Source: Nocardioides mesophilus (GTDB lineage: Bacteria; Actinomycetota; Actinomycetes; Propionibacteriales; Nocardioidaceae). Taken from it: a DNA stretch of 64,000 nucleotides. Below, piece after piece: positions 1 through 64,000 of this stretch. Each line of letters begins with the position of its first letter. The stretch's first letter is position 1. The stretch is taken from positions 524,501-588,500 of the forward strand of contig NZ_CP060713.1 of assembly GCF_014395785.1 (NCBI RefSeq). Direction: 5' to 3'. Both the position numbers and the translations under genes were made by a program. A model generated the notes under the pieces. It saw nothing but the letters and a program-made list of their open reading frames with translations. It did not search any database and was not told the DNA's origin.

Positions 1-2
1 CC

Positions 3-242
3 CAGGACCAGCCGGCCGGCACCCCGGACCGCCGCGCACTCGCGATCGCCGGCGACGACCCGGACGCGAAGAAGATGGTCACGGAGCTGCTCGACACGCT
101 CGGCTACGACACCGTCGACGCCGGCACCCTGGCCGAGAGCTGGCGCTTCGAGCCGGACACCCCCGGCTACGGCCCGCGGCTGGACCGCGCCGGCATGGAG
201 TCGGCCCTCGCCTCGGCAGCACGGCGGCCCGCGGCCTCCTGA
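3..242 (+). CDS. NADPH-dependent F420 reductase-like protein (3' end only)
   Basis: Only the last 79 codons are in the window; the start lies to the left. The readable C-terminus contains RRALAIAGDDPDAKK, then a helix and ELLDTLGYDTVDAGTLAES, followed by WRFEPDTPGY. This resembles the C-terminal part of the Rossmann-fold F420-dependent NADP oxidoreductase / ProC-like family, which moves hydride between NADPH and a deazaflavin or related acceptor. The nucleotide-binding N-terminus is missing, so cofactor choice cannot be judged. It converges on rsmE, with 21 bp between the two stop codons. Confidence 0.7.
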   Translation, partial: QDQPAGTPDRRALAIAGDDPDAKKMVTELLDTLGYDTVDAGTLAESWRFEPDTPGYGPRLDRAGMESALASAARRPAAS

Positions 243-265
243 GCCACCCGGAGGTTCCGGGGCTC
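241..265. terminator. Bidirectional hairpin between convergent genes
   Basis: GAGC and CCCGGA pair with TCCGGG and GCTC around a GGT loop, with a two-base bulge. The hairpin overlaps both converging stop codons. There is no T-tract on either side, so this is a weak terminator call based on position and structure. Confidence 0.35.
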
Positions 266-1001
266 AGCGCCAGCGGGTCCGGGCCAGCAGCGCCGCGGTG
301 GCGGCCACCCCGGCCGTGGAGGTGCGCAGCACCGAGGAGCCGAGGCGCACCGCCTCGGCTCCGACCGCGGCGAACGCGGCGAGCTCGTCCTCGGTGATCC
401 CGCCCTCGGGTCCGACCACGATGACGATCTCGCCGCGGCCGGGCACCGGCAGGTCCGCCAGCGGACCCGAGGCCGCCTCGTGCAGCACCACCGGCACCGA
501 GGCGTGCCGCAGCAGCTCGACGACCTCCTCGGTGCCGACCATCTCGGAGACGTCGGGGAACCACGGCCGACGGGCCTGCTTCGCGGCCTCGCGGGCCGTC
601 GAGCGCCACTTCGCCAGCGATTTGACCACCCGGTCCCCGCGCCAGACCGCGACCGACCGGGCGGCGGCCCACGGCACGATCAGGTCGACGCCCACCTCGG
701 TGAGCATCTCGACCGCCAGCTCGCCCCGGTCACCCTTGGGGATGGCCTGCACGACCACGACCCGCGGCAGCTCGGGCTCGGTCCAGGTGGAGGAGTCGAC
801 GGTGGCGGTCAGGGCCGCCTTCGCGGTCGAGGTCACGGTGGCCACCACCGTCGTACCCGCCCCGTCGGTCAGCGCCAGCTGCTCACCGACCCGGAGCCTC
901 TTCACGACGACCGCGTGCCGGCCCTCGTCCCCGTCGAGCTCGACCCGGTCGCTCTCGACGAGGCCGGCGACCCCCTGGTGGTGGAAGAACGGCAGGCTCA
1001 T
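264..1001 (-). CDS. rsmE: 16S rRNA (uracil-1498-N3)-methyltransferase RsmE
   Basis: SPOUT-class methyltransferase that methylates N3 of U1498 in 16S rRNA, acting in the cytoplasm on the small subunit. 245 aa, normal for the family. It opens with the PUA-like N-terminal segment (SLPFF, DGDEGRHAVVVKRLRVG), has AIPKGDRGE near residue 87, and the SAM-binding knot motifs VGPEGGIT near 196 and LGSSVLRTSTA near 220. The ATG at 1001 shares its A with the dnaJ TGA (TGATG), so it is translationally coupled as the third gene of hrcA-dnaJ-rsmE. Confidence 0.93.
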   Translation of the reverse strand: MSLPFFHHQGVAGLVESDRVELDGDEGRHAVVVKRLRVGEQLALTDGAGTTVVATVTSTAKAALTATVDSSTWTEPELPRVVVVQAIPKGDRGELAVEMLTEVGVDLIVPWAAARSVAVWRGDRVVKSLAKWRSTAREAAKQARRPWFPDVSEMVGTEEVVELLRHASVPVVLHEAASGPLADLPVPGRGEIVIVVGPEGGITEDELAAFAAVGAEAVRLGSSVLRTSTAGVAATAALLARTRWR

Positions 1002-2203
1002 CAGCGCGGGCCGAAGGCCTCTCGCAGCCGGTCGAACATCGAGCGTGAGTGGCCGGCCGTGTGCAGGTGACCGTCGGGCGACTCCTCGCCGCGCAGCCCG
1101 GCCAGCTCGCGCAGCAGCTCCTGCTGCCGGTCGTCGAGCCGGGTGGGCGTCTCGACGACGACCTTGACCACGATGTCGCCGCGGCCGGTGCCGCGCAGCG
1201 ACGGGACGCCGTGCCCGCCGAGCACCATCTCGGTCCCCGACTGCGTGCCGGGCTTGATCTCGACGGTGACCGCGGTCTCCAGGTCGCTGCCGGACTCCTC
1301 GCTGTCGGCGTCGACGAGGTCCGCCTCGAGCAGCGGCAGGTCGATCGTCGTGCCGAGCGCCGCGGCGGTCATCGGCACCGTCACCGTGCAGAGCAGGTCC
1401 GAGCCGTGCCGCACGAAGACCGGGTGCTCGCTGACGTGGATCTCGACGTACAGATCGCCCGCCGGGCCGCCACCGGGTCCGACCTCGCCCTGCCCGGAGA
1501 GCTGGACCCGGGTGCCGGTGTCGACGCCGGCCGGGATCTTCACCGTCAGCGTGCGACGCGAGCGGACCCGGCCGTCGCCGGAGCACTCGCGGCACGGCTC
1601 GGGGATGATCGAGCCGTAGCCGCGGCAGGCCGCGCACGGCCGCATCGTCCGGATCTCGCCGAGGAACGAGCGCTGCACGTGGATGGTCTCGCCCCGGCCG
1701 CCGCAGGTCTCGCAGGTGGTGGGCGAGGAGCCGGGCGCGGCGCCGCTGCCGCTGCACAACGGGCAGAGCACCGCGGTGTCGACCTTGAGCTCGCGGGTGG
1801 TGCCGAACGCCGCGCCGGCGAGGTCGACCTCGAGCCGGATCAGCGCGTCCTGGCCGCGGCGGGTGCGCGGCCGGGGACCGCGACCGCCGCCCGCGGCGCC
1901 GGCTCCCCCGCCGCCGCCGAAGAACGCGTCCATGATATCGGTGAACGAGAACCCCGCGCCGGCACCGGCGAAGCCGCCGGCTCCGCCGCTGAACGGGTCA
2001 CCACCGAGGTCGTACATCCGCCGCTTCTCCGGGTCGGAGAGCACCTCGTAGGCGCGCGTCACGTCCTTGAAGCGCTCCTGGGTCTCCGGGTCCGGGTTCA
2101 CGTCGGGGTGCAGCTGGCGGGCCAGCTTGCGGTACGCCTTCTTGATGGAGTCCCCGTCGGCATCACGGGAGACGCCGAGGGTCTCGTAGAGGTCACTCGA
2201 CAT
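1001..2203 (-). CDS. dnaJ: Molecular chaperone DnaJ (Hsp40)
   Basis: Co-chaperone that delivers unfolded substrates to DnaK and stimulates its ATPase. 400 aa. The J domain (1-70) carries HPD at 32-34, followed by a Gly/Phe-rich stretch with GAGGFAGAGAGFSF and FFGGGGG. Four CxxCxGxG zinc-finger repeats follow (CPLCSGSG, CETCGGRG, CAACRGYG, CRECSGDG), then the substrate-binding beta domains. It lies 20 bp after hrcA with no dnaK or grpE alongside, the usual arrangement for the second actinobacterial DnaJ (DnaJ2). Start at 2203 is preceded by AGGGA. Co-transcription with hrcA implies HrcA/CIRCE control. Confidence 0.96.
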   Translation of the reverse strand: MSSDLYETLGVSRDADGDSIKKAYRKLARQLHPDVNPDPETQERFKDVTRAYEVLSDPEKRRMYDLGGDPFSGGAGGFAGAGAGFSFTDIMDAFFGGGGGAGAAGGGRGPRPRTRRGQDALIRLEVDLAGAAFGTTRELKVDTAVLCPLCSGSGAAPGSSPTTCETCGGRGETIHVQRSFLGEIRTMRPCAACRGYGSIIPEPCRECSGDGRVRSRRTLTVKIPAGVDTGTRVQLSGQGEVGPGGGPAGDLYVEIHVSEHPVFVRHGSDLLCTVTVPMTAAALGTTIDLPLLEADLVDADSEESGSDLETAVTVEIKPGTQSGTEMVLGGHGVPSLRGTGRGDIVVKVVVETPTRLDDRQQELLRELAGLRGEESPDGHLHTAGHSRSMFDRLREAFGPR

Positions 2204-2223
2204 GCTGTGGGGTTCCCTGCTTC

Positions 2224-3243
2224 CTATTCGTCGAGGATCCGGCTGACGTAGCGCGCCACCGCGCGCACCGCCGCCATCGTTCCGGGGTAGTCCATGCGGG
2301 TCGGTCCCACGATGCCGAGCGCGGCCAGCGCCTCGTCCCCGGGTCCGTAGCCGGTGGCGACCACGGAGGTCGTCGCGAGCTCCTGGTAGGGACCCTCGTG
2401 ACCGATCCGGACGGTCACCGTGGAGGACGAGGTGGCCTCGCCGAGCAGCTTGAGCAGCACGACGTGCTCCTCGAGCGCCTCGAGCATCGGCTTGATGCTG
2501 TGGTCGAAGCCGTCGCCGAACCGGGCCAGGTTGGCGGTGCCGCCGACGGCGACCCGCTGGTCCGAGCGGTGGTCCGACATCGCCTCCACCAGCGAGGCGA
2601 CCAGCGCCGCCACCGGTGCCCGGCTGCCCCGCTCGAACTCCTCCGGCAGCTGCACGAGCTTGTCGGAGGCGTCGGCCAGCCGCTCCCCGATCACCGCGCG
2701 GTTCAGCCGCGTGCGGAGGTCGGCGACATCGTCGTCGGCGAGCGCCGCGGGGAGCTCGACCACCCGCTGCTCCACCCGGCCGGTGGACAGGATCAGCACC
2801 AGCAGCAGCCGGGTGCCGGTCAGCGGCACGACCTCGACGTGGCGGACCGTCGAGCGCGAGAGCGTGGGGTACTGCACCACCGCGACCTGGCGGGTCAGCT
2901 GGGCCAGCAACCGGACGCTTCGCTGCACGACGTCGTCGAGGTCGATCGCACCCTCGAGCAGCGTCGCGATCGCCCGCTTCTCAGCAGCCGAGAGCGGCTT
3001 GACCGCGCTGAGCCGGTCCACGAACAGCCGGTAGCCCTTGTCGGTCGGGATCCGGCCGGCGCTGGTGTGCGGCTGGGTGATGAACCCCTCCTCCTCCAGC
3101 GCGGCCATGTCGTTGCGGACGGTGGCCGGGCTGACGCCGAGCTGGTGGCGGTCCACCAGCGCCTTGGAGCCGACCGGCTCCTGGGTGGACACGTAGTCCT
3201 CGACGATGGCCCGGAGCACGGCGAGCTTGCGGTCCTCGACCAT
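2224..3243 (-). CDS. hrcA: Heat-inducible transcription repressor HrcA
   Basis: Winged-helix repressor of class I heat-shock genes; binds CIRCE operators and is known to need GroEL for activity. 339 aa. The N-terminal DNA-binding domain shows [41 protein letters not shown] and the [14 protein letters not shown] segment. A GAF-like central and C-terminal region follows. The ATG at 3243 was chosen because GGAGGAGG lies about 6-8 nt upstream; a longer frame would translate that Shine-Dalgarno itself as GGGG. A CIRCE element lies 25-49 bp upstream, so the gene probably represses itself and dnaJ. Confidence 0.95.
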
Positions 3244-3267
3244 CTCCCCACCTCCTCCGGACTCGTC

Positions 3268-3292
3268 TGGCACTCACCTGATTCGAGTGCCA
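3268..3292. promoter_or_regulatory. CIRCE operator of hrcA-dnaJ
   Basis: TGGCACTC, nine bases, GAGTGCCA: a perfect 8+8 inverted repeat with the canonical N9 spacer, matching the HrcA operator consensus. It sits 25 bp before the hrcA start. A minus-strand TAGCAT (3293-3298) abuts it as a -10 box, so the start of transcription would fall inside the operator. Confidence 0.93.
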
Positions 3293-3347
3293 ATGCTACC
3301 CGCAGTGCGGTGAGGGGCCGACTCGCCGCCACCCGGGGCGCAGGGCC

Positions 3348-3353
3348 TAGCGT
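3348..3353 (+). promoter_or_regulatory. -10 box (leaderless) of the MBL-fold gene
   Basis: TAGCGT followed by seven bases and then the ATG at 3361. No Shine-Dalgarno precedes the ATG, so the mRNA probably begins at the start codon. Confidence 0.5.
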
Positions 3354-3360
3354 GGGCCTC

Positions 3361-4242
3361 ATGCGCGACATCACCCCGGAAGCCGGTCTCGTCGAGGTGG
3401 CCGACCGCTGCTGGGTCGCCCGCCTCGCCTTCCTCGACGTCAACGTCGGCCTGGTCGGCGGCGAGCGCGGCCTGCTCGTGGTCGACACCTCGCCCTCCGA
3501 GGCCGCCGCCCGGCGGCTGGTCGAGGAGGTGCGCCGGCTCGGGGCCGGCGACGTGGTGGCCGTGGTCGACACCCACCACCACTTCGACCACACCTTCGGC
3601 AACGTCGTGCTCTCCGAGGAGTACGGCGGCCCGCCGATCCTGGCCCACGACTCTGTCCCCGCCGACCTCGCCGACGCCGGGGTCCGGCTGCAGGCGGAGG
3701 CGGCCGCCGACCCCTCCGTGCCGGAGCACGCCGATGTCGCCACGGCACGGCTGCTGGCCCCCACCGTCACCTTCAGCTCGGCCAAGGTCGTCGACCTCGG
3801 GGACCGGCTGGTGGAGCTGATCCACCCCGGTCGCGGCCACACCGCCGGCGACGTGGTGGTGCGGGTCGGGGACGCCGACCTGATGTTCGCCGGCGACCTC
3901 GTCGAGGAGTCGGCGATCCGCAGCGGGGTGCCCGGCTACGGCGAGGACTCGTTCCCGATGGAGTGGCCGGCCACCCTCGACCTGATGATCAGCATGCTCA
4001 CCCCCGGCTCCGTAGTGGTCCCCGGTCACGGGGCGCCGGTGGACCGGGACTTCGTCTCCGAGCAGCGCAGCGCGATCGGCGTGGTCGCCGAGACGATCCG
4101 GGACCTCGCCGGCCGCGGGATCTCGGTGGACCAGGCGCTGGCCTCGGCCGAGTGGCCCTACCCGGCCGAGTGGCTCGGCGCCGCCGTACGCCGGGGGTAT
4201 GCGCACCTGCCGCGCTCCGCGCGCTCGCTGCCGCTGATCTGA
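3361..4242 (+). CDS. MBL-fold metallohydrolase
   Basis: 293 aa metallo-beta-lactamase-fold protein. The metal-binding HxHxDH-type signature is DTHHHFDHTFGN near residue 65. Further ligands are HPGRGHTAGD near 157, the AGDLVEES aspartate, and VVPGHGAPV near 220. This layout matches the glyoxalase II / quinoprotein-relay-like branch rather than true beta-lactamases. The substrate cannot be told from sequence. The ATG at 3361 follows a TAGCGT box by seven bases, pointing to a leaderless transcript. It is divergent from hrcA and convergent with the DUF1707 gene. Confidence 0.88.
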   Translation: MRDITPEAGLVEVADRCWVARLAFLDVNVGLVGGERGLLVVDTSPSEAAARRLVEEVRRLGAGDVVAVVDTHHHFDHTFGNVVLSEEYGGPPILAHDSVPADLADAGVRLQAEAAADPSVPEHADVATARLLAPTVTFSSAKVVDLGDRLVELIHPGRGHTAGDVVVRVGDADLMFAGDLVEESAIRSGVPGYGEDSFPMEWPATLDLMISMLTPGSVVVPGHGAPVDRDFVSEQRSAIGVVAETIRDLAGRGISVDQALASAEWPYPAEWLGAAVRRGYAHLPRSARSLPLI

Positions 4243-4270
4243 GCGGCCGCCCGTGGGGTAGTGCGGAGGG

Positions 4271-4759
4271 TCAGCGGCTGAGCTGGCCGGGGCCCCAGCC
4301 GCCGTGACCCTGGCCCCAGCCGCTGCGGCGTTGCGCGGCCCGGCGCTGACGGTGGAAGGACCTGCTCATCCACCACAGCCCGCCCATGATCAGCAGGACC
4401 GGCCCCACGTGGCCGAGGACGATCGCCAGCGCGAGCCCGATCAGCAGCAGCGGGAGCAGCGGCAGCCGGAACCCTCGCGGCGCAGGGGCGCTCCGGGCCG
4501 ACTGTGCCTGGAGCGCGGCGGCGGTGACCGCCGCGGCCGCCACCCGGGTCCGCTGCGGCGCGAACGGGTGCGGGGCCGGTAGGTCGGCGAACAGGGGCCG
4601 CAGCGCCGAGACCGTGCGAGCGGTCCAGGCGATCGCGGCCCGCTCGTCGTACTCCTCCTTGTCCAGCCGGCCGGCGGCGTAGTGCTCGCCGAGCGCCGAG
4701 ATCGCCGCCTCGCGCTCGGCGTCGCCGATCCGCAGGTCCGGGCTCGACCAGCCGCTCAC
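4271..4759 (-). CDS. DUF1707 (SHOCT-like) membrane protein
   Basis: 162 aa. The N-terminus has the DUF1707 signature: DLRIGDAEREAAISALGEHYAAGRL, then DKEEYDERAAIAWTART. This small helical domain is common in actinobacteria and has no assigned enzymatic role. Two hydrophobic segments (about 100-135) place the rest in the membrane, and the tail is Arg/Gly/Trp-rich. The GTG at 4759 overlaps the PadR stop by 4 nt (GTGA), so the two proteins are probably made together, suggesting that the PadR-like protein and this membrane protein act in one response. Confidence 0.8.
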   Translation of the reverse strand: MSGWSSPDLRIGDAEREAAISALGEHYAAGRLDKEEYDERAAIAWTARTVSALRPLFADLPAPHPFAPQRTRVAAAAVTAAALQAQSARSAPAPRGFRLPLLPLLLIGLALAIVLGHVGPVLLIMGGLWWMSRSFHRQRRAAQRRSGWGQGHGGWGPGQLSR

Positions 4760-5415
4760 CGTGGGTCTCCGTCCGCGAGCAGGTGGTAGAGCCGGCGGCG
4801 GGTGTCGCCGAGGATCTCCGCGGCCTCGGCCTGCTGCTGCCGGGTGCCGGAGACCACGACCTGCCAGACCGCGCTCATCACCTGGCCGATCACCGGCTTG
4901 AGGTCGTGCGACTCCGAGGCGTCGGGCGCCGACGGCTCGTCGAACGCGCGCCAGGTCGCGGCCAGCTCCTCGGGGTGCTCCTCGACGTAGGCGTGGCCGG
5001 CGTCGGTGAGCGTGAGCAGCCGTCGACCCTCCTGCTCGACCCCCACGACCAGCCCCTCGTCCTCGAGCTGCTGCACGGTCGGGTAGACCGAGCCGGGGCT
5101 CGGCTTCCACGCACCGCCGCTGCGCTCGGCGATCTGCTGGATCACCTGGTAGCCGTTCATCGGCTCGACCGCGAGCACGTCGAGGATGGCGGCGCGCACG
5201 TCTCCACGCCGGGCCCTCGGCGCCTTCGTGGCGCTCATCCCGGACTGTGCGAGGCCGAGCAGGCCGTGCAGCCACGGCGGCGGTCCCGAGCCCCACGGCC
5301 CCGACCCCCACGGGGTGCTGCCCCGGCCGTACGAACCCCGCCCGCCGCGCGGGCCGGAGCCCTTCTCACCTGCGCGCGGGTCGTCCCACGGCATGTCCCA
5401 CGAACCGCTTCCCAT
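4756..5415 (-). CDS. PadR-family transcriptional regulator
   Basis: 219 aa. A Gly/Pro/Trp-rich N-terminal extension (1-60, with repeated PWGSG) precedes the PadR winged helix (about 68-140): RRGDVRAAILDVLAVEPMNG, then YQVIQQIAER and PSPGSVYPTVQQLEDEGLV. The C-terminal helical part is the dimerisation region. The start at 5415 is chosen for the GGAGGAG about 8 nt upstream; a longer frame is possible but lacks one. A palindrome CGATATATCG lies about 65 bp upstream and could be its own operator. Translationally coupled to the DUF1707 gene. Confidence 0.87.
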   Translation of the reverse strand: MGSGSWDMPWDDPRAGEKGSGPRGGRGSYGRGSTPWGSGPWGSGPPPWLHGLLGLAQSGMSATKAPRARRGDVRAAILDVLAVEPMNGYQVIQQIAERSGGAWKPSPGSVYPTVQQLEDEGLVVGVEQEGRRLLTLTDAGHAYVEEHPEELAATWRAFDEPSAPDASESHDLKPVIGQVMSAVWQVVVSGTRQQQAEAAEILGDTRRRLYHLLADGDPR

Positions 5416-5480
5416 CGGGCACTCCTCCACGTCGATGCCGGCACCGGTCCCGCCCCTGCGGTCGACCGGCGACATCTCGA

Positions 5481-5490
5481 CGATATATCG
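5481..5490. promoter_or_regulatory. Candidate PadR operator / AT-rich palindrome
   Basis: CGATATATCG is a perfect 10-bp palindrome in an otherwise very GC-rich intergenic region between the divergent PadR and DUF3097 genes. AT-rich palindromes upstream of padR genes are typical autoregulatory sites. This is inferred from position only. Confidence 0.4.
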
Positions 5491-5614
5491 CGACCGGTCG
5501 TTGATCCAGTGCCCGGAGGGGTCATCCGGGTCGCCGCGAGTCGCCCGCACCGGGAGGTTGCGCACACCTGGACGGCCCCCGGCGTTTCGACCGCCGCGCG
5601 CCCCCGGGGCGGCA

Positions 5615-5620
5615 TACGGT
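5615..5620 (+). promoter_or_regulatory. -10 box (leaderless) of the DUF3097 gene
   Basis: TACGGT, six bases, then the ATG at 5627; no Shine-Dalgarno. Fits a leaderless start. Confidence 0.5.
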
Positions 5621-5626
5621 TCCCGG

Positions 5627-6481
5627 ATGGCTGATCGCTACGGCTCCGACGTCCTCAACACCGACTGGCGCGCCCCCAAGCGCGGGCGCGCCGTGGAGAT
5701 CGAGGCCGACAAGGGCCTCGTCGTCGAGGAGGTCACCACCGACTGGTGCGGGGAGATCGTCGCGGTCGAGCGCGACATCATGACCGTCACCCTGGAGGAC
5801 CGCCGCGGCAGGCGGCGGACCTTCCCGCTCGGCGCCGGGTTCCTGCTCGAGGGCGTGCCGGTCATCCTCTGCCCGCCGACCCGCAAGGGCCCGGCCGCCA
5901 AGACCCGCACCGCCTCGGGCTCGGTCGCGGTGCCCGGCACCACCGCCCGCGTCGCGCGCGCCAGCCGGATCTTCGTGGAGGGTCGCCACGACGCGGAGCT
6001 GGTCGAGAAGGTGTGGGGCGACGACCTCCGGGTGGAGGGTGTGGTCGTGGAGTACCTCGACGGGGTCGACGACCTCTCCGAGCACCTGCGCGACTTCCGG
6101 CCCGGACCCGAGCGGCGCGTCGGGGTGCTGGTCGACCACCTGGTGCCGGGCTCCAAGGAGAGCCGGATCGCCCAGGCCGTCGCGAAGAGCCCGGTCGGCA
6201 AGCACGTGCTGATCGTCGGGCATCCCTACGTCGACGTGTGGGCTGCGGTGAAGCCGGAGCGGCTGAACCTGGAGAAGTGGCCCACGATCCCCCGCAACAT
6301 GGAGTGGAAGAAGGGTGTCTGCCAGTCGCTGGGGTGGCCGCACCGGGACCAGGCCGACATCGCCCGCGCCTGGAAGCACATCCTGGGCCGTGTTTCGTCG
6401 TACGCCGATCTCGAGCCGCCGCTGCTCGGTAGGGTGGAGGAGCTGATCGACTTCGTCACCGCAGGTCAGGAGGCCTCATGA
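5627..6481 (+). CDS. DUF3097 family protein
   Basis: 284 aa actinobacteria-wide conserved protein with no established function. The N-terminal part (DRYGSDVLNTDWRAPKRGRA, then DWCGEIVAVERDIMTVTLEDR) looks like a small beta barrel that might bind RNA or nucleotides. The C-terminal part includes IFVEGRHDAELVEKVWGDD, close to a TOPRIM-like EGxxDxxxV pattern, plus VGVLVDHLVPGSKE and VLIVGHPYVDVWAAVKP. The TOPRIM comparison is my inference. The stop overlaps the next start (ATGA), so the DUF4870 gene is coupled to it. Confidence 0.88.
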   Translation: MADRYGSDVLNTDWRAPKRGRAVEIEADKGLVVEEVTTDWCGEIVAVERDIMTVTLEDRRGRRRTFPLGAGFLLEGVPVILCPPTRKGPAAKTRTASGSVAVPGTTARVARASRIFVEGRHDAELVEKVWGDDLRVEGVVVEYLDGVDDLSEHLRDFRPGPERRVGVLVDHLVPGSKESRIAQAVAKSPVGKHVLIVGHPYVDVWAAVKPERLNLEKWPTIPRNMEWKKGVCQSLGWPHRDQADIARAWKHILGRVSSYADLEPPLLGRVEELIDFVTAGQEAS

Positions 6482-6939
6482 GCAGCTCACCCGGCCCACC
6501 GGTCCCGCCCCCGGACGACCAGCCCCAGCAGCCCGCGCCGTCCGGCTACGGACAGGCCCCGCCGCCCGGCTACGGAGTGGTGATGTCGCCGTCCGAGGAG
6601 CGCAACTGGGCGCTCGCGGCCCATGTCGGGTCGTTCGTGGCGGCCTGGTTCGCGTTCGGTTTCATCGCGCCGCTGATCGTGCTGCTCGTCAAGGGCAAGG
6701 ACTCGGCGTACGTCCGGCGGCACTCCGTCGAGTCGCTGAACTTCCAGCTCTCGGTGCTGATCTACGCCGCGGCCGCCACCCTGCTGACCCTGGTCACCTT
6801 GGGGATCGCGGCGATCGTGGTGGTGCCGGTGGCCATCGTCGCCGCCATCGGGTACGTCGTCGTGGTCGTGCTGGCCTCGATCCGCGCCGCGAACGGCGAG
6901 GACTACCGCTACCCGCTGACCCTGCGGCTGGTCAGCTGA
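6478..6939 (+). CDS. DUF4870 domain membrane protein
   Basis: 153 aa. A Pro/Gln/Gly/Tyr-rich cytoplasmic N-terminus (1-35, repeats of GYGQAPPPGYG) is followed by the DUF4870 (Tic20-like) domain: ERNWALAAHVGSFVAAW, IAPLIVLLVKGKDSAYVRRH, SVESLNFQLS, and two long hydrophobic helices, about four membrane segments in all. Function unknown. Translationally coupled to the upstream DUF3097 gene by a 4-nt overlap; its 3' end overlaps the convergent hemW gene by 8 nt. Confidence 0.85.
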   Translation: MSSSPGPPVPPPDDQPQQPAPSGYGQAPPPGYGVVMSPSEERNWALAAHVGSFVAAWFAFGFIAPLIVLLVKGKDSAYVRRHSVESLNFQLSVLIYAAAATLLTLVTLGIAAIVVVPVAIVAAIGYVVVVVLASIRAANGEDYRYPLTLRLVS

Positions 6940-8176
6940 GCAGGTCCCGCACGACCGCGTCCGCCAGCAGCCGGCCGGTCAGGGTGAGCACCACCCGGTC
7001 CCCCACGAGGGCATCGGACTCGACGAGGCCCCGCTCCACCAGCGGCCCGAGCGCCGCGCGGCCGGCGTCGTCCAGGACCGCCACCGGCAGACCGGCCCGC
7101 AGCCGGGTCTCGAGCAGCACCCGCTCCACGCGGCGGGTCTCCTGGTCGAGCACCTCGCGCGCCTGGGCGGGGCTGGCGCCGGCTCCGATCCGCGCCGCGT
7201 AGGCGGCCGGGTGCCGGACGTTCCACCAGCGCACCCCGCCGACGTGCGAGTGCGCGCCGGGCCCGGCACCCCACCAGTGCGCCCCGGTCCAGTACTGCAG
7301 GTTGTGCCGGCAGGCGGAGGCGTCGTCGCGGGCCCAGTTCGACACCTCGTACCACCGCAGCCCGGCCGCCTCCAGCGCGGCGTCGGTGGCGAGGTACTTG
7401 TCTGCCTGGTCGTCGTCGTCGGGCCCCTGCCCGCCCGGCAGCTCGCCGCGCCGGATCCGGCGGGCCAGCGCGGTGCCCTCCTCGACGATCAGCGCGTACG
7501 CCGACAGGTGGTCGGGCTCGCACGCCAGCGCGGCGTCCAGCGAGACCTGCCAGTCCGCGGCCGACTCCCCCGGCGTGCCGTAGATCAGGTCGAGGCTCAG
7601 CTGCTCGAAGCCGGCCTCCCGCGCCCAGCGCACCGCCTGCGGCACCCGTGCCGGGTCATGGGTCCGGTCGAGCACCTCGAGCACGTGCGGCACCGCCGAC
7701 TGCATCCCCAGCGAGATCCGGTTGATCCCGCCGGCGCGGAGCCGTTCCAGCGACGCCGGGTCGACGCTGTCGGGGTTGGCCTCGGTGGTCACCTCCGCGT
7801 CGGCCACGAGCCCGAACTCGTCCCGGATCGCCGCGACCACGCGGGTGAGGTCCTCCGCCGGCAGCAGCGTCGGCGTACCTCCGCCGAAGAAGACCGTCTG
7901 CACGGGCAGGTCACGCTCGCCGAGCACGCGGCGCGCCTGGCGCACCTCGGCGACCACCGCGTCGGCGTACGTCGCCCGGGAGGCCCCGGGCAGGTCGCCG
8001 AGCTCGTCGGCGGTGTAGGTGTTGAAGTCGCAGTAGCCGCAGCGCACCCTGCAGAACGGCACGTGCACGTAGAACCCGAGCTCCGCCCGACCGGCGCCGT
8101 CGATCTCGGCGACCGCCACCGCGGGCAGGGAGCCGTCGGCAGGCGCAGAGGTCCCCTCGGGCAACGCGGACGGCAT
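6932..8176 (-). CDS. hemW: Radical SAM heme chaperone HemW
   Basis: 414 aa radical SAM protein of the HemN-like family. HemW binds heme and hands it to haemoproteins; it is not the coproporphyrinogen dehydrogenase itself. The CxxxCxxC cluster motif is CRVRCGYCDF near residue 42. FGGGTPTLL near 96, TTEANPDSV near 130 and LGMQSAVPHVLEVLDR near 155 are all typical. A short N-terminal extension (about 30 aa) precedes the core. The neighbouring hrcA and lepA genes fit the usual company of hemW in Gram-positive genomes. Confidence 0.9.
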   Translation of the reverse strand: MPSALPEGTSAPADGSLPAVAVAEIDGAGRAELGFYVHVPFCRVRCGYCDFNTYTADELGDLPGASRATYADAVVAEVRQARRVLGERDLPVQTVFFGGGTPTLLPAEDLTRVVAAIRDEFGLVADAEVTTEANPDSVDPASLERLRAGGINRISLGMQSAVPHVLEVLDRTHDPARVPQAVRWAREAGFEQLSLDLIYGTPGESAADWQVSLDAALACEPDHLSAYALIVEEGTALARRIRRGELPGGQGPDDDDQADKYLATDAALEAAGLRWYEVSNWARDDASACRHNLQYWTGAHWWGAGPGAHSHVGGVRWWNVRHPAAYAARIGAGASPAQAREVLDQETRRVERVLLETRLRAGLPVAVLDDAGRAALGPLVERGLVESDALVGDRVVLTLTGRLLADAVVRDLLS

Positions 8177-8219
8177 GCCCCGATGGTGTCACGCACCCGG
8201 GCGGCGGCCGCTCCCGGGC

Positions 8220-10043
<1,824 letters not shown>

Positions 10044-10202
10044 GGGCGATCGACTCCCTGCAGTAGCCACGCGGAGGGACCCGCGTCGGCATGAGTTGTC
10101 TGGTCATGAACAAACCTAGAACACCTGACTTACCCGTGGGTAGCAGAACCCCAAAGAGGCCGCCGATCCAACCGGGCTGTCCGGTTCCGGCGCGTCCGGC
10201 CC

Positions 10203-10868
10203 TCAGACCGACGCCGGGGCCGGCGAGCTCTTCGCGACGTACGCCGCCGCCTCCCGCAGGGCCATCGGGTCGATGTCGCCGAGGTCGAGCAGCAGCGGCA
10301 GCAGCGACCGCTCGGTCGTCAGCGCCCGGAACATCAGGGCCACGCTCACGCCGTGCCCGGGCCGGTGCTCCACCACCACGGGGTCGCCGGTCCGCAAGGA
10401 CCCGGGCTCCAGCACCCGCAGGTAGGCACCGGGCCGGCCCTCGGCGGCGAACCGCTTGACCCAGCCGCGGGCGGGGAACCCGTTGACGGCCATCCACTGC
10501 TGGAAGGTCCAGCACGGGATCCGCACCGCGGTCACCTCGAGCAGCGTCGGGCCGATCCGCCACCTCTCCCCCACCAGCGCCTCGCTGACGTCGATGCCGG
10601 CGGTGGTGAGGTTCTCCCCGAAGAGCCCCGGGCGGACGGTGGAGCCGAGCCGCCCGGACCACAGGTCCAGGTCCTCCTGGGCATAGGCGTAGACCGCCTG
10701 GTAGGCACCACCGTGGTACTTGGTGTCGGCCACCTCGTCCGAGCCGAGTCCCAGCGGTCCGACCTGCGCCGAGGCCACCACGTGCTTGTCGATGGCGCTG
10801 GTGACGTCGAGACCCTCAACGACCCGGGGCCGCCCGACGTTGACCGACACCACGCGCGCACTGTGCAT
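10203..10868 (-). CDS. MOSC domain protein (YiiM-like)
   Basis: 221 aa. The MOSC domain is a molybdenum-cofactor sulfurase C-terminal fold, used to bind Moco or carry out sulfur/oxygen-transfer chemistry. Visible features: LGLGSDEVADTKYHGGAYQA near 38, RPGLFGENLTTAGID near 80, IPCWTFQQWM near 117 with a conserved cysteine, and a helical C-terminal extension of the kind seen in YiiM. YiiM-type proteins detoxify N-hydroxylated compounds in E. coli; that role here is inferred. A good GGGAG lies 9 nt before the ATG. No Moco genes lie nearby. Confidence 0.85.
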   Translation of the reverse strand: MHSARVVSVNVGRPRVVEGLDVTSAIDKHVVASAQVGPLGLGSDEVADTKYHGGAYQAVYAYAQEDLDLWSGRLGSTVRPGLFGENLTTAGIDVSEALVGERWRIGPTLLEVTAVRIPCWTFQQWMAVNGFPARGWVKRFAAEGRPGAYLRVLEPGSLRTGDPVVVEHRPGHGVSVALMFRALTTERSLLPLLLDLGDIDPMALREAAAYVAKSSPAPASV

Positions 10869-10925
10869 GAGCGGATTCTCCCCGACCGGAGCGCGCCAAG
10901 CACCTGGTTTGCCGGGACCGACCGC

Positions 10926-12902
10926 TCAGCGACCGACGACCGGGGCCACCTGGGTGCCCCCGGAGGGCCGGCCGCCGGTGCCGAGCATCCCGTCCAGGCT
11001 GTAGCGCTTGCCGGCCGCGAGGTCGTACTGCACCATCCGGTAGTCCCGCAGGACCCGGGCCGCGGCGGCCTCCAGGCCGTCCTCCCCCACCAGGCCATGC
11101 CCGGGCACCGCGTAGTCGCCGACCTCCATCGCGGTGATCTGCTCGTGCAGCCGGGTCAGCAGCGCGTAGTACGGCGTCACCGGGGCGCCGGCGGCCTCGT
11201 AGAGCATCGGCAGGAAGAAGATCGGGCTGGTGAGTGCGTCCGGGCCGACCTGCCGCAGCGGGAAGTTCGCCCACAGGAAGTACGGCGTCGAGTGCATGCC
11301 GAGCTCGCCGGTCCGGTCCTGGATGCGTTGCGGCCAGAACGGCGGCTGGTGGTCGCCGTAGAAGATCACCGCGGTCTTCTCCGAGGAGCCGCGAAGCCCC
11401 GTCAGGAAGTCGCGCAGCGCGTCGTCGGAGTGGCGGAGGCCGCGCAGGTAGCCCGCGGCGTTCTCCTCGGCCTTGCCGTCGATGCCGTGCACCGGGATCG
11501 GGTCGTCGTAGATCGCCCGGCTCGGGTAGTGGTTCTGCATCGTCACGAGGTTCACCAGCAGCGGCTTGTCGTGGCGGGCGATCTGGTAGTCGACCTCGTC
11601 GAACGCCGAGGCGTCGGAGATCTTGCCGCTGTGGTCGATGGTCTCCTCGTGCTGCAGCTCGCCCTTGGAGACGAAGTCCTCGAAGCCCAGGATCGGGTAG
11701 ACCGTGGAGCGGCGGTACATCTGCGTGGTGAACGGGTGGATCGCGATCGCGTCATGGCCGCGGTCCTCGAGCATCCGCACCGCGGACGGGAAGGTGTCGT
11801 AGTGCGGCACCAGCATCTGGTAGGGGCTGGCCATCTGCGGCGCGAACTGGGACATCGACATCCCGGTGAGCGCCTCGAACTCCATGTTCGCCGTCCCGCC
11901 CCCGAACATCTGCGCGAGCATCCGCCCCGAGGGGTTCTGCTCCATCACCTGACGTGTGTAGGGAATCGGATCGCCCTCGAAGCGGATGCCTTTCACCTGG
12001 GTCGGGTCGCTGAAGGACTCGCTGAGCACCACGACGATGTTGACGTCGTCCAGGGCGCCGGAGCGGCGGGCGTTGATCTGCTCGGCCGCCCCGTCGTAGC
12101 GGCGGACCAGGTCGTCCATCGCGGCCGCGGAGTAGCCCCGCGGCATCTTCATCGGCGGGACCCCGAGGTTGTAGAGCACTCCGCCGACGAAGCCGTTGCG
12201 CTCGTAGTTGGCCCGCTGGTTCCAGAACGCCCACTGCGCGCCGCCCGCGTCGTAGGCCGCACGGATCTCGTTGCCGGGCCGGTTGAAGTGCGCGGCGTAG
12301 TCGAGGAAGGAGAGCGAGAGGGCCAGCACGACCACCCGGACGACCACCGTGGCCGCCCAGCGGCGGCGGTCGGTGCGGGGGCCCGGTCGCGGCCGGCGGC
12401 GGGCCAGCCGGCGTACCCCCCACGCGGTCGCGGCGCCGAGGGCCAGCACGGTGAGCCCCAGCACCACGAGGTCGGTGGTGCCCACCATCTCGGTCAGGAA
12501 GCCGACCTGGGACAGGTAGGCGACGTCGGAGGGCAGGAGCGGCTCGAGTCGCAGGCCGAGCTTCATGTGGTTGGCGAACCCGAGGACCGCGGTCGCCAGC
12601 ACCAGCACCCCGATCGCCACGGTCAGCCGGCCCGCGAGCGCCCAGACCGCGAGAATCATCGCCCAGATCACCGCGCTGCCCAGCAGGGTGACCACCGGGA
12701 CCCTCAGCAGGTCGCGGTCGACGAGCGCCCCCACGTCACCGTCGAGCTGGACGAGGTCCAGCACCAGGTAGGCGAGGACCGCCGCCAGCATGCTGGTCAG
12801 CACCGGCGCAGCGGCGCGCAGCCCGGCCAGCCCCGCGCGGGCCGTCCGGGTGGACGCGCGGCGGAGCCGGGGAGCGTGCGGGAGCCGCACCTGCACGTTC
12901 AC
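10926..12902 (-). CDS. LtaS-like alkaline-phosphatase-superfamily membrane enzyme
   Basis: 658 aa. Five hydrophobic segments in residues 30-245 anchor an extracellular sulfatase-fold domain (about 285-600). The domain has NIVVVLSESFSDPTQ (metal-binding Glu), a putative threonine nucleophile in MFGGGTANMEFEALTGMS, HYPSRAIYDD, and the metal motif IFYGDHQPPFWPQ. This is the layout of lipoteichoic acid synthase and phosphoglycerol transferases that use phosphatidylglycerol. Actinobacteria seldom make classical LTA, so the product may be another phosphoglycerol-modified glycan. AGGA precedes the GTG start. No glycosyltransferase partner is adjacent. Confidence 0.85.
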   Translation of the reverse strand: MNVQVRLPHAPRLRRASTRTARAGLAGLRAAAPVLTSMLAAVLAYLVLDLVQLDGDVGALVDRDLLRVPVVTLLGSAVIWAMILAVWALAGRLTVAIGVLVLATAVLGFANHMKLGLRLEPLLPSDVAYLSQVGFLTEMVGTTDLVVLGLTVLALGAATAWGVRRLARRRPRPGPRTDRRRWAATVVVRVVVLALSLSFLDYAAHFNRPGNEIRAAYDAGGAQWAFWNQRANYERNGFVGGVLYNLGVPPMKMPRGYSAAAMDDLVRRYDGAAEQINARRSGALDDVNIVVVLSESFSDPTQVKGIRFEGDPIPYTRQVMEQNPSGRMLAQMFGGGTANMEFEALTGMSMSQFAPQMASPYQMLVPHYDTFPSAVRMLEDRGHDAIAIHPFTTQMYRRSTVYPILGFEDFVSKGELQHEETIDHSGKISDASAFDEVDYQIARHDKPLLVNLVTMQNHYPSRAIYDDPIPVHGIDGKAEENAAGYLRGLRHSDDALRDFLTGLRGSSEKTAVIFYGDHQPPFWPQRIQDRTGELGMHSTPYFLWANFPLRQVGPDALTSPIFFLPMLYEAAGAPVTPYYALLTRLHEQITAMEVGDYAVPGHGLVGEDGLEAAAARVLRDYRMVQYDLAAGKRYSLDGMLGTGGRPSGGTQVAPVVGR

Positions 12903-13077
12903 TGCGAGGTTCCTGCCGGTCGGGTGGAGTTCGGGCGCCGTTCACCTCGACGGTACCCAGGACTGGCCGCTCGATCCGGCGGATCACGTAACGACCTGCT
13001 CACACTGCGACCGCATCCCATGCCCTCTGGCCGCGCGGGAGCGCACTCGGCCGGCGGGAGCGCCGGGCCCCTGCAGA

Positions 13078-14007
13078 TCAGTCCTGGACGGCCTTGGCGA
13101 CCGCGAGGCACATCGTGATCCGAGACCCCTCCTGCGCGCTGAGCGCGCGGCCGGCGCGTGCGGCGTCCTGCACCGACCAGTGCGCGTTGACCACCGAGCG
13201 GACCACCACCCAGTCCCGGGCCCGGTCCTCGTCGAGCAGCGCGGCGTCGACCAGCGCGTGGAAACGGGCGCGGGTGGCGGCGCGCACGTCGCCCGAGGCG
13301 ACCACCTCGTCCCACCGGTTCCACAGCATCGGCGCCGGCTCGTAGTGCGGGTCCCCGGACATCGGCTTGGGATCGATGGCCAGCCAGGGCTCCCGGTCGG
13401 CGGCTAGCACGTTCTCGTAGTGCAGGTCGCCGTGGACGATCCGGCCGACCGACGCCGGGTCGGCGACCAGGTCGCGGCCCAGGGCCAGGGCCTGCTGCAC
13501 CATCCGGCGTGGCAGCGGCAGGTCGGAGCCGGCGGCGGCGAGCGCGTCCAGCCAGCGTCCGACGTACGACGTCACGGGGCGCAGCTGCGGCATCGCCGGC
13601 CGGTGCAGCCGCCCGTAGAGACCGGCCACCACCTCGCAGGCGTCGAGGTCCCAGAGGTCGGTGAGGTCCTCGCGGTGCAGCCGCTCGAGCAGCAGCGCCC
13701 GCCGGCCGGGGTCCGCGCGGAGCAGGCGTACGGCGCCGCGCCCGCCCCAGTGCTGCAGCGCCAGCGGCTCGTGGAGCGACTCGTCGTCGCCGTCGAAGGC
13801 GACCTTGAGCACCGCCGGACCACCCGCGTCGGTCCGCACCGGCATCACCAGCGAGGCGGCGCCGTGCCACAGCCGGTCGCCGTCACGCTGCAGCCCCCAC
13901 TCCTCGAGCACCTCGACGGCGAGCCGCGGCAGCCGGTCCAGCCAGTCGGCCCAGTCCTGCCCCAGCGCGGCCTGGCCGGAGAGGCCGGGAGGGAGGGTCA
14001 GGGACAC
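13078..14007 (-). CDS. Aminoglycoside/hydroxyurea-type phosphotransferase
   Basis: 309 aa protein-kinase-like (APH) fold enzyme. Motifs: GAASLVMPVRTDAGGPAVLK (glycine loop and Lys), LLERLHREDL, the Brenner motif IVHGDLHYENVLA near 215, and AIDPKPMSGDPHYE carrying the metal-binding Asp. This is closest to the streptomycin-6-/hydroxyurea phosphotransferase family; the natural substrate is unknown and resistance should not be assumed. The GTG at 14007 was chosen because the motif pattern starts there; the 32-bp tandem repeat array lies immediately upstream and would otherwise be read as a nonsense N-terminal extension. Confidence 0.82.
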   Translation of the reverse strand: MSLTLPPGLSGQAALGQDWADWLDRLPRLAVEVLEEWGLQRDGDRLWHGAASLVMPVRTDAGGPAVLKVAFDGDDESLHEPLALQHWGGRGAVRLLRADPGRRALLLERLHREDLTDLWDLDACEVVAGLYGRLHRPAMPQLRPVTSYVGRWLDALAAAGSDLPLPRRMVQQALALGRDLVADPASVGRIVHGDLHYENVLAADREPWLAIDPKPMSGDPHYEPAPMLWNRWDEVVASGDVRAATRARFHALVDAALLDEDRARDWVVVRSVVNAHWSVQDAARAGRALSAQEGSRITMCLAVAKAVQD

Positions 14008-14030
14008 CGACCCATCCTGCCCCAGCCCCC

Positions 14031-14182
14031 GCCGAGTCGGCGCGTCCGCAGCGCTGAACCCTGCCGAGTCGGCGCGTCCGCAGCGCTGAACCGCGCCGAG
14101 TCGGCGCGTCCGCAGCGCTGAACCCTGCCGAGCCGGCGCGTCTGCAGCGCTGAACCGCGCCGAGTCGGCGCGTCTGCAGCGC
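14031..14182. repeat. 32-bp tandem repeat array, about 4.7 copies
   Basis: Units begin at 14031, 14063, 14095, 14127 and 14159, exactly 32 bp apart; the last is truncated. Each contains two palindromes, GCCGAGTCGGC and CAGCGCTG, separated by a short CGCGTC spacer. Variation is limited to a few bases (CT or GC at unit ends; T or C in the second half). It lies in the divergent intergenic region of the APH kinase and the ABC transporter operon, upstream of both. There are no spacers, so it is not a CRISPR. The rest of this 317-bp gap holds a perfect palindrome at 14258-14269 (GCACGGCCGTGC) and no recognisable -35/-10 pair. Confidence 0.9.
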
Positions 14183-14324
14183 GCACGGTTCGTCCGTGAT
14201 CGCTGACCGGGACGGGTCATCTGTGTGCGGGTGCTGTCCACTTCCTCCGCAGCCGCGGCACGGCCGTGCTTCACTGGAAACGGAGCCGATCAGCAGATCA
14301 CCGCGAGCCATCCGGAGGTCTCTC

Positions 14325-15236
14325 ATGAGGAGACACCACACCCGCCGCGCAGCCGCGACATGCCTCGCGGCCATGCTCGTCCTCCTCGCGGGCTGCGGCG
14401 GGGGAGACTCCGGGACGTCGGGCTCCAACCCCAGCGCCTCCCTGCCGTCGGTCAGCGAGGACCCGGCGCTCGCCGCCAAGGTCCCCTCCGGCATCGCTTC
14501 CGACTCGACGATCACGGTCGGGACGGACGCGACGTACGCCCCGAGTGAGTTCCTGGCCGCCGACGGCAGCACGGTCGAGGGCTTCGACGTCGACCTCTTC
14601 GACGCGGTGGCGGCCAAGCTCGGTCTCGGGACGAAGTACGTGCCGGCCCCCTTCGGCAACATCATCCCCAGCGTCCAGTCCGGGAAGTACGAGATCGGCG
14701 TCAGCTCGTTCACCATCAACCCCGACCGCGTCAAGGTCGTCGACATGGTCCGGTACTACTCGGCTGGCACCGCCTGGGCGACCCAGACCGGGAACCCGTC
14801 CGGCATCACGGTGGACAAGGCGTGCGGCCACCGGGTCGCGGTGCAGCGCGGGACCGTGCAGGTGGACGACGTCACGGCGCGGTCGACCAAGTGCACCGCG
14901 GCCGGCGACAAGGCGATCTCGATCGACCAGTACCAGGGCCAGGACCAGGCCACCGCCGCCGTCGTGTCCGGCAAGGACGACGCGATGCTGGCCGACTCCC
15001 CCGTGATCGCCTACGCCGTGAAGCAGACTGCCGGCAAGCTCGAGCCCCTCGGCGACATCTACGACTCGGCCCCCTACGGCTATGTCGTCAAGAAGGGCGA
15101 GGGCGACTTCGCGCAGGCCCTCGCCGAAGCGGTCAACCAGCTGATCGCCGACGGCACCTACGCGAAGGTGCTCTCCAAGTGGGGCGTCGAGCAGGGGGCC
15201 GTCGACAGCGCCCAGGTGAACCCGAGCGCGCCGTGA
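14325..15236 (+). CDS. Amino-acid ABC transporter substrate-binding lipoprotein
   Basis: 303 aa extracytoplasmic solute-binding protein. Signal peptide with lipobox LLAGC (Cys about residue 23) for lipid anchoring. The mature domain has the family 3 (polar amino acid) fold: [64 protein letters not shown] and [19 protein letters not shown] lies seven bases before the ATG. It is the first gene of a coupled three-gene operon. The ligand is not identifiable; glutamate, glutamine, cystine and basic amino acids are all possible in this family. Confidence 0.9.
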
Positions 15237-16186
15237 CCGTCCTGCACCGCGGCTCCGAGGCCGAGGCCGACGAGATCAAGGCGCTGCCGGTCCGCCATCC
15301 CGGCCGGTGGGTGGCCACCGCCTTGGTGGCGGTCCTGCTGGCGATGTTCGTCAACATGCTGGTCACCAATCCCGCCTTCCAGTGGCGCTTCATGGTCGAC
15401 AACATGTTCACCCCGCCGGTCCTCAACGGTGTGCGCACCAGCCTGGTGCTCACCGTGCTGGCCATGCTGATCGGGGTCGCGATGGGCGTGGTTCTCGCGG
15501 TCATGCGGCTCTCGCCCAGCCCGGTCGTCTCGGCTGCGGCATGGGCCTACACCTGGTTCTTCCGGGCCGTGCCCCGCATCGTGCTGGCGATCCTCTTCGG
15601 CAACCTGGGCATCCTCTACACCCGGTTCTACGTGGGGTTCCCCTTCGACCAGCAGCTGCTGGAACTGCTCGGCTTCTCGGACGCGGATGCACGGATCTTC
15701 GGCGTCGACGCCCGCACGATCGGCGCCGGCTTCGTCGCCGGTCTGCTGGCCCTGGCGCTCTCCGAGGCGGCGTACATGGCCGAGATCGTGCGGGCCGGCA
15801 TCTCGTCCATCGACCCCGGCCAGACCGAGGCGGCGCAGGCGCTCGGGATGAGCCGCCTGCTGACCCTGCGCCGGATCGTGCTGCCGCAGGCCATGCGGGT
15901 CATCGTCCCGCCGACCGGCAACGAGACCATCGCGATGCTCAAGGACACCGCGCTGGTGGCGTTCGTCCCGGTGACCAACGAGCTCTTCTTCCAGCTGCAG
16001 GCGATCGGCAGCCGGACCTTCCAGATCTTCCCGATGCTGGTCGCCGCCTGCATCTGGTACCTGGCGATGACGAGCGTGCTGATGATCGCCCAGCACTTCG
16101 TCGAGCGTCGGTTCTCCCGCGGCTTCGGCGTCCCGCGCGAACAGGCGGCAGCGGTTCCCGCCGGCGGCATGGGCGGCGCCTCGTGA
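15233..16186 (+). CDS. Amino-acid ABC transporter permease (HisM/GlnP type)
   Basis: 317 aa inner-membrane permease. A cytoplasmic N-terminus (1-22) precedes hydrophobic spans from about residue 23. The EAA loop for ATPase contact is [20 protein letters not shown], then [20 protein letters not shown]. Typical HisM family features continue with [20 protein letters not shown] and [11 protein letters not shown] single permease gene implies a homodimer. The GTG at 15233 overlaps the SBP stop by 4 nt. Confidence 0.9.
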
Positions 16187-16950
16187 GCGACGTGCCGATG
16201 GTCAAGGCCGAGCGGGTCCGCAAGCGGTTCGGTCACCTGGAGGTGCTCAAGGGCATCGACCTGGAGGTGACCCCGCGCGAGGTCCTCTGCGTGATCGGTC
16301 CGTCGGGCTCGGGCAAGTCGACGTTCCTGCGCTGCGTGAACCACCTGGAGAAGATCGATGCCGGCCGGTTGTGGGTCGACGGCCAGCTCGTCGGGTACCG
16401 GCAGCGCGGCGAGGTGCTGCACGAGCTGAAGGAGTCGGAGATCGCGGCCCAGCGGCGAGACATCGGGATGGTGTTCCAGCGGTTCAACCTGTTCCCGCAC
16501 ATGACCGCGACCCAGAACGTCATGGAGGCGCCGAACCGGGTCAAGGGGCTCGGCCGCAAGGACGCCGAGTCGCTGGCCCGGGACCTGCTGGGCCGGGTCG
16601 GTCTCGGGGACAAGGCCGACAGCTACCCCGCCCAGCTCTCGGGTGGCCAGCAGCAGCGGGTAGCGATCGCCCGCGCGCTGGCCATGGAGCCGAAGCTGAT
16701 GCTCTTCGACGAGCCGACCTCGGCGCTGGACCCCGAGCTCGTCGGCGAGGTGCTCGACGTGATGAAGCAGCTCGCCCTGGACGGCATGACGATGCTGGTG
16801 GTGACCCACGAGATGGGCTTCGCCCGCGAGGTCGGCGACACGCTGGCCTTCGTCGACGACGGCGCCATCGTCGAGATCGGGCCGCCCCGCGAGCTGATCG
16901 CGAACCCGCAGCACGCCCGCACCAAGGCGTTCCTCTCCAAGGTGCTCTGA
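16183..16950 (+). CDS. Amino-acid ABC transporter ATP-binding protein (GlnQ type)
   Basis: 255 aa ATPase of the polar amino-acid importer. Walker A is GPSGSGKST near 38, the Q-loop is [16 protein letters not shown], the signature is [15 protein letters not shown] near 150, Walker B is LMLFDEP, followed by TSALDPELV and the H-loop in [11 protein letters not shown]. The GTG at 16183 overlaps the permease stop by 4 nt, completing a fully coupled SBP-permease-ATPase operon. It converges with lepA across a 41-bp gap in which I see no clear terminator. Confidence 0.93.
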
Positions 16951-16991
16951 GCGGGCAGGGCCCGGACCAGGTCACCCGGTGGTGGGGAGGG

Positions 16992-18869
16992 CTACTTCTT
17001 GCCCTTCTCGCCGGGTCCGCTGTCGGAGGAGAGCGCGGCGATGAAGGCCTCCTGCGGGACCTCGACCCGGCCGACCATCTTCATGCGCTTCTTGCCCTCC
17101 TTCTGCTTCTCGAGGAGCTTGCGCTTGCGGGTGATGTCGCCGCCGTAGCACTTGGCAAGCACGTCCTTGCGGATCGCGCGGATGGTCTCCCGCGCGATCA
17201 CCCGGGCCCCGATCGCGGCCTGGATGGGCACCTCGAACTGCTGGCGCGGGATCAGCTCGCGCAACTTGCCGGCCAGCGCGACGCCGTAGGTGTAGGCGTG
17301 GTCGCGGTGCACGATCGCGCTGAACGCGTCGACCGTCTCGCCCTGGAGCAGGATGTCGACCTTGACCAGGTCGGCGGCCTGGTCACCGATCGGTTCGTAG
17401 TCCAGCGAGGCGTAGCCCTTGGTCCGCGACTTGAGCTGGTCGAAGAAGTCGAAGACGATCTCGGCCAGCGGGAGGATGTAGCGCATCTCGACGCGGTCCT
17501 CGGAGAGGTAGTCCATGCCCTGCAGCTGGCCGCGCTTGGACTGGCAGAGCTCCATGATCACGCCGATGTAGTCGCTCGGGCTCAGGATCGTGGCGCGGAC
17601 CACCGGCTCCCGGACCTCCGCGATCTTGCCGCCGGTGGGGTACTCGCTCGGGTTGGTGACCTTGTGCGTGGAGCCGTCCTCCATCACGACCTCGTAGACC
17701 ACGTTGGGCGCGGTGGAGATCAGGTCGAGGTTGAACTCGCGCTCCAGCCGCTCCCGGACGATCTCCATGTGCAGCAGGCCGAGGAACCCGCAGCGGAACC
17801 CGAAACCGAGGGCCCCCGAGGTCTCCGGCTCGTAGGCGAGCGCGGCGTCGTTGAGCTGGAGCCGGTCCAGTGCGTCGCGCAAGGTCGGGTAGTCGTCGCC
17901 GTCGATGGGGAAGAGCCCGGCGAACACCATCGGGTTCGGGTGCTTGTAGCCGCCCAGCGCCTCGGTGGCGCCGTGCACCTGGCTGGTGACGGTGTCCCCC
18001 ACCCGTGACTGCCGGACGTCCTTGACGCCGGTGATGAGGTAGCCCACCTCGCCGACCCCGAGGTCGCCTGCCTTGACCGGTTCCGGCGAGATCACGCCGA
18101 CCTCGAGCATCTCGTGGACGACTCCGGTGGACATCATCTTGATCCGGTCGCGGTGGGTCAGCTTGCCGTCGACGACCCGGACGTAGGTGACCACGCCCCG
18201 GTAGGTGTCGTAGACCGAGTCGAAGATCAGCGCGCGGGGCGGGGCGTCCGGGTCCCCGACCGGAGCCGGCGTCTGCCGGACGATCTCGTTGAGCAGGTTC
18301 TCCACCCCGAAGCCGGTCTTGGCCGACACCTGGAGCACGTCGGCGACGTCGCAGCCGATGATGTGGGCCAGCTCGGCGGCGTACTTCTCCGGTTGCGCCG
18401 ACGGGAGGTCGATCTTGTTGAGCACCGGGATGACGTGCAGGTCGGCGCCGAGCGCGAGGTAGAGGTTGGCCAGGGTCTGCGCCTCGATGCCCTGCGCGGC
18501 GTCGACGAGCAGCACGGCGGCCTCGCAGGCCTCGAGCGAGCGGGACACCTCGTAGGTGAAGTCGACGTGGCCCGGGGTGTCGATCATGTTGAGCACGTAG
18601 CTGCCGGGCTCGGAGCCGGCCTCGTTCGCGGCCGGCACCGTCCACGGCATCCGCACGGCCTGGCTCTTGATGGTGATGCCGCGCTCGCGCTCGATGTCCA
18701 TCCGGTCGAGGTACTGCGCGCGCTGGTGACGCTCGTCCACGACACCGGTGTACTGCAGCATCCGGTCGGCAAGGGTCGACTTGCCGTGGTCGATGTGCGC
18801 GATGATGCAGAAGTTGCGGATGATCGCGGGATCGGTCTTGCCCGGGGAGGGCGCCTGCTGCTGGGACAC
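16992..18869 (-). CDS. lepA: Elongation factor 4 (LepA)
   Basis: 625 aa translational GTPase that binds the ribosome and affects initiation and back-translocation. G-domain motifs: [10 protein letters not shown] (P-loop), RGITI (switch), DTPGHVDF (G3), NKIDLP (G4) and SAKTG (G5). The C-terminal LepA-specific domain has [25 protein letters not shown] split around residue 585, with lysine-rich tail. GTG at 18869 is chosen because the frame upstream is compositionally unlike LepA; a start further downstream is possible. Alone in its transcription unit, as in many actinobacteria. Confidence 0.95.
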
Positions 18870-19071
18870 GGGCTGCTTTCGGTGCGTCGGATCAGTCAGA
18901 TCGTCGGGGTCGTCGCGTGGCGTCGAGGGGGACTGCTGACGCCACGAGCGGTACGGGACCCCATTCTCCCATGGCGGAAGGGCCGCGACCCAAACGAGAC
19001 GCCCGGCAAGGGACCGGCGCGTCCGGGAAGATGGGCCGACTCCGCACCGGCCGATCGGGTTGAATCCGGTC

Positions 19072-20040
19072 ATGACCGGACCCCAGACGATCGCCGCCGT
19101 CCCCCAGGCCCCCCACGGGCGGACCGCTCGCCGGGTGGACTGGATGCTGCTGCCCCCGATGCTGCGCCGGGCGATCGAGCAGCGGATCGGCTTCCCTGTG
19201 ATCGAGGCCCGCTCCGCCGGTGCCGGGTTCACCCCGGGCTTCGCCTCGCTGCTCGTCGGCGCGGCCGGCCAGCGAGTGTTCGTCAAGGCCGCCAACGCAC
19301 TGGCCCAGGCGCCGTTCGCGGACGCCTACCGGGAGGAGGTCCGCAAGCTGGCGGCCCTGCCACCGGGGCTGCCGGTCCCCCGGCTGCTGTGGAGCATGGA
19401 CGCCGAGTGGGTGGTCCTGGCCATGGAGTACGTCGACGGGGAGAACCCGTCGCGTCCCTGGCAGCCGGCGCAGCTGGAGGCCTGCCTGGACACGCTGGAG
19501 GAGCTCGCCGACAGGCTGACCCCCGCACCGGCCGCGATGAGGCTCGAGCCGATGGCCGCCGTGGACGAGTTCGGCGCGATGCTCACCGGCTGGGCCTACG
19601 CAGCCCGGCAGCATCCGGACTGGCCGCACCGCGAGGAGGCCGCGGCGCTGGCGGCCCGCCACCAGGAGGCCCTCTCCGGCACGACCCTGGTCCACACCGA
19701 CGCCCGCGACGACAACTTCAGGATCACCCCGCAGGGTTCGGCGGTCCTCTGCGACTGGAACTGGCCGGTGCTCGGACCGGCGTGGGCGGACTCGGTCATG
19801 CTGCTGATCTCGGTGAGCGGCGAGGGCCACGACGTCGAGGAGATCCTGGCTCGCCGGCGGCTGACCCGCGACGTGGACCCCGAACACGTGGACGTGCTGC
19901 TGGCGCTCCTGTGCGGCTACTTCCTCGAGGCCCGGGACCGTCCGGTGCCGAACTCCTCGCCGTTCCTGCGGATCCACCAGTCCTGGTATGCCGAGGCATC
20001 CTGGTCGTGGCTGGCCGCGCGTCGGGGCTGGCGGTCCTGA
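19072..20040 (+). CDS. Phosphotransferase of the APH / fructosamine-kinase-like fold
   Basis: 322 aa. Glycine-loop region [13 protein letters not shown] near 50, Lys in [11 protein letters not shown], hinge [15 protein letters not shown], Brenner motif [14 protein letters not shown] near 205, and metal site [11 protein letters not shown]. Only distantly like the kinase at 13.1-14.0 kb. Substrate unknown. The ATG at 19072 was preferred over an in-frame TTG at 19060. It is divergent from lepA and lies upstream of rpsT in the same direction. Confidence 0.8.
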
Positions 20041-20047
20041 GCTCGAT

Positions 20048-20077
20048 TTGAGCCCTTCGCCGACACGCTGGTATCGT
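20048..20077 (+). promoter_or_regulatory. Promoter of rpsT
   Basis: TTGAGC (20048-20053), 18-bp spacer, TATCGT (20072-20077). It begins a few bases after the previous stop and leaves a leader of about 70 nt before the GTG at 20154. Confidence 0.55.
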
Positions 20078-20153
20078 CGGTCCTCGCGTGCCCGCCGCTC
20101 GGCGTGCCCGCACCCTGACCATCATCTCCGGCTGAACAGCAGAGGCTTGCCAC

Positions 20154-20414
20154 GTGGCGAACATCAAGTCCCAGATCAAGCGCAACCGACAGAACGACGC
20201 TGCGCACGAGCGCAACAAGTCGGTGAAGTCGGCGCTGAAGTCGGCCGTGCGCAAGTTCCGCGAAGCGGCTGAGGCCGGGGACAAGGAGCAGGCGCAGAAG
20301 CTGGCCGCCGTCGCGTCGAAGAAGCTCGACAAGGCTGCGTCCGCGGGCGTCATCCACAAGAACCAGGCGGCGAACAAGAAGTCGTCCATCGGCAAGAAGG
20401 CTGCTTCGCTCTGA
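20154..20414 (+). CDS. rpsT: 30S ribosomal protein S20
   Basis: 86 aa, highly basic helical protein of the small subunit, made monocistronically as usual. Recognised by [20 protein letters not shown] at the N-terminus, [18 protein letters not shown], then the conserved [19 protein letters not shown] tail. Starts with GTG. It is followed by a strong hairpin shared with the convergent holA gene. Confidence 0.97.
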
Positions 20415-20428
20415 GCTGAGCGTTCGCG

Positions 20429-20461
20429 AAGGCGCTGATCCCCCACGGGGGTCGGCGCCTT
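20429..20461. terminator. Bidirectional terminator rpsT / holA
   Basis: AAGGCGC (20429-20435) pairs with GCGCCTT (20455-20461); inside, CCCCC pairs with GGGGG around a short loop. It sits between two convergent stop codons. Confidence 0.75.
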
Positions 20462-20473
20462 CTGCGCGTCCGG

Positions 20474-21460
20474 TCAGCGCTGGAGGCGCGCGCCGGTCAC
20501 CCGCAGGACCATCCGCTCCAGCGCGTAGGCCGCGTCGCTGGCGGCTCCTTTGACGTCGGCGTCGGCCTGGGCCACGGCGGTGATCGCGCGGGCCAGGCCG
20601 TCGTCGTCCCAGCCGCGCGCCTGCTCGCGCAGCATCCGCAGCTTCCACGGCGGCACCCCGGCCTCGCGGGCCAGGTCGCCGTCCCGCATCCCGCGCGGCG
20701 CCGCCATCACCCGGGCCAGACCGCGCAGCCCTCCGGCGAACGCGCTGGGGACCAGGACCGGGGCCGTTCCGGAATCGAGCGCCCAGCGCAGCTCCTCGAG
20801 CGCGACCGCCGTGCGGCCGTAGAGCGCGGCATCGGCCACCGCGAAGGACTTCACCTCCGCGCGGCCACCGAAGTAGCGCTTGACCACGGACTCGGTGAGA
20901 GGGGCGTCCGGGAAGTCGCTGGTGAGCTGGTGGGCGGCGCCCGCCAGCGCGCGCAGGTCCTGCCCGATCGCCTGCACCAGCAGGGTCGCCGCCTCGTCGT
21001 CGATCCGACCACCGTGGCTGCGCACCTCGGCGACGAGGAAGCGCACGAACTCGGAGGGCTTGAGCGAGGCGGACTTGATCTCGGTGACGGTCCTGGGCAG
21101 CTTCCGCAGCTTGTTGAGCAGACCGGTGCCCTTCTGCCCGCCGCCGTGCACGAGGATCAGCCCGACCTCGTCGGAGGGGGCCTCGGCGTAGTCGACGATC
21201 CCGGGGTGCGACTCCTCGGGGAGGTTCTCCAGCCCACGCACCACCACGCAGCGGATCGAGGAGAACAGCGACGGCGCGGCGAGATCGGCGAGGGCGGCCA
21301 TGCTGAGCTGGTCGGCGTTGGTCTCGCTCACCTCGCACTCGGGCTCAGCCCGGCGTACCGCCTGGGTCGCGGCGGTCACCGCCCGCTGGTTGAGGAGCTC
21401 CTCGGGACCGGTGATCAGCGTCACGTGGCCGAGCACGTCGGTCGCGGTCGGGTTCGCCAT
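20474..21460 (-). CDS. holA: DNA polymerase III subunit delta
   Basis: 328 aa clamp-loader subunit that opens the beta clamp. Typical sequence features: VTLITGPEELLNQRAV near 12, ETNADQLSMAALADLAAPSL, LILVHGGGQKGTGLLNKLRK near 95, AIGQDLRALAGAAHQLTSD, and the C-terminal collar with VPPWKLRMLREQARGW. The ATG at 21460 starts at the conserved N-terminus; a GTG nine bases upstream is possible. Its position beside rpsT and the comEC/comEA genes is the usual order for holA in Gram-positive bacteria. Confidence 0.92.
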   Translation of the reverse strand: MANPTATDVLGHVTLITGPEELLNQRAVTAATQAVRRAEPECEVSETNADQLSMAALADLAAPSLFSSIRCVVVRGLENLPEESHPGIVDYAEAPSDEVGLILVHGGGQKGTGLLNKLRKLPRTVTEIKSASLKPSEFVRFLVAEVRSHGGRIDDEAATLLVQAIGQDLRALAGAAHQLTSDFPDAPLTESVVKRYFGGRAEVKSFAVADAALYGRTAVALEELRWALDSGTAPVLVPSAFAGGLRGLARVMAAPRGMRDGDLAREAGVPPWKLRMLREQARGWDDDGLARAITAVAQADADVKGAASDAAYALERMVLRVTGARLQR

Positions 21461-21617
21461 GATGGGCACCAGAGTGCCACATCCCACCGACCTGATCGGC
21501 CCGGCGCGGTGGCTGCCTGGTGAGAAGCGAGCGCCGCCGAAGCGTAGGCCTCCGCGTGATGGGTATCCCCTGTCTAACTGCCTGCGCGCCGGAGCGCGGC
21601 CGCCTGTGAGGAGACCC

Positions 21618-23258
21618 ATGCAGCCCGACCTGATCGGCGGTCGCTACCGCGTCGAGCGAGCCATCGGGCAGGGCGGCATGGGCACGGTCTGGTTGTGCCG
21701 GGACACGACGCTCGAGCGCGACGTGGCGGTCAAGCAGGTCGGCCTGCTGCCGGGTGAGTCGGTGCCGGACTCCGCCCGGGCGCTACGGGAGGCCCGGTCC
21801 TCGGCCGCGCTCGGGCACCGCAACGTGGTGACCGTCTTCGACATCGTCGAGGAGCAGGGCGCCGTCTGGATGGTCATGGAGTACGTCCCGTCCCGGACCC
21901 TCTCCGAGCTGCTCAAGGAGAAGGGCCGTCTGACACCTGCCGAGGTCGCCGCGATCGGCGCCCAGGTCGCCGACGGACTGGCCGCAGCGCATGCGGCCGG
22001 CACCACCCACCGGGACGTGAAGCCGGGCAACATCCTGGTCCGCGAGGACGGGGTCGCCAAGATCGGCGACTTCGGCATCGCCCGCACCTCCGGTGACCCC
22101 GCGCTCACCTCGGCCAGCCTGGTCACCGGCACGCCCCACTACTTCGCGCCCGAGCTCGCCACCGGGTCCGACTCCGGCCCTGCCTCGGACGTGTGGGCTC
22201 TCGGTGCCTCGTTGTACGCCGCCGTCGAGGGACGGCCGCCCTACCGGGCCCAGACCAACCCGATGGCCGTGCTGCACGAGATCGCCCAGCACCCGCCGGA
22301 TCCCCCGCAGCACGCCGGTGTCCTGGAGCCGGCGCTCAAGCGCATGCTCGACCGCGACCCGCGCTCGCGCTGGTCGATGACCGATGCCGCCCACGGCCTG
22401 CACCGGATCGCCGAGGCGCAGACCGAGCGCACCCGCGAGCAGACCGCGGCCTTCCCCGCTGCCGGCGCTGCCGGTGCAGCCGGTGTTGCCGGCGCTGTCG
22501 GTGCGGCCGCGGCTGGCTCGTCCGACGACCACGCCGCCTCCGGCGCCGGCGGCGCTGGTGCGGCAGGCGGCGCTGGTTCAGCAGGTGGCGCTGGTTCAGC
22601 AGGTGGCGCTGGTGCGGCCGGCGGCGCCGGGGCCGACCACCTGCGCGGTCTGGAACCGGAGCCGCGACGACGCCGCCGGCCGGGCCCGGCGCTGCTGGCC
22701 GCGCTCGCCCTGCTGCTGCTCATCGGTGGCCTGGTCGGCTTCTCGCTGCTGGATGGCGGGAACGATGACCCGGCGGCCTCGGAGCAGCCGGTCACGCCGT
22801 CGCCGACGGCGAAGAAGAGCTCGAAGAAGCCGTCGCCCTCTCCCTCGTCGAGCGCACCGGAGCCGACCCAGGACGCGACGACGTCCGCCCCGACTCCCTC
22901 CACCCCGGCCAAGACCGCGACGTCGGCCCCGCCACCGGCCGGCAACGGGTCCCAGGCATCGTTCCTGCAGGACTACTACGCGACCGTCCCGGCCGACACC
23001 GACGCCGGCTGGGCCATGCTCGGCCCCGACGAGCAGTCGGTCGGTCGTGACAGCTACGACGGGTTCTGGGCGACGTACCAGTCCGTCCGGCCCAGCGACA
23101 TCCAGCTCCTCGACGGGAACGCCGCGGAGGTCACGTTGACCTACACCCAGAATGACGGCGGAGTGGTCGTCGAGCGGCAGCGGCTCCAGCTGATCCCCGA
23201 CGGTGAGGGCGGCTGGCTCATCAACGACGACACCGTGCTCAGCTCGCGGAGCGGGTAG
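21618..23258 (+). CDS. Transmembrane serine/threonine protein kinase (PknB-like)
   Basis: 546 aa receptor-type Hanks kinase. Kinase domain 1-265: GRYRVERAIGQGGMGTVW, VAVKQV (Lys), HRDVKPGNI near 130, DFGIARTSGD near 150, GTPHYFAPE and DVWALGASLYAAVEGRPPY. A low-complexity Ala/Gly/Ser linker (about 276-345) built of GGAGSAGGAGSAGG-type repeats follows. One membrane helix (about 357-379, ALLAALALLLLIGGLVGFSL) leads to a Ser/Pro/Lys spacer and an extracellular domain starting at QASFLQDYYATVPADTDAGW. No PASTA repeats. The outer domain is likely the sensor; its ligand is unknown. GAGGAG precedes the ATG. Confidence 0.92.
   Translation: MQPDLIGGRYRVERAIGQGGMGTVWLCRDTTLERDVAVKQVGLLPGESVPDSARALREARSSAALGHRNVVTVFDIVEEQGAVWMVMEYVPSRTLSELLKEKGRLTPAEVAAIGAQVADGLAAAHAAGTTHRDVKPGNILVREDGVAKIGDFGIARTSGDPALTSASLVTGTPHYFAPELATGSDSGPASDVWALGASLYAAVEGRPPYRAQTNPMAVLHEIAQHPPDPPQHAGVLEPALKRMLDRDPRSRWSMTDAAHGLHRIAEAQTERTREQTAAFPAAGAAGAAGVAGAVGAAAAGSSDDHAASGAGGAGAAGGAGSAGGAGSAGGAGAAGGAGADHLRGLEPEPRRRRRPGPALLAALALLLLIGGLVGFSLLDGGNDDPAASEQPVTPSPTAKKSSKKPSPSPSSSAPEPTQDATTSAPTPSTPAKTATSAPPPAGNGSQASFLQDYYATVPADTDAGWAMLGPDEQSVGRDSYDGFWATYQSVRPSDIQLLDGNAAEVTLTYTQNDGGVVVERQRLQLIPDGEGGWLINDDTVLSSRSG
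22548..22625 (+). repeat. In-frame 18-bp tandem repeats in the kinase linker
   Basis: Units of the type GGTGGCGCTGGTTCAGCA encode GGAGSA-like hexapeptides inside the kinase juxtamembrane linker. The third base pattern is almost invariant between copies, suggesting recent slippage. Not a CRISPR: no spacers, and it is in frame. Confidence 0.7.
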
Positions 23259-23281
23259 CAGCCCGGGGACCGGCCGCGGTC

Positions 23282-25681
23282 TCACCCCGGCGTCCGGGGC
23301 CCGCTGGTGCTGACCCGCAGCCGGCCGTCGACCACGCGCACCGCGACGTCACCGTCCTGGTCGGTGCGCCGCACCTGCAGGCCCGCGTGCTCGAGCAGCG
23401 CGAGCGTGGCCGGCGCCGGGTGCCCGTAGTCGTTGCCCACCCCCACCGAGATCACCGCGAGCACAGCGCCGAGCGAGCCGATCAGCTCCGGGTCCTGGTC
23501 GGCGCTGCCGTGGTGCGGCACCTTCAGCACGTCGACGCGCAGGTCGGGCACGGCGGCGTGGAGCATCTCCTGGGCGGGGGGCTCGATGTCGCCGCTGGCC
23601 AGGATCCGCACGCCCCGCGACTCCACCAGCAGCACCGTGCTCGCGTTGTTGGGTGGTGAGCCCGGGCCTTCGGCTCGGGGCAGCCGCGCCGGTCCGATCA
23701 CCTGCCAGCGCAGCAGGCCCAGCTGGTGGACCTCCCCGAACCGGGCGGTCCGGACCGGGATGCCGGCGGCACCGGCCCAACGACGTACCTCCTCCGCACC
23801 GGCGGGCGGATCCGCCAGACCGGTGACCAGGATGCGGTCCACCCGCCGCCCGTCGAGAACGCCGGGCAGACCGTCGACGTGGTCGGCATGGAAGTGCGTG
23901 AGCACCACCACCGGAACCTCGCGCACCCCGAGGCGGTCCAGGCACCGGTCGATCGCCGGCGGGTCCGGACCGGCGTCGACGACCACCGCCCGGCCCTCCC
24001 CCGCGTTCAGCACGAGCCCGTCGCCCTGGCCGACGTCACAGGCCACCATCACCCAGCCGCTCGGCGGCCAGCCGGGCGACGGCAGCGGCACGAGCACGAC
24101 CAGCGTCATCGCCGCGGCGGTGAGCACCGCGGGTCCCCGGCGGGCGAAGACCCAGGGCGAGCCGGCCGCGATCGCGGCACAGAGCGCGCAGAGGACGGCC
24201 AGGCCGAGCGGTCCCGCGGCCCAGTGCACCGCGGCGGTCGGCAGCGGCGCGAGGTGCGTGGCGACGGCGATGATCCACCAGGCGCTCGCTGCCGCCCCGG
24301 TGCCGACCAGCACCCCGGCCCACGGCAGGACCGGCATCAGCAGGCCACCGACCAGCCCGAGCACGGTCGCCGGACCGACCGCCGCCGCCACCAGGAGGTT
24401 CGCGATGACCGCGACCAGGCTGACCTGCCCGGACAGCGCCGCGACCGCCGGCGTGCAGGCGAGCTGCGCCGCGAACGGCACCGCCACCGCCTCGGCCACC
24501 CACCTGGGCGCCCACCGCATCAGTGCGTCGCGCAGCACCGGTCCCAGGAACAGGATCCCGGCGGTCGCCTGCGCGGAGAGCACGAAGCCCCACGAGACCG
24601 CCAGCCAGGGGTCCACCAGGACGAGCACCAGGACCGCGACGCCGAGCGCCCGGGCTCCCTGGGTGCGTCCGTGGCTGCCCATCCCGATCAGGCCGACCGT
24701 GCCCATCGCCGCGGCGCGCACCACGCTGGGCTCGGTGCGCGCCAGCAGCACGAACCCGACGACTCCCAGCCCGCCGATCACCACCAGACCCCTGCCCCGG
24801 ACGCCGGCCCAACGGGCCAGGACCAGCAAGAAGCCCACGACCAGGGTGAGATTGGTGCCGGACACGGCCGCGAGGTGGGTCAGTCCGGTGGTGCGGAAGT
24901 CCTCGACGACCTCCGCCGACAGCTGCCGGTCGTCACCGACCACCAGGGCCGGCACCAGCGCCTCGGCGTCACGGCTGCCATGCACCACCGACGCACGGAT
25001 GCCGCGCCGGACGACGTCGGCACCGCTGAGCAGCGCTCCCTGCTCCGCGACCACGGTCGGGGCCCGGCGGGGCAGCAGCACGGCGGCCACGGTCTCGTCC
25101 TGCGCCGGCCGCAGCCGTCCGGTGGCCTCGACGGTGTCGCCGAGCCGGACGTCGAGCCAGTCGAGGTCACCGATCACCAGCACCGGCACCGCGCTGCGGT
25201 AGCTCCGGCCCAGCCCCTCCACGGTGCGCACCGAGAGGCGGACCAGCACGTAGGGAGCGAATCTCCCCTCCCGGCGCACCGGGTCCGAGGCGACCCGGGC
25301 GGTGAGGCTCACCGAGGTCTGCGCCTGCGCCAGCCGCGCCACCGGCGTCGCCCGGTGCTGCTCCACCCGGAGCGCCGCCGTGCTCGCCGAGGCACACGTG
25401 ACGACCGCGCAGCCGACCAGCAACCAGGTGCCGGCGCGGCTCGGGCGAGGCCAGGGCGGGCGCGCTCCGCGGCGGTCGTCGGCGTCGCTGCCGGACTGGG
25501 TCCCTGGGCCACGGGAGGTCCGGGACCGGTGCCGGACCGCCACGGCCGCCGCCCCCGCCGCCGCCGCAACGGCTGCCACGGCGATGGACACCGACCCCAG
25601 CAGGACCAGCAGCGAACCCGCCCAGGCACAGCAGGCCAGCAGCACCACGCGCAGGTCCGGGCGCTCCTGGTCAGGCTTCAC
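23282..25681 (-). CDS. comEC: ComEC/Rec2 family DNA-uptake channel
   Basis: 799 aa polytopic membrane protein that carries single-stranded DNA across the membrane in natural transformation. N-terminal hydrophobic helices, then the DUF4131-like domain, the Competence domain (about 225-500, LVVGDDRQLSAEVVEDFRTT, GLTHLAAVSGTNLTLVVGF), and the C-terminal MBL domain with VVVLTHFHADHVDGLPGV near 615 and VLKVPHHGSADQ. All three expected domains are present. GTG start at 25681. It follows comEA by 31 bp on the same strand and probably shares its mRNA. Confidence 0.93.
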   Translation of the reverse strand: MKPDQERPDLRVVLLACCAWAGSLLVLLGSVSIAVAAVAAAAGAAAVAVRHRSRTSRGPGTQSGSDADDRRGARPPWPRPSRAGTWLLVGCAVVTCASASTAALRVEQHRATPVARLAQAQTSVSLTARVASDPVRREGRFAPYVLVRLSVRTVEGLGRSYRSAVPVLVIGDLDWLDVRLGDTVEATGRLRPAQDETVAAVLLPRRAPTVVAEQGALLSGADVVRRGIRASVVHGSRDAEALVPALVVGDDRQLSAEVVEDFRTTGLTHLAAVSGTNLTLVVGFLLVLARWAGVRGRGLVVIGGLGVVGFVLLARTEPSVVRAAAMGTVGLIGMGSHGRTQGARALGVAVLVLVLVDPWLAVSWGFVLSAQATAGILFLGPVLRDALMRWAPRWVAEAVAVPFAAQLACTPAVAALSGQVSLVAVIANLLVAAAVGPATVLGLVGGLLMPVLPWAGVLVGTGAAASAWWIIAVATHLAPLPTAAVHWAAGPLGLAVLCALCAAIAAGSPWVFARRGPAVLTAAAMTLVVLVPLPSPGWPPSGWVMVACDVGQGDGLVLNAGEGRAVVVDAGPDPPAIDRCLDRLGVREVPVVVLTHFHADHVDGLPGVLDGRRVDRILVTGLADPPAGAEEVRRWAGAAGIPVRTARFGEVHQLGLLRWQVIGPARLPRAEGPGSPPNNASTVLLVESRGVRILASGDIEPPAQEMLHAAVPDLRVDVLKVPHHGSADQDPELIGSLGAVLAVISVGVGNDYGHPAPATLALLEHAGLQVRRTDQDGDVAVRVVDGRLRVSTSGPRTPG

Positions 25682-25712
25682 CGGAGCGGGCCGCGGACCC
25701 GCGGGCCCCGGC

Positions 25713-26729
25713 TCACAGCGTGACGAACGGCGCCAGCTCGGCCAGGGTCGCCTCCCCGATCCCGGAGACGTCGAGAAGCTCGTCCACGGACGCGAAGGCG
25801 CCGTGCTCGGCGCGCCACTGCAGGATCGCCTGGGCCGTGACCGGGCCGACGCCGGGGAGGGTCTCCAGCAGCGCCTGGTCGGCGGTGTTCAGGTTGACCA
25901 GCGGGGATGCGGCCCCTCCCGTCGATCCCGCCGGGTCCGAGACCGCCGAGGCCGCGACCCCCGGGACCACGGCCACACCCACGAGGACCTGCTCGCCGTC
26001 GACCAGAGGCCGGGCCAGGTTCAGGGTCTGGAGGCGGACACCGCGGCGGGCACCGCCGGCCGCCTCCAGCGCGTCCACCACCCGGGAGCCCGGCGGCAAC
26101 CGGACGATGCCCGGGTGTCGCACCCGGCCGGCCACGTCGACCACGAGCGCGGCCGGGGCGGCACCGGCACTCGCCCCCGCGGCGGGCCCCGGTCCGGGGG
26201 CCGACGCCTGCGACGCGTCAGCCGTTGCCTGCGCGACCGTGCCCACCAGGGCCGACGGGCCGCTGGAGGCCGGCCGGGCGACCACCAGCTCGCCCGGGTC
26301 CGCCGACCGCACCGCCCACCAGGCCGAGACCCCCAGCGCGACGGCGACCAGCAGCGAGAGCAGCGCGACGTGCCCCACTCCGAGCCCGGCCCGCCCCTGC
26401 ATCGTGGCCGGCAGCCGGTCCAGGAGCCAGGCGCCGGCCGCGGTGGCGTGCGGCACCGGCCGCCTCGCATGCCGCCCGGGAGACCGCTCCGTCCCGCCGG
26501 TCGGGGTGTCCGTGGTGGCGTCGGCCGCGGTGCCGGCCGCGGGGTCGTACCTGGAGGTCCGGGCCGCGGTGGACCCGCCGGCAGGGAGCTCGCCGGACCC
26601 GTCCGACCCCGAGCGCGACGGGGGATCGACAGGGGCCGGGCGGATCGCGGCGAGCTCAGCGCTCAACAGCTCCAGCCGTCGCCGTGCCACCTCGGCGACC
26701 TGTTCGTCGGCGGATCTCCGTGAGCGCAT
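25713..26729 (-). CDS. comEA: ComEA-like helix-hairpin-helix DNA-binding membrane protein
   Basis: 338 aa. A cytoplasmic, Pro/Ala/Thr-rich N-terminus (1-115) is unusually long. A membrane helix (HVALLSLLVAVALGVSAWWAV) follows near 124. The outside part has a SLBB domain (ALVVDVAGRVRHPGIVRLPPG, then SRVVDALEAAGG) and two C-terminal HhH motifs (LVNLNTADQALLETLPGVGP and VDELLDVSGIGEATLAELAP). ComEA binds duplex DNA and passes it to ComEC. The ATG at 26729 follows a TAGCGT box by six bases, indicating a leaderless mRNA. Confidence 0.93.
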   Translation of the reverse strand: MRSRRSADEQVAEVARRRLELLSAELAAIRPAPVDPPSRSGSDGSGELPAGGSTAARTSRYDPAAGTAADATTDTPTGGTERSPGRHARRPVPHATAAGAWLLDRLPATMQGRAGLGVGHVALLSLLVAVALGVSAWWAVRSADPGELVVARPASSGPSALVGTVAQATADASQASAPGPGPAAGASAGAAPAALVVDVAGRVRHPGIVRLPPGSRVVDALEAAGGARRGVRLQTLNLARPLVDGEQVLVGVAVVPGVAASAVSDPAGSTGGAASPLVNLNTADQALLETLPGVGPVTAQAILQWRAEHGAFASVDELLDVSGIGEATLAELAPFVTL

Positions 26730-26735
26730 GCCTCC

Positions 26736-26741
26736 ACGCTA
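26736..26741 (-). promoter_or_regulatory. -10 box (leaderless) of comEA-comEC
   Basis: On the minus strand TAGCGT, six bases, then the comEA ATG. A GGAGG in the gap lies only one base from the ATG, too close to act as a Shine-Dalgarno. Confidence 0.5.
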
Positions 26742-26836
26742 GGCAGCGGCGACGCCCCTCCGCCCCGTCGATCCCGGCGGCTGTGGACAAGTGGCGCGCG
26801 GCGCCGCCGGGGGACGAAGACCGGCGGTCGGGCGGC

Positions 26837-27706
26837 TCAGCGCGGGGCGACGACCACCGCGACCATGCCCGGTCCGACGTGGGCGCCGAGCACCGCGCCC
26901 ACCTCGCCGAGGTCGACCTCGCGACCCTCAAGGTTCACGGCGAGCCGTTCGGCCAGCCGACCCACCAGGACGTCCGCGCGGTCGGCGGCGGACAGGTGGG
27001 CCACCGCCACGTCGACGCTGCAGTCCCCCGCGGCCTCCACCGCCAGCTCCTCGAGCCGGCTCAGCGCCCGGGAGGAGGTGCGCACCTTCTCCCGCAACGA
27101 CACCCGGCCTTCGGCCAGCGCGAGCAGCGGCTTCACCGCGAGCGCCGACCCGATCAGCGCTGCCGCCGCGCCGATCCGGCCGCCGCGGCGCAGGTACTCC
27201 AGCGTGTCCACGTAGAACAGCGACGTGGTGGCCGCGGCCCGCGTCCTGGCCGCCGCCGCCGCGTCCTCGGCGGAGCCGCCGGCGGCCAGCACGTCGGCGG
27301 CGGTGAGGACGGCGTACCCGGTGGCGAAGCCGAGCTGCCGCGTGTCCACGGTGAGCACCGGGATCCCGGCCTCGCGCGCGGCGAGCTGTGCCGACTCGAA
27401 GGTGCCGCTGACCTCCCCGGAGAGGTGGATCGAGAGGATCGACTCAGCTCCCTGCTGCGCTGCCTGCTGGTAGGCCTCCAGGAAGACCGCCGGCCCCGGC
27501 CGCGACGTACTCACCGGCGTCCACTCCCGCAGCGCGTCCGCGATCGTCTGCGGGGTCGCCTCCGGCGCGCCTTCCTCGTAGGAGCGGGCTCCGATGACCA
27601 CCTGCAACGGCACCACGACGATCCCCCGCTGCGCGGCGACGTGCGAGGGCAGCATCGCCGTCGAGTCGGTGACGAGCACGACCGAGTCGGCCTGCGAGGG
27701 CGGCAT
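26837..27706 (-). CDS. DegV family fatty-acid-binding protein
   Basis: 289 aa. DegV/FakB fold: LVTDSTAMLPSHVAAQRGI at the N-terminus, SIHLSGEVSGTFESAQLAA near 95, TRQLGFATGYAVL, and DTLEYLRRGGRIGAAAALIG near 167, the lipid-binding signature. FakB proteins present fatty acids to the FakA kinase, but no fakA is nearby. Not clearly part of the com operon: 107 bp separate it from comEA. Starts at ATG 27706, seven bases after a TAACCT box. Confidence 0.9.
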   Translation of the reverse strand: MPPSQADSVVLVTDSTAMLPSHVAAQRGIVVVPLQVVIGARSYEEGAPEATPQTIADALREWTPVSTSRPGPAVFLEAYQQAAQQGAESILSIHLSGEVSGTFESAQLAAREAGIPVLTVDTRQLGFATGYAVLTAADVLAAGGSAEDAAAAARTRAAATTSLFYVDTLEYLRRGGRIGAAAALIGSALAVKPLLALAEGRVSLREKVRTSSRALSRLEELAVEAAGDCSVDVAVAHLSAADRADVLVGRLAERLAVNLEGREVDLGEVGAVLGAHVGPGMVAVVVAPR

Positions 27707-27713
27707 GCGCCGA

Positions 27714-27719
27714 AGGTTA
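27714..27719 (-). promoter_or_regulatory. -10 box (leaderless) of the DegV gene
   Basis: Minus-strand TAACCT, seven bases, then ATG at 27706 with no Shine-Dalgarno. Confidence 0.45.
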
Positions 27720-27805
27720 CCGGGCAGTGCCGCCCCGCACCCGGAATCCTCCGGGGGTCATCGGTGTTCGGACAAGTGACCAGTCATTCGACCGAAAGGA
27801 CCCAT

Positions 27806-28450
27806 ATGCGCGTCGTCATCGCAGGCGGACACGGCCAGATCGCCCTCCTGCTGGAGCGCCAGCTGACCGACAACGGCGACCAGGCTGTCGGCCTCGTCCG
27901 CAACCCCGACCACGTCAGCGACGTGGAGGACACCGGAGCCGAGGCGGTGGTCCTCGACCTCGAGAAGAGTGACGTGGACGCGGTCGCCGAGGTGCTTCGC
28001 GGCGCCGACGCCGTCGTCTTCGCCGCCGGTGGCGGGCCCAACAGCGGTCCGGAGCGCAAGGACACCGTCGACCGAGGGGCAGCGGTGCTGCTCGCCGACG
28101 CCGCCGAGCGCGCGGCCGTGCGGCGCTACGTGATGATCTCCTCGATGGGCACCGACCAGGCCGACCCGGACAGCGACGACGCCTTCCAGGTCTACCTGCG
28201 CGCCAAGAAGGCCGCGGACGACGACCTGCGCGCCCGCGACCTCGACTGGACGGTCGTGCGGCCGGGTCGGCTCACTGACATGACGGGCACCGGCAGCGTC
28301 CGGGTCGGCACGCTCGAGCGCGGCGACATCCCTCGCGCCGACGTGGCGGCGACCCTGCTGGCGGCGCTGCACACGTCGCAGACGATCGGCAAGACCTTCG
28401 AGGTGCTCGAGGGCGACACCCCGATCGTCGAGGCGCTCCGCTCGCTGTGA
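27806..28450 (+). CDS. NAD(P)-binding atypical SDR family protein
   Basis: 214 aa. Rossmann signature GGHGQIALLLERQL at residue 7, GADAVVFAAGGGPNSGPERKD near 75, MISSMGTDQAD near 112, and DWTVVRPGRLTD near 150. This is the NAD(P)H-binding (NmrA/YwnB-like) branch, often redox sensors or sugar/flavin reductases; activity unknown. AAAGGA lies before the ATG. The gene is alone, divergent from the DegV gene, and is followed by the 77-bp structured repeat. Confidence 0.88.
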   Translation: MRVVIAGGHGQIALLLERQLTDNGDQAVGLVRNPDHVSDVEDTGAEAVVLDLEKSDVDAVAEVLRGADAVVFAAGGGPNSGPERKDTVDRGAAVLLADAAERAAVRRYVMISSMGTDQADPDSDDAFQVYLRAKKAADDDLRARDLDWTVVRPGRLTDMTGTGSVRVGTLERGDIPRADVAATLLAALHTSQTIGKTFEVLEGDTPIVEALRSL

Positions 28451-28506
28451 CGGCCCCGGGTGCCGGCCGGGTCCGCCCGGCGGCGGCTGGGGCCGGCGCC
28501 CCAGTG

Positions 28507-28583
28507 CTTCCCCAGGGAGTTTGACGCTTCCCATGGGCCACGGCCCATGGGAAGCATCAAACGTCCGACATCCCGTGGTAATC
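28507..28583 (+). repeat. 77-bp structured dispersed repeat, copy A
   Basis: Begins with CTTCCC and ends with CCGTGGTAATC. The core is a long inverted repeat: arms of 21 bases (28519-28539 and 28542-28562, one mismatch) around a 2-base loop, centred on CCCATGGGCC. Copy B at 49369-49445 on the other strand matches 60 of 77 positions without a gap. The element reads in the sense direction 56 bp after the stop of the NAD(P)-binding gene, and ends 10 bp before the convergent leuS stop. It could act as a terminator. Confidence 0.88.
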
Positions 28584-28593
28584 GGCGGCGGGG

Positions 28594-31122
28594 TCAGCCG
28601 GCGACGATGTTGACCAGCTTCGGCGCCCGGACGATTACCTTGCGCACCGTCTTGCCCTCCAGGGCCCGCTGCACGCCCGGGTCGGCCATCGCGGCGGCCT
28701 CCAGGTCCGCCTCGGCGATCCCGGGCGCCACCTCCAGCCGGGCCCGCACCTTGCCCTGGACCTGGACGACCGCGGTCACCGAGTCCTCGACCAGCAGCGC
28801 CTCGTCGACGACCGGCCAGCCGGCCCGCGCCACCGTGGGCTGGTGACCCAGACGCGCCCACATCTCCTCGGCGGTGTACGGCGCCACCAGGCTCAGCAGC
28901 ACGGCCACCGCCTCGACCGCCTCGCGCACGGCAGGGTCGGCCGGGCCGCAGCCGGCGTCGATCGCCTTGCGGGTGGTGTTCACCAGCTCCATCACCCGCG
29001 CGACCATCACGTTGAAGCGGTGCCCGTCGATCAGCTGGGCGGCGTCGGCCACGGTGCGGTGGGTGGCCTTGCGCAGCGCGACGTCACCGGCGTCGACGGC
29101 GCCGCCCACCGGGGCGGTGACGTCCCCGCTCAGCCGCCAGGCGCGCTGCAGGAACTTCAGCGACCCCGACGGCGACATGTCCGCCCAGTCGATGTCGTCC
29201 TCCGGCGGCCCGGCGAAGACCAGCGTCAGCCGGACCGCGTCGACGCCGTACCGGTCGATCATCTCGCCCAGGTTGACCCCGTTGCCCAGCGACTTGCTCA
29301 TCGCCTTGCCCTGGTTGATCACCTGGCCCTGGTTCATCAGGGCCTGGAACGGCTCCTCGAAGTCGACCATCCCCATGTCGTGCAGCACCTTGGTGAAGAA
29401 CCGGCTGTACAGCAGGTGCAGGATCGCGTGCTCGACACCGCCGACGTACTGGTGCGCCGGCATCCAGTCCCGCACCGCGTCGGGGTCGAACGGCCCGTCG
29501 GTGTAGTGCGGCGAGCAGTAGCGCAGGAAGTACCACGACGAGTCCACGAAGGTGTCCATCGTGTCGCTGTCGCGCTTGGCCGGACCGCCGCAGGACGGGC
29601 AGTCGACGTTGACCCAGTCCTCGGCCGCGGCCAGCGGTGAGGTGCCCTTGGGCTTCAGGTCGGCGCCGCGCAGGTCGGGCAGTACGACGGGCAGCTGGTC
29701 GTCGGGGACCGGGACCTCGCCGCAGGTCGGGCAGTGGACGATCGGGATCGGGCAGCCCCAGAACCGCTGCCGCGACAGCAGCCAGTCGCGCAGCCGGAAG
29801 TTGACGGCGCTGCGGCCGTGCCCCTCGGCCTCCAGCCGCTCGACGATGCGCCGGATGCCGGTGACCTTGTCGCTCAGGCCGTCCAGGCTGAACCCGTCGC
29901 TGCTGGAGCTGACGTAGGTGCCGTCGCCCGGCGTCGCGACGAAGGTCTGCGCCGGGTCCGGCTCGCCGGTGTCCACGACCATCCGCACCGGCAGGTCGAA
30001 GGCCTGGGCGAAGTCCAGGTCACGCTGGTCGTGGGCGGGCACCGCCATGACCGCACCGGTTCCGTAGTCGGCCAGCACGTAGTCCGCCGCCCAGACCGGG
30101 ATCCGCTCGCCGCTGACCGGGTTCACCGCGTGCCGGCCCAGGAACACGCCGGTCTTCGGCCGGTCGCTGGCCAGCCGGTCGATGTCGCTCTCCTTGCGCA
30201 CCTGGGTCAGGTAGCTGTCGAACGCCTCCCGCTGCTCGGGCGCGCACAGCTCGTCGGCCAGCTTGGCGTCGGCGGCCACCACGAAGAACGTCGCGCCGTA
30301 CAGCGTGTCGGGGCGGGTCGTGAAGACGGTGACCGACAGCGCCTCGTCCTGTCCGTCGCGCGGCTCGATGTCGAAGTCGACGTAGGCGCCCTCGCTGCGA
30401 CCGATCCAGTTGCGCTGCATGGCCAGCACCCGCTCGGGCCAGGTGTCCTTCAGCCCCTCCATGTCGTCCAGCAGCCGCTGGGCGTAGTCGGTCACCTTGA
30501 AGTACCACTGGGTCAGCTCGCGCTTGGTGACCTCGGCGCCGCAGCGGTCGCACATCCCGCCGACCACCTGTTCGTTGGCCAGCACCGTCTGGTCGTTGGG
30601 GCACCAGTTCACCGGGCTGGACTTGCGGTAGGCCAGGCCCCGCTCGCGGAAGCGCAGGAACAGCCACTGCGTCCACCGGTAGTACTCCGGGTCCGAGGTG
30701 TGCAGCCGCCGGGACCAGTCGAAGGAGACCGCGTAGCGCCGGAACGACTCGGCCTGGGTCTCGATGTTGGCGTAGGTGTAGGTCGCCGGGTGCTCGTCGC
30801 GCTTGATCGCGGCGTTCTCGGCGGGCAGGCCGAAGGAGTCCCAGCCGATCGGGTTCAGCACGTCGTAGCCGCGCTGCCACCAGTACCGCGCGATCACGTC
30901 GTGCAGCGCCATCACCTCCGCGTGACCCATGTGCAGGTCACCGCTCGGGTAGGGGAACATCGTCAGCGCGTAGCGGCGCTCGCGGGAGCCGTCGTCGGCG
31001 GCCTGGAACGGGTTCAGGTCCTCCCAGACCGCGCGCCACTTCTTCTGCGCGGTCTCGACGTCGTAGGTCACGTCCTGCTGCGCGGTCTCGACGTCGTAGG
31101 TCACGTCCTGCTGCTCGGTCAT
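28594..31122 (-). CDS. leuS: Leucine-tRNA ligase
   Basis: 842 aa class Ia synthetase that charges tRNA-Leu and proof-reads it. HIGH motif as HMGH in [15 protein letters not shown] near 66; zinc-like motifs CDRCGAE and CPTCGEVP; editing (CP1) domain with [18 protein letters not shown] motif in [13 protein letters not shown]. The extreme N-terminus has an exact tandem duplication of 11 residues (33 bp) before [13 protein letters not shown]. Start ATG at 31122 is placed after a terminator hairpin; the preceding leader peptide suggests control by leucine supply. Confidence 0.97.
31045..31110 (-). repeat. Perfect 33-bp tandem duplication in leuS
   Basis: 31045-31077 and 31078-31110 are identical. 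They encode two copies of [11 protein letters not shown] at the LeuRS N-terminus. The repeat keeps the frame and lies before the conserved fold. Confidence 0.92.
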
Positions 31123-31185
31123 CTCGTCTCGTCTTCCTGGACAGCGGTGGTGGCGGGGCCTTCCGTGCGCCCGGACCCGGGGCAC

Positions 31186-31211
31186 AAAAAAACCCCTCGG
31201 GCACGAGGGGT
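31186..31211 (-). terminator. Intrinsic terminator upstream of leuS (attenuator)
   Basis: On the minus strand ACCCCTCG, loop TGCC, CGAGGGGT, then a run of seven T. A textbook terminator placed 64 bp before the leuS start, downstream of the leader peptide, so read-through is required for leuS expression. Confidence 0.85.
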
Positions 31212-31212
31212 A

Positions 31213-31259
31213 GCCGCATCGACGCCGAGCCCGACCAGCGGGCTTCGGATCAATGCGGC
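31213..31259 (-). promoter_or_regulatory. Leader-RNA stem of the leuS attenuator
   Basis: GCCGCAT (31213-31219) pairs with ATGCGGC (31253-31259). Inside, CCGA and GCCCG pair with CGGGC and TCGG across a one-base bulge. The 5' arm overlaps the end and stop of the leader peptide, so a translating ribosome would disrupt it. The alternative antiterminator cannot be fixed by eye. Confidence 0.6.
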
Positions 31260-31285
31260 CTGATAAGCAGGAGGCTCTTCCGCAT
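31250..31285 (-). CDS. leuS leader peptide (11 aa, leucine-rich)
   Basis: [11 protein letters not shown], with three leucine codons in a row (CTC, CTG, CTT). No Shine-Dalgarno; instead the ATG is exactly at the position expected for the transcription start of the promoter at 31292-31320, so it is probably translated from a leaderless mRNA. Leucine codons, a following stem-loop and a terminator before leuS are the arrangement of classical ribosome-mediated attenuation: stalling when leucyl-tRNA is scarce should allow read-through. Confidence 0.8.
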
Positions 31286-31291
31286 AACGCC

Positions 31292-31320
31292 AGGGTACCG
31301 CACCGGCGACGCAGCGTCAG
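31292..31320 (-). promoter_or_regulatory. Promoter of the leuS leader
   Basis: Minus strand CTGACG (31315-31320), 17-bp spacer, TACCCT (31292-31297), then six bases to the leader-peptide ATG at 31285. Confidence 0.7.
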
Positions 31321-31338
31321 GGGTCGCCCGCGGCCCGC

Positions 31339-31794
31339 TCACCAGCCGTCGACGACCGGCTCCAGGCTCCGCTCGAGACGGATCAGGGCTCGGCGGAACG
31401 CCGGGTAGTCCTCCCCCACCAGCTCGGCCCACTGCTTGTCGACCTGCTCGGTCACCGTGCTGATCGCGTCGAAGGCCGACCACCCGGTCTCGGTGAGCCG
31501 GACCACCCGCAGCCTGCGGTCCCCCTCCTGGTGCTCGCGCACCAGGTAGCCGCCGCGCTCGAGCTGGTGCAGCAGGTGGTTCATCGCCTGCTTCGAGGAG
31601 GCGTTGCGCAGCGCCAGCATGCCCGGCCGCTGCCCGTCGGGCCCGGGGAACTGGAACACCCCCAGGTGCGCGGGGAGGATGTCGCCGAAGCCGGCGTGCG
31701 CCAGCGCCGTCATGACCTGGTGACGCAGCAGCGTCGCGGGCCGGCGGATCAGCGCCGAGGCAGCCGGCATCGTGTCGTGCGAGATCTCCCCCAC
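31339..31794 (-). CDS. MarR-family transcriptional regulator
   Basis: 151 aa winged-helix regulator. Helix ALIRRPATLLRHQVMTALAH, then recognition region MLALRNASSKQAMNHLLHQL, the wing LERGGYLVREHQEGDRRLRVVRLT, and dimerisation helices after TETGWSAFDAI. MarR proteins bind palindromes near their own genes. The GTG start at 31794 has a G-rich site upstream; an ATG at 31770 is an alternative. The gene is not coupled to the divergent or neighbouring genes, so its target is unknown. Confidence 0.85.
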   Translation of the reverse strand: MGEISHDTMPAASALIRRPATLLRHQVMTALAHAGFGDILPAHLGVFQFPGPDGQRPGMLALRNASSKQAMNHLLHQLERGGYLVREHQEGDRRLRVVRLTETGWSAFDAISTVTEQVDKQWAELVGEDYPAFRRALIRLERSLEPVVDGW

Positions 31795-31976
31795 AGCGTG
31801 GTCCCCCCACTGGCTAGGTGGGCCAGGCGGCCCGGCGGCGCGGCGTCAGGTTCCGCGCACAGGACCATTCTGCGGAAAGGCACCCCCTGTTTGTCCCGAT
31901 TTCAACCAAACTGACCGAACACCAGCGACCGCCCGCACGTCCCAGGACCGCCCCGGGTAGGCCGCCGTGGGGGCGC
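31795..31976. other. Intergenic gap between the MarR and small membrane-protein genes
   Basis: 182 bp without a convincing gene. Around 31870-31925 it is less GC-rich than its surroundings (TTTGTCCCGATTTCAACC region, with GTTTG and CAAAC arms 13 bp apart), which may hold the MarR promoter or operator. No firm motif. Confidence 0.3.
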
Positions 31977-32243
31977 TCAGGAGGACGAGGCCTCGGTGTC
32001 GTCGTCGGGGATCACCGTGGGTCGCCACCGGGCCCACAGCAGGAAGCAGGCCGCGGCGACGATCATCCCGATCCCGGCCCACAGGTTGATGTTCAGGCCG
32101 CCGGCCATCTCCAGGTCGGCGTCGGTCGTGCCCAGCAGGCCGACCAGGACCAGGACGACGCCGTACACCCCGATCAGTGCGCCGATGAAGACCCGGATGT
32201 CGAAGGCACCCGCCTTGTGGCTGCGCTGCTGCTGCTCGCTCAT
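31977..32243 (-). CDS. Small membrane protein linked to the SSS symporter
   Basis: 88 aa. Cytoplasmic N-terminus (MSEQQQRSHKAGAFDIRV), two hydrophobic segments (FIGALIGVYGVVLVLVGLLG and INLWAGIGMIVAAACFLLW) and an acidic tail ending DDDTEASSS. AAGGAG precedes the ATG by 5 nt. It starts 10 bp after the symporter stop, so it is the second gene of that operon. Small two-helix partners are known for some solute:sodium symporters; the role here is inferred. Confidence 0.8.
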   Translation of the reverse strand: MSEQQQRSHKAGAFDIRVFIGALIGVYGVVLVLVGLLGTTDADLEMAGGLNINLWAGIGMIVAAACFLLWARWRPTVIPDDDTEASSS

Positions 32244-32253
32244 GAGGGCTCCT

Positions 32254-33951
32254 TCACCAGAACAGGATGTTGAGGACGATGACGATCACCAGGGCGACGC
32301 CGGCGAGCTGGGTGGGCTTCTGGTACCACGACAGGTGCTCGGGGTCCTCCTGGTGGTAGTCGGACCTCGGGGTCAGCGACCAGACCAGGCCGCGCAGCTC
32401 CGACTCCGGCTTGGGCTTGGTCACCATGCTGACCACGATGCTGACCGCGAGGTCGACGAAGAACGCGGCGCCGGCGGCGACGAAGCTGGCGCCCTGGCCG
32501 CTCAGCGGCAGCACCCCCACCGAGAGGCTGCCCAGCGTGTCCTCGCTGAGCACCGCGACCGCGACCGCGGCCACGGTGCCGCTGACCAGCCCGACCCAGC
32601 CGGCCGTCGGGGTCATCCGCTTCCAGAACATTCCGAGGATGAAGGTGGCGAACAGCGGGGCGTTGAAGAAGCCGAACAGGGTCTGCAGGTAGTTCATGAT
32701 GTTCTCGTACTGCGCGGCGAAGGTCGCGGTGCCGATCGCCACGAGGGTGGCGCCGACGGTGGCGATCCGGCCGACCCGCGTGTAGTAGTCGTCGTCGCGG
32801 TCCTTGACGATGTAGTCCTGCCACAGGTCGTAGGAGAAGACGGTGTTGAACGCCGAGATGTTCGCCGCCATCCCGGCCATGAACGAGGCCAGCAGACCCG
32901 CGATCGCGACCCCCAGCATCCCGTTCGGCAGCAGGTCCCGGATCAGGTAGAGCAAGGCGTTGTTGTAGTCGGGACTGCCTCCCTGGGCCTTGGGCTGGGC
33001 GATCTCGTTGACCAGCACCGCGGCGATCATGCCGGGCAGGATCACGATGAACGGCACGAACATCTTGGGGTAGGCACCGATGATCGGCGAGCGCTGCGCC
33101 GCCGAGATCGAGCTGGACGCCATCGCCCGCTGGACCTCGACGAAGTTGGTCGTCCAGTAGCCGAAGGAGAGGACGAACCCGAGTCCGAAGACGATGCCGA
33201 TGACGGAGAGCAGCGGGCTCTCGATCCCGGTGAGGGCCGTGCCGGGCCAGGACGAGAGCTGCTCGGCACCACCGGAGGTGGCGGTGATCTTCTCCTTCAG
33301 GCCGTCGTAGCCACCGACCTTCTTCAACCCCACCAGGGTCAGCGGCAGCAGCGCCGCCACGATCACGAAGAACTGCAGGACCTCGTTGTAGATCGCTGCC
33401 GACAGCCCGCCCAGCGCGGTGTAGGTCAGCACGATCGCGGCCGCGGCGATCAGCGAGACCCACAGCGGCCAGCCGAGCAGCGCGTCGACCACGCTCGCCA
33501 GCAGGAACAGGTTGATGCCGGCGATCAGCAGCTGGGCCACGGCGAAGCTGATCGCGTTGACCAGGTGGGCGGTCGGCCCGAACCGGCGGTTCATGAACTC
33601 GGGGACCGAGCGCACCTTCGAGCCGTAGTAGAACGGCATCATCACCACGCCCAGGAACAGCATGGCCGGGACCGCGCCGATCCAGAAGTAGTGCACGGTC
33701 GGGACGCCGTAGTTGGCCCCGTTGGCCGACATGCCGATGATCTCGACCGCGCCGAGGTTGGCCGAGATGAACGCCAGCCCGGTCACCCACGCCGGCAGCG
33801 AGCGCCCGGAGAGGAAGAAGTCCAGGCTGCTCGACACGGATCGTCGGGCCAGGATCCCGATCCCGAGGACGAAGGCGAAGTACAGCGCGATCAGCCCGTA
33901 GTCGACCCAGCTGGCATCGAGCTGGAGCTGACTGTCCGCAGCCATGATCAT
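32254..33951 (-). CDS. Sodium:solute symporter (SSS family)
   Basis: 565 aa with about 13 hydrophobic segments. Typical SSS sequences: VDYGLIALYFAFVLGIG at the N-terminus, RSVSSSLDFFLSGRSLPAW, then GLAFISANLGAVEIIGMSAN, plus ATYSLAFGYWTT-type region and the NISAFNTVFSYDLWQDYIVKD loop. SSS carriers use a sodium gradient to import sugars, amino acids or vitamins; the substrate is not clear, though the family branch resembles sugar (SGLT-like) transporters. The ATG at 33951 follows GGAGG by six bases. Confidence 0.88.
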   Translation of the reverse strand: MIMAADSQLQLDASWVDYGLIALYFAFVLGIGILARRSVSSSLDFFLSGRSLPAWVTGLAFISANLGAVEIIGMSANGANYGVPTVHYFWIGAVPAMLFLGVVMMPFYYGSKVRSVPEFMNRRFGPTAHLVNAISFAVAQLLIAGINLFLLASVVDALLGWPLWVSLIAAAAIVLTYTALGGLSAAIYNEVLQFFVIVAALLPLTLVGLKKVGGYDGLKEKITATSGGAEQLSSWPGTALTGIESPLLSVIGIVFGLGFVLSFGYWTTNFVEVQRAMASSSISAAQRSPIIGAYPKMFVPFIVILPGMIAAVLVNEIAQPKAQGGSPDYNNALLYLIRDLLPNGMLGVAIAGLLASFMAGMAANISAFNTVFSYDLWQDYIVKDRDDDYYTRVGRIATVGATLVAIGTATFAAQYENIMNYLQTLFGFFNAPLFATFILGMFWKRMTPTAGWVGLVSGTVAAVAVAVLSEDTLGSLSVGVLPLSGQGASFVAAGAAFFVDLAVSIVVSMVTKPKPESELRGLVWSLTPRSDYHQEDPEHLSWYQKPTQLAGVALVIVIVLNILFW

Positions 33952-34138
33952 GAGCCGCCTCCTCTGGTGTGCACGGAGCCCGTCGAGGTGGTCCTTCCCC
34001 CGACACCGCGGACTCATGCCTGCCGCGGCCAGATCGTGTCCGTCGGCGGGCGCCGGCGACCGGCTAGGGTCGGCGACTCAGGCAGTTCGAACGGGTCCCG
34101 CGGTCTTCCGGGACCCCCGAGGACCCAGGAGTGCAGGC

Positions 34139-35110
34139 GTGACGTGGTTGGTCACCGGCGGAGCCGGCTACATCGGGGCCCACGTGGTCCGGGCGTTCCT
34201 CGAGGAAGGGCTCGAGTGCGCCGTCATCGACGACCTCTCCAGCGGGCACCGTGGGTTCGTGCCCGAGACGGTGCCGTTCGTCGAGGGCAGCGTCCTCGAC
34301 ACCGAGCTGCTGGTGGGCGCGATGCGCACCCACGGCGTGGTCGGCGTGGTGCACCTGGCGGGTTTCAAGTACGCCGGGGTCTCGGTGCAGCGTCCGCTGC
34401 ACACCTTCGAGCAGAACGTCACCGGGACGCTGCACCTGCTGCAGGCCATGCAGGTGGTCGGCGTCGACAAGATCGTCTACTCCTCCAGCGCGGCCACGTT
34501 CGGCACGCCGCAGGAGCCTCTGGTGACCGAGACCAGCCCCACCCGGCCGGAGTCGCCGTACGGCGAGAGCAAGCTGGTCGGCGAGTGGTTGCTGCGCGAC
34601 CAGGCGGTCGCCACGGGTCTGCGGCACACGTCGCTGCGCTACTTCAACGTGGTGGGCTCCGGCTCGGACACGATCCACGACACCAGCCCGCACAACCTGT
34701 TCCCGCTGGTGATCGAGGCGCTGCTCGAGGGCCGGACCCCGCAGATCTACGGTGCCGACTACGACACCCCGGACGGCACCTGCGTGCGCGACTACGTGCA
34801 CGTCGCCGACCTGGCGCTCTCCCACGTGGCCGCCGCCCGGGCGCTGGTCGAGGAGCGGCCGCTGGAGCCGGTCTACAACCTCGGCAGCGGTGACGGGCTC
34901 TCGGTCCGTCAGGTCATGGACGCGATGCGCCGGGTGACCGGCGTCGACTTCACCCCGGAGCTCCAGCCGCGACGACCCGGCGACCCGGACCGGATCGTGG
35001 CCTCCGGCGAGCTGGCCGCGCGTGACCTGGACTGGCGGATGCGCCACGACGTGGACGAGATGGTGGCGAGCGCCTGGCGCGCCCGCCGGGCGGCGGAGGT
35101 GGCGCGGTGA
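34139..35110 (+). CDS. galE: UDP-glucose 4-epimerase (GalE-like)
   Basis: 323 aa extended SDR. NAD-binding GGAGYIGAHVV at residue 7, DDLSSGHRGFVPE near 31, LAGFKYAGVSVQRP near 76, VYSSSAATFGTPQE near 115, catalytic YGESKLVGE (Tyr-x-x-x-Lys) near 141, LRYFNVVGSGSD, and TCVRDYVHVADLA. It interconverts UDP-glucose and UDP-galactose for surface polysaccharides. AGGAG lies seven bases before the GTG. Its stop overlaps the following SDR start by 4 nt. Close relatives epimerise other UDP-sugars. Confidence 0.88.
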   Translation: MTWLVTGGAGYIGAHVVRAFLEEGLECAVIDDLSSGHRGFVPETVPFVEGSVLDTELLVGAMRTHGVVGVVHLAGFKYAGVSVQRPLHTFEQNVTGTLHLLQAMQVVGVDKIVYSSSAATFGTPQEPLVTETSPTRPESPYGESKLVGEWLLRDQAVATGLRHTSLRYFNVVGSGSDTIHDTSPHNLFPLVIEALLEGRTPQIYGADYDTPDGTCVRDYVHVADLALSHVAAARALVEERPLEPVYNLGSGDGLSVRQVMDAMRRVTGVDFTPELQPRRPGDPDRIVASGELAARDLDWRMRHDVDEMVASAWRARRAAEVAR

Positions 35111-35868
35111 GCGTCCTGGACCTGTTCCGGCTCGACGGCCGGGTCGCCGTCGTCACCGGCGCCTCCTCCGGCCTGGGCGTCGCGTTCGCGCAGGCCCTGG
35201 CCGAGGCAGGGGCCGACGTGGTGCTCGGCGCCCGCCGGATCGACCGGCTCGAGGAGACCCGGCGGCTCGTCGAGGACGCCGGCCGGCGGGCGGTCGCGAT
35301 GCGCACCGACGTCGCCGACCCCGACGACTGCCAGCGGCTCGTCGACGCCGCGATGCTGGAGCTCGGCCGGGTCGACGTCCTGGTCAACAACGCCGGCGTC
35401 GGCACCGCCGTGCCGGCCACCCGGGAGTCTCCCGAGGAGTTCCGCCGGGTCATCGAGGTGAACCTCAACGGGTGCTACTGGATGGCGCAGGCGTGCGGTC
35501 GGGTGATGCGTCCGGGCAGCAGCATCATCAACATCAGCAGCGTCCTGGGCCTGACCACGGCCGGGCTGCCGCAGGCGGCGTACGCCTCGAGCAAGGCGGC
35601 GCTGATCGGCCTGACCCGCGACCTCGCCCAGCAGTGGACCGGCCGCAAGGGGATCCGGGTCAACGCGCTCGCTCCGGGCTTCTTCGCCTCCGAGATGACC
35701 GAGCAGTACCCACCGGGCTACCTGGACTCGATGCAGCAGCGGATCCCGGCGGGCCGTCAGGGCGAGGCGGCGGAGCTGGCCGCTGCGCTGGTCTTCCTGG
35801 CCAGCGACGCCGGCGGCTACGTCACCGGGCAGACGCTGGCCGTCGACGGCGGGCTGACGATCACCTGA
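35107..35868 (+). CDS. Classical short-chain dehydrogenase/reductase
   Basis: 253 aa. [20 protein letters not shown] (cofactor loop), VDVLVNNAGVGTAVPA, catalytic Ser in NISSVLGLTTAG, YASSKAALIGLTRDLA (Tyr-x-x-x-Lys), APGFFASEMTE and the C-terminal GQTLAVDGGLTIT. Similar to gluconate-5-dehydrogenase or 3-oxoacyl-ACP reductase-like enzymes; no substrate can be named. Cotranscribed and coupled (GTGA) with the epimerase gene, so a role in sugar modification is a reasonable guess. Confidence 0.9.
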   Translation: MSVLDLFRLDGRVAVVTGASSGLGVAFAQALAEAGADVVLGARRIDRLEETRRLVEDAGRRAVAMRTDVADPDDCQRLVDAAMLELGRVDVLVNNAGVGTAVPATRESPEEFRRVIEVNLNGCYWMAQACGRVMRPGSSIINISSVLGLTTAGLPQAAYASSKAALIGLTRDLAQQWTGRKGIRVNALAPGFFASEMTEQYPPGYLDSMQQRIPAGRQGEAAELAAALVFLASDAGGYVTGQTLAVDGGLTIT

Positions 35869-35916
35869 GGGCTTTCGCCTCAGGTTCCTCTTGGGGAACG
35901 GTGCGACGATGAGGTC

Positions 35917-36438
35917 ATGAGCAGCCAGGCGAACATGCGCATCCCCCGGTCCGGGCTGACCCTGGACTTCCCGCAGTCCCTCGGCGTGTACGCGGAGTAC
36001 GCCGAGGCCCAGAAGGCGGTCGACTTCCTCTCCGACAACGAGTTCCCGGTCGAGAACTGCATGATCGTCGGCACCGAGCTCAAGCAGGTCGAGCGGGTGA
36101 CCGGGCGGCTCACCACCGGTCGCGTCGCGGTCGGCGGCCTGCTCTCCGGGGTCTGGCTGGGCCTCTTCGTCGGCCTGATCTTCTCCCTGTTCGCGACCGG
36201 CAGCAACAGCGGCTCGGCGTTCGCCGTGATCGTGTCCACGGCGCTGTTCGGCGCGCTGTTCGGGGTCATCTGGGCGCTCGTCGGGTACGCCGCTGCGCGC
36301 GGCAAGCGTGACTTCAGCTCGGTCAGCCAGATCGTGGCCACGCGCTACGAGGTCCTGGTCGAGCACAAGTACGCCGCCCGCGGGCGCGAGCTGCTGGCCA
36401 CCATGCCCGGCACCCGGCCGTCCGCGTTCGACGCCTGA
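35917..36438 (+). CDS. YflT-domain general stress protein with membrane helices
   Basis: 173 aa. N-terminal heat-induced stress (YflT) domain: QSLGVYAEYAEAQKAVDFLSDN, then EFPVENCMIVGTELKQVERVTGR. Two glycine-rich hydrophobic hairpin helices (about 75-130, VGGLLSGVWLGLFVGLIFSL and AVIVSTALFGALFGVIWALVG) follow, with a basic C-terminus. In Bacillus the domain appears in SigB-induced proteins; here stress induction is inferred. The ATG at 35917 is close to an upstream GACGAT; the exact promoter is unclear. Confidence 0.82.
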   Translation: MSSQANMRIPRSGLTLDFPQSLGVYAEYAEAQKAVDFLSDNEFPVENCMIVGTELKQVERVTGRLTTGRVAVGGLLSGVWLGLFVGLIFSLFATGSNSGSAFAVIVSTALFGALFGVIWALVGYAAARGKRDFSSVSQIVATRYEVLVEHKYAARGRELLATMPGTRPSAFDA

Positions 36439-36469
36439 CGCTGGCCGCGGCCCGGCTGTTCCTCGCGGG

Positions 36470-36661
36470 CTAGGCGAGCGCGGCGACGGCCAGCACCACC
36501 AGGGCCACGCCGAGCACGACCCACACCGCCACCAGGCCGCCGGCCAGCGGGCCGGTGCGCTTGGTGCGCACGGGTGTGGAGGTGTCCCGGTGGGGCGCGC
36601 TGACGGTCTCGCTCTGGGGGTCGAGGTTGGACTCGCCGTCGGAGGGTGCGGGGCTGGTCAT
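36470..36661 (-). CDS. Small single-helix membrane protein
   Basis: 63 aa. A polar, Ser/Pro/Asp-rich N-terminus (to about 35) is followed by KRTGPLAGG and one C-terminal hydrophobic helix (VAVWVVLGVALVVLAVAALA), like a tail-anchored protein; it recalls small actinobacterial DUF6480-type proteins, which I cannot verify. Start chosen at ATG 36661, with GTG 36667 possible. Divergent from the rhodanese gene. Function unknown. Confidence 0.55.
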   Translation of the reverse strand: MTSPAPSDGESNLDPQSETVSAPHRDTSTPVRTKRTGPLAGGLVAVWVVLGVALVVLAVAALA

Positions 36662-36708
36662 GTCCACCGGGTACCCGACCCGGGCCGGCTCACGCCTGCC
36701 GGCGCGGC

Positions 36709-36714
36709 TACGGT
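36709..36714 (+). promoter_or_regulatory. -10 box (leaderless) of the rhodanese gene
   Basis: TACGGT, seven bases, then GTG at 36722; no Shine-Dalgarno. Confidence 0.45.
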
Positions 36715-36721
36715 GGCGCTC

Positions 36722-37132
36722 GTGAGCCTCCCCCTGCGCCTGGTCGTCGCGGTCCTCGCCCTGCTGCTGCTGGGCTCCGTCACCGCCTGCTCCTCCGAGA
36801 CGGCTTCGGGTGCGGACGGGTCAACCGGGCGCACCGTGGAGCCGGCCGAGGCCCGTGCGCTCATCGAGCACGGAGCGGTGGTGATCGACGTCCGCACCCC
36901 AGAGGAGTTCGCCGAAGGCCACCTCGAGGGCGCGCTGAACCTGGACCTCCAGAACACCGACTTCTTCGACCAGCTGGGCGACCTCGACCCCGACGACACC
37001 TTCGTCGTCTACTGCCGCAGCGGCTCCCGGGCGGCGGCCGCGATCGAGCAGATGGTCTCCCGGGGCTTCGAGGACGTGGTGAACGCGGGAGGCTTCGACG
37101 CCCTCGAGGCGGCCGGCATCGCCACGCAGTGA
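36722..37132 (+). CDS. Rhodanese-like lipoprotein
   Basis: 136 aa. A signal peptide ends at a lipobox-like TACSS (Cys about 23), so the protein is probably lipid-anchored outside. The rhodanese domain (about 35-136) has VVIDVRTPEEFAEGHLEGAL and the catalytic-loop Cys in VVYCRSGSRAAAAIEQM. Rhodaneses transfer sulfane sulfur; a periplasmic-type single domain often works in sulfur or redox stress. Starts with GTG. Stands alone before the aquaporin gene. Confidence 0.86.
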   Translation: MSLPLRLVVAVLALLLLGSVTACSSETASGADGSTGRTVEPAEARALIEHGAVVIDVRTPEEFAEGHLEGALNLDLQNTDFFDQLGDLDPDDTFVVYCRSGSRAAAAIEQMVSRGFEDVVNAGGFDALEAAGIATQ

Positions 37133-37208
37133 GCCCCGGCCGCAAGGCCCCTCCCCGACCCGTCGCGGAGCCGCAAACGAGCGGTCCGGCACTCGCGCGC
37201 TTTGTCTG

Positions 37209-37238
37209 TTGACCGGTCGCGACGGCCGGTCCTAGCGT
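37209..37238 (+). promoter_or_regulatory. Candidate promoter of the aquaporin gene
   Basis: TTGACC (37209-37214), 18-bp spacer, TAGCGT (37233-37238), leaving a leader of about 95 nt before the ATG at 37340. Confidence 0.5.
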
Positions 37239-37339
37239 CGAGGAGTCCTTCGGCCACCGCCGTCCTCGCGGTCCCGCCCCGGATCAACCGGGAGACCCTG
37301 GCGGCGCCGCCGACCACCTGCGAACAGGGGGCCGCAGCA

Positions 37340-38188
37340 ATGGAGGTACCACTCCTGCGTCGTGTGCTGGCCGAGTTCCTCGGCACCGCGATGCTCGTAC
37401 TCTTCGGGGCGGGCTCGGTCGTGGCGGCGTTCGCCATCGGCGGCGGCAGCGTCGACTACGCCGGGCTGGGCATCATCGCGCTGGCGTTCGCGCTGGTCGT
37501 CGCCCTGGCCATCTACACCCTCGGGACGACGTCGGGCGCGCACATCAACCCGGCCGTCACGATCGCCCTTGCCGCGGTGGGCCGCTTCAGGTGGGCGGAG
37601 GTGGCGCCGTACGTCGCCGCCCAGCTCGCCGGCGGCGTTGCGGGCGCGCTGCTGATCGTGGCCTACGTCGGCGACCGGGCGACCGACTTCGGCGGGGTCG
37701 GAGTGACCACGCTCGGTGGCGGGGTCTCCGTCCTCGAAGGCATGGTCGCCGAGGCACTCGGCACGTTCCTGCTGATGTTCACGATCATGGCGGTGGCCGT
37801 GGACGGGCGGGCACCGGCGGGCTGGGCCGGCTTCCTGATCGGTCTCGCGGTCGCCGCCGAGATCATGGTCATCGGACCGTTCACCGGCGGCTCGGTCAAC
37901 CCGGCGCGGTCCTTCGGCCCGTACGTCGTCAACGACCTGTTCGGCGGATCCTCCCCGTGGGTCGACTTCTGGGTCTACGTCGTCGGGCCCGTCGTCGGTG
38001 CCGGCGTGGCCGCCTTCAGCTACGAGCTGCTGGCCCGCCCGGTGGCCGCCGTGCCGCCGATCGGACCCTCCGCCGAGTCGGGAACTCCGGCTGCGGAGAT
38101 GGACACCGGCACGCCCGGGTCCCCCGGCTCCGAGGTGCCCACCCCGCGGCGCGGCGCGGCAGGAGCGCGATCACGCAGCAAGACCTGA
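37340..38188 (+). CDS. Aquaporin / MIP-family channel
   Basis: 282 aa. Six membrane spans and two half-helices with both NPA boxes: SGAHINPAVT near 67 and GGSVNPARSFGP near 185. Start EFLGTAMLVLFGAGSVVAAF is typical. Arg after the second NPA (NPAR) is the selectivity-filter arginine; the short loops favour a water channel over a glycerol facilitator, but this is inferred. A Pro/Ser/Thr-rich cytoplasmic tail of about 50 residues follows. Sits between the rhodanese and the dehydrogenase genes. Confidence 0.88.
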   Translation: MEVPLLRRVLAEFLGTAMLVLFGAGSVVAAFAIGGGSVDYAGLGIIALAFALVVALAIYTLGTTSGAHINPAVTIALAAVGRFRWAEVAPYVAAQLAGGVAGALLIVAYVGDRATDFGGVGVTTLGGGVSVLEGMVAEALGTFLLMFTIMAVAVDGRAPAGWAGFLIGLAVAAEIMVIGPFTGGSVNPARSFGPYVVNDLFGGSSPWVDFWVYVVGPVVGAGVAAFSYELLARPVAAVPPIGPSAESGTPAAEMDTGTPGSPGSEVPTPRRGAAGARSRSKT

Positions 38189-38332
38189 GCCAGCAGGAGC
38201 TGAACCAGCTTCGACCGTGCCGCGCCGGCCCGTGACCCCGGTCGCCGCGTCGGCACGTGACCGGCGCGCCAGGAGTCGCGTCGTACGGCTGCCGTCGAGA
38301 GTCGAAGGCAGCATGCGGAGGGAGACACGTCC

Positions 38333-39547
38333 ATGCCAGGCAACAAGGCAGTCATCTTCAAGGGACCCGGCAGCGTCGCCGTCGAGTCCACCGAGTACCC
38401 GACGTTCGAGCTCAAGGACGGCCCGGGGGTCAACCCCGCCAACGTGGGCCGCGAGCTGCCGCACGCCGCGATCCTCAAGGTCGTCGCGACCAACATCTGC
38501 GGCAGCGACCAGCACATGGTGCGCGGTCGGACGACAGCGCCCACCGGCCTGGCACTGGGTCACGAGATCACCGGTGAGGTCGTCGAGACCGGACCCGGCG
38601 TCGAGTACATCAAGCAGGGGGACCTGGTCTCGGTCCCGTTCAACATCGCCTGCGGGCGCTGCCGCAACTGCAAGGAGGGCAAGACCGGCGTCTGCATGAA
38701 CGTGAACCCCGACCGCCCCGGCTCGGCGTACGGGTACGTGGACATGGGCGGCTGGGTCGGCGGCCAGGCGGAGTACGTGCTGGTGCCCTACGCCGACTGG
38801 AACTGCCTGAAGTTCCCCGACAAGGACCAGGCCATGGACAAGATCCGGGACCTGGCGATGCTCTCCGACATCTTCCCGACCGGCTTCCACGGGGCCGTCA
38901 GCGCCGGTGTCGAGCCGGGCTCCACGGTCTACATCGCGGGCGCCGGTCCGGTCGGCCTGGCGGCGGCGACGTCGGCGTTCCTGCTCGGAGCGGCCGTCGT
39001 CATCGTGGGGGATCTGCAGAAGGAGCGGCTGGAGCAGGCGCGCAGCTTCGGCTGCGAGACCGTCGACGTCTCGCAGGGCGACCCGAAGGACCAGGTGGAG
39101 CAGATCCTGGGTGAGCCGGAGGTCGACTGTGCCGTCGACGCCGTCGGCTTCGAGGCGCACGGCCACGGCAGCGACGCGCAGATGGAGCGGCCGGCGACGG
39201 TGCTGAACACGGTCATGGACGTCACCCGTGCCGGCGGCGCGGTCGGCATCCCGGGCCTCTACGTCACCGGTGACCCGGGGGCGGCCGACGAGGCGGCCAA
39301 GGTCGGCTCGTTGTCGATCCGTCTCGGCCTCGGCTGGGCGAAGTCGCTGGCGTTCACCACCGGGCAGTGCCCGGTGATGCGCTACAACCGCAAGCTGATG
39401 ATGGCGATCCTGCACGACCGCGTGCAGATCGCGAAGAACGTCAACGCGACCGTGATCCCGCTAGACCAGGCCCCCGAGGGGTACGCCGACTTCGACAAGG
39501 GAGCGGCCCGCAAGTACGTCCTCGATCCGCACGGGATGATCTCGTAG
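38333..39547 (+). CDS. Zinc-dependent formaldehyde dehydrogenase-like (FdhA family)
   Basis: 404 aa medium-chain dehydrogenase. Catalytic zinc ligand NICGSDQHMVRGR near 46, GHEITGEV, four-cysteine structural zinc CGRCRNCKEGKTGVC near 98, NAD-binding AGAGPVGLAAATSAF near 203. The inserted VDAVGFEAHGHGSDAQMERP region (about 265) is characteristic of the glutathione-independent formaldehyde dehydrogenase family of Pseudomonas putida. It would oxidise formaldehyde or small aldehydes with NAD+. GGAGGGAG precedes the ATG. No thiol-pathway genes are next to it. Confidence 0.88.
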   Translation: MPGNKAVIFKGPGSVAVESTEYPTFELKDGPGVNPANVGRELPHAAILKVVATNICGSDQHMVRGRTTAPTGLALGHEITGEVVETGPGVEYIKQGDLVSVPFNIACGRCRNCKEGKTGVCMNVNPDRPGSAYGYVDMGGWVGGQAEYVLVPYADWNCLKFPDKDQAMDKIRDLAMLSDIFPTGFHGAVSAGVEPGSTVYIAGAGPVGLAAATSAFLLGAAVVIVGDLQKERLEQARSFGCETVDVSQGDPKDQVEQILGEPEVDCAVDAVGFEAHGHGSDAQMERPATVLNTVMDVTRAGGAVGIPGLYVTGDPGAADEAAKVGSLSIRLGLGWAKSLAFTTGQCPVMRYNRKLMMAILHDRVQIAKNVNATVIPLDQAPEGYADFDKGAARKYVLDPHGMIS

Positions 39548-39641
39548 CGGTCGCTCACGGGTGCGGGAGCCGGCCCTGCTGGGATCCCGCACCCGTGCCC
39601 CGGTGGTCTGGTCACGAGGCGCTGAGGTGGCGGAGCGTCGG

Positions 39642-39647
39642 TATTAT
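39642..39647 (+). promoter_or_regulatory. -10 box upstream of the Cys/His mini-protein gene
   Basis: TATTAT, the best -10 hexamer by sequence in this part of the window, 50 bp before the ATG at 39698. The -35 is not clear. Confidence 0.4.
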
Positions 39648-39697
39648 CGGTCTTGTCACGTTGTTCCGGGGGCCGACCGCGCACCAGAGAGCCTGTG

Positions 39698-39898
39698 ATG
39701 AGAATCGACGACCGCCTCGACCTCGAGTTCGCCTACACGTCCTACCAGGACTCCTGCCGCGACCTGTACTCGCCGCACTACCTGTGCCGGCGACCGGACG
39801 GCCATGACGGCGAGCACGCCGCCGGCTTCGGCACCGACCGGCTGCGCTGGGCGCGCCACGCCGAGCAGCCCTCGCGGCGCACCGGACGCACCGGCTGA
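39698..39898 (+). CDS. Small Cys/His-rich conserved-looking protein
   Basis: 66 aa, too small for domain databases to be firm. Acidic start MRIDDRLDLEFAYTSYQDSC, then RDLYSPHYLCRRPDGHDGEH. The C-x(11)-C-x(5)-H-x(3)-H spacing could bind a metal such as zinc; similar CxxPxGHxGxHxA strings are common in small actinobacterial proteins. It converges on tRNA-Ala and shares its downstream hairpin. Function unknown; a GTG three bases upstream is an alternative start. Confidence 0.6.
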   Translation: MRIDDRLDLEFAYTSYQDSCRDLYSPHYLCRRPDGHDGEHAAGFGTDRLRWARHAEQPSRRTGRTG

Positions 39899-39944
39899 CC
39901 TGACCCGGGTCGTCCGGGGCCCGGGCCGCCGTACGACGAAAGAA

Positions 39945-39973
39945 CGGACGGCCTGCGGTTCGCAGGCCGTCCG
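39945..39973. terminator. Hairpin terminator of tRNA-Ala (and of the convergent gene)
   Basis: Perfect 13-bp stem: CGGACGGCCTGCG and CGCAGGCCGTCCG, loop GTT. On the minus strand it is followed by GTTCTTTCG, a modest T-rich tail. Confidence 0.85.
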
Positions 39974-39979
39974 TCGAAG

Positions 39980-40052
39980 TGGAGCTGAGGGGACTCGAAC
40001 CCCTGACCCCCTCCATGCCATGGAGGTGCGCTACCAGCTGCGCCACAGCCCC
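39980..40052 (-). tRNA. tRNA-Ala (anticodon GGC)
   Basis: 73 nt with a complete cloverleaf. Acceptor GGGGCTG pairs with CAGCTCC; position 3-70 is G:U, the alanine identity element; discriminator A. Anticodon loop ATGGCAT gives GGC, reading GCC and GCU. The T-loop GGTTCGAGTCC is standard. CCA is not encoded. Downstream hairpin terminator at 39945-39973. Confidence 0.97.
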
Positions 40053-40136
40053 GCCACCCTTGCGGGCAACTCGGGAATCTTAGCCAACCCACTCCCCGGA
40101 TGCGAAATCGGGGGTGCGGCCGCGACCCCTCCGGGC

Positions 40137-40844
40137 TCAGCCTTCGTCGGGCAGCCGCTGCGGCGCGGTGTGCCCGGGCCGCACCGACTCGTTGTAGCCG
40201 CCCATCCGCAGGGGGCCCCCGGCGTCGAGCTCCTCGAGGGTCACCCAGGCGCAGTTGTCGATCCCGCGCAGCGTCGGCGCCAGGCTCGCGGGCCAGCCGA
40301 GCAGGCCGACCACGCCCACCTTGAGGCAGGCGCCGTGGGTGACGACCAGGCCGGTCTCCCCCGGCTCCAGGCCGGCCAGGCACTCCCCCAGGGCCGCGAG
40401 CATCCGCGCGAGCACCTCGTCGGGCAGCTCCGCGCCCTCCAGCCGGACCTTCCCGTCGCCGCTGGCCCAGGACGCGTGCTCCGCGGGGAACCGCTCGGCG
40501 AACTCCGCGATCGTCAGCCCCTGCCGCACCCCGACGCCGAACTCACGCAGCCGCGGGTCGACCTCGGCGACGACGCCGGTGGCCTCCTCGAGGTAGCCGC
40601 AGGTCTGCCGGGCCCGGGCGAGGTCGGAGGTCCAGATCCGGGTCGGTCCCAGCGAGGCGAGGTACGGCGCCGCCGCGGCCGCCTGGGCATGGCCGAGCCC
40701 GTCCAGCGCGACGTCGGCGTGGCCCTGGGCCCGACCGGCCGCGTTCCACGCCGTGCGTCCGTGGCGCACGACGACCAGCCGGCGGCCGGGGCCGCCGGCG
40801 ACCCCGCCCGCGCCCGGTGCGGGGGCGTCGAGGTCGCGGCTCAC
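40137..40844 (-). CDS. Histidine phosphatase (phosphoglycerate-mutase-like)
   Basis: 235 aa. Catalytic VVVRHGRTAWNAAGRAQGHAD (RHG at about 27), LREFGVG, the phosphate-binding HGACLKVGVV near 160, and a C-terminal domain ending in RPGHTAPQRL. It may be a broad phosphatase such as GpmB/CobC-like, but the glycolytic mutase role is unlikely because of its operon. The GTG overlaps the rsfS stop by 4 nt (GTGA), making it the last gene of nadD-rsfS-phosphatase. Substrate unknown. Confidence 0.88.
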   Translation of the reverse strand: MSRDLDAPAPGAGGVAGGPGRRLVVVRHGRTAWNAAGRAQGHADVALDGLGHAQAAAAAPYLASLGPTRIWTSDLARARQTCGYLEEATGVVAEVDPRLREFGVGVRQGLTIAEFAERFPAEHASWASGDGKVRLEGAELPDEVLARMLAALGECLAGLEPGETGLVVTHGACLKVGVVGLLGWPASLAPTLRGIDNCAWVTLEELDAGGPLRMGGYNESVRPGHTAPQRLPDEG

Positions 40845-41221
40845 TCGCCGCGGCCGGAGGTCACCGTGGACGGCAGCTCGATCAGCGGGCAGTCGCGCCA
40901 GAGCCGCTCGAGGGCGTAGAAGGAGCGCTCCTCCTCGTGCTGCACGTGCACGACGATCTCGGCGTAGTCGATCAGCACCCAGCGGCCGTCGCGCTCACCC
41001 TCGCGGCGCAGCGGCTTGGCGCCGAGGTCGCGCAACCGGTCCTCGATCTCGTCGACGATCGCCTTGACCTGCCGGTCGTTGGGCGCGGAGCAGAGCAGGA
41101 AGGCGTCGGTGATGACGAGCTGCTCGGAGACGTCGAAGGCCATGATGTTCTCGGCGAGCTTGTCCGAGGCCGCCTGGGCGGCGGTGCGGACGAGCTCGAG
41201 GGCGTGTGCGGTGGCTGTCAC
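40841..41221 (-). CDS. rsfS: Ribosomal silencing factor RsfS
   Basis: 126 aa protein that binds L14 and blocks subunit joining in poor growth. Core motifs: [59 protein letters not shown], then [12 protein letters not shown]. The GTG at 41221 overlaps the nadD stop by 4 nt. The nadD-rsfS pairing is conserved across Gram-positive bacteria. Confidence 0.95.
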
Positions 41222-41862
41222 AGGGTTCCTACTGGCTGGTGGGGCAGATAGAGGTCGTACTTGGAGATGTACTGGACGACGCCGTCGGGCACGAGGTACC
41301 AGACCGGGTCGCCTGCTGCGGTGCGGTGCCGGCAGTCGGTCGAGGAGATCGCCAGCGCGGGGATCTCCACCATCGTGACCCGGTCCCCGGGGATGTTGTC
41401 GAGCAGCGTCGGGGCGACGTCGTAGCCGGGCCGCGTGCAGCCGACGAAGTGAGCGAGGTCGAACAGCTCGCCGGCGTCGCGCCAGGTGAAGATGTTGCCG
41501 AGGGCGTCGGCGCCGGTGATGAAGAACAGCTCGGCACCGGGGATCTGAGCGTGCAGGTCGCGGAGCGTGTCGATGGTGTACGTCGGGCCGGCCCGGTCGA
41601 TGTCGACGCGCGAGACCCGGAAGCGGGGGTTCGACGCGGTCGCGATGACCGTCATCAGGTAGCGGTCCTCGGCCGGCGAGACCTCGCGCTCGGTCTTCTG
41701 CCAGGGCTGTCCGGTCGGGACGAAGACCACCTCGTCCAGGTCGAACCAGGCCTGCACCTCGCTGGCCGCGACCAGGTGGCCGTGGTGGATCGGGTCGAAG
41801 GTGCCGCCCATCACGCCGACGCGTCGGGCCGTCGCGGCCCGGGAGCTGCCCGCGTCAGCCAC
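41218..41862 (-). CDS. nadD: Nicotinate-nucleotide adenylyltransferase
   Basis: 214 aa nucleotidyltransferase that makes deamido-NAD from nicotinate mononucleotide and ATP. Signature [18 protein letters not shown] at residue 19, VPTGQPWQK, and the substrate loop [12 protein letters not shown] near 115. The C-terminal ISSTDCRHR is the family's ISSTxxR variant. Starts with GTG. First gene of the coupled nadD-rsfS-phosphatase run. Confidence 0.94.
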
Positions 41863-41890
41863 TCGCCACCGTCATCTGGATCGCAGCCGG

Positions 41891-42064
41891 TCAGGAGTGG
41901 TCGCGGCCGCGGCCGAAGGCCAGCAGGGCGCCCATCAGGGCCAGCAGCACGATGAAGGTGCCGACACCGACGAGGTAGGGGTTGACGGCGGGAGCGGACG
42001 TGGCGACCTCGGACAGGCCGGGGACGATCGTCGTGACGAGGGACAGGGGCGACGCTGGCGACAT
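41891..42064 (-). CDS. Small membrane protein (57 aa)
   Basis: 57 aa: polar N-terminus (MSPASPLSLVTTIVPGLSEV), then one helix (NPYLVGVGTFIVLLALMGAL) and a short basic tail ending GRGRDHS. It is shorter than usual gene-caller cut-offs. A minus-strand TAGGCT seven bases before the ATG gives a leaderless start. Similar one-helix proteins are common in actinobacteria beside nadD; function unknown. The 28-bp gap to nadD suggests co-transcription. Confidence 0.72.
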   Translation of the reverse strand: MSPASPLSLVTTIVPGLSEVATSAPAVNPYLVGVGTFIVLLALMGALLAFGRGRDHS

Positions 42065-42071
42065 GGCGCAC

Positions 42072-42077
42072 AGCCTA
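42072..42077 (-). promoter_or_regulatory. -10 box (leaderless) of the 57-aa protein
   Basis: Minus-strand TAGGCT, seven bases, then ATG at 42064. The box lies just past the stop of the upstream CDP-alcohol transferase gene. Confidence 0.45.
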
Positions 42078-42695
42078 CCGTGCGGGCACCGGCAGCCCGA
42101 TGCGCGCCAGCCGCACCAGCGAGGCGCACTTCAGCCCGAGCAGCGCCAGCGCGATCACCAGGCCCAGCCACGGCATCCCGGTCACCAGCAGGATCACCGC
42201 GAACAGCGCCGAGTTGACCGCCTTGCCGGGCTTGGACCAGTTCCACAGCCACAGTGGCCGGTCGATGACGTAGAAGTAGTTGGGGCTGCGCACCGCCCAG
42301 GCCAGGAAGGCCAGCGACAAGAAGCAGTCGACGACCATGAACTCCGCGAGGTACACCAGCACCGGGGCGGCCATCTCCGGCTGCAGCCACATCAGCCCCA
42401 GGTAGAACGCGGCCGCGCAGAAGCGGTCGCTGAGGATGTCGAGCACCGCCCCGATCCGGGTCTCGCAGCCGCGCACCCGCGCGACGAGCCCGTCGGCCAT
42501 GTCGCCGACCCAGTAGACGACCAGCGCGACCACCAGCAGCGTCAGGCTGCCCTCCCGGGCGGCCACCCCGGCCAGCGCGACCGAGGCCACGGTGCGCACG
42601 GCGGTCACGACGGTGGCGGAGGTGGCGATGCGCTCGGCAGCGGGATCGGTCCAGACGTCAGCCTCGGGCGCCCCCGCGCTCTCGGTGGCGGTCAT
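42075..42695 (-). CDS. CDP-alcohol phosphatidyltransferase family protein
   Basis: 206 aa integral membrane enzyme that makes a phospholipid from a CDP-alcohol. The catalytic motif is DGxxARx8Gx3Dx3D, read as DMADGLVARVRGCETRIG with AVLDILSDR around residue 78-100. Five or six hydrophobic segments. Product (PG-phosphate, PI-phosphate, cardiolipin) cannot be assigned. The ATG at 42695 follows TAGGGT by seven bases. Confidence 0.88.
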   Translation of the reverse strand: MTATESAGAPEADVWTDPAAERIATSATVVTAVRTVASVALAGVAAREGSLTLLVVALVVYWVGDMADGLVARVRGCETRIGAVLDILSDRFCAAAFYLGLMWLQPEMAAPVLVYLAEFMVVDCFLSLAFLAWAVRSPNYFYVIDRPLWLWNWSKPGKAVNSALFAVILLVTGMPWLGLVIALALLGLKCASLVRLARIGLPVPAR

Positions 42696-42702
42696 GGCCC
42701 GA

Positions 42703-42708
42703 ACCCTA
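42703..42708 (-). promoter_or_regulatory. -10 box (leaderless) of the CDP-alcohol transferase gene
   Basis: Minus-strand TAGGGT, seven bases, then ATG at 42695. Confidence 0.5.
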
Positions 42709-42741
42709 GTCGTCGCCCGGGGCCGGGGCACCGGCAACTCC

Positions 42742-43953
42742 TCAGCCGAGCAGCGTGGCGTGGATCCGGCCGGGGAACCGCACGCTCACCCGGTGCTCGG
42801 CCAGCATCCCGGCGACCCGGTCCAGCTCGGCGTCCAGCTCGGCGCGGCGCCGCGCCGGTACGTCGACGAAGTAGTGGCTGCGCAGCTCGCCGTCCGGCCG
42901 CTGCCCCCAGGCGCCGACCACCTCGCCGTCCACCCAGAGCGTCGGGCCGGCGTTGCCGTTGCGGTCGAAGGCCTCGTGGCAGGAGTCCGGGAGGTACCAC
43001 GCCCGCTGCTTCCAGCCCATCGTGGTCGGGTCCAGTGAGGGCAGCGCCGCCACCCACGGCCCCGCGTCGCCGACCGGTGCCTCGTCGTCGGCGGCCACCC
43101 AGCCGGGCGCTCCGTCGAGGTCGACGGGGACCGCGCCGCAGCCCTCCAGCGCGTGCCGGGTCAGTGCCGTGGTCCACCCCGCCCACCACTGCAGGTCGGC
43201 GGTGGTGCCCGGACCGAACCGCCGCAGCCACAGGTCGGCCAGCTCCACGGCGGCCCGCCTCTCCTCGGCCGGGTCGACCGGGTCGACCGGGTCGGTGGGG
43301 CCGGCGCCGTCCAGCCCGGGGCTGATCCAGGTGTCGGTGGCGGCGTAGGCGTAGGCGCCGCTCACCCAGGAGCCCGAGGGCCGGGTCCGGATCACCGCCC
43401 CCTCGAAGCCGAGCCCCAGCAGCACCCGGGTGTGGGCCGCGGCGGTCGTGGCGTAGGGCTTGCCCGGCGACATGGCCAGCGGGTGGCGCAGCGCGGGCAC
43501 CAGCTCGCCGAGCCGCCGGGCGGTCAGCGGACCGTGCTCCTCCAGGGCCGCCAGCGTCCGGTCCCGGGCGTCGGCCAGCCAGGCCTCCGGGTCGGCGACG
43601 CCGTTGTCGGCGAGCAGCCTCAGGGTGCGCCGCCGTTCCTGACCGGCCACCCTGCGGGTGGCCGCGGCGTGCATGGTCCGGGCCACCGGCGGGGTCGCCA
43701 CCCACAGCGTCCGCCGCATCGCGTGGTGGCGCACCACGCTGCGGTCGTCGTACAGCGCCTGCTCCACCGCGGCGATCGAGGGCCGCCGCATCCGCACCAT
43801 CGCGGAGAGGAAGACCGTGACCGGGTCGGTGGAGTGCAGCGCGACCAGCGCGTCGGCGATGGCGGGTACGTCGTCGACCCGGTCCCGCGGCAGCAGCAGG
43901 TGCCGCCGGGCCAGCCGGGAGCGCCGCTCGCCGACCGGGACCGTCCGGGTCAG
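42742..43953 (-). CDS. Winged-helix DNA-binding protein (HTH_42 / AlkZ-like)
   Basis: 403 aa with the HTH_42-type layout: [81 protein letters not shown] and [11 protein letters not shown]. The family includes AlkZ/YcaQ DNA glycosylases that act on crosslinked or alkylated bases; a glycosylase role is inferred. No ATG, GTG or TTG lies near the conserved N-terminus; the most likely start is CTG at 43953, overlapping the proA stop as CTGA. The first ATG is about 50 codons in and would delete conserved sequence. Confidence 0.75.
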
Positions 43954-45206
43954 CGGACGTGCCCGTCGCCGACGACGACGTACTTGGTGGAGGTCATCTC
44001 CGGGAGCCCCATCGGGCCGCGGGCGTGCAGCTTCTGGGTGGAGATGCCGATCTCGGCGCCGAAGCCGAACTCGCCGCCGTCGGTGAACCGGGTGGAGGCG
44101 TTCACCAGCACGGCCGCGGCGTCGACGGCCGCGGTGAAGCGGCGCGAGGCCTCCAGCGAGCGGGTCACGATCGCCTCGCTGTGCCCGGAGGAGTGCCGGC
44201 GGATGTGGGCGAGGGCGGCGTCGAGGTCGGGGACCACCGCGGCGGAGATGTCGAGGGAGAGGTACTCGGTGCCCCAGTCCTCCTCGGTGGCCGCGACGAC
44301 CCCGTCCTGCGCGGCGAACGCCGGGTCGCCGTGCACCGTGACGCCGGCCTGCTGCAGCGCCGTCACCACCCGCGGCAGGAACTCCTCGGCGACGTCGGCG
44401 TGCACCAGCAGCGACTCGGCGGCGTTGCACACCGACGGCCGCTGGGTCTTGGCGTTGAGGACGATCGCCAGCGCCTGGTCGAGGTCGGCGTCGCGGTCGA
44501 CGTAGACGTGGCAGTTGCCGACCCCGGTCTCGATGACCGGCACCGTGGACTCCTCCACGACCGAGCGGATCAGCCCGGCGCCGCCGCGCGGGATCAGCAC
44601 GTCCACCAGCCCGCGGGCGCGCATCAGCCGCTTGGCCGGCTCGTGCCCGGCGCCGGGCACCAGCTGCACCACGTCGGCCGGCAGCCCCGCCCGGACGGCG
44701 GCCTCGCGCAGCACCTCGACGACGGCCTGGTTGGACCGCGACGCGGTCGAGGAGCCCCGCAGCAGCACCGCGTTGCCGCTCTTGAGGCAGATGCCGGCCG
44801 CGTCCGCGGTCACGTTGGGCCGGGCCTCGTAGATGATCCCGACCACCCCGAACGGCACCCGGACCTGACGCAGCTCCAGGCCGTTGGCCAGCGTCGAGCC
44901 CCGGACCACCTCGCCGACCGGGTCCGGCAGCGCGGCCACCTCGCGCAGCCCCTCGGCCATCGCCGCCACCCGGGCCTCGTCGAGCCGGAGCCGGTCCACG
45001 AGCGCGGCGGCGGTGCCGGCCTGCTCCGCGGCCGACACGTCCTCGGCGTTCGCGGCCAGCACCCGTTCGACCGACTCCTGGAGGAGGTCGGCCATCAGCA
45101 GCAGCGCGGCGTCCTTGGTCGCGCGGGTCGCCAGCGACAGCTCCGCGGCGGCCTCACGGGCCCGACGCGCCACGGTCTCGACGGCATCGACAGGCGGTTC
45201 GCTCAT
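43950..45206 (-). CDS. proA: Glutamate-5-semialdehyde dehydrogenase
   Basis: 418 aa NADPH-dependent enzyme of proline synthesis, reducing gamma-glutamyl phosphate. Motifs [29 protein letters not shown], and the catalytic Cys in [16 protein letters not shown] near 250; [16 protein letters not shown] at the end. The ATG at 45206 follows a minus-strand TACGCT by six bases, suggesting its own leaderless promoter although proB lies upstream. proB and proA are separated here by a small 116-aa gene, which is unusual. Its stop is overlapped by the winged-helix gene. Confidence 0.95.
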
Positions 45207-45212
45207 GGCTCA

Positions 45213-45218
45213 AGCGTA
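45213..45218 (-). promoter_or_regulatory. -10 box (leaderless) of proA
   Basis: Minus-strand TACGCT, six bases, then the proA ATG at 45206. Confidence 0.5.
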
Positions 45219-45230
45219 GGCGCGCCCGGC

Positions 45231-45581
45231 TCAGAACGGCAGCGGCGTCACGTCGTGCAGGTCCACGATGACGGCGTACTCCATGCCGCGGCTGAGGTAG
45301 ACCGCCCGCTCGAGCACCTCGAGGCCGACGACCTCCCAGCGCGGCAGCCCGGCCGACTCGCGGTGCTCGTTCCAGATCCGCAACGCGAGCGAGGAGGCGT
45401 CCAGCAGCGACTCGGCCTCCTCCCAGTACTGGATCTCGGCGCGGCCGCCGGCGTACTTCAAGGAGTGCAGGAAGGGGTGCTGCTCGTTGAGCCGGCGAAG
45501 CGCGTTGCGCACCACCAAGGGCTCGACCGCGTCGCCTGCGACGGTCACGGTCACGTGCCACAGCCGTGGTTGCTCGGCCAC
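45231..45581 (-). CDS. Conserved-looking small protein between proB and proA
   Basis: 116 aa, start GTG 45581 with GGAAGG eight bases upstream. Sequence AEQPRLWHVTVTVAGDAVEP, VVRNALRRLNEQHPFLHSLK, YAGGRAEIQYWEEAESLLDA and AVYLSRGMEYAVIVDLHDVT. The alternating beta/alpha pattern suggests a compact ferredoxin-like or ACT-like domain; no named family is recognised. It lies in the proB-proA interval, same strand, 24 bp before proA, so a link with proline synthesis is possible but unproven. Confidence 0.65.
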   Translation of the reverse strand: MAEQPRLWHVTVTVAGDAVEPLVVRNALRRLNEQHPFLHSLKYAGGRAEIQYWEEAESLLDASSLALRIWNEHRESAGLPRWEVVGLEVLERAVYLSRGMEYAVIVDLHDVTPLPF

Positions 45582-45741
45582 TGACCCACCTTCCGAAAAC
45601 GGAACCTCGAGACCCCCGACCTCACCTGGCAGCGGTGCCAGGTGGACCTTCTCAGTCTGTCGGGCTTTGTCGGGACGCGCACCCGAACCCACAAATCCTT
45701 GGCCTGTCCCGGCTGTACCGGACGCCGTTCTCCCGCCGGGC

Positions 45742-46863
45742 TCAGTCGGTCAGCAGCGCCAGGTCGTCGCGGTGCACGACCTCGCGCTCGTAGGACGAAC
45801 CGAGCTCACGGGCGAGGTCGTGGGTGGAGCGGCCGATCAGCCCCGGGAGCTCCTCGGAGTCGTAGTTCACCAGGCCCCGGGCCACCGGGGTGCCGTCGGG
45901 GTCGACGAGGTCGACCGGGTCGCCGCCGACGAAGCTGCCGGTGACCCCGGTGATGCCGGCCGGCAGCAGCGAGGCGCGCCGCTCGACGACCGCTCGCACC
46001 GCCCCGGGGTCGAGCACGATGCTGCCCTTCGGCTCGGTGGCGTGCGCCAGCCACAGCAGCCGGGTCGGCCGGCGCCGGCCGGTGGGGTGGAACATCGTGC
46101 CGACGGGCTCCCCGGCGAGCGCCGCGGCAGCCTGCGCGGCCGAGGTCAGCACCACCGGGATGCCGGCGCCGGTCGCGATCCGGGCGGCCTCCACCTTGGT
46201 CACCATCCCGCCGGTGCCGATCCCGGCCCGGCCCGGACGGCCCACGTCGACACCGTCGAGGTCGGAGGTGGACCCGACGTCGCTGAGCAGCGAGGTGCCG
46301 TCCTGGTCCGGGTGGCCGTCGTAGAGCCCGTCCACGTCGCTGAGCAGCAGCAGCAGGTCCGCGTGCACCAGGTGCGCGACAAGGGCGGCCAGCCGGTCGT
46401 TGTCGCCGAACCGGATCTCGGAGGTGGCCACCGTGTCGTTCTCGTTCACGATCGGCACCACGCCGAGCTCGAGCAGCTTGGCGAAGGTCCGGTAGGCGTT
46501 GCGGTAGTGGCTGCGCCGGGTGACGTCGTCGACGGTGAGCAGCACCTGGCCCACCGCCACCTGGTGCCGGGCGAACTCCTCGGTGTAGCGGTGCACCAGC
46601 AGGCCCTGGCCGACCGAGGCCGCCGCCTGCTGGGTGGCCAGGTCGCGGGGGCGCCGCGGCAGCGACAGAGGCGCCAGGCCGGCGGCGATCGCCCCCGAGG
46701 AGACCAGCACCACCTCGGCGCCACGACCGCGCAGCCCGGCCAGCGCATCGACGAGAGCGCTGATCCGCTCCGGGTCGATGCCGCCCGTGGCGCTGGTGAG
46801 CGACGAGGAGCCGATCTTCACCACGACCCGTGCGGCGTCGAGGACGCCGCGGCGGGTGCTCAC
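45742..46863 (-). CDS. proB: Glutamate 5-kinase
   Basis: 373 aa first enzyme of proline synthesis. Amino-acid kinase core: [12 protein letters not shown] near 14, [33 protein letters not shown] near 139, [14 protein letters not shown] and [14 protein letters not shown]-terminal PUA domain (from about 275) is present, as in most bacterial ProB. Usually inhibited by proline. The GTG at 46863 overlaps the obg stop by 4 nt, so it is the last gene of the rplU-rpmA-obg-proB run. Confidence 0.95.
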
Positions 46864-48410
46864 TCCTGGCCCTCCGGGACGGCCACCTCACCGGGGTCGT
46901 CCTCGGACCAGCCCCAGTCGCCGGGGGCCTCGAGCTCGTCGGGCGTCGGCTCGGCGATCCCGAAGCGGCGGGCGACGTCGGCGCGGGTCTCGCCCTCGCG
47001 CCGGTCGGCCATCGCCTCCTCGATCGCCCGGCGGCGCAGCGCGGACGGTCGGCTCTCCTCGAACCGGACGTCCTCGCCGCGGCGACCCAGGATCTCGGCG
47101 CCGGCCATCATCATCGGCTTGAAGTCGAAGACCACCGCGTTGTCGGCCTCGCCGATGAGCACCGCGTCGCCCTCCTGGGCGCCGAGCGCGAGCAGCCGCT
47201 CCTCGACCCCGAGGCGGTTGAGCCGGTCGGCGAGGAAGCCGACCGCCTCGTCGTTGCTGAAGTCGGTCTGCCGGACCCAGCGCTCCGGCTTCACGCCCCG
47301 CACCCGCCAGCCCTCGCCGGTCTCGCGGATGGTGAACTCGGGGCCGCCGGTGGTGTCCGGGGGCCGGATCACGATCCGGGTCGCCTCGGCGAGCGGCCGG
47401 GCGGCCCGGGCCTCGGCGACGATCTCGGCCATCGCGAACGACAGCTCGCGCAGCCCCTCGTGGCTGGCCGCGGAGACCTGGAAGACCCGCAGGCCGCGCG
47501 CCTCCAGATCGGGCAGGACGATCTCGGCGAGGTCCCGGCCGTCGGGCACGTCGACCTTGTTGAGCGCGACCAGGCGCGGCCGGTCCTCCAGGCCGCCGTA
47601 CCGCTTGAGCTCGTTCTCGATGACGTCGAGGTCGCCGACCGGCTCGCGGCCGGGCTCCATGGTGGCGGAGTCGATCACGTGCACCAGGGCCGCGCACCGC
47701 TCGATGTGGCGCAGGAAGTCGTGGCCGAGGCCGCGGCCCTCGCTGGCCCCCTCGATCAGGCCGGGCACGTCGGCCACGGTGAAGGTGGTGTCGCCGGCGG
47801 TGACCACGCCGAGGTTCGGCACCAGGGTGGTGAACGGGTAGTCCGCGATCTTCGGCCGGGCCCGGGAGAGCGCGGCGATCAGGCTGGACTTGCCGGCGCT
47901 GGGGAAGCCCACCAGACCGATGTCGGCGACCACCTTGAGCTCGAGCACGATGCTGCGGTCGTCGCCGGGCTCACCGAGCAGCGCGAAGCCCGGCGCCTTG
48001 CGCTTGGAGGAGGCCAGCGCCGCGTTGCCGAGCCCGCCGCGGCCGCCCTGCGCGATGACCAGCTCGGTGCCCGGGCCGACCAGGTCGGCCAGCACCGTGC
48101 CCTCCTCGTCGGTGACCAGGGTGCCGTCGGGCACCGGCAGCACCAGGTCGTGGCCGTGGCCGCCGTTGCGGTGCGAGCCGGCACCGTGGCCGCCGGACTC
48201 GGCACGCCGGTGCGGGCTGTGGTGGTAGTCGACGAGGGTGGTCACGTCGGGGTCCACCCGGAGGATGACGCTGCCGCCGGGGCCGCCGTTGCCGCCGTCG
48301 GGACCGCCGAGCGGCTTGAACTTCTCGCGGTGCACGGAGGCGACGCCGTTGCCGCCGCTGCCGGCGGTGACCTGCAGGACGACCCTGTCGATGAAGGTGG
48401 GGACGGCCAT
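46860..48410 (-). CDS. obg: GTPase ObgE/CgtA
   Basis: 516 aa ribosome-associated GTPase. Obg domain (1-160) is glycine-rich: [61 protein letters not shown] domain: [11 protein letters not shown] (P-loop), [24 protein letters not shown]. An OCT domain plus acidic tail closes it. It helps assemble the 50S subunit and links to stress and cell cycle. Start ATG 48410. Follows rpmA in the usual order and is coupled to proB by GTGA. Confidence 0.96.
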
Positions 48411-48475
48411 GCGGATCAGCTCCTGGCTGGATGTGGAACGTGCGGGGTGGTCACGGGGCGACCGGAAAAGCAACG

Positions 48476-48511
48476 AAGGGACACCCTGCTCGGTCGAGCA
48501 GGGCGCCCCTT
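48476..48511 (-). terminator. Terminator/attenuator between rpmA and obg
   Basis: 16-nt arms (48476-48491, 48496-48511) pair on the minus strand with two G:U pairs, loop GACC, followed by TTCGTTGCTTTTCC. It lies after the rpmA stop and upstream of obg, so it may reduce read-through into obg-proB. Confidence 0.75.
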
Positions 48512-48544
48512 GCGACGATGGTGCGACGAACTAGGAAGCCGAGC

Positions 48545-48802
48545 TCACCCGGCGGACGGAACGATGTTCACGACGCGGCGACCGCGCTTGGTGCCGAACT
48601 CGACGTTGCCGCCGACGAGGGCGAACAGCGTGTCGTCGCCGCCGCGGCCGACGCCGCTCCCGGGGTGGAAGTGGGTGCCGCGCTGGCGCACGATGATCTC
48701 GCCCGCGTTGACGAGCTGGCCGCCGTAGCGCTTCACACCGAGACGCTGTGAGTTTGAGTCCCGACCGTTCTTGGTCGAGGCTGCGCCCTTCTTGTGTGCC
48801 AT
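48545..48802 (-). CDS. rpmA: 50S ribosomal protein L27
   Basis: 85 aa large-subunit protein near the peptidyl-transferase centre. Start [20 protein letters not shown] has the typical N-terminus without the cleaved extension of Firmicutes; [20 protein letters not shown] and [20 protein letters not shown] follow, ending [13 protein letters not shown]. Preceded by rplU by 71 bp. Confidence 0.98.
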
Positions 48803-48873
48803 GTGTCAGTCCTTGGTGTCGAAGAGGAGGTGAGGTTCGAAGCCGTCCGACCCGGGGCCGGTCACCCTCCGAG

Positions 48874-49182
48874 CTACTGGGAGATGTCGGTGACCTTGAC
48901 CTGGGTGTACTTCTGACGGTGACCCTGGCGCTTGCGGTAGCCGGTCTTGTTCTTGTACTTCAGGATCGTGATCTTCGGGCCCTTCGTGCCGCCGAGGACC
49001 TCGGCGGTCACGCTGGCCTTGCCGAGCGCGTCCGCGCCGACGGTGACCTTCTCGCCGTCGACGAGCATGACCACGGGCAGGGTGACGGACTCGCCCACCA
49101 CTCCTGCAACCTTGTCGATCTCGATGACGTCGCCGACAGCAACCTTCTGCTGCTGGCCGCCACTGCGCACGATCGCGTACAC
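48874..49182 (-). CDS. rplU: 50S ribosomal protein L21
   Basis: 102 aa. [60 protein letters not shown] and [13 protein letters not shown] match the family. The GTG at 49182 is the standard-length start. Transcribed from the strong promoter at 49318-49346 with a leader of about 130 nt that can form several GC-rich hairpins, which may be an autoregulatory leader. Confidence 0.96.
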
Positions 49183-49317
49183 CGCGGTCTCACTCTCTGC
49201 TCGGGACTTCGGGTTCTCGGGCCCGTGTGCGGTCCAGAGGCCCCCTCGGGGGGCACTCCGACACCTGCCGGCGGACCGGGGCACACGGGGACGGCGTGTG
49301 TCACACACCGATCGACA

Positions 49318-49346
49318 AGTCTACGGACACACTCGGGCCCGGTCAA
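49318..49346 (-). promoter_or_regulatory. Promoter of rplU-rpmA
   Basis: Minus strand TTGACC (49341-49346), exactly 17 bp, TAGACT (49318-49323). Close to the sigma-A consensus and well spaced; start of transcription about 130 nt before rplU. Confidence 0.8.
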
Positions 49347-49368
49347 AACGGCCGCTCCCCCGCCCCAT

Positions 49369-49445
49369 GATTACCACGGTATGCAGGAAGTCTGATGCTT
49401 CCCACGGGCCGAAGCCCGAGGGAAGCATCAGTCAGCCATGGGAAG
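49369..49445 (-). repeat. 77-bp structured dispersed repeat, copy B
   Basis: Same element as at 28507-28583 but on the minus strand. It starts CTTCCC and ends CCGTGGTAATC. The outer stem CTGATGCTTCCC / GGGAAGCATCAG is perfect; the inner stem CGGGC-TTCG-GCCCG has a UUCG tetraloop instead of copy A's longer palindrome. It lies about 40 bp after the stop of the 126-aa gene, and its tail ends about 23 bp before the rplU -35 box. It could terminate the rne operon. The rest of this 302-bp gap holds the rplU promoter and leader. Confidence 0.88.
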
Positions 49446-49484
49446 TTCGCGGATGAGAAGCGGCCGGGCGGACCGACCAGCGCC

Positions 49485-49865
49485 TCAGCGCTTGCGGACG
49501 CCCTTCTTCTTCACCGGCACGTGGATGGCGATGGAGCGCTCGGCCCCGTCCTCGTCCACGTCACCGGATCCGTCGGTGCCACCGTCTGCGTGCTCCTCGG
49601 ACGGTACGCCGGCCTCGGGGCCGGTCTGGTCCGCGGCCTCCGGCGACGTGACCGCGCCGTCGGACGCCTGCGTGGCCTCGACCCGGTCGGTCTCGGGATC
49701 CAGCGGACCGGCACCGGTCGGAGCGGTCGGGACGTCAGAGCCGTCCGCACCGGTCGTCGCGGCCTCGGCGGGCGCGGCAACGGAGCCGGCGCCGGCGTCT
49801 GCTGCGGCGGCCCCGGCGGGGGGTCCCGCCGGGCGGCGGGCCACCCGGCGACGTGACGAGGTCAC
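49485..49865 (-). CDS. Low-complexity protein coupled to rne
   Basis: 126 aa. Starts with the GTG at 49865, overlapping the rne stop by 4 nt (GTGA). N-terminus TSSRRRVARRPAGPPAGAAA is basic; the rest is Ala/Gly/Asp/Glu-rich with a Lys/Arg tail (VPVKKKGVRKR). No domain is recognised and it is predicted disordered. Translational coupling and the run of in-frame codons support a real gene, perhaps a detached tail of RNase E. The structured repeat follows its stop. Confidence 0.6.
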   Translation of the reverse strand: MTSSRRRVARRPAGPPAGAAAADAGAGSVAAPAEAATTGADGSDVPTAPTGAGPLDPETDRVEATQASDGAVTSPEAADQTGPEAGVPSEEHADGGTDGSGDVDEDGAERSIAIHVPVKKKGVRKR

Positions 49866-52800
49866 GATCCGGGGGCGCTGACGACCGGCTCGACCTGCGT
49901 CGGGGCACTCGGCGGCTGCGGCTGCTCAGACGGGGCCTCGGTGACCGGCTCCGGCGTCGGCTGGGCCTGCTGCCGGTCCCCGTCGGCGCGCTCGGTGCGC
50001 TCCTCGGCGCGGTCGGCGCGCTCGGTGCGCTCGGTGCGCTCCTCGGTCCGGTCGGCGCGCTCGGTGCGCTCCTCGGTCCGGTCGGCGCGCTCGATGCGCT
50101 CCTCGGCGCGGTCGGTGCCCTCGTCGGTGCGCTCGGTGCGCTCCTCGGACTGCTGCCGGCCACGGCCACGGGAGCGCCGGCTGCGCTCACGGGGCTGCTC
50201 GACGCCACGGTCCTCCTGGGACGCCTCGCCTGCCCGCTCGCGACCCGGCTCGGAGCCCTGCTCGACCGGGACCTCGACCGCCTGCTCGACGGCCGTCGAC
50301 GCACCGTCGACCTCCACCGCGGGCGCGACCGGGGTGCGGCCCTCTTCGCCGTCGGAGTCGACGTGGGCGCGCGCCATCGCGGCGATGTCCTTCGGCGACG
50401 GCATGGCGGTCGGACCGCCGTTGCCCTGCGGCCGCTCGTCCTCCTGACGACCTCGGGGGCGGCGACCGCGACGCGGCTCCTCCTCCACCCGCTTGCGGTT
50501 CTCGACCGGCTCGTGGTGGACGATCAGCCCACGGCCCTGGCAGTGCTCGCAGTTCTCGCTGAACGCCTCCAGCAGGCCGGTGCCGATCCGCTTGCGCGTC
50601 ATCTGCACCAGGCCGAGCGAGGTCACCTCGGCGACCTGGTGGCGGGTCCGGTCACGACCGAGGCACTCCACCATCCGGCGCAGCACCAGGTCGCGGTTGC
50701 TCTCGAGCACCATGTCGATGAAGTCCACGACGATGATGCCGCCGATGTCGCGCAGCCGGAGCTGGCGCACGATCTCCTCGGCGGCCTCGAGGTTGTTCTT
50801 GGTGACGGTCTCCTCGAGGTTTCCGCCGGAGCCGGTGAACTTGCCGGTGTTCACGTCGACGACGGTCATCGCCTCGGTGCGGTCGATGATCAGCGAGCCT
50901 CCGGAGGGCAGCCAGACCTTGCGGTCGAGACCCTTGGCGATCTGCTCGTCGATCCGGTAGGCGGCGAAGACGTCGTCCTCGCTGTCGTAGCGCTCGAGGC
51001 GGTCCGACAGGTCCGGCGCCACGTGCTCGACGTAGTCCTCGACCAGGTCCCAGGCGTCGTCGCCGGAGACGACCAGCTTGCCGAAGTCCTCGGTGAACAG
51101 GTCGCGGACCACCTTCAGCGTGAGGTCCGGCTCGCCGTAGAGCAGCGCCGGGGCGTTGCCCTTGGCGACCTTGGCCTCGATGTCGCTCCAGCGCGCGGTG
51201 AGCCGCTCCACGTCGTGGGTCAGCTCCTCCTCGCTGGCTCCCTCGGCCGCCGTCCGCACGATCACGCCGGCGGACTCGGGGACGATCTCCTTGAGCAGGC
51301 TCTTGAGCCGGTTGCGCTCGGTGTCCGGGAGCTTGCGCGAGATGCCGCTGGTGGTCCCGTCGGGGACGTAGACCAGGAACCGGCCCGGCAGGCTGATCTG
51401 GCTGGTCAGCCGGGCGCCCTTGTGGCCGATCGGGTCCTTGCTGACCTGCACCAGCACCGACTGGCCGGACTTGAGCACCTGCTCGATCTTGCGCGGCCCG
51501 TTGCCGGCGCCGAGCGTGTCCCAGTTGACCTCGCCGGCATACAGGACGGCGTTGCGGCCCTTGCCGATGTCGATGAAGGCGGCCTCCATCGAGGGCAGGA
51601 CGTTCTGCACCTTGCCGAGGTAGACGTTGCCGATGAGTGAGGTCTGCGACTCGCGGGCGACGTAGTGCTCGACGAGGACCTTGTCCTCCAGGACAGCGAT
51701 CTGGGTGAGGTCCTTCTTCTGCCGGATCACCATCACCCGGTCGACGGCCTCACGTCGGGCCAGGAACTCCGCCTCGCTGACGATCGGCGCGCGGCGGCGG
51801 CCGGCTTCGCGGCCCTCCCGGCGGCGCTGCTTCTTGGCCTCGAGGCGGGTGGAGCCGCTGAGCGCGGTGATCTCGTCCTCGGGGTTGCGCGGCCGGCGCA
51901 CGCGGGTGACGGTGTTCTCCGGCTCGTCACCGGAGTCGCCCTCGTCACCGGAACGGCGACGGCGACGACGACGGCGGGTCGAGGTGCCCTCGGCCTCGGC
52001 GTCCTCGTCCTTCTTCTCCCCGTTCGCCCCGTTCGCCCCGTTGGAGCCGTTGGAGCCGCCCTGTCCGGAACGGTTGTTCGGGGACCGGTCCTGGCCGCCC
52101 TGCCCGTTGGCCGGCGAGCCGGTCTCCTCCTCGGAGCCCTCGGCGTCAGCGCCGTCCTCGCCGTTGCCACCCTTGCGACGGCGGCGTCCGCCCCGACGGC
52201 GACGGCGGCGGCCGTTGCCGCCGGCTTCCCCGTTGTCGCCGGAATCGTCGCGGTCGTCCTGGTCCTCAGCCTGCTCGGCGCCCGGCTCGGTCGGCTCGGT
52301 CGGCTCGGAGTCGGTCTCCTCCGCGGCCGGCTCGGCGGCCGCCGTACGGCTGGTGCGCCGGCGGCTGGTCCTCTTCACAGGTGCCGGGGCGGCGGTGTCG
52401 TCGGCGCTCACGTCGGCGCCGTCCACCTCGGCCGACGTCGTCGGGCTCTCGGCGCTCTCTGCCGCGGCGGCCGCCTCGGCGGCCCGCGTCGCGGCGGTCT
52501 TGCGGGTACGGCGGGCAGGGGTGGCCCGGGCGGTGTCCGGCGGCTGGAAGAGCACGACCGGAGGGGCTACGGCCGACGTGGCGGCCGGGGTGGTCCCGCT
52601 GAGGGCGGCCTCGGCGGCAGCAGCCTCGGCGGCGGCCTCCTCGTCCTCGTCGGTCGTCACGACGTCCGCGGCATCGGCAGCCGCTCCCCCGAGCAGGTCG
52701 GCCGGCGCCTCGGCGGCGGCCTTCTTCGCCGTCGCCTTGCGCGGAGCCCGCTTCGCGGCGGTCTTCCTGGCGGCGGCCTTCTTCGCCGGCGCGGAGGCCT

Positions 52801-53164
52801 GCTCGGCGTCCTCGGCGGAGGAGACGGCCGCGGTCTCGGCGGAGGAGACAGCCGCGGTCTCGGCAGCCGGCGCGTCGGTCAGGCCGGGGAGGGTCTGGTC
52901 GGTGGGGGCGCCCTCCACGGGTGCCTGCCCGGCGTCGGCGGCGGCGGCCTTCCTGGTGGCCCGCTTCGCCGGGGCCTTGGCCGCGGCGGCCTTCTTCGCG
53001 GGCGCCTTCCGGGGCGCCCGCTTGGCCGCCGCCTTCTTGGCGGGGGCCGTCGAGCCGTCCTCGGGGCTCGTGTCCCCCGGCGCGTCACTGGAACGGTCGG
53101 CAGGTGCCTCGCCGGCTGCGGTGTCCTCGGGGGTGGGTGTCGCGGTGGTGTCGTCGTCGAGCAT
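49862..53164 (-). CDS. rne: Ribonuclease E/G family endoribonuclease
   Basis: 1100 aa, far longer than RNase G. Residues 1-480 are disordered: Lys/Ala-rich (KKAAAKRAPRKAPAKKA-type repeats), acidic and GRRRRRRGGRRR boxes likely to bind RNA or partners. The catalytic region follows: S1-type RESQTSLIGNVYLGKVQNVL, RNase-H-like and DNase-I-like parts with VVDVNTGKFTGSGG, and the CEHCQGRG zinc-link. The C-terminus has an ERxERADRTE-type ten-residue tandem repeat (about 1020-1065). Starts at ATG 53164 after GAGGAG. Central to mRNA decay and rRNA maturation. Confidence 0.93.
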   Translation of the reverse strand: MLDDDTTATPTPEDTAAGEAPADRSSDAPGDTSPEDGSTAPAKKAAAKRAPRKAPAKKAAAAKAPAKRATRKAAAADAGQAPVEGAPTDQTLPGLTDAPAAETAAVSSAETAAVSSAEDAEQASAPAKKAAARKTAAKRAPRKATAKKAAAEAPADLLGGAAADAADVVTTDEDEEAAAEAAAAEAALSGTTPAATSAVAPPVVLFQPPDTARATPARRTRKTAATRAAEAAAAAESAESPTTSAEVDGADVSADDTAAPAPVKRTSRRRTSRTAAAEPAAEETDSEPTEPTEPGAEQAEDQDDRDDSGDNGEAGGNGRRRRRRGGRRRRKGGNGEDGADAEGSEEETGSPANGQGGQDRSPNNRSGQGGSNGSNGANGANGEKKDEDAEAEGTSTRRRRRRRRSGDEGDSGDEPENTVTRVRRPRNPEDEITALSGSTRLEAKKQRRREGREAGRRRAPIVSEAEFLARREAVDRVMVIRQKKDLTQIAVLEDKVLVEHYVARESQTSLIGNVYLGKVQNVLPSMEAAFIDIGKGRNAVLYAGEVNWDTLGAGNGPRKIEQVLKSGQSVLVQVSKDPIGHKGARLTSQISLPGRFLVYVPDGTTSGISRKLPDTERNRLKSLLKEIVPESAGVIVRTAAEGASEEELTHDVERLTARWSDIEAKVAKGNAPALLYGEPDLTLKVVRDLFTEDFGKLVVSGDDAWDLVEDYVEHVAPDLSDRLERYDSEDDVFAAYRIDEQIAKGLDRKVWLPSGGSLIIDRTEAMTVVDVNTGKFTGSGGNLEETVTKNNLEAAEEIVRQLRLRDIGGIIVVDFIDMVLESNRDLVLRRMVECLGRDRTRHQVAEVTSLGLVQMTRKRIGTGLLEAFSENCEHCQGRGLIVHHEPVENRKRVEEEPRRGRRPRGRQEDERPQGNGGPTAMPSPKDIAAMARAHVDSDGEEGRTPVAPAVEVDGASTAVEQAVEVPVEQGSEPGRERAGEASQEDRGVEQPRERSRRSRGRGRQQSEERTERTDEGTDRAEERIERADRTEERTERADRTEERTERTERADRAEERTERADGDRQQAQPTPEPVTEAPSEQPQPPSAPTQVEPVVSAPGS
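49985..50150 (-). repeat. Charged tandem repeats in the RNase E/G tail
   Basis: In-frame repeats of about 30 bp encode ERADRTEERT-type decapeptides near the C-terminus of rne. The copies keep the frame but differ by a few codons; likely length-variable disordered tail. Confidence 0.7.
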
Positions 53165-53384
53165 CTGCTCTCCTCGGCCCGGGGGGCGCGGTCCTACGCG
53201 CGGCACACCGGGGCGTGTCGTTCGTGCGACGGCGAACCGCGCACGCAAGCCTGCGGATGGCGGCCCCGGGCGCCAGGTCGCGCGCCGGAGCTGCGACGAC
53301 ATCCCCCGTCAAAGCGTCTCGGGGTCACCCTCCGACGCGTTCCGCGGTCATCGGCCGGAGCGATCTGCTGCTGTCACCCACAGA

Positions 53385-54125
53385 TCAAGCCGTGTCGCGG
53401 TCGTGCGCCAGTGGATCACCCACCGTGCCGTCCCCCGTGACCAGCGGACCTTGGGCGAGCCGCTCATGAAGAGGAGCGACACCGCCTTCGAGCCCGGCCG
53501 TGTCACGCAGGCCGGCGAGGACATCGTCGGGTCTCACGGACGGAGTTCCGTGTCGCAAGACCACGTCGAGTATCGCACACTCCTCGCCGCCGCCCGGCGC
53601 ACCGTGTGACGTGAGCGACACGACGGCCGCCCGGCAGTCGAAGGTGCGCAGCCCTTTCTTCGTCATCCGCTCGACCAGGACCTCGGGCGTGTCGAGGAAG
53701 CGCGCCACCGCCTCGGCGGCCTGCAGGGGCGACCAGCCCGGGACCGTGATCCGCCACGCGCTCGCCTCGAGCCGGTCCGCGAGCGAGCCTCCCGCTGAGG
53801 CGACCACCTCGAGCACGTCGAGACCGGTCGGCAGCGCCTCGTCGAGGGCTGCTCGTACGTCGTCGGGCTCGACGACCTGGGCGAGGCCGATCTCGAGGTA
53901 CTCCGCCTCGCTGGCCGCGCCGGTGGGGGCCGCGCCGGCGTAGGAGATGCGGGGGTGCGGGTTGAAGCCGGACGAGTAGGCCACCGGGATCCGGGAGCGG
54001 ACCAGCGCGCGCTCGAAGGCACGGGAGAAGTCCCGGTGGCTGGTGAACCGCAACCGGCCCCGCTTGGCGTAGCGCACCCGGAGGCGCTGGACGGGTGGGG
54101 CCTGCTGCTCCGGCTGTTCGCGCAC
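53385..54125 (-). CDS. TIGR03936-family (DUF2344) radical-SAM-associated protein
   Basis: 246 aa. VRYAKRGRLRFTSHRDFSRA, FERALVRSRIPVAYSSGFNP, then HPRISYAGAAPTGAASEAEY. In other genomes this is fused to or next to the TIGR03960 radical SAM protein (here 55928-57958); their function is not established. The GTG at 54125 is preferred over 54134 because AAGG falls eight bases upstream. A 220-bp gap separates it from rne. An MFS gene and a GNAT gene now separate it from its usual partner. Confidence 0.85.
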   Translation of the reverse strand: MREQPEQQAPPVQRLRVRYAKRGRLRFTSHRDFSRAFERALVRSRIPVAYSSGFNPHPRISYAGAAPTGAASEAEYLEIGLAQVVEPDDVRAALDEALPTGLDVLEVVASAGGSLADRLEASAWRITVPGWSPLQAAEAVARFLDTPEVLVERMTKKGLRTFDCRAAVVSLTSHGAPGGGEECAILDVVLRHGTPSVRPDDVLAGLRDTAGLEGGVAPLHERLAQGPLVTGDGTVGDPLAHDRDTA

Positions 54126-54187
54126 GAGGCCCACCTTAGGGAGGGGCCGGTGCGCCGGTCCGGCCGGGGCTCGCGCAGGATTGAGCC

Positions 54188-55411
54188 GTGACAGCTCCCG
54201 CCGAGCAGCCCTCGACCCGCGCCCAGCGCCTGTTCGTCCTGCTCGGCATCGTGGTCCTCGCGTTCAACCTGCGGCCGGCCGCGGTCAGCGTCGGGCCGGT
54301 GCTCGACGAGATCCGCACCGGCCTCGGCATGTCGGCGACCACCGCGGGCATGCTCACCACCCTCCCGGTGCTCGCCTTCGCCGGCTTCGGGGCGCTGGCG
54401 CCCTGGCTGGCCCGCACCGTGGGGCTGCACCGGATCACCCTGCTGGCCCTCACCGCGGTGGTGCTCGGGCTGTCCGGCCGGGCGGCGACCGGCTCGGTCC
54501 CGCTCTTCCTGGTGCTCTCGCTGCTCGCGCTCGCCGGCATGGCGACCGCCAACGTGCTGCTGCCGACCCTGGTCAAGCTGCACTTCCCCACCCGGATCGG
54601 GCTGCTGACCTCGGTGTACACGACCGCCCTGGCGATCGGCCTGACGCTCGCCTCGGTGCTGACCGTCCCAGCTGCGGAGTCCTTCGGGTCGTGGCGCTGG
54701 GGCATCGGGATCTGGGCGACGACGGCGCTCGTGGCGGCGCTGCCTTGGTTGGGCCTGATCCGGCACGACACCACCCCCGCGGGTGCGCCCCACGACGTCA
54801 CCCTGGGGGCGGTGGCCAGGACCAAGCTGGGTTGGGCGATGGCGATCTTCTTCGGGCTGCAGTCGCTCCAGGCATACTCCGTGTTCGGCTGGTTCGCCCA
54901 GATCTACCGCGACGCCGGCTTCGACCCGGCCACTGCCGGGCTGCTGCTCGGCGTGATCACCGCGATGAGCATCCCGCTGTCGTTCGTGCTGCCGACCGTC
55001 ACGGTCCGGCTGACCGACCCGCGGTGGCTGCTGGCGGTGCTGTCGCTGCTGCTGCCTGTGGGCTACCTCGGCCTGATGGTGGCCCCGGTGGGCGGCGGCT
55101 GGGTGTGGGCCGCGGTGGTCGGGGCCGCGCTGTCCATCTTCCCGGTGGCGCTCACGCTGATCGGGCTACGCACCCGCACCTCCGCCGGCACGGCGGCCCT
55201 GTCCGGGTTCACCCAGTCGGTCGGCTACCTCATCGCCGCGGTCGGGCCGTTCGGGATGGGCATCCTCTACGACCGGACCGGCGGCTGGACGGTCCCGCTC
55301 AGCACCCTGTCGGTCCTGGCTGTCGGCCAGCTGGTCGCCAGCCAGTTCGTGGCGCGGCCGCGCTACCTCGAGGACGAGCTGCCCAGCCCGGTCGCGCACC
55401 GCACGGCCTGA
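54188..55411 (+). CDS. MFS transporter (CynX/NimT-like)
   Basis: 407 aa, 12 hydrophobic segments. N-terminal FVLLGIVVLAFNLRPAAVSV, then GPVLDEIRTGLGMSATTAGM; the CynX-type motif FNLRPA is characteristic. Related proteins carry cyanate, nitroimidazole or other small anions/amides; substrate unknown. Orientation is opposite to every neighbour, so it is a separate insertion in the rne-rod block. AGGA lies about eight bases before the GTG. Confidence 0.86.
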   Translation: MTAPAEQPSTRAQRLFVLLGIVVLAFNLRPAAVSVGPVLDEIRTGLGMSATTAGMLTTLPVLAFAGFGALAPWLARTVGLHRITLLALTAVVLGLSGRAATGSVPLFLVLSLLALAGMATANVLLPTLVKLHFPTRIGLLTSVYTTALAIGLTLASVLTVPAAESFGSWRWGIGIWATTALVAALPWLGLIRHDTTPAGAPHDVTLGAVARTKLGWAMAIFFGLQSLQAYSVFGWFAQIYRDAGFDPATAGLLLGVITAMSIPLSFVLPTVTVRLTDPRWLLAVLSLLLPVGYLGLMVAPVGGGWVWAAVVGAALSIFPVALTLIGLRTRTSAGTAALSGFTQSVGYLIAAVGPFGMGILYDRTGGWTVPLSTLSVLAVGQLVASQFVARPRYLEDELPSPVAHRTA

Positions 55412-55457
55412 CCGGGCGCTGGCAAGCGCACAGACGGGCCACTGGCCGGTGCCGGTG

Positions 55458-55928
55458 TCAGCGGGCCCGTCGGACCATCAGGCTCGTCGCCGGCTCGAAG
55501 CCGTGCCGGGCGTAGAACGGCACCGACCGCTCGCTCGGGCTCAGCACCAGCCGGGCGTAGCGCTCCCGGTCCGCGTGCGCGGTGCAGGCACCGAGCAGCA
55601 GCGCGCCGATGCCGGCGTCGCGGTGCCCGTCGGCGACGTAGGCGTTGGCGACGTAGCCCCACCGTCCGGGCCGGCCGGTGCGCGCGTCGTCCGGCTTGGG
55701 CATCCGCGTGAACACCAGCATGTTGAGCATCCCCACCGCCTCGCCGCCGGCGTGGGCCAGCCAGGTCAGCCGCTGCTCGTGCTCGCGCTCGAACCAGGCG
55801 TGGAAGACCTCCGCGAAGCCGCCGTCCTCGATCGGGGCGCCCGCCTGCTCCTCGGCCCACCGGTGCCGCAGCCCGGCGATGACGGCCTCGTCCCCGCGCT
55901 CGGCGAGCCGCACGGTCACGCCCGGCAT
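55458..55928 (-). CDS. GNAT-family N-acetyltransferase
   Basis: 156 aa. VTVRLAERGDEAVIAGLRHR, VAHAGGEAVGMLN-type core, VANAYVADGHRDAGIGALLL with the acetyl-CoA Q/R-x-x-G-x-G/A loop, RLVLSPSERSVPFYARHGFE. Acceptor unknown. The ATG at 55928 shares one base with the TIGR03960 gene's TGA (TGATG), so it is the last gene of that transcript. Confidence 0.87.
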   Translation of the reverse strand: MPGVTVRLAERGDEAVIAGLRHRWAEEQAGAPIEDGGFAEVFHAWFEREHEQRLTWLAHAGGEAVGMLNMLVFTRMPKPDDARTGRPGRWGYVANAYVADGHRDAGIGALLLGACTAHADRERYARLVLSPSERSVPFYARHGFEPATSLMVRRAR

Positions 55929-57958
55929 CAGACCACCGCGAGCGGCAGCAGCTTCTGGCCGGTGGGACCGATCTGGATCTCGGTGTCCATCTGCGGGCAC
56001 ACGCCGCAGTCGTAGCACGGCGTCCACCGGCAGTCCTCGACCTCGGGGCTGTCGGCGTCCGGGTCGGCGGCCAGCAGGGCGTCCTGCCAGTCCTCCCACA
56101 GCCAGTCCTTGTCCAGGCCGGAGTCGAGGTGGTCCCAGGGCAGCACCTCGGCGTGCTCGCGCTCCCGGACGGTGTACCAGTCGAGGTCGACCGGCGTGCC
56201 GGCCAGCCCGGCCTCGACCGCGGCGACCCAGCGATCGTAGGAGAAGTGCTCGCTCCAGCCGTCGAACCGGCCACCGTCGCGCCAGGCCGCCTCGATGACC
56301 CGGCCGATCCGCCGGTCGCCCCGCGAGAGCAGTCCCTCGATGATCCCGGGACGGCCGTCGTGGTAGCGGAAGCCGATGGCACGGCCGTACCGCTTGTCGG
56401 TGCGCACGTCGTCGCGCAGCTTCTTCAGGCGCGCGTCCGTGGTCTCCCAGTCGAGCTGGGCGGCCCACTGGAAGGGGGTGTGCGGCTTCGGCACGAAGCC
56501 GCCGATGGAGACGGTGCAGCGGATGTCGTTGTGGCCGGAGACCTCGCGGCCCTTGGCGATCACCTTCTTCGCCAGGTCGGCGATCTCCAGGACGTCCTCG
56601 TCGGTCTCGGTGGGCAGGCCGCACATGAAGTACAGCTTCACCTGGCGCCAGCCGTGGGAGTACGCCGCCGCGACCGTGCGGATCAGGTCCTCCTCGCTGA
56701 CCATCTTGTTGATCACCTTGCGCATCCGCTCCGACCCGCCCTCGGGGGCGAAGGTGAGCCCGGAGCGGCGGCCGTTGCGGGAGAACTCGTTGGCCAGGGT
56801 GATGTTGAACGCGTCGACCCGCGTGGAGGGCAGCGACAGCGACACGTTGGTGCCTTCGTAGCGGTCTGCCAGGCCCTTGGCGACCTCACCGATCTCGGTG
56901 TGGTCGGCGCTGGAGAGCGAGAGCAGCCCGACCTCCTCGAAGCCGGACTTGCGGATGCCGTTCTCGACCATGTCGCCGATCGTGGTGATCGAGCGCTCCC
57001 GCACCGGCCGGGTGATCATGCCGGCCTGGCAGAACCGGCAGCCGCGCGTGCAGCCGCGGAAGATCTCCACCGAGAAGCGCTCGTGCACGGTCTCGGCGAG
57101 CGGCACCAGCGGCTGCTTGGGGTAGGGCCACGCGTCGAGGTCCATCAGGGTGTGCTTGTGCACCCGCCACGGGACCCCGGTGGTGTTCGGCGCGACCCGC
57201 TTGATCCGGCCGTCCGGGTGGTAGTCCACGTCGTAGAACCGCGGTACGTAGACGGACCCGGAGACCGCGAGGCGGTAGAGCAGCTCGTCGCGGGGGGTGC
57301 GCCCGGTGTCGAAGGAGCCGCCCCGGGCGGCCAGCTCCTGCTTCCACTCGCGGACCACCTCGGAGATCTTCAGCACGATCTCCTCGCCGTCGCCGAGCAC
57401 TGCGGCGTCGATGAAGTCCGAGACCGGCTCGGGGTTGAACGCGGCGTGGCCGCCGGCGACGACGATCGGGTCGAGCTCGGTGCGGTCCGCGGCGTGCAGC
57501 GGGATCCCGGCCAGGTCCAGCGCGGTGAGCAGGTTCGTGTAGCCCAGCTCGGTGGCGAAGGAGACCCCGAACAGGTCGAAGGCGCGCACCGGCCGGTGGT
57601 TGTCCACGGTGAACTGCGGGATCGGGCCGAGCGCGTCGCCGGCCCGCATCGCCTTCTCCATGTCCGGCCACACCGAGTAGGTGCGCTCGGCGACGATCCA
57701 GTCGCGCTCGTTGAGCACCTCGTAGAGGATCTGGACGCCCTGGTTGGGCAGCCCGACCTCGTAGGCGTCGGGGTACATCAGCGTCCAGCGGACGGTGCTG
57801 TCGTCGTCGCCCCAGGGCTTCGGCGTGGAGTTCAGCTCGCCGCCGACGTACTGGATCGGCTTCTGGACCGTGGGCAGCAGCGGCTCGAGCCGCGGGAACA
57901 CCGAGTCGGCGTTCACGGCTTGCGAGCTGGTGGTCGGGGCGGATCCGGTCGGGGGCAC
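55928..57958 (-). CDS. TIGR03960-family B12-binding radical SAM protein
   Basis: 676 aa. N-terminal LEPLLPTVQKPIQYVGGELN-type segment, B12-like domain with FDLFGVSFATELGYTNLL, and the radical SAM cluster in IFRGCTRGCRFCQAGMIT (CxxxCxxC) near 305. The C-terminus has CRWTPCYDCGVCPQMDTEIQ, probably a second iron-sulfur cluster. Reaction unknown. Usually adjacent to the DUF2344 protein, with which it may work. GTG 57958 has GAGG seven bases upstream; a GTG at 57916 is possible. Confidence 0.9.
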   Translation of the reverse strand: MPPTGSAPTTSSQAVNADSVFPRLEPLLPTVQKPIQYVGGELNSTPKPWGDDDSTVRWTLMYPDAYEVGLPNQGVQILYEVLNERDWIVAERTYSVWPDMEKAMRAGDALGPIPQFTVDNHRPVRAFDLFGVSFATELGYTNLLTALDLAGIPLHAADRTELDPIVVAGGHAAFNPEPVSDFIDAAVLGDGEEIVLKISEVVREWKQELAARGGSFDTGRTPRDELLYRLAVSGSVYVPRFYDVDYHPDGRIKRVAPNTTGVPWRVHKHTLMDLDAWPYPKQPLVPLAETVHERFSVEIFRGCTRGCRFCQAGMITRPVRERSITTIGDMVENGIRKSGFEEVGLLSLSSADHTEIGEVAKGLADRYEGTNVSLSLPSTRVDAFNITLANEFSRNGRRSGLTFAPEGGSERMRKVINKMVSEEDLIRTVAAAYSHGWRQVKLYFMCGLPTETDEDVLEIADLAKKVIAKGREVSGHNDIRCTVSIGGFVPKPHTPFQWAAQLDWETTDARLKKLRDDVRTDKRYGRAIGFRYHDGRPGIIEGLLSRGDRRIGRVIEAAWRDGGRFDGWSEHFSYDRWVAAVEAGLAGTPVDLDWYTVREREHAEVLPWDHLDSGLDKDWLWEDWQDALLAADPDADSPEVEDCRWTPCYDCGVCPQMDTEIQIGPTGQKLLPLAVV

Positions 57959-58041
57959 GTCTCTACCTCGCTGTACGGCGGTGGGGGCAGTCCCCAAGAG
58001 TACGGCGTCGGCCCGCACGCCCTCCACCAGCGGGCCGCCGG

Positions 58042-59256
58042 TCAGTAGCGGGAGCGGACCAGCCGCGACCGGGCCATCCCGATCCCGGTCGAGGAGCTGC
58101 GCAGATGGATGTTCTGCAGCAGCCCCACGGCCATCAGCCCTGCGAACATCGACGAGCCGCCGTAGGAGACCATCGGCAGCGGCACCCCGGTGACCGGCAT
58201 GATGCCCAGGCACATGCCGATGTTCTGGAAGGCCTGGAAACCGAACCAGCAGGCGATGCCGGCCGCGGCGAGCCGCCCGAACAGGTCGTCGGTGCGCGAG
58301 GAGATGGTGAGCGCCCGCCAGATCACCACGCCCAGCAGCAGGATCAGCAGGCTCGCCCCGGCCAGCCCGAGCTCCTCCCCCGCCACGGTGAAGATGAAGT
58401 CGGTGTGCTGCTCGGGCACGAACCCGGAGCGGGTCTGGGAGCCGTCGAAGAGCCCCTGGCCGAAGACGCCGCCGTTGCCGATCGCGATCCTGGCCTGGGT
58501 GGTGTTGTAGCCGGCGCCACGGGGGTCCAGGGTCGGGTCGGTGAACGCCAGGAACCGGTCGAGCTGGTAGTCCTCGAGCACCCCGACCTGGACCGCGACC
58601 AGAGCGGCGACCACGCCGCTGCCGGCCAGACCGGCGAGCCAGCCGCGGTGCACGCCCGAGACCGCGATCACCCCGAAGACGGTGGCCGAGAGCACCAGCA
58701 TCGTGCCGAGGTCCGGCTGCAGCAGGATCAGCGCCGCCGGGACGCCGGCGATGGCGAGCATGCCGACGACGTAGCGGCCCCCCACCTCGCGGGTCCGCAG
58801 CGAGCCCTCGACCCGCTCGGCCACCAGCAGCGCCATCCCGATGACCACGGCCAGCTTCGCGAACTCGGCCGGCTGGATGGAGAGCCCGCCGAGCTGGATC
58901 CAGGAGCGCGAGCCGTTGATCGTGCTGCCCATCACCAGGACCAGCACCAGGCCGATCACCGAGGCGACGTAGACCAGCGGCGCCAGGATCCGCACCCACC
59001 GGTGGTCGGTGGCGGCGACCATCACGGCGAGCACCACCCCGATGGCGATGTTGACGAGCTGCTTCTTCAGGTACGCCTCCGGGTCGCCCCCGGTGAGCGA
59101 CTCGCGGTGCGAGGTGGCCGACCAGACGAGCAACGAGCCGAGGACCAGCAGTCCGGCCACGGCCAGCACGAGGATCCAGTCCAGGTGCACGCCCCGGACC
59201 CGGGTCGTGGTCTCCAGCCGCGCCGGGCGCGGCCGGGTGGACGTGGTGAGGCTCAT
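58042..59256 (-). CDS. rodA: Peptidoglycan glycosyltransferase RodA (SEDS)
   Basis: 404 aa, ten-span SEDS polymerase that elongates the lateral wall with PBP2. Motifs: NGSRSWIQLGGLSIQPAEFA, KLAVVIGMALL, GVPAALILLQPDLGTMLVLS, AGYNTTQARIAIGNGGVFGQ, then GFVPEQHTDFIFTVAGEELG. Catalytic Asp lies in the loop before EQHTDF-type sequence. The ATG at 59256 overlaps the mrdA stop as ATGA. Confidence 0.94.
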   Translation of the reverse strand: MSLTTSTRPRPARLETTTRVRGVHLDWILVLAVAGLLVLGSLLVWSATSHRESLTGGDPEAYLKKQLVNIAIGVVLAVMVAATDHRWVRILAPLVYVASVIGLVLVLVMGSTINGSRSWIQLGGLSIQPAEFAKLAVVIGMALLVAERVEGSLRTREVGGRYVVGMLAIAGVPAALILLQPDLGTMLVLSATVFGVIAVSGVHRGWLAGLAGSGVVAALVAVQVGVLEDYQLDRFLAFTDPTLDPRGAGYNTTQARIAIGNGGVFGQGLFDGSQTRSGFVPEQHTDFIFTVAGEELGLAGASLLILLLGVVIWRALTISSRTDDLFGRLAAAGIACWFGFQAFQNIGMCLGIMPVTGVPLPMVSYGGSSMFAGLMAVGLLQNIHLRSSSTGIGMARSRLVRSRY

Positions 59257-61412
59257 CGGCGGTTCCTCCGGTTGCGCTGCGCGGGAGCGTCCTCGACGGT
59301 GCGGGGCGGCAGGATCTCACCGGTGCGGCTGAAGGTCGGCAGGCCGGCCGGCGGGTCGGCGCCGGGGATCGCGCCCTTGCGCCGGTTCACCTTCATCCCG
59401 TCGATGCCGTAGAGCGACTCCCAGATCCTGCGGACCGAGGGCCCGGAGGTGCCGGAGCCGGTGCCGCCCTGCGAGACCATCATCACGACGACGTACTGCT
59501 TGTCGTAGGAGGAGACCCACGAGGTGCTCTGCTTGCCGTAGACCTCGGCCGAGCCGGTCTTGGAGCGGATCTTGACCTGGTCGAGCGGGAAGTCGATCAG
59601 CCGCCAGGCCATCGTGCCGGTGCGGGAGGTGCCCTGCAGCGCGGTGTCGATGTAGCGCAGGTCGTCCGCGCTGACCTTGACCCGGGACGCCCGCTTCGGC
59701 GGGATCCGCTTGACCACCCGGCCCTGCGGGTCGACGACGGCCTTGGCCACCCGCGGCTCCCAGAGCGTGCCGCCGTTGGACAGTGCGGCGTAGGCCCGGG
59801 CCAGCTGCAGCGGCGTCACGATCGTGTCGCCCTGCCCGATCGCGAAGTTGACCGCGTCGCCGGCCCGGTAGGCGTAGCCGTCGACGCAGAACTCGCGGGC
59901 GAAGCGGTGCAGGAAGTCGTCGCCGGGCTTCTTGCCGAGCCGGCAGTAGTAGTCCTTGTTCGCCTTCCAGTAGGCGAGCTTCCACTGGCGGTCCGCGATC
60001 CGGCCGGACGCCTCGCCCGGCAGGTCGATCCCGGTCTCGGAGCCGAAGCCGAACATCTGCGCGGTGCGCACCAGCGGGTCGCGGGCGTGCACGTCGCTCT
60101 CGTCGCTGCCGAAGCGCTGCCAGAAGCTGTAGCCGACCCGGTAGAAGAAGGTGTTGCAGGAGACCTGCAGCGCCTTGTCGAAGCCGATCATGCCGTAGGC
60201 CCCGGACTCGTAGTTCTTGAAGTCGCGGTTGCCGACCCGGAACGAGGAGGAGCAGTTGAGCCGGGTGTCCTGGCCGAAGCCGTTGGAGAGCGCGCCCGCG
60301 GTCATGATCGGCTTCCAGGTGGAGCCGGGGGCGAACTGTCCCTGGGTGGCCCGGAAGAGCAGCGGGGTGCCGGCCTGGTCGGAGTAGAGCCGCGAGAGCG
60401 CCCGCGAGGTGATGCCGCCGACCCAGACACTGGGGTCGTAGGTCGGGAAGCCGGCCATCGCCACGATCCGACCGTTGGTGGCGTCCATGACGACGGCGGC
60501 GCCGGAGTCGGCGACGTAGTTGCGCCCGGTCACCGGGTCGAAGGTCTTGCGGGCGGTCGTGATCGTCTCGCGCAGCTCCTTCTCCACCACGGACTGCACC
60601 TTGGCGTCGATGGAGGTGACCAGGGTGTCGCCGGCCGCTCCGGCGGTCTCGCCGGTCGTGCCGAGGACGCGGCCCATCGAGTCCACCGCCACCCGCTCGT
60701 AGCCGGGGTAGCCGCGCAGGTAGCGGTCGTACTGCTTCTCCAGGCCGGCCCGCCCCACCACCGAGGCACCGTGCACCGAGGTGTCGTCAGCCTTCTCGGC
60801 GGCGTCGAGCTCGTCCTCGGTGATCGGGCTGAGGTAGCCGAGCAGGTGCGCGGCGTTGATGCCGTAGGGCGAGGGGTAGGCACGGACGTTCTGCTCGTCG
60901 ACGAGCACCGAGGGGAAGTCCTCGCCCTGCTCCATGATCGCCACCGCGACCTTCTGCGGGACGTCCTTGGCGACCGGCACGGGTTGGTACGGCGAGCCGT
61001 TCCAGCACGTGCCGGAGACCGAGCCGGCCTCGCCGCACAGCAGCAGCCGGGCGGCGAGCTTGGCGGCCGGGACGTCGACGGACCGGGCGAGCCGGTGCAG
61101 CAGCTTGCGCTGCTCGCGCTCGGACATCTTGTGCAGCATGGTGCGGTCGACGGTGACCTCCCAGGCGGTCCGGCTGGCCACCAGCGGTCGACCCATGTCG
61201 TCGACGATCAGCCCGCGGGCGGGCTGCACCACGAGCTCGCGCACCGACTGCTCGGCGGCCTGCGCCTGGTAGGCCTCGCCGCCGAGGACCTGGAGGTACC
61301 AGCACCGCACGAACAGCGTGGCGAAGAGGGAGAGCACCAGCGCCTGCACGACCACCAGGCGCAGTCGGCCCCGGGTCGCGCTGCTGGCGCGGATCTTGCC
61401 GCCGGCGATCAT
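59253..61412 (-). CDS. mrdA: Penicillin-binding protein 2 (class B transpeptidase)
   Basis: 719 aa. One N-terminal membrane helix (about 19-40), dimerisation domain with ARGLIVDDMGRPL, and the transpeptidase domain: SxxK as GSTWKP (nucleophilic Ser near 370), SxN as VSCNTFFY near 420, KSG-type KTG as SKTGSAEVYG near 630. The length is longer than PBP3. Crosslinks wall peptides made by RodA. ATG at 61412 shares its A with the mreD TGA (TGATG). Confidence 0.94.
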   Translation of the reverse strand: MIAGGKIRASSATRGRLRLVVVQALVLSLFATLFVRCWYLQVLGGEAYQAQAAEQSVRELVVQPARGLIVDDMGRPLVASRTAWEVTVDRTMLHKMSEREQRKLLHRLARSVDVPAAKLAARLLLCGEAGSVSGTCWNGSPYQPVPVAKDVPQKVAVAIMEQGEDFPSVLVDEQNVRAYPSPYGINAAHLLGYLSPITEDELDAAEKADDTSVHGASVVGRAGLEKQYDRYLRGYPGYERVAVDSMGRVLGTTGETAGAAGDTLVTSIDAKVQSVVEKELRETITTARKTFDPVTGRNYVADSGAAVVMDATNGRIVAMAGFPTYDPSVWVGGITSRALSRLYSDQAGTPLLFRATQGQFAPGSTWKPIMTAGALSNGFGQDTRLNCSSSFRVGNRDFKNYESGAYGMIGFDKALQVSCNTFFYRVGYSFWQRFGSDESDVHARDPLVRTAQMFGFGSETGIDLPGEASGRIADRQWKLAYWKANKDYYCRLGKKPGDDFLHRFAREFCVDGYAYRAGDAVNFAIGQGDTIVTPLQLARAYAALSNGGTLWEPRVAKAVVDPQGRVVKRIPPKRASRVKVSADDLRYIDTALQGTSRTGTMAWRLIDFPLDQVKIRSKTGSAEVYGKQSTSWVSSYDKQYVVVMMVSQGGTGSGTSGPSVRRIWESLYGIDGMKVNRRKGAIPGADPPAGLPTFSRTGEILPPRTVEDAPAQRNRRNRR

Positions 61413-61924
61413 CAGTAGGCGACCTGGTGCGGCTGGAGGCGGCGGAAGAGCCGCATCGCGAGGGGCAGGACGAACGGCGTGAGCAGCACGTCGTAGAGCA
61501 CCGCCACCGGGATCACCCGCAGTGCCTCGGTGGCCGGCAGGGCCGGGTCGCCGAGCACCATGCCGCTGAGCGCGAAGATCGAGGTCCCCACGAACGACGA
61601 GGCCGCGACGACCAGCACGGCCGACATCGCCGAGGAGCCGGCGTCCTGCCGCACCCGCCCGGCGAGGTAGCCGACCACGACCAGCGCGAGTGCCCAGCGA
61701 CCGGCCACGTGGTCCGCCGGCGGCGCGAGGTCGATGGCGAGGCCGCTGGCGAAGCCGAGCACTGCGGCGAAGTCCGGTCCGCGCACCAGCGCGGCCGCGA
61801 CCACGACGAGCAGCGCGAGGTTGGGCACCACGCCGTCGTAGGAGACGGCGTCGAAGGCGGCGACCTGGAGCACCACGGCCGCGGTCAGCAGCAGGGTCAG
61901 CGCGAGCGCACGGAGCAGCGTCAT
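61412..61924 (-). CDS. mreD: Rod shape-determining membrane protein MreD
   Basis: 170 aa, five or six hydrophobic segments filling almost the whole protein; poorly conserved in sequence like all MreD. Recognised by its size, hydrophobicity, the PPADHVAGRWALALVVVGYL-type middle and its position between mreC and mrdA. The ATG at 61924 overlaps the mreC stop as ATGA. Bridges MreC and the Rod complex in the membrane. Confidence 0.9.
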   Translation of the reverse strand: MTLLRALALTLLLTAAVVLQVAAFDAVSYDGVVPNLALLVVVAAALVRGPDFAAVLGFASGLAIDLAPPADHVAGRWALALVVVGYLAGRVRQDAGSSAMSAVLVVAASSFVGTSIFALSGMVLGDPALPATEALRVIPVAVLYDVLLTPFVLPLAMRLFRRLQPHQVAY

Positions 61925-62787
61925 CGGCCCTCCCCCGTGCCCGTGGTCCGGCCCGCCTCGATCAGGCTCCGGTCGCTGGCGGTGCCCGGGTCGACGACCA
62001 CGCCGACCAGGTCGAGGGAGGTGAAGTCGACGAAGGGCCGGATCTCGGCCTCCCGGGAGAGCTGACGAGGGCTGCTGGTCACCGAGGCGACGGTGCCGAT
62101 CGGCACTCCGGCGACGTACGGCGCACCGTCGCGGCTGCCCCAGGTCACCAGCACGTCGCCGCGCTCCGGAGCCGCCGAGGTGTCCACCAGGTCGAGCTCG
62201 AGGCTGTCGTCGGAGACCCGGCCCAGTCCGCGGAGGAAGCCGATCTCCATGGTGCTGCCCAGCCGGCCGCCGACCACGGAGTCGGGGTCCACGACGAGCA
62301 GCACGGTGGCGGTGCTCCGGTCGGCCCGGAGCACCCGGCCGACCAGGCCGTCGTTGTTGAGCACGGTCATGTCCGGTCGCACGCCGGAGGAGGTGCCGGC
62401 GTCGATGGTGACGGTGCGGGAGAACGACTGCGCCGGTCCCATCGCGATCACCCGGGACGGCACCAGGCTGTAGCCGCTGTGCCGGGAGGTGGCCAGCAGC
62501 CCGTCGAGCTCGGCGGCCCGGTTGCGGGCCACGGTCGAGGTCGCGAGCTGCGAGCGCAACGCGTCGTTCTCCGCCTCCAGCCGGACCACGTCGGAGCGCA
62601 GGCCGCCGGTGGTGCGGAAGAACTCCGGGACCGCGGCCACCGGTCGGACCACCGCGGCGGTGACCTCCTCGATCGGGCCGAAGAAGTCGCCGACGGCCGA
62701 GCGCACCGGGTTGACCGGGGAGTCGGCGCCGCCGCGGGCGTCGAGCGTGATCACCGTCAGGCAGGCGAGCAGCAGCAGCACCAGCAC
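61921..62787 (-). CDS. mreC: Rod shape-determining protein MreC
   Basis: 288 aa from a GTG at 62787. An N-terminal hydrophobic stretch (VLVLLLLACLTVITL) anchors it, with a coiled-coil (FFRTTGGLRSDVVRLEAEND, then ALRSQLATS) and two beta domains (FSRTVTIDAGTSSGVRPDMT, VVGRVL-type and DVLVTWGSRDGAPYVAGVPI). The start is doubtful: GTG 62787 truncates the expected cytoplasmic tail. An ATG at 62825, 14 bp after the mreB stop, is in another frame that would join only if the CCCCC run at 62807-62813 had one more base. Binds PBP2 and MreB outside the membrane. Confidence 0.88.
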   Translation of the reverse strand: MLVLLLLACLTVITLDARGGADSPVNPVRSAVGDFFGPIEEVTAAVVRPVAAVPEFFRTTGGLRSDVVRLEAENDALRSQLATSTVARNRAAELDGLLATSRHSGYSLVPSRVIAMGPAQSFSRTVTIDAGTSSGVRPDMTVLNNDGLVGRVLRADRSTATVLLVVDPDSVVGGRLGSTMEIGFLRGLGRVSDDSLELDLVDTSAAPERGDVLVTWGSRDGAPYVAGVPIGTVASVTSSPRQLSREAEIRPFVDFTSLDLVGVVVDPGTASDRSLIEAGRTTGTGEGR

Positions 62788-62838
62788 GCCCCGGGAGGGC
62801 CGGTGGTGGGGGACGGCGCTCTCATCGGTGGACCCGCC

Positions 62839-63864
62839 TCATCGCCGCGGCTCCGAGACCAGCACCTGCTGGAGCGCCTCGAACTCCTCGACGCACTTGC
62901 CGGCGCCCATCGCCACGGAGTGCAGCGGGTCGTCGGCGATGTGCACGGGCATCCCGGTCTCGTGGCGGATCCGCTCGTCGAGGCCGCGCAGCAGCGCACC
63001 GCCGCCGGTCAGCACCAGGCCGCGGTCCATGATGTCGCCGGCCAGCTCGGGGGGCGTCTGGTCCAGGGTGCTGCGCACCGCGTCGACGATCGCGTGCAGC
63101 GGCTCCTCGAGGGCCATCCGCACCTCCGCGCTGGAGACCACGATGGTCTTCGGCAGCCCGGAGATCATGTCGCGGCCGCGGATCTCCGCCTCCGGCTCGC
63201 TGGGCAGCGGGAAGGCGGAGCCGAGCGTCATCTTGATCTCCTCGGCGGTGCGCTCCCCCAGCATGAGGGAGTACTCCTTCTTCATCCAGGCGATGATCGA
63301 CTGGTCGAGGGTGTCGCCGGCGGTGCGCACCGACATGCTGGTGACGATGCCGCCGAGGGAGATGACGGCCACCTCGGTCGTGCCGCCCCCGACGTCGACG
63401 ACCATGTTCCCGGTGGCCTCGTGGACCGGGAGCCCGGCGCCGATCGCGGCGGCCATCGGCTCCTCGATGATGTAGACCCGGCGGGCGCCGGCCTGGTAGC
63501 CGGCCTCCTTGACCGCGCGCTGCTCGACGGCGGTGATCCCGCTCGGGACGCAGATCACCAGCCGCGGCTTGGTGAAGTAGCGGCGGCGGTGCACCTGCTG
63601 GATGAAGTAGCGCAGCATCTGCTCGGTCGACTCGAAGTCGGCGATCACGCCGTCCTTGAGCGGTCGGATGGCGGTGATGCTGTCGGGGGTGCGGCCGATC
63701 ATCCGCTTCGCCTCGTGGCCGACCGCCAGGATCTCCCCCGAGGAGGAGTTGAGGGCGACCACGGACGGCTCGTCGAGCAGGACGCCCTTGCCGCGCACGT
63801 AGACCAGCGTGTTGGCGGTGCCGAGGTCAACGGCCATGTCCCGACCGATGATGCTGTTCGCCAT
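62839..63864 (-). CDS. mreB: Rod shape-determining protein MreB
   Basis: 341 aa actin-like ATPase that organises the elongasome. [20 protein letters not shown], the phosphate-1 loop; [20 protein letters not shown] (phosphate 2); [20 protein letters not shown] (adenosine). The ATG at 63864 is the normal N-terminus. First gene of mreB-mreC-mreD-mrdA-rodA; the window ends 136 bp upstream, in which no promoter is clearly visible. Confidence 0.97.
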
Positions 63865-64000
63865 GTCGCCTGCTGCCCCTCGTGGATCCGACCCGGAGTG
63901 GCGCGGCCACAACGCCCGCGCCGGGTGAGGAGCCCCAGCTGCCCCACCTTCACCAGAAGGCTAAGCGCGGCACGGCGGCCTCAGCGTGACGACACGCGGC

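Follow-up and report, generated by a model that had tools for sequence, protein, structure and literature searches.

Scattered palindromic elements of Nocardioides mesophilus as probable solo ends of a unit carrying an AbiEi-like, nuclease-type gene

Two 77-bp sequences in the window (the whole stretch of 64,000 nucleotides of Nocardioides mesophilus DNA analyzed here) are solo elements, and they are probably the terminal repeats of a nuclease-gene unit, mobilized by the mechanism proposed below. They are best read as REP-like elements whose partner is non-homologous to that of known REPs and of a nuclease type. Because 22 scattered copies carry the end that flanks the nuclease-like gene, these sequences apparently belong to a family of small mobile repeats that is widespread in actinomycetes and has not been described. 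With somewhat less assurance, we favor the broader reading that a fusion nuclease with AbiEi and Vsr/EDxHD parts, and no transposase, disperses and homogenizes the palindromes found between convergent genes, and that this is a class-wide, undescribed element of actinomycetes.

Anatomy and distribution of the element

The first-pass annotation had described two ungapped copies on opposite strands that begin and end alike and fold into a central hairpin, and this description was confirmed. The copies at 28507-28583 (plus) and 49369-49445 (minus) agree at 60 of 77 positions in an ungapped alignment, both start with CTTCCC and finish with CCGTGGTAATC, and both contain a central hairpin (folding z -6.5 and -5.3; 0 of 200 shuffles as good). 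Each element consists of an inner box, a covarying hairpin with a 17-bp stem, and an outer end. The features of the window are as follows; the names rne and rplU are taken from the sequences themselves or from the first-pass annotation and are presumptive.

27806..28450, plus strand: gene left of copy 1, putatively NAD(P)-binding (name from the first-pass annotation)
28507..28583, plus strand: element copy 1, 77 bp, lying between the stop codons of a convergent gene pair
28507..28516, plus strand: inner box of copy 1, CTTCCCCAGG, similar to the 5' arm of the hairpin
28522..28559, plus strand: hairpin 1 of copy 1, arms of 17 bp and loop of 4 nt
28560..28583, plus strand: outer end of copy 1, terminating in CCGTGGTAATC
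28594..31122, minus strand: convergent neighbor of copy 1, which we take to be leuS from its sequence
49369..49445, minus strand: element copy 2, 77 bp, with the rne-side ORF on one side and rplU on the other
49369..49392, minus strand: outer end of copy 2
49393..49430, minus strand: hairpin 1 of copy 2
49436..49445, minus strand: inner box of copy 2, CTTCCCATGG

Across the N. mesophilus genome (one contig, 4.49 Mb), copy 1 matched 22 places by BLAST (E 6e-9 or better), so the resemblance of the window copies is not due to chance, and the suggestion of a dispersed element of this genome was borne out. A covariance model produced 44 matches, which are both strands of 22 elements, and the best-strand match of each element placed all 89 model positions on exactly 89 bases. 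The usual outer end, in the exact form CCGTGGTAATC, occurs 17 times genome-wide and every time within an element. A left inner box of the CTTCCC type, variants included, is present in 15 of the 22 copies, and seven have outer ends on both sides. The annotation had named two outcomes that would overturn its proposal, namely, the absence of additional copies or a set of copies lacking the ends; 22 copies were found, and the ends are present. Based on a codon-usage gene caller made for this analysis and trained on 25 long ORFs of the window, none of the 22 copies lies inside a called gene, 12 are between convergent genes, two are between divergent genes, and eight are between co-directional genes. 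In the relative G006 (relatives' genomes are labeled G0xx and loci Lxxx), 33 of approximately 44 element places were examined, and 14 of 32 copies are between convergent genes; the off-type L105 was left out of the orientation and similarity counts. No Rfam family reached its gathering score at either window copy, with tRNA as the only family in the 64-kb window, and viral contigs gave 0 matches in one exact-pattern scan with a narrow pattern.

Among seven genomes of the genus, model R1 (built, like alignment A2, without copy L023, which was included in the orientation and end-similarity counts) matched four: N. mesophilus (44 matches), G006 (88), G001 (10), and G003 (4), with both strands counted. 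The broader model R2, which covers inner box and hairpin and was derived from 31 sequences of four genomes, has matches in 29 of 120 family genomes (E ≤ 1e-5). In these 31 sequences, 11 of the 17 base pairs of the stem vary at both partners. The covariation score is 0.318; shuffles gave 0.144, with none of 500 reaching the observed value, and slid partners gave no more than 0.110. The sequence itself differs between genomes, and the inner box tracks the hairpin arm in N. mesophilus, G006, and G001. That the box copies the hairpin arm is clear in three genomes but only weakly general (24 of 146 ends above the 95th percentile of the null; null fraction 2.5%).

Three further observations were made near the window copies. 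Immediately ahead of copy 1, a near-perfect 18-bp palindrome, CTGGGGCCGGCGCCCCAG, occupies 28487-28504 and may represent the actual 3'-end hairpin of the gene upstream. A promoter-like TTGACC-17-TAGACT is located at 49318-49346 (minus), with copy 2 upstream of it and rplU on its other side. The 126-aa ORF at 49485-49865 (minus) has a few-base overlap with the end of rne and a low coding score, and may be a displaced rne tail.

A nuclease-like gene between inverted ends

Two of the 22 N. mesophilus copies flank, in inverted orientation, a single gene for a 312-aa protein. When the genes near elements were clustered, the largest cluster was a gene of approximately 313 aa at four loci (N. mesophilus, G006, G098, and G086), with inverted elements on either side at all four. 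The unit has the gene at its center, bordered on each side first by an inner box, then by hairpin 1, and finally by an outer end, such that the two ends are inverted. With regard to a neighboring AbiEii toxin gene, no second gene was seen between the ends at the loci inspected. Homologs of this partner gene are present in 105 of 120 family genomes (E ≤ 1e-20), with a single match at this threshold in N. mesophilus and likewise in G006, and the gene was found in 44 of 98 genomes of the class sample (E ≤ 1e-40). At least 506 relatives were recorded in one scan.

The association of gene and ends was assessed by comparing the left flank of each gene with its inverted right flank, with the element sequences not consulted. 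At 29 of 30 family loci the match exceeded the 95th percentile of 870 mismatched pairs; the upper tails of such nulls are raised because near-identical loci are included, and the maximum of the 30-locus null (289) lies above most true pairs. For 78 loci of named genomes (L212 and L228 are without flanks), 62 scored ≥50 and 67 scored ≥38, compared with one and two, respectively, of 157 neighboring genes; 11 loci have no flanking pair ≥38. Among 20 further loci, mostly low-scoring homologs, 16 reached 50, 17 reached 38, and three had no such pair, and none of 29 window genes reached 38. In the class sample, 22 of 29 loci scored ≥50, including 18 of 25 from nine families outside the family studied here, and four had no pair ≥38. 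These counts are non-independent because the sets have some genes in common (for example, L144 and L175 denote one G006 gene, and L168 and L301 one G034 gene). Hairpins are present at 149 of 220 gene ends and at 13 of 220 control stretches. The outer part resembles a second complete palindrome in several other genomes by eye, and a scripted measure placed two hairpins in just six of 220 gene ends.

The units are preferentially located between convergent genes (68/97, vs. 25/277 neighboring pairs) and are rarely between divergent genes (2/97 vs. 79/277); the 97 are what is left of 110 loci after four duplicates and nine with an unknown neighbor were removed. In G001, a 144-aa gene between two inverted elements (L099) was considered as a partner and set aside; its product looks hydrophobic by eye, no PADLOC family was assigned, and the C13 paralog of the partner gene accounts for most of the tested G001 elements.

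The partner protein is predicted to combine an AbiEi-antitoxin-like N-terminal part with a Vsr/EDxHD-type nuclease domain. An AlphaFold model derived from 77 proteins of the named loci, with the G006 copy (L175) as the first sequence, has a pLDDT of 94.7. Residues 1-195 of this model align with the AbiEi antitoxin 6y8q (Z 9.6, rmsd 6.1 Å, 178 residues aligned), and residues 200-312 align with the catalytic domain of I-Bth0305I, 3r3p (Z 9.2, rmsd 2.4 Å, 96 of 97 residues), and with Vsr, 1vsr (Z 6.9, short of the value of 8 that the tool gives as a guide; rmsd 3.0). The predicted fold of the latter region fits the Vsr/EDxHD/PD-(D/E)XK nuclease superfamily. Foldseek supported 6y8q (E 3e-5), and its nuclease matches are weak by E-value (1cw0, a Vsr structure, 0.021; 3r3p, 0.08 with probability 1.00). 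Residues E203, D236, E247, D249, K253, and E271 are invariant in the 77 sequences and are putative active-site residues. By profile, the PADLOC AbiEi model matches all 77 proteins, and Pfam assigned AbiEi_4 to 59, DUF559 to two, MTES_1575 to one, and PvuRts1I-like to one. NCBIfam returned nothing for the 77 proteins, and the best result of a PDB sequence search was just Bax1 (E 0.7).

Solo copies follow the gene ends, and their sites can be filled or empty

Each lineage has its own end sequence, common to the gene and to the scattered solo copies, and solos match the ends of a partner-family gene in the five genomes examined (N. mesophilus, G006, G001, G074, and G004). All 20 N. mesophilus solos are closer to the N. 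mesophilus gene ends, and 29 of 30 G006 solos are closer to the G006 ends. For G001, ten of approximately 29 R2 matches were compared with three paralogs. Eight of the ten match the ends of the C13 paralog with scores of 57-92, and the remaining two score 27 and 29; the ends of the two other paralogs gave means of 22 and 20 against the same solos. The comparison with the C2 paralog is weaker because its flanks are short (118 and 71 bp). Since the ends differ among the G001 paralogs and the majority of tested solos resemble those of a single paralog, the system provides built-in specificity controls. Two G001 solos, L091 and L097, have an outer end of another type, CCGTGGCAAC, with no match to the C13 gene ends. 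Solos were also predicted from gene ends and then found in two genomes without an R2 match, in each of which the ends of one gene were searched; places beyond the two ends themselves numbered eight in G074 and 14 in G004.

The leuS site was compared across seven genomes of the genus, in a survey covering 13 of 20 leuS loci. The same two convergent neighbors are present in all seven, with the neighbor 68-76% identical to that of N. mesophilus. Three genomes hold an element of their own type here, with spacers of 143 bp in N. mesophilus, 273 bp in G006, and 92 bp in G001, where the element scores 98-102 against the C13 ends. The site is empty in four (spacers of 24 bp in G002, 4 bp in G003, 6 bp in G004, and 21 bp in G005), such that the ortholog of the gene at 27806..28450 stands beside leuS without an element. 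No target-site duplication was recognized by eye in these unaligned spacers. Downstream of leuS with another neighbor, G011 has an element-like sequence of its own type (L269, 2599-2695), which is not counted as a filled site because the neighbor gene differs, and in G010 direct and inverted repeats of a different type are clustered (L268, 2602-2813). The convergent site of the unit in N. mesophilus and G006 corresponds to a 10-bp spacer in G003, and in G001 and G002 it holds another AbiEi-like paralog (L255, 3104-4054; L259, 2733-3674) with 28-30% identity to the N. mesophilus protein over the aligned part. The copy number of 22, the filled and empty sites, and the gene-bearing unit with the same ends lend support to one of the options in the first-pass annotation, a non-autonomous mobile repeat.

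No transposition event was observed, and part of the spread is old because five element positions are common to N. mesophilus and G006; two of these orthologous pairs (L021/L078 and L038/L109) are supported by one common flanking gene each. Similarity to the ortholog in these five pairs is 0.70-0.73, compared with averages against own-genome copies of 0.74-0.79 in N. mesophilus and 0.73-0.82 in G006, and in cross-genome comparisons the orthologous copies take ranks from 5 to 21 of 32. Copies that are less like their orthologs than like other copies in the same genome point to copies evolving together within a genome.

From these comparisons we infer a mechanism of binding, nicking, mobilization in trans, and homogenization by repair. 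The N-terminal part of the partner protein would recognize the palindromic end, probably as an extruded hairpin or as a single strand. The nuclease domain would then nick or cut, either at this end or at a target located between convergent genes, with the host completing the reaction. Solo ends could thereby spread in trans and be kept alike by repair from one another.

A homing-type variant is conceivable, if on balance unlikely. It holds that cleavage by the nuclease takes place at sites that are element-free or divergent and that recombinational repair then copies the element in, with no transposition proper. The best match of the nuclease domain is indeed a homing endonuclease domain, the same site can host different elements, and the five orthologous pairs that are less alike than own-genome copies are what repair-driven homogenization would give. 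However, the solos occupy many unrelated intergenic sites, which is beyond the reach of homing alone.

Other explanations and relation to known systems

A primary role as a terminator or 3'-UTR structure had also been put forward. In its most developed form, the elements would serve the host as bidirectional terminators or as 3'-end structures at convergent genes and would share sequence incidentally, which we consider improbable. The strong hairpins, the convergent placement (12/22 in N. mesophilus and 14/32 in G006), and some positions kept between these two genomes agree with such a role. However, no T tract follows either window copy, such that the pattern of an intrinsic terminator (a GC hairpin and then a T tract) is lacking, and the common outer end or box, conserved outside the hairpin, is not required by terminators. 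The sense orientation after a stop codon that the first-pass annotation noted for the window copies is also not general, since six of the eight co-directional N. mesophilus copies are antisense and two are sense. Furthermore, the leuS site is without an element in four genus relatives, and the copies turn over genome by genome in step with the ends of the nuclease gene. A side effect of the elements on transcript ends is possible. The TRIT-type terminators of mycobacteria, as mentioned in the accessible part of PMC3526491, were set apart by description, given the missing T tract and the gene link.

Less probable still is a scattered regulon in which the elements serve as operators of an AbiEi-like autoregulator. 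Antitoxins of the AbiEi type bind inverted repeats located at the promoter from which they are expressed, and the partner protein has an AbiEi-like N-terminal half. An operator, however, would not account for ends on both sides of the gene, downstream included, and just two of the 22 N. mesophilus copies lie between divergent genes. For a regulator, a domain with a nuclease fold and invariant acidic residues would be superfluous.

The reading of the 77-bp sequences as solo ends of a nuclease-gene unit is closest to the REP/BIME/REPIN systems with their RAYT partners. In the available text of PMC2817692 and PMC3733652, REPs are short intergenic palindromes, many of them between convergent genes, with a gene between two inverted copies and with lineage-specific sequence. 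The same short intergenic palindromes (22 in N. mesophilus), the same inverted flanking of a gene, and the same lineage-specific match of gene ends and solos were found here. The partner is a Y1 (HUH) enzyme in REP/RAYT systems, whereas it is an AbiEi-like/Vsr-like nuclease in the present case. That a RAYT (Y1) transposase accounts for the elements as classical REPs, or a DDE insertion sequence for them as MITEs, is the least probable of the explanations considered, even though the layout of inverted palindromes around a gene and intergenic solos is the same. In a survey of Y1_Tnp (PF01797) across 120 family genomes, the domain was present in two (G009 and G016), neither with an R2 match (E ≤ 1e-5), and none of the 29 genomes with R2 matches, N. 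mesophilus included, has it. The ends, which measure approximately 77-90 bp and comprise an outer end, a hairpin, and an inner box, do not share the GTAG/CGTC head of REPs (alignments A2 and A3, by eye), and no target-site duplication was recognized. According to the parts of PMC3733652 available to us, GTAG and CGTC REPs are described mainly from Proteobacteria and from some other phyla, and CGTC REPs, mostly of alpha-Proteobacteria, have no dedicated transposase and stems of 8-9 bp. A Y1 transposase is likewise missing from the genomes with R2 matches, and the difference lies in these stems and in the CGTC head. Integron attC sites were also considered and rejected, with no GTTRRRY-type box seen at the ends by eye.

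The two halves of the partner protein are each related to known families. Its N-terminal ~195 residues share the fold of the AbiEi antitoxin of type IV toxin-antitoxin systems (6y8q); unlike AbiEi, it has an added C-terminal domain with a nuclease fold and is encoded by a single gene with its own inverted ends. The fold of the C-terminal domain is common to I-Bth0305I (EDxHD) and the Vsr/DUF559 nucleases; unlike these, it is fused to an AbiEi-like part, is associated with palindromic ends and scattered solos, and was not seen inside an intron. Among the matches listed for the open-access literature, at the level of titles and the starts of abstracts, no AbiEi-, DUF559-, or Vsr-like gene was linked to REP-type repeats. 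The same link is missing from the accessible portions of PMC3733652, PMC12306157, PMC12907096, PMC2817692, PMC3943268, and PMC3526491, and a word search of the available text of PMC3733652 found neither Nocardioides nor actinobacter-.

A REP-like system in Actinobacteria with a non-homologous partner enzyme would make the question of what moves the RAYT-less REPs a testable one. The reading also suggests what the many proteins known to Pfam and PADLOC as AbiEi-like alone may do; if it is true, hundreds of genes now labeled AbiEi-like (at least 506 relatives) would encode enzymes of an element. If the nuclease homogenizes the copies, the system would be an example, in bacteria, of dispersed repeats that undergo concerted evolution through an enzyme dedicated to them.

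Two further arrangements of elements were observed in relatives. In G011, four elements on the same strand are arranged in tandem with a spacing of approximately 330 bp (L128, 523-1564). In G006, an inverted pair of elements with no gene inside (L104, 1587-1890) is possibly a deletion derivative of the unit.
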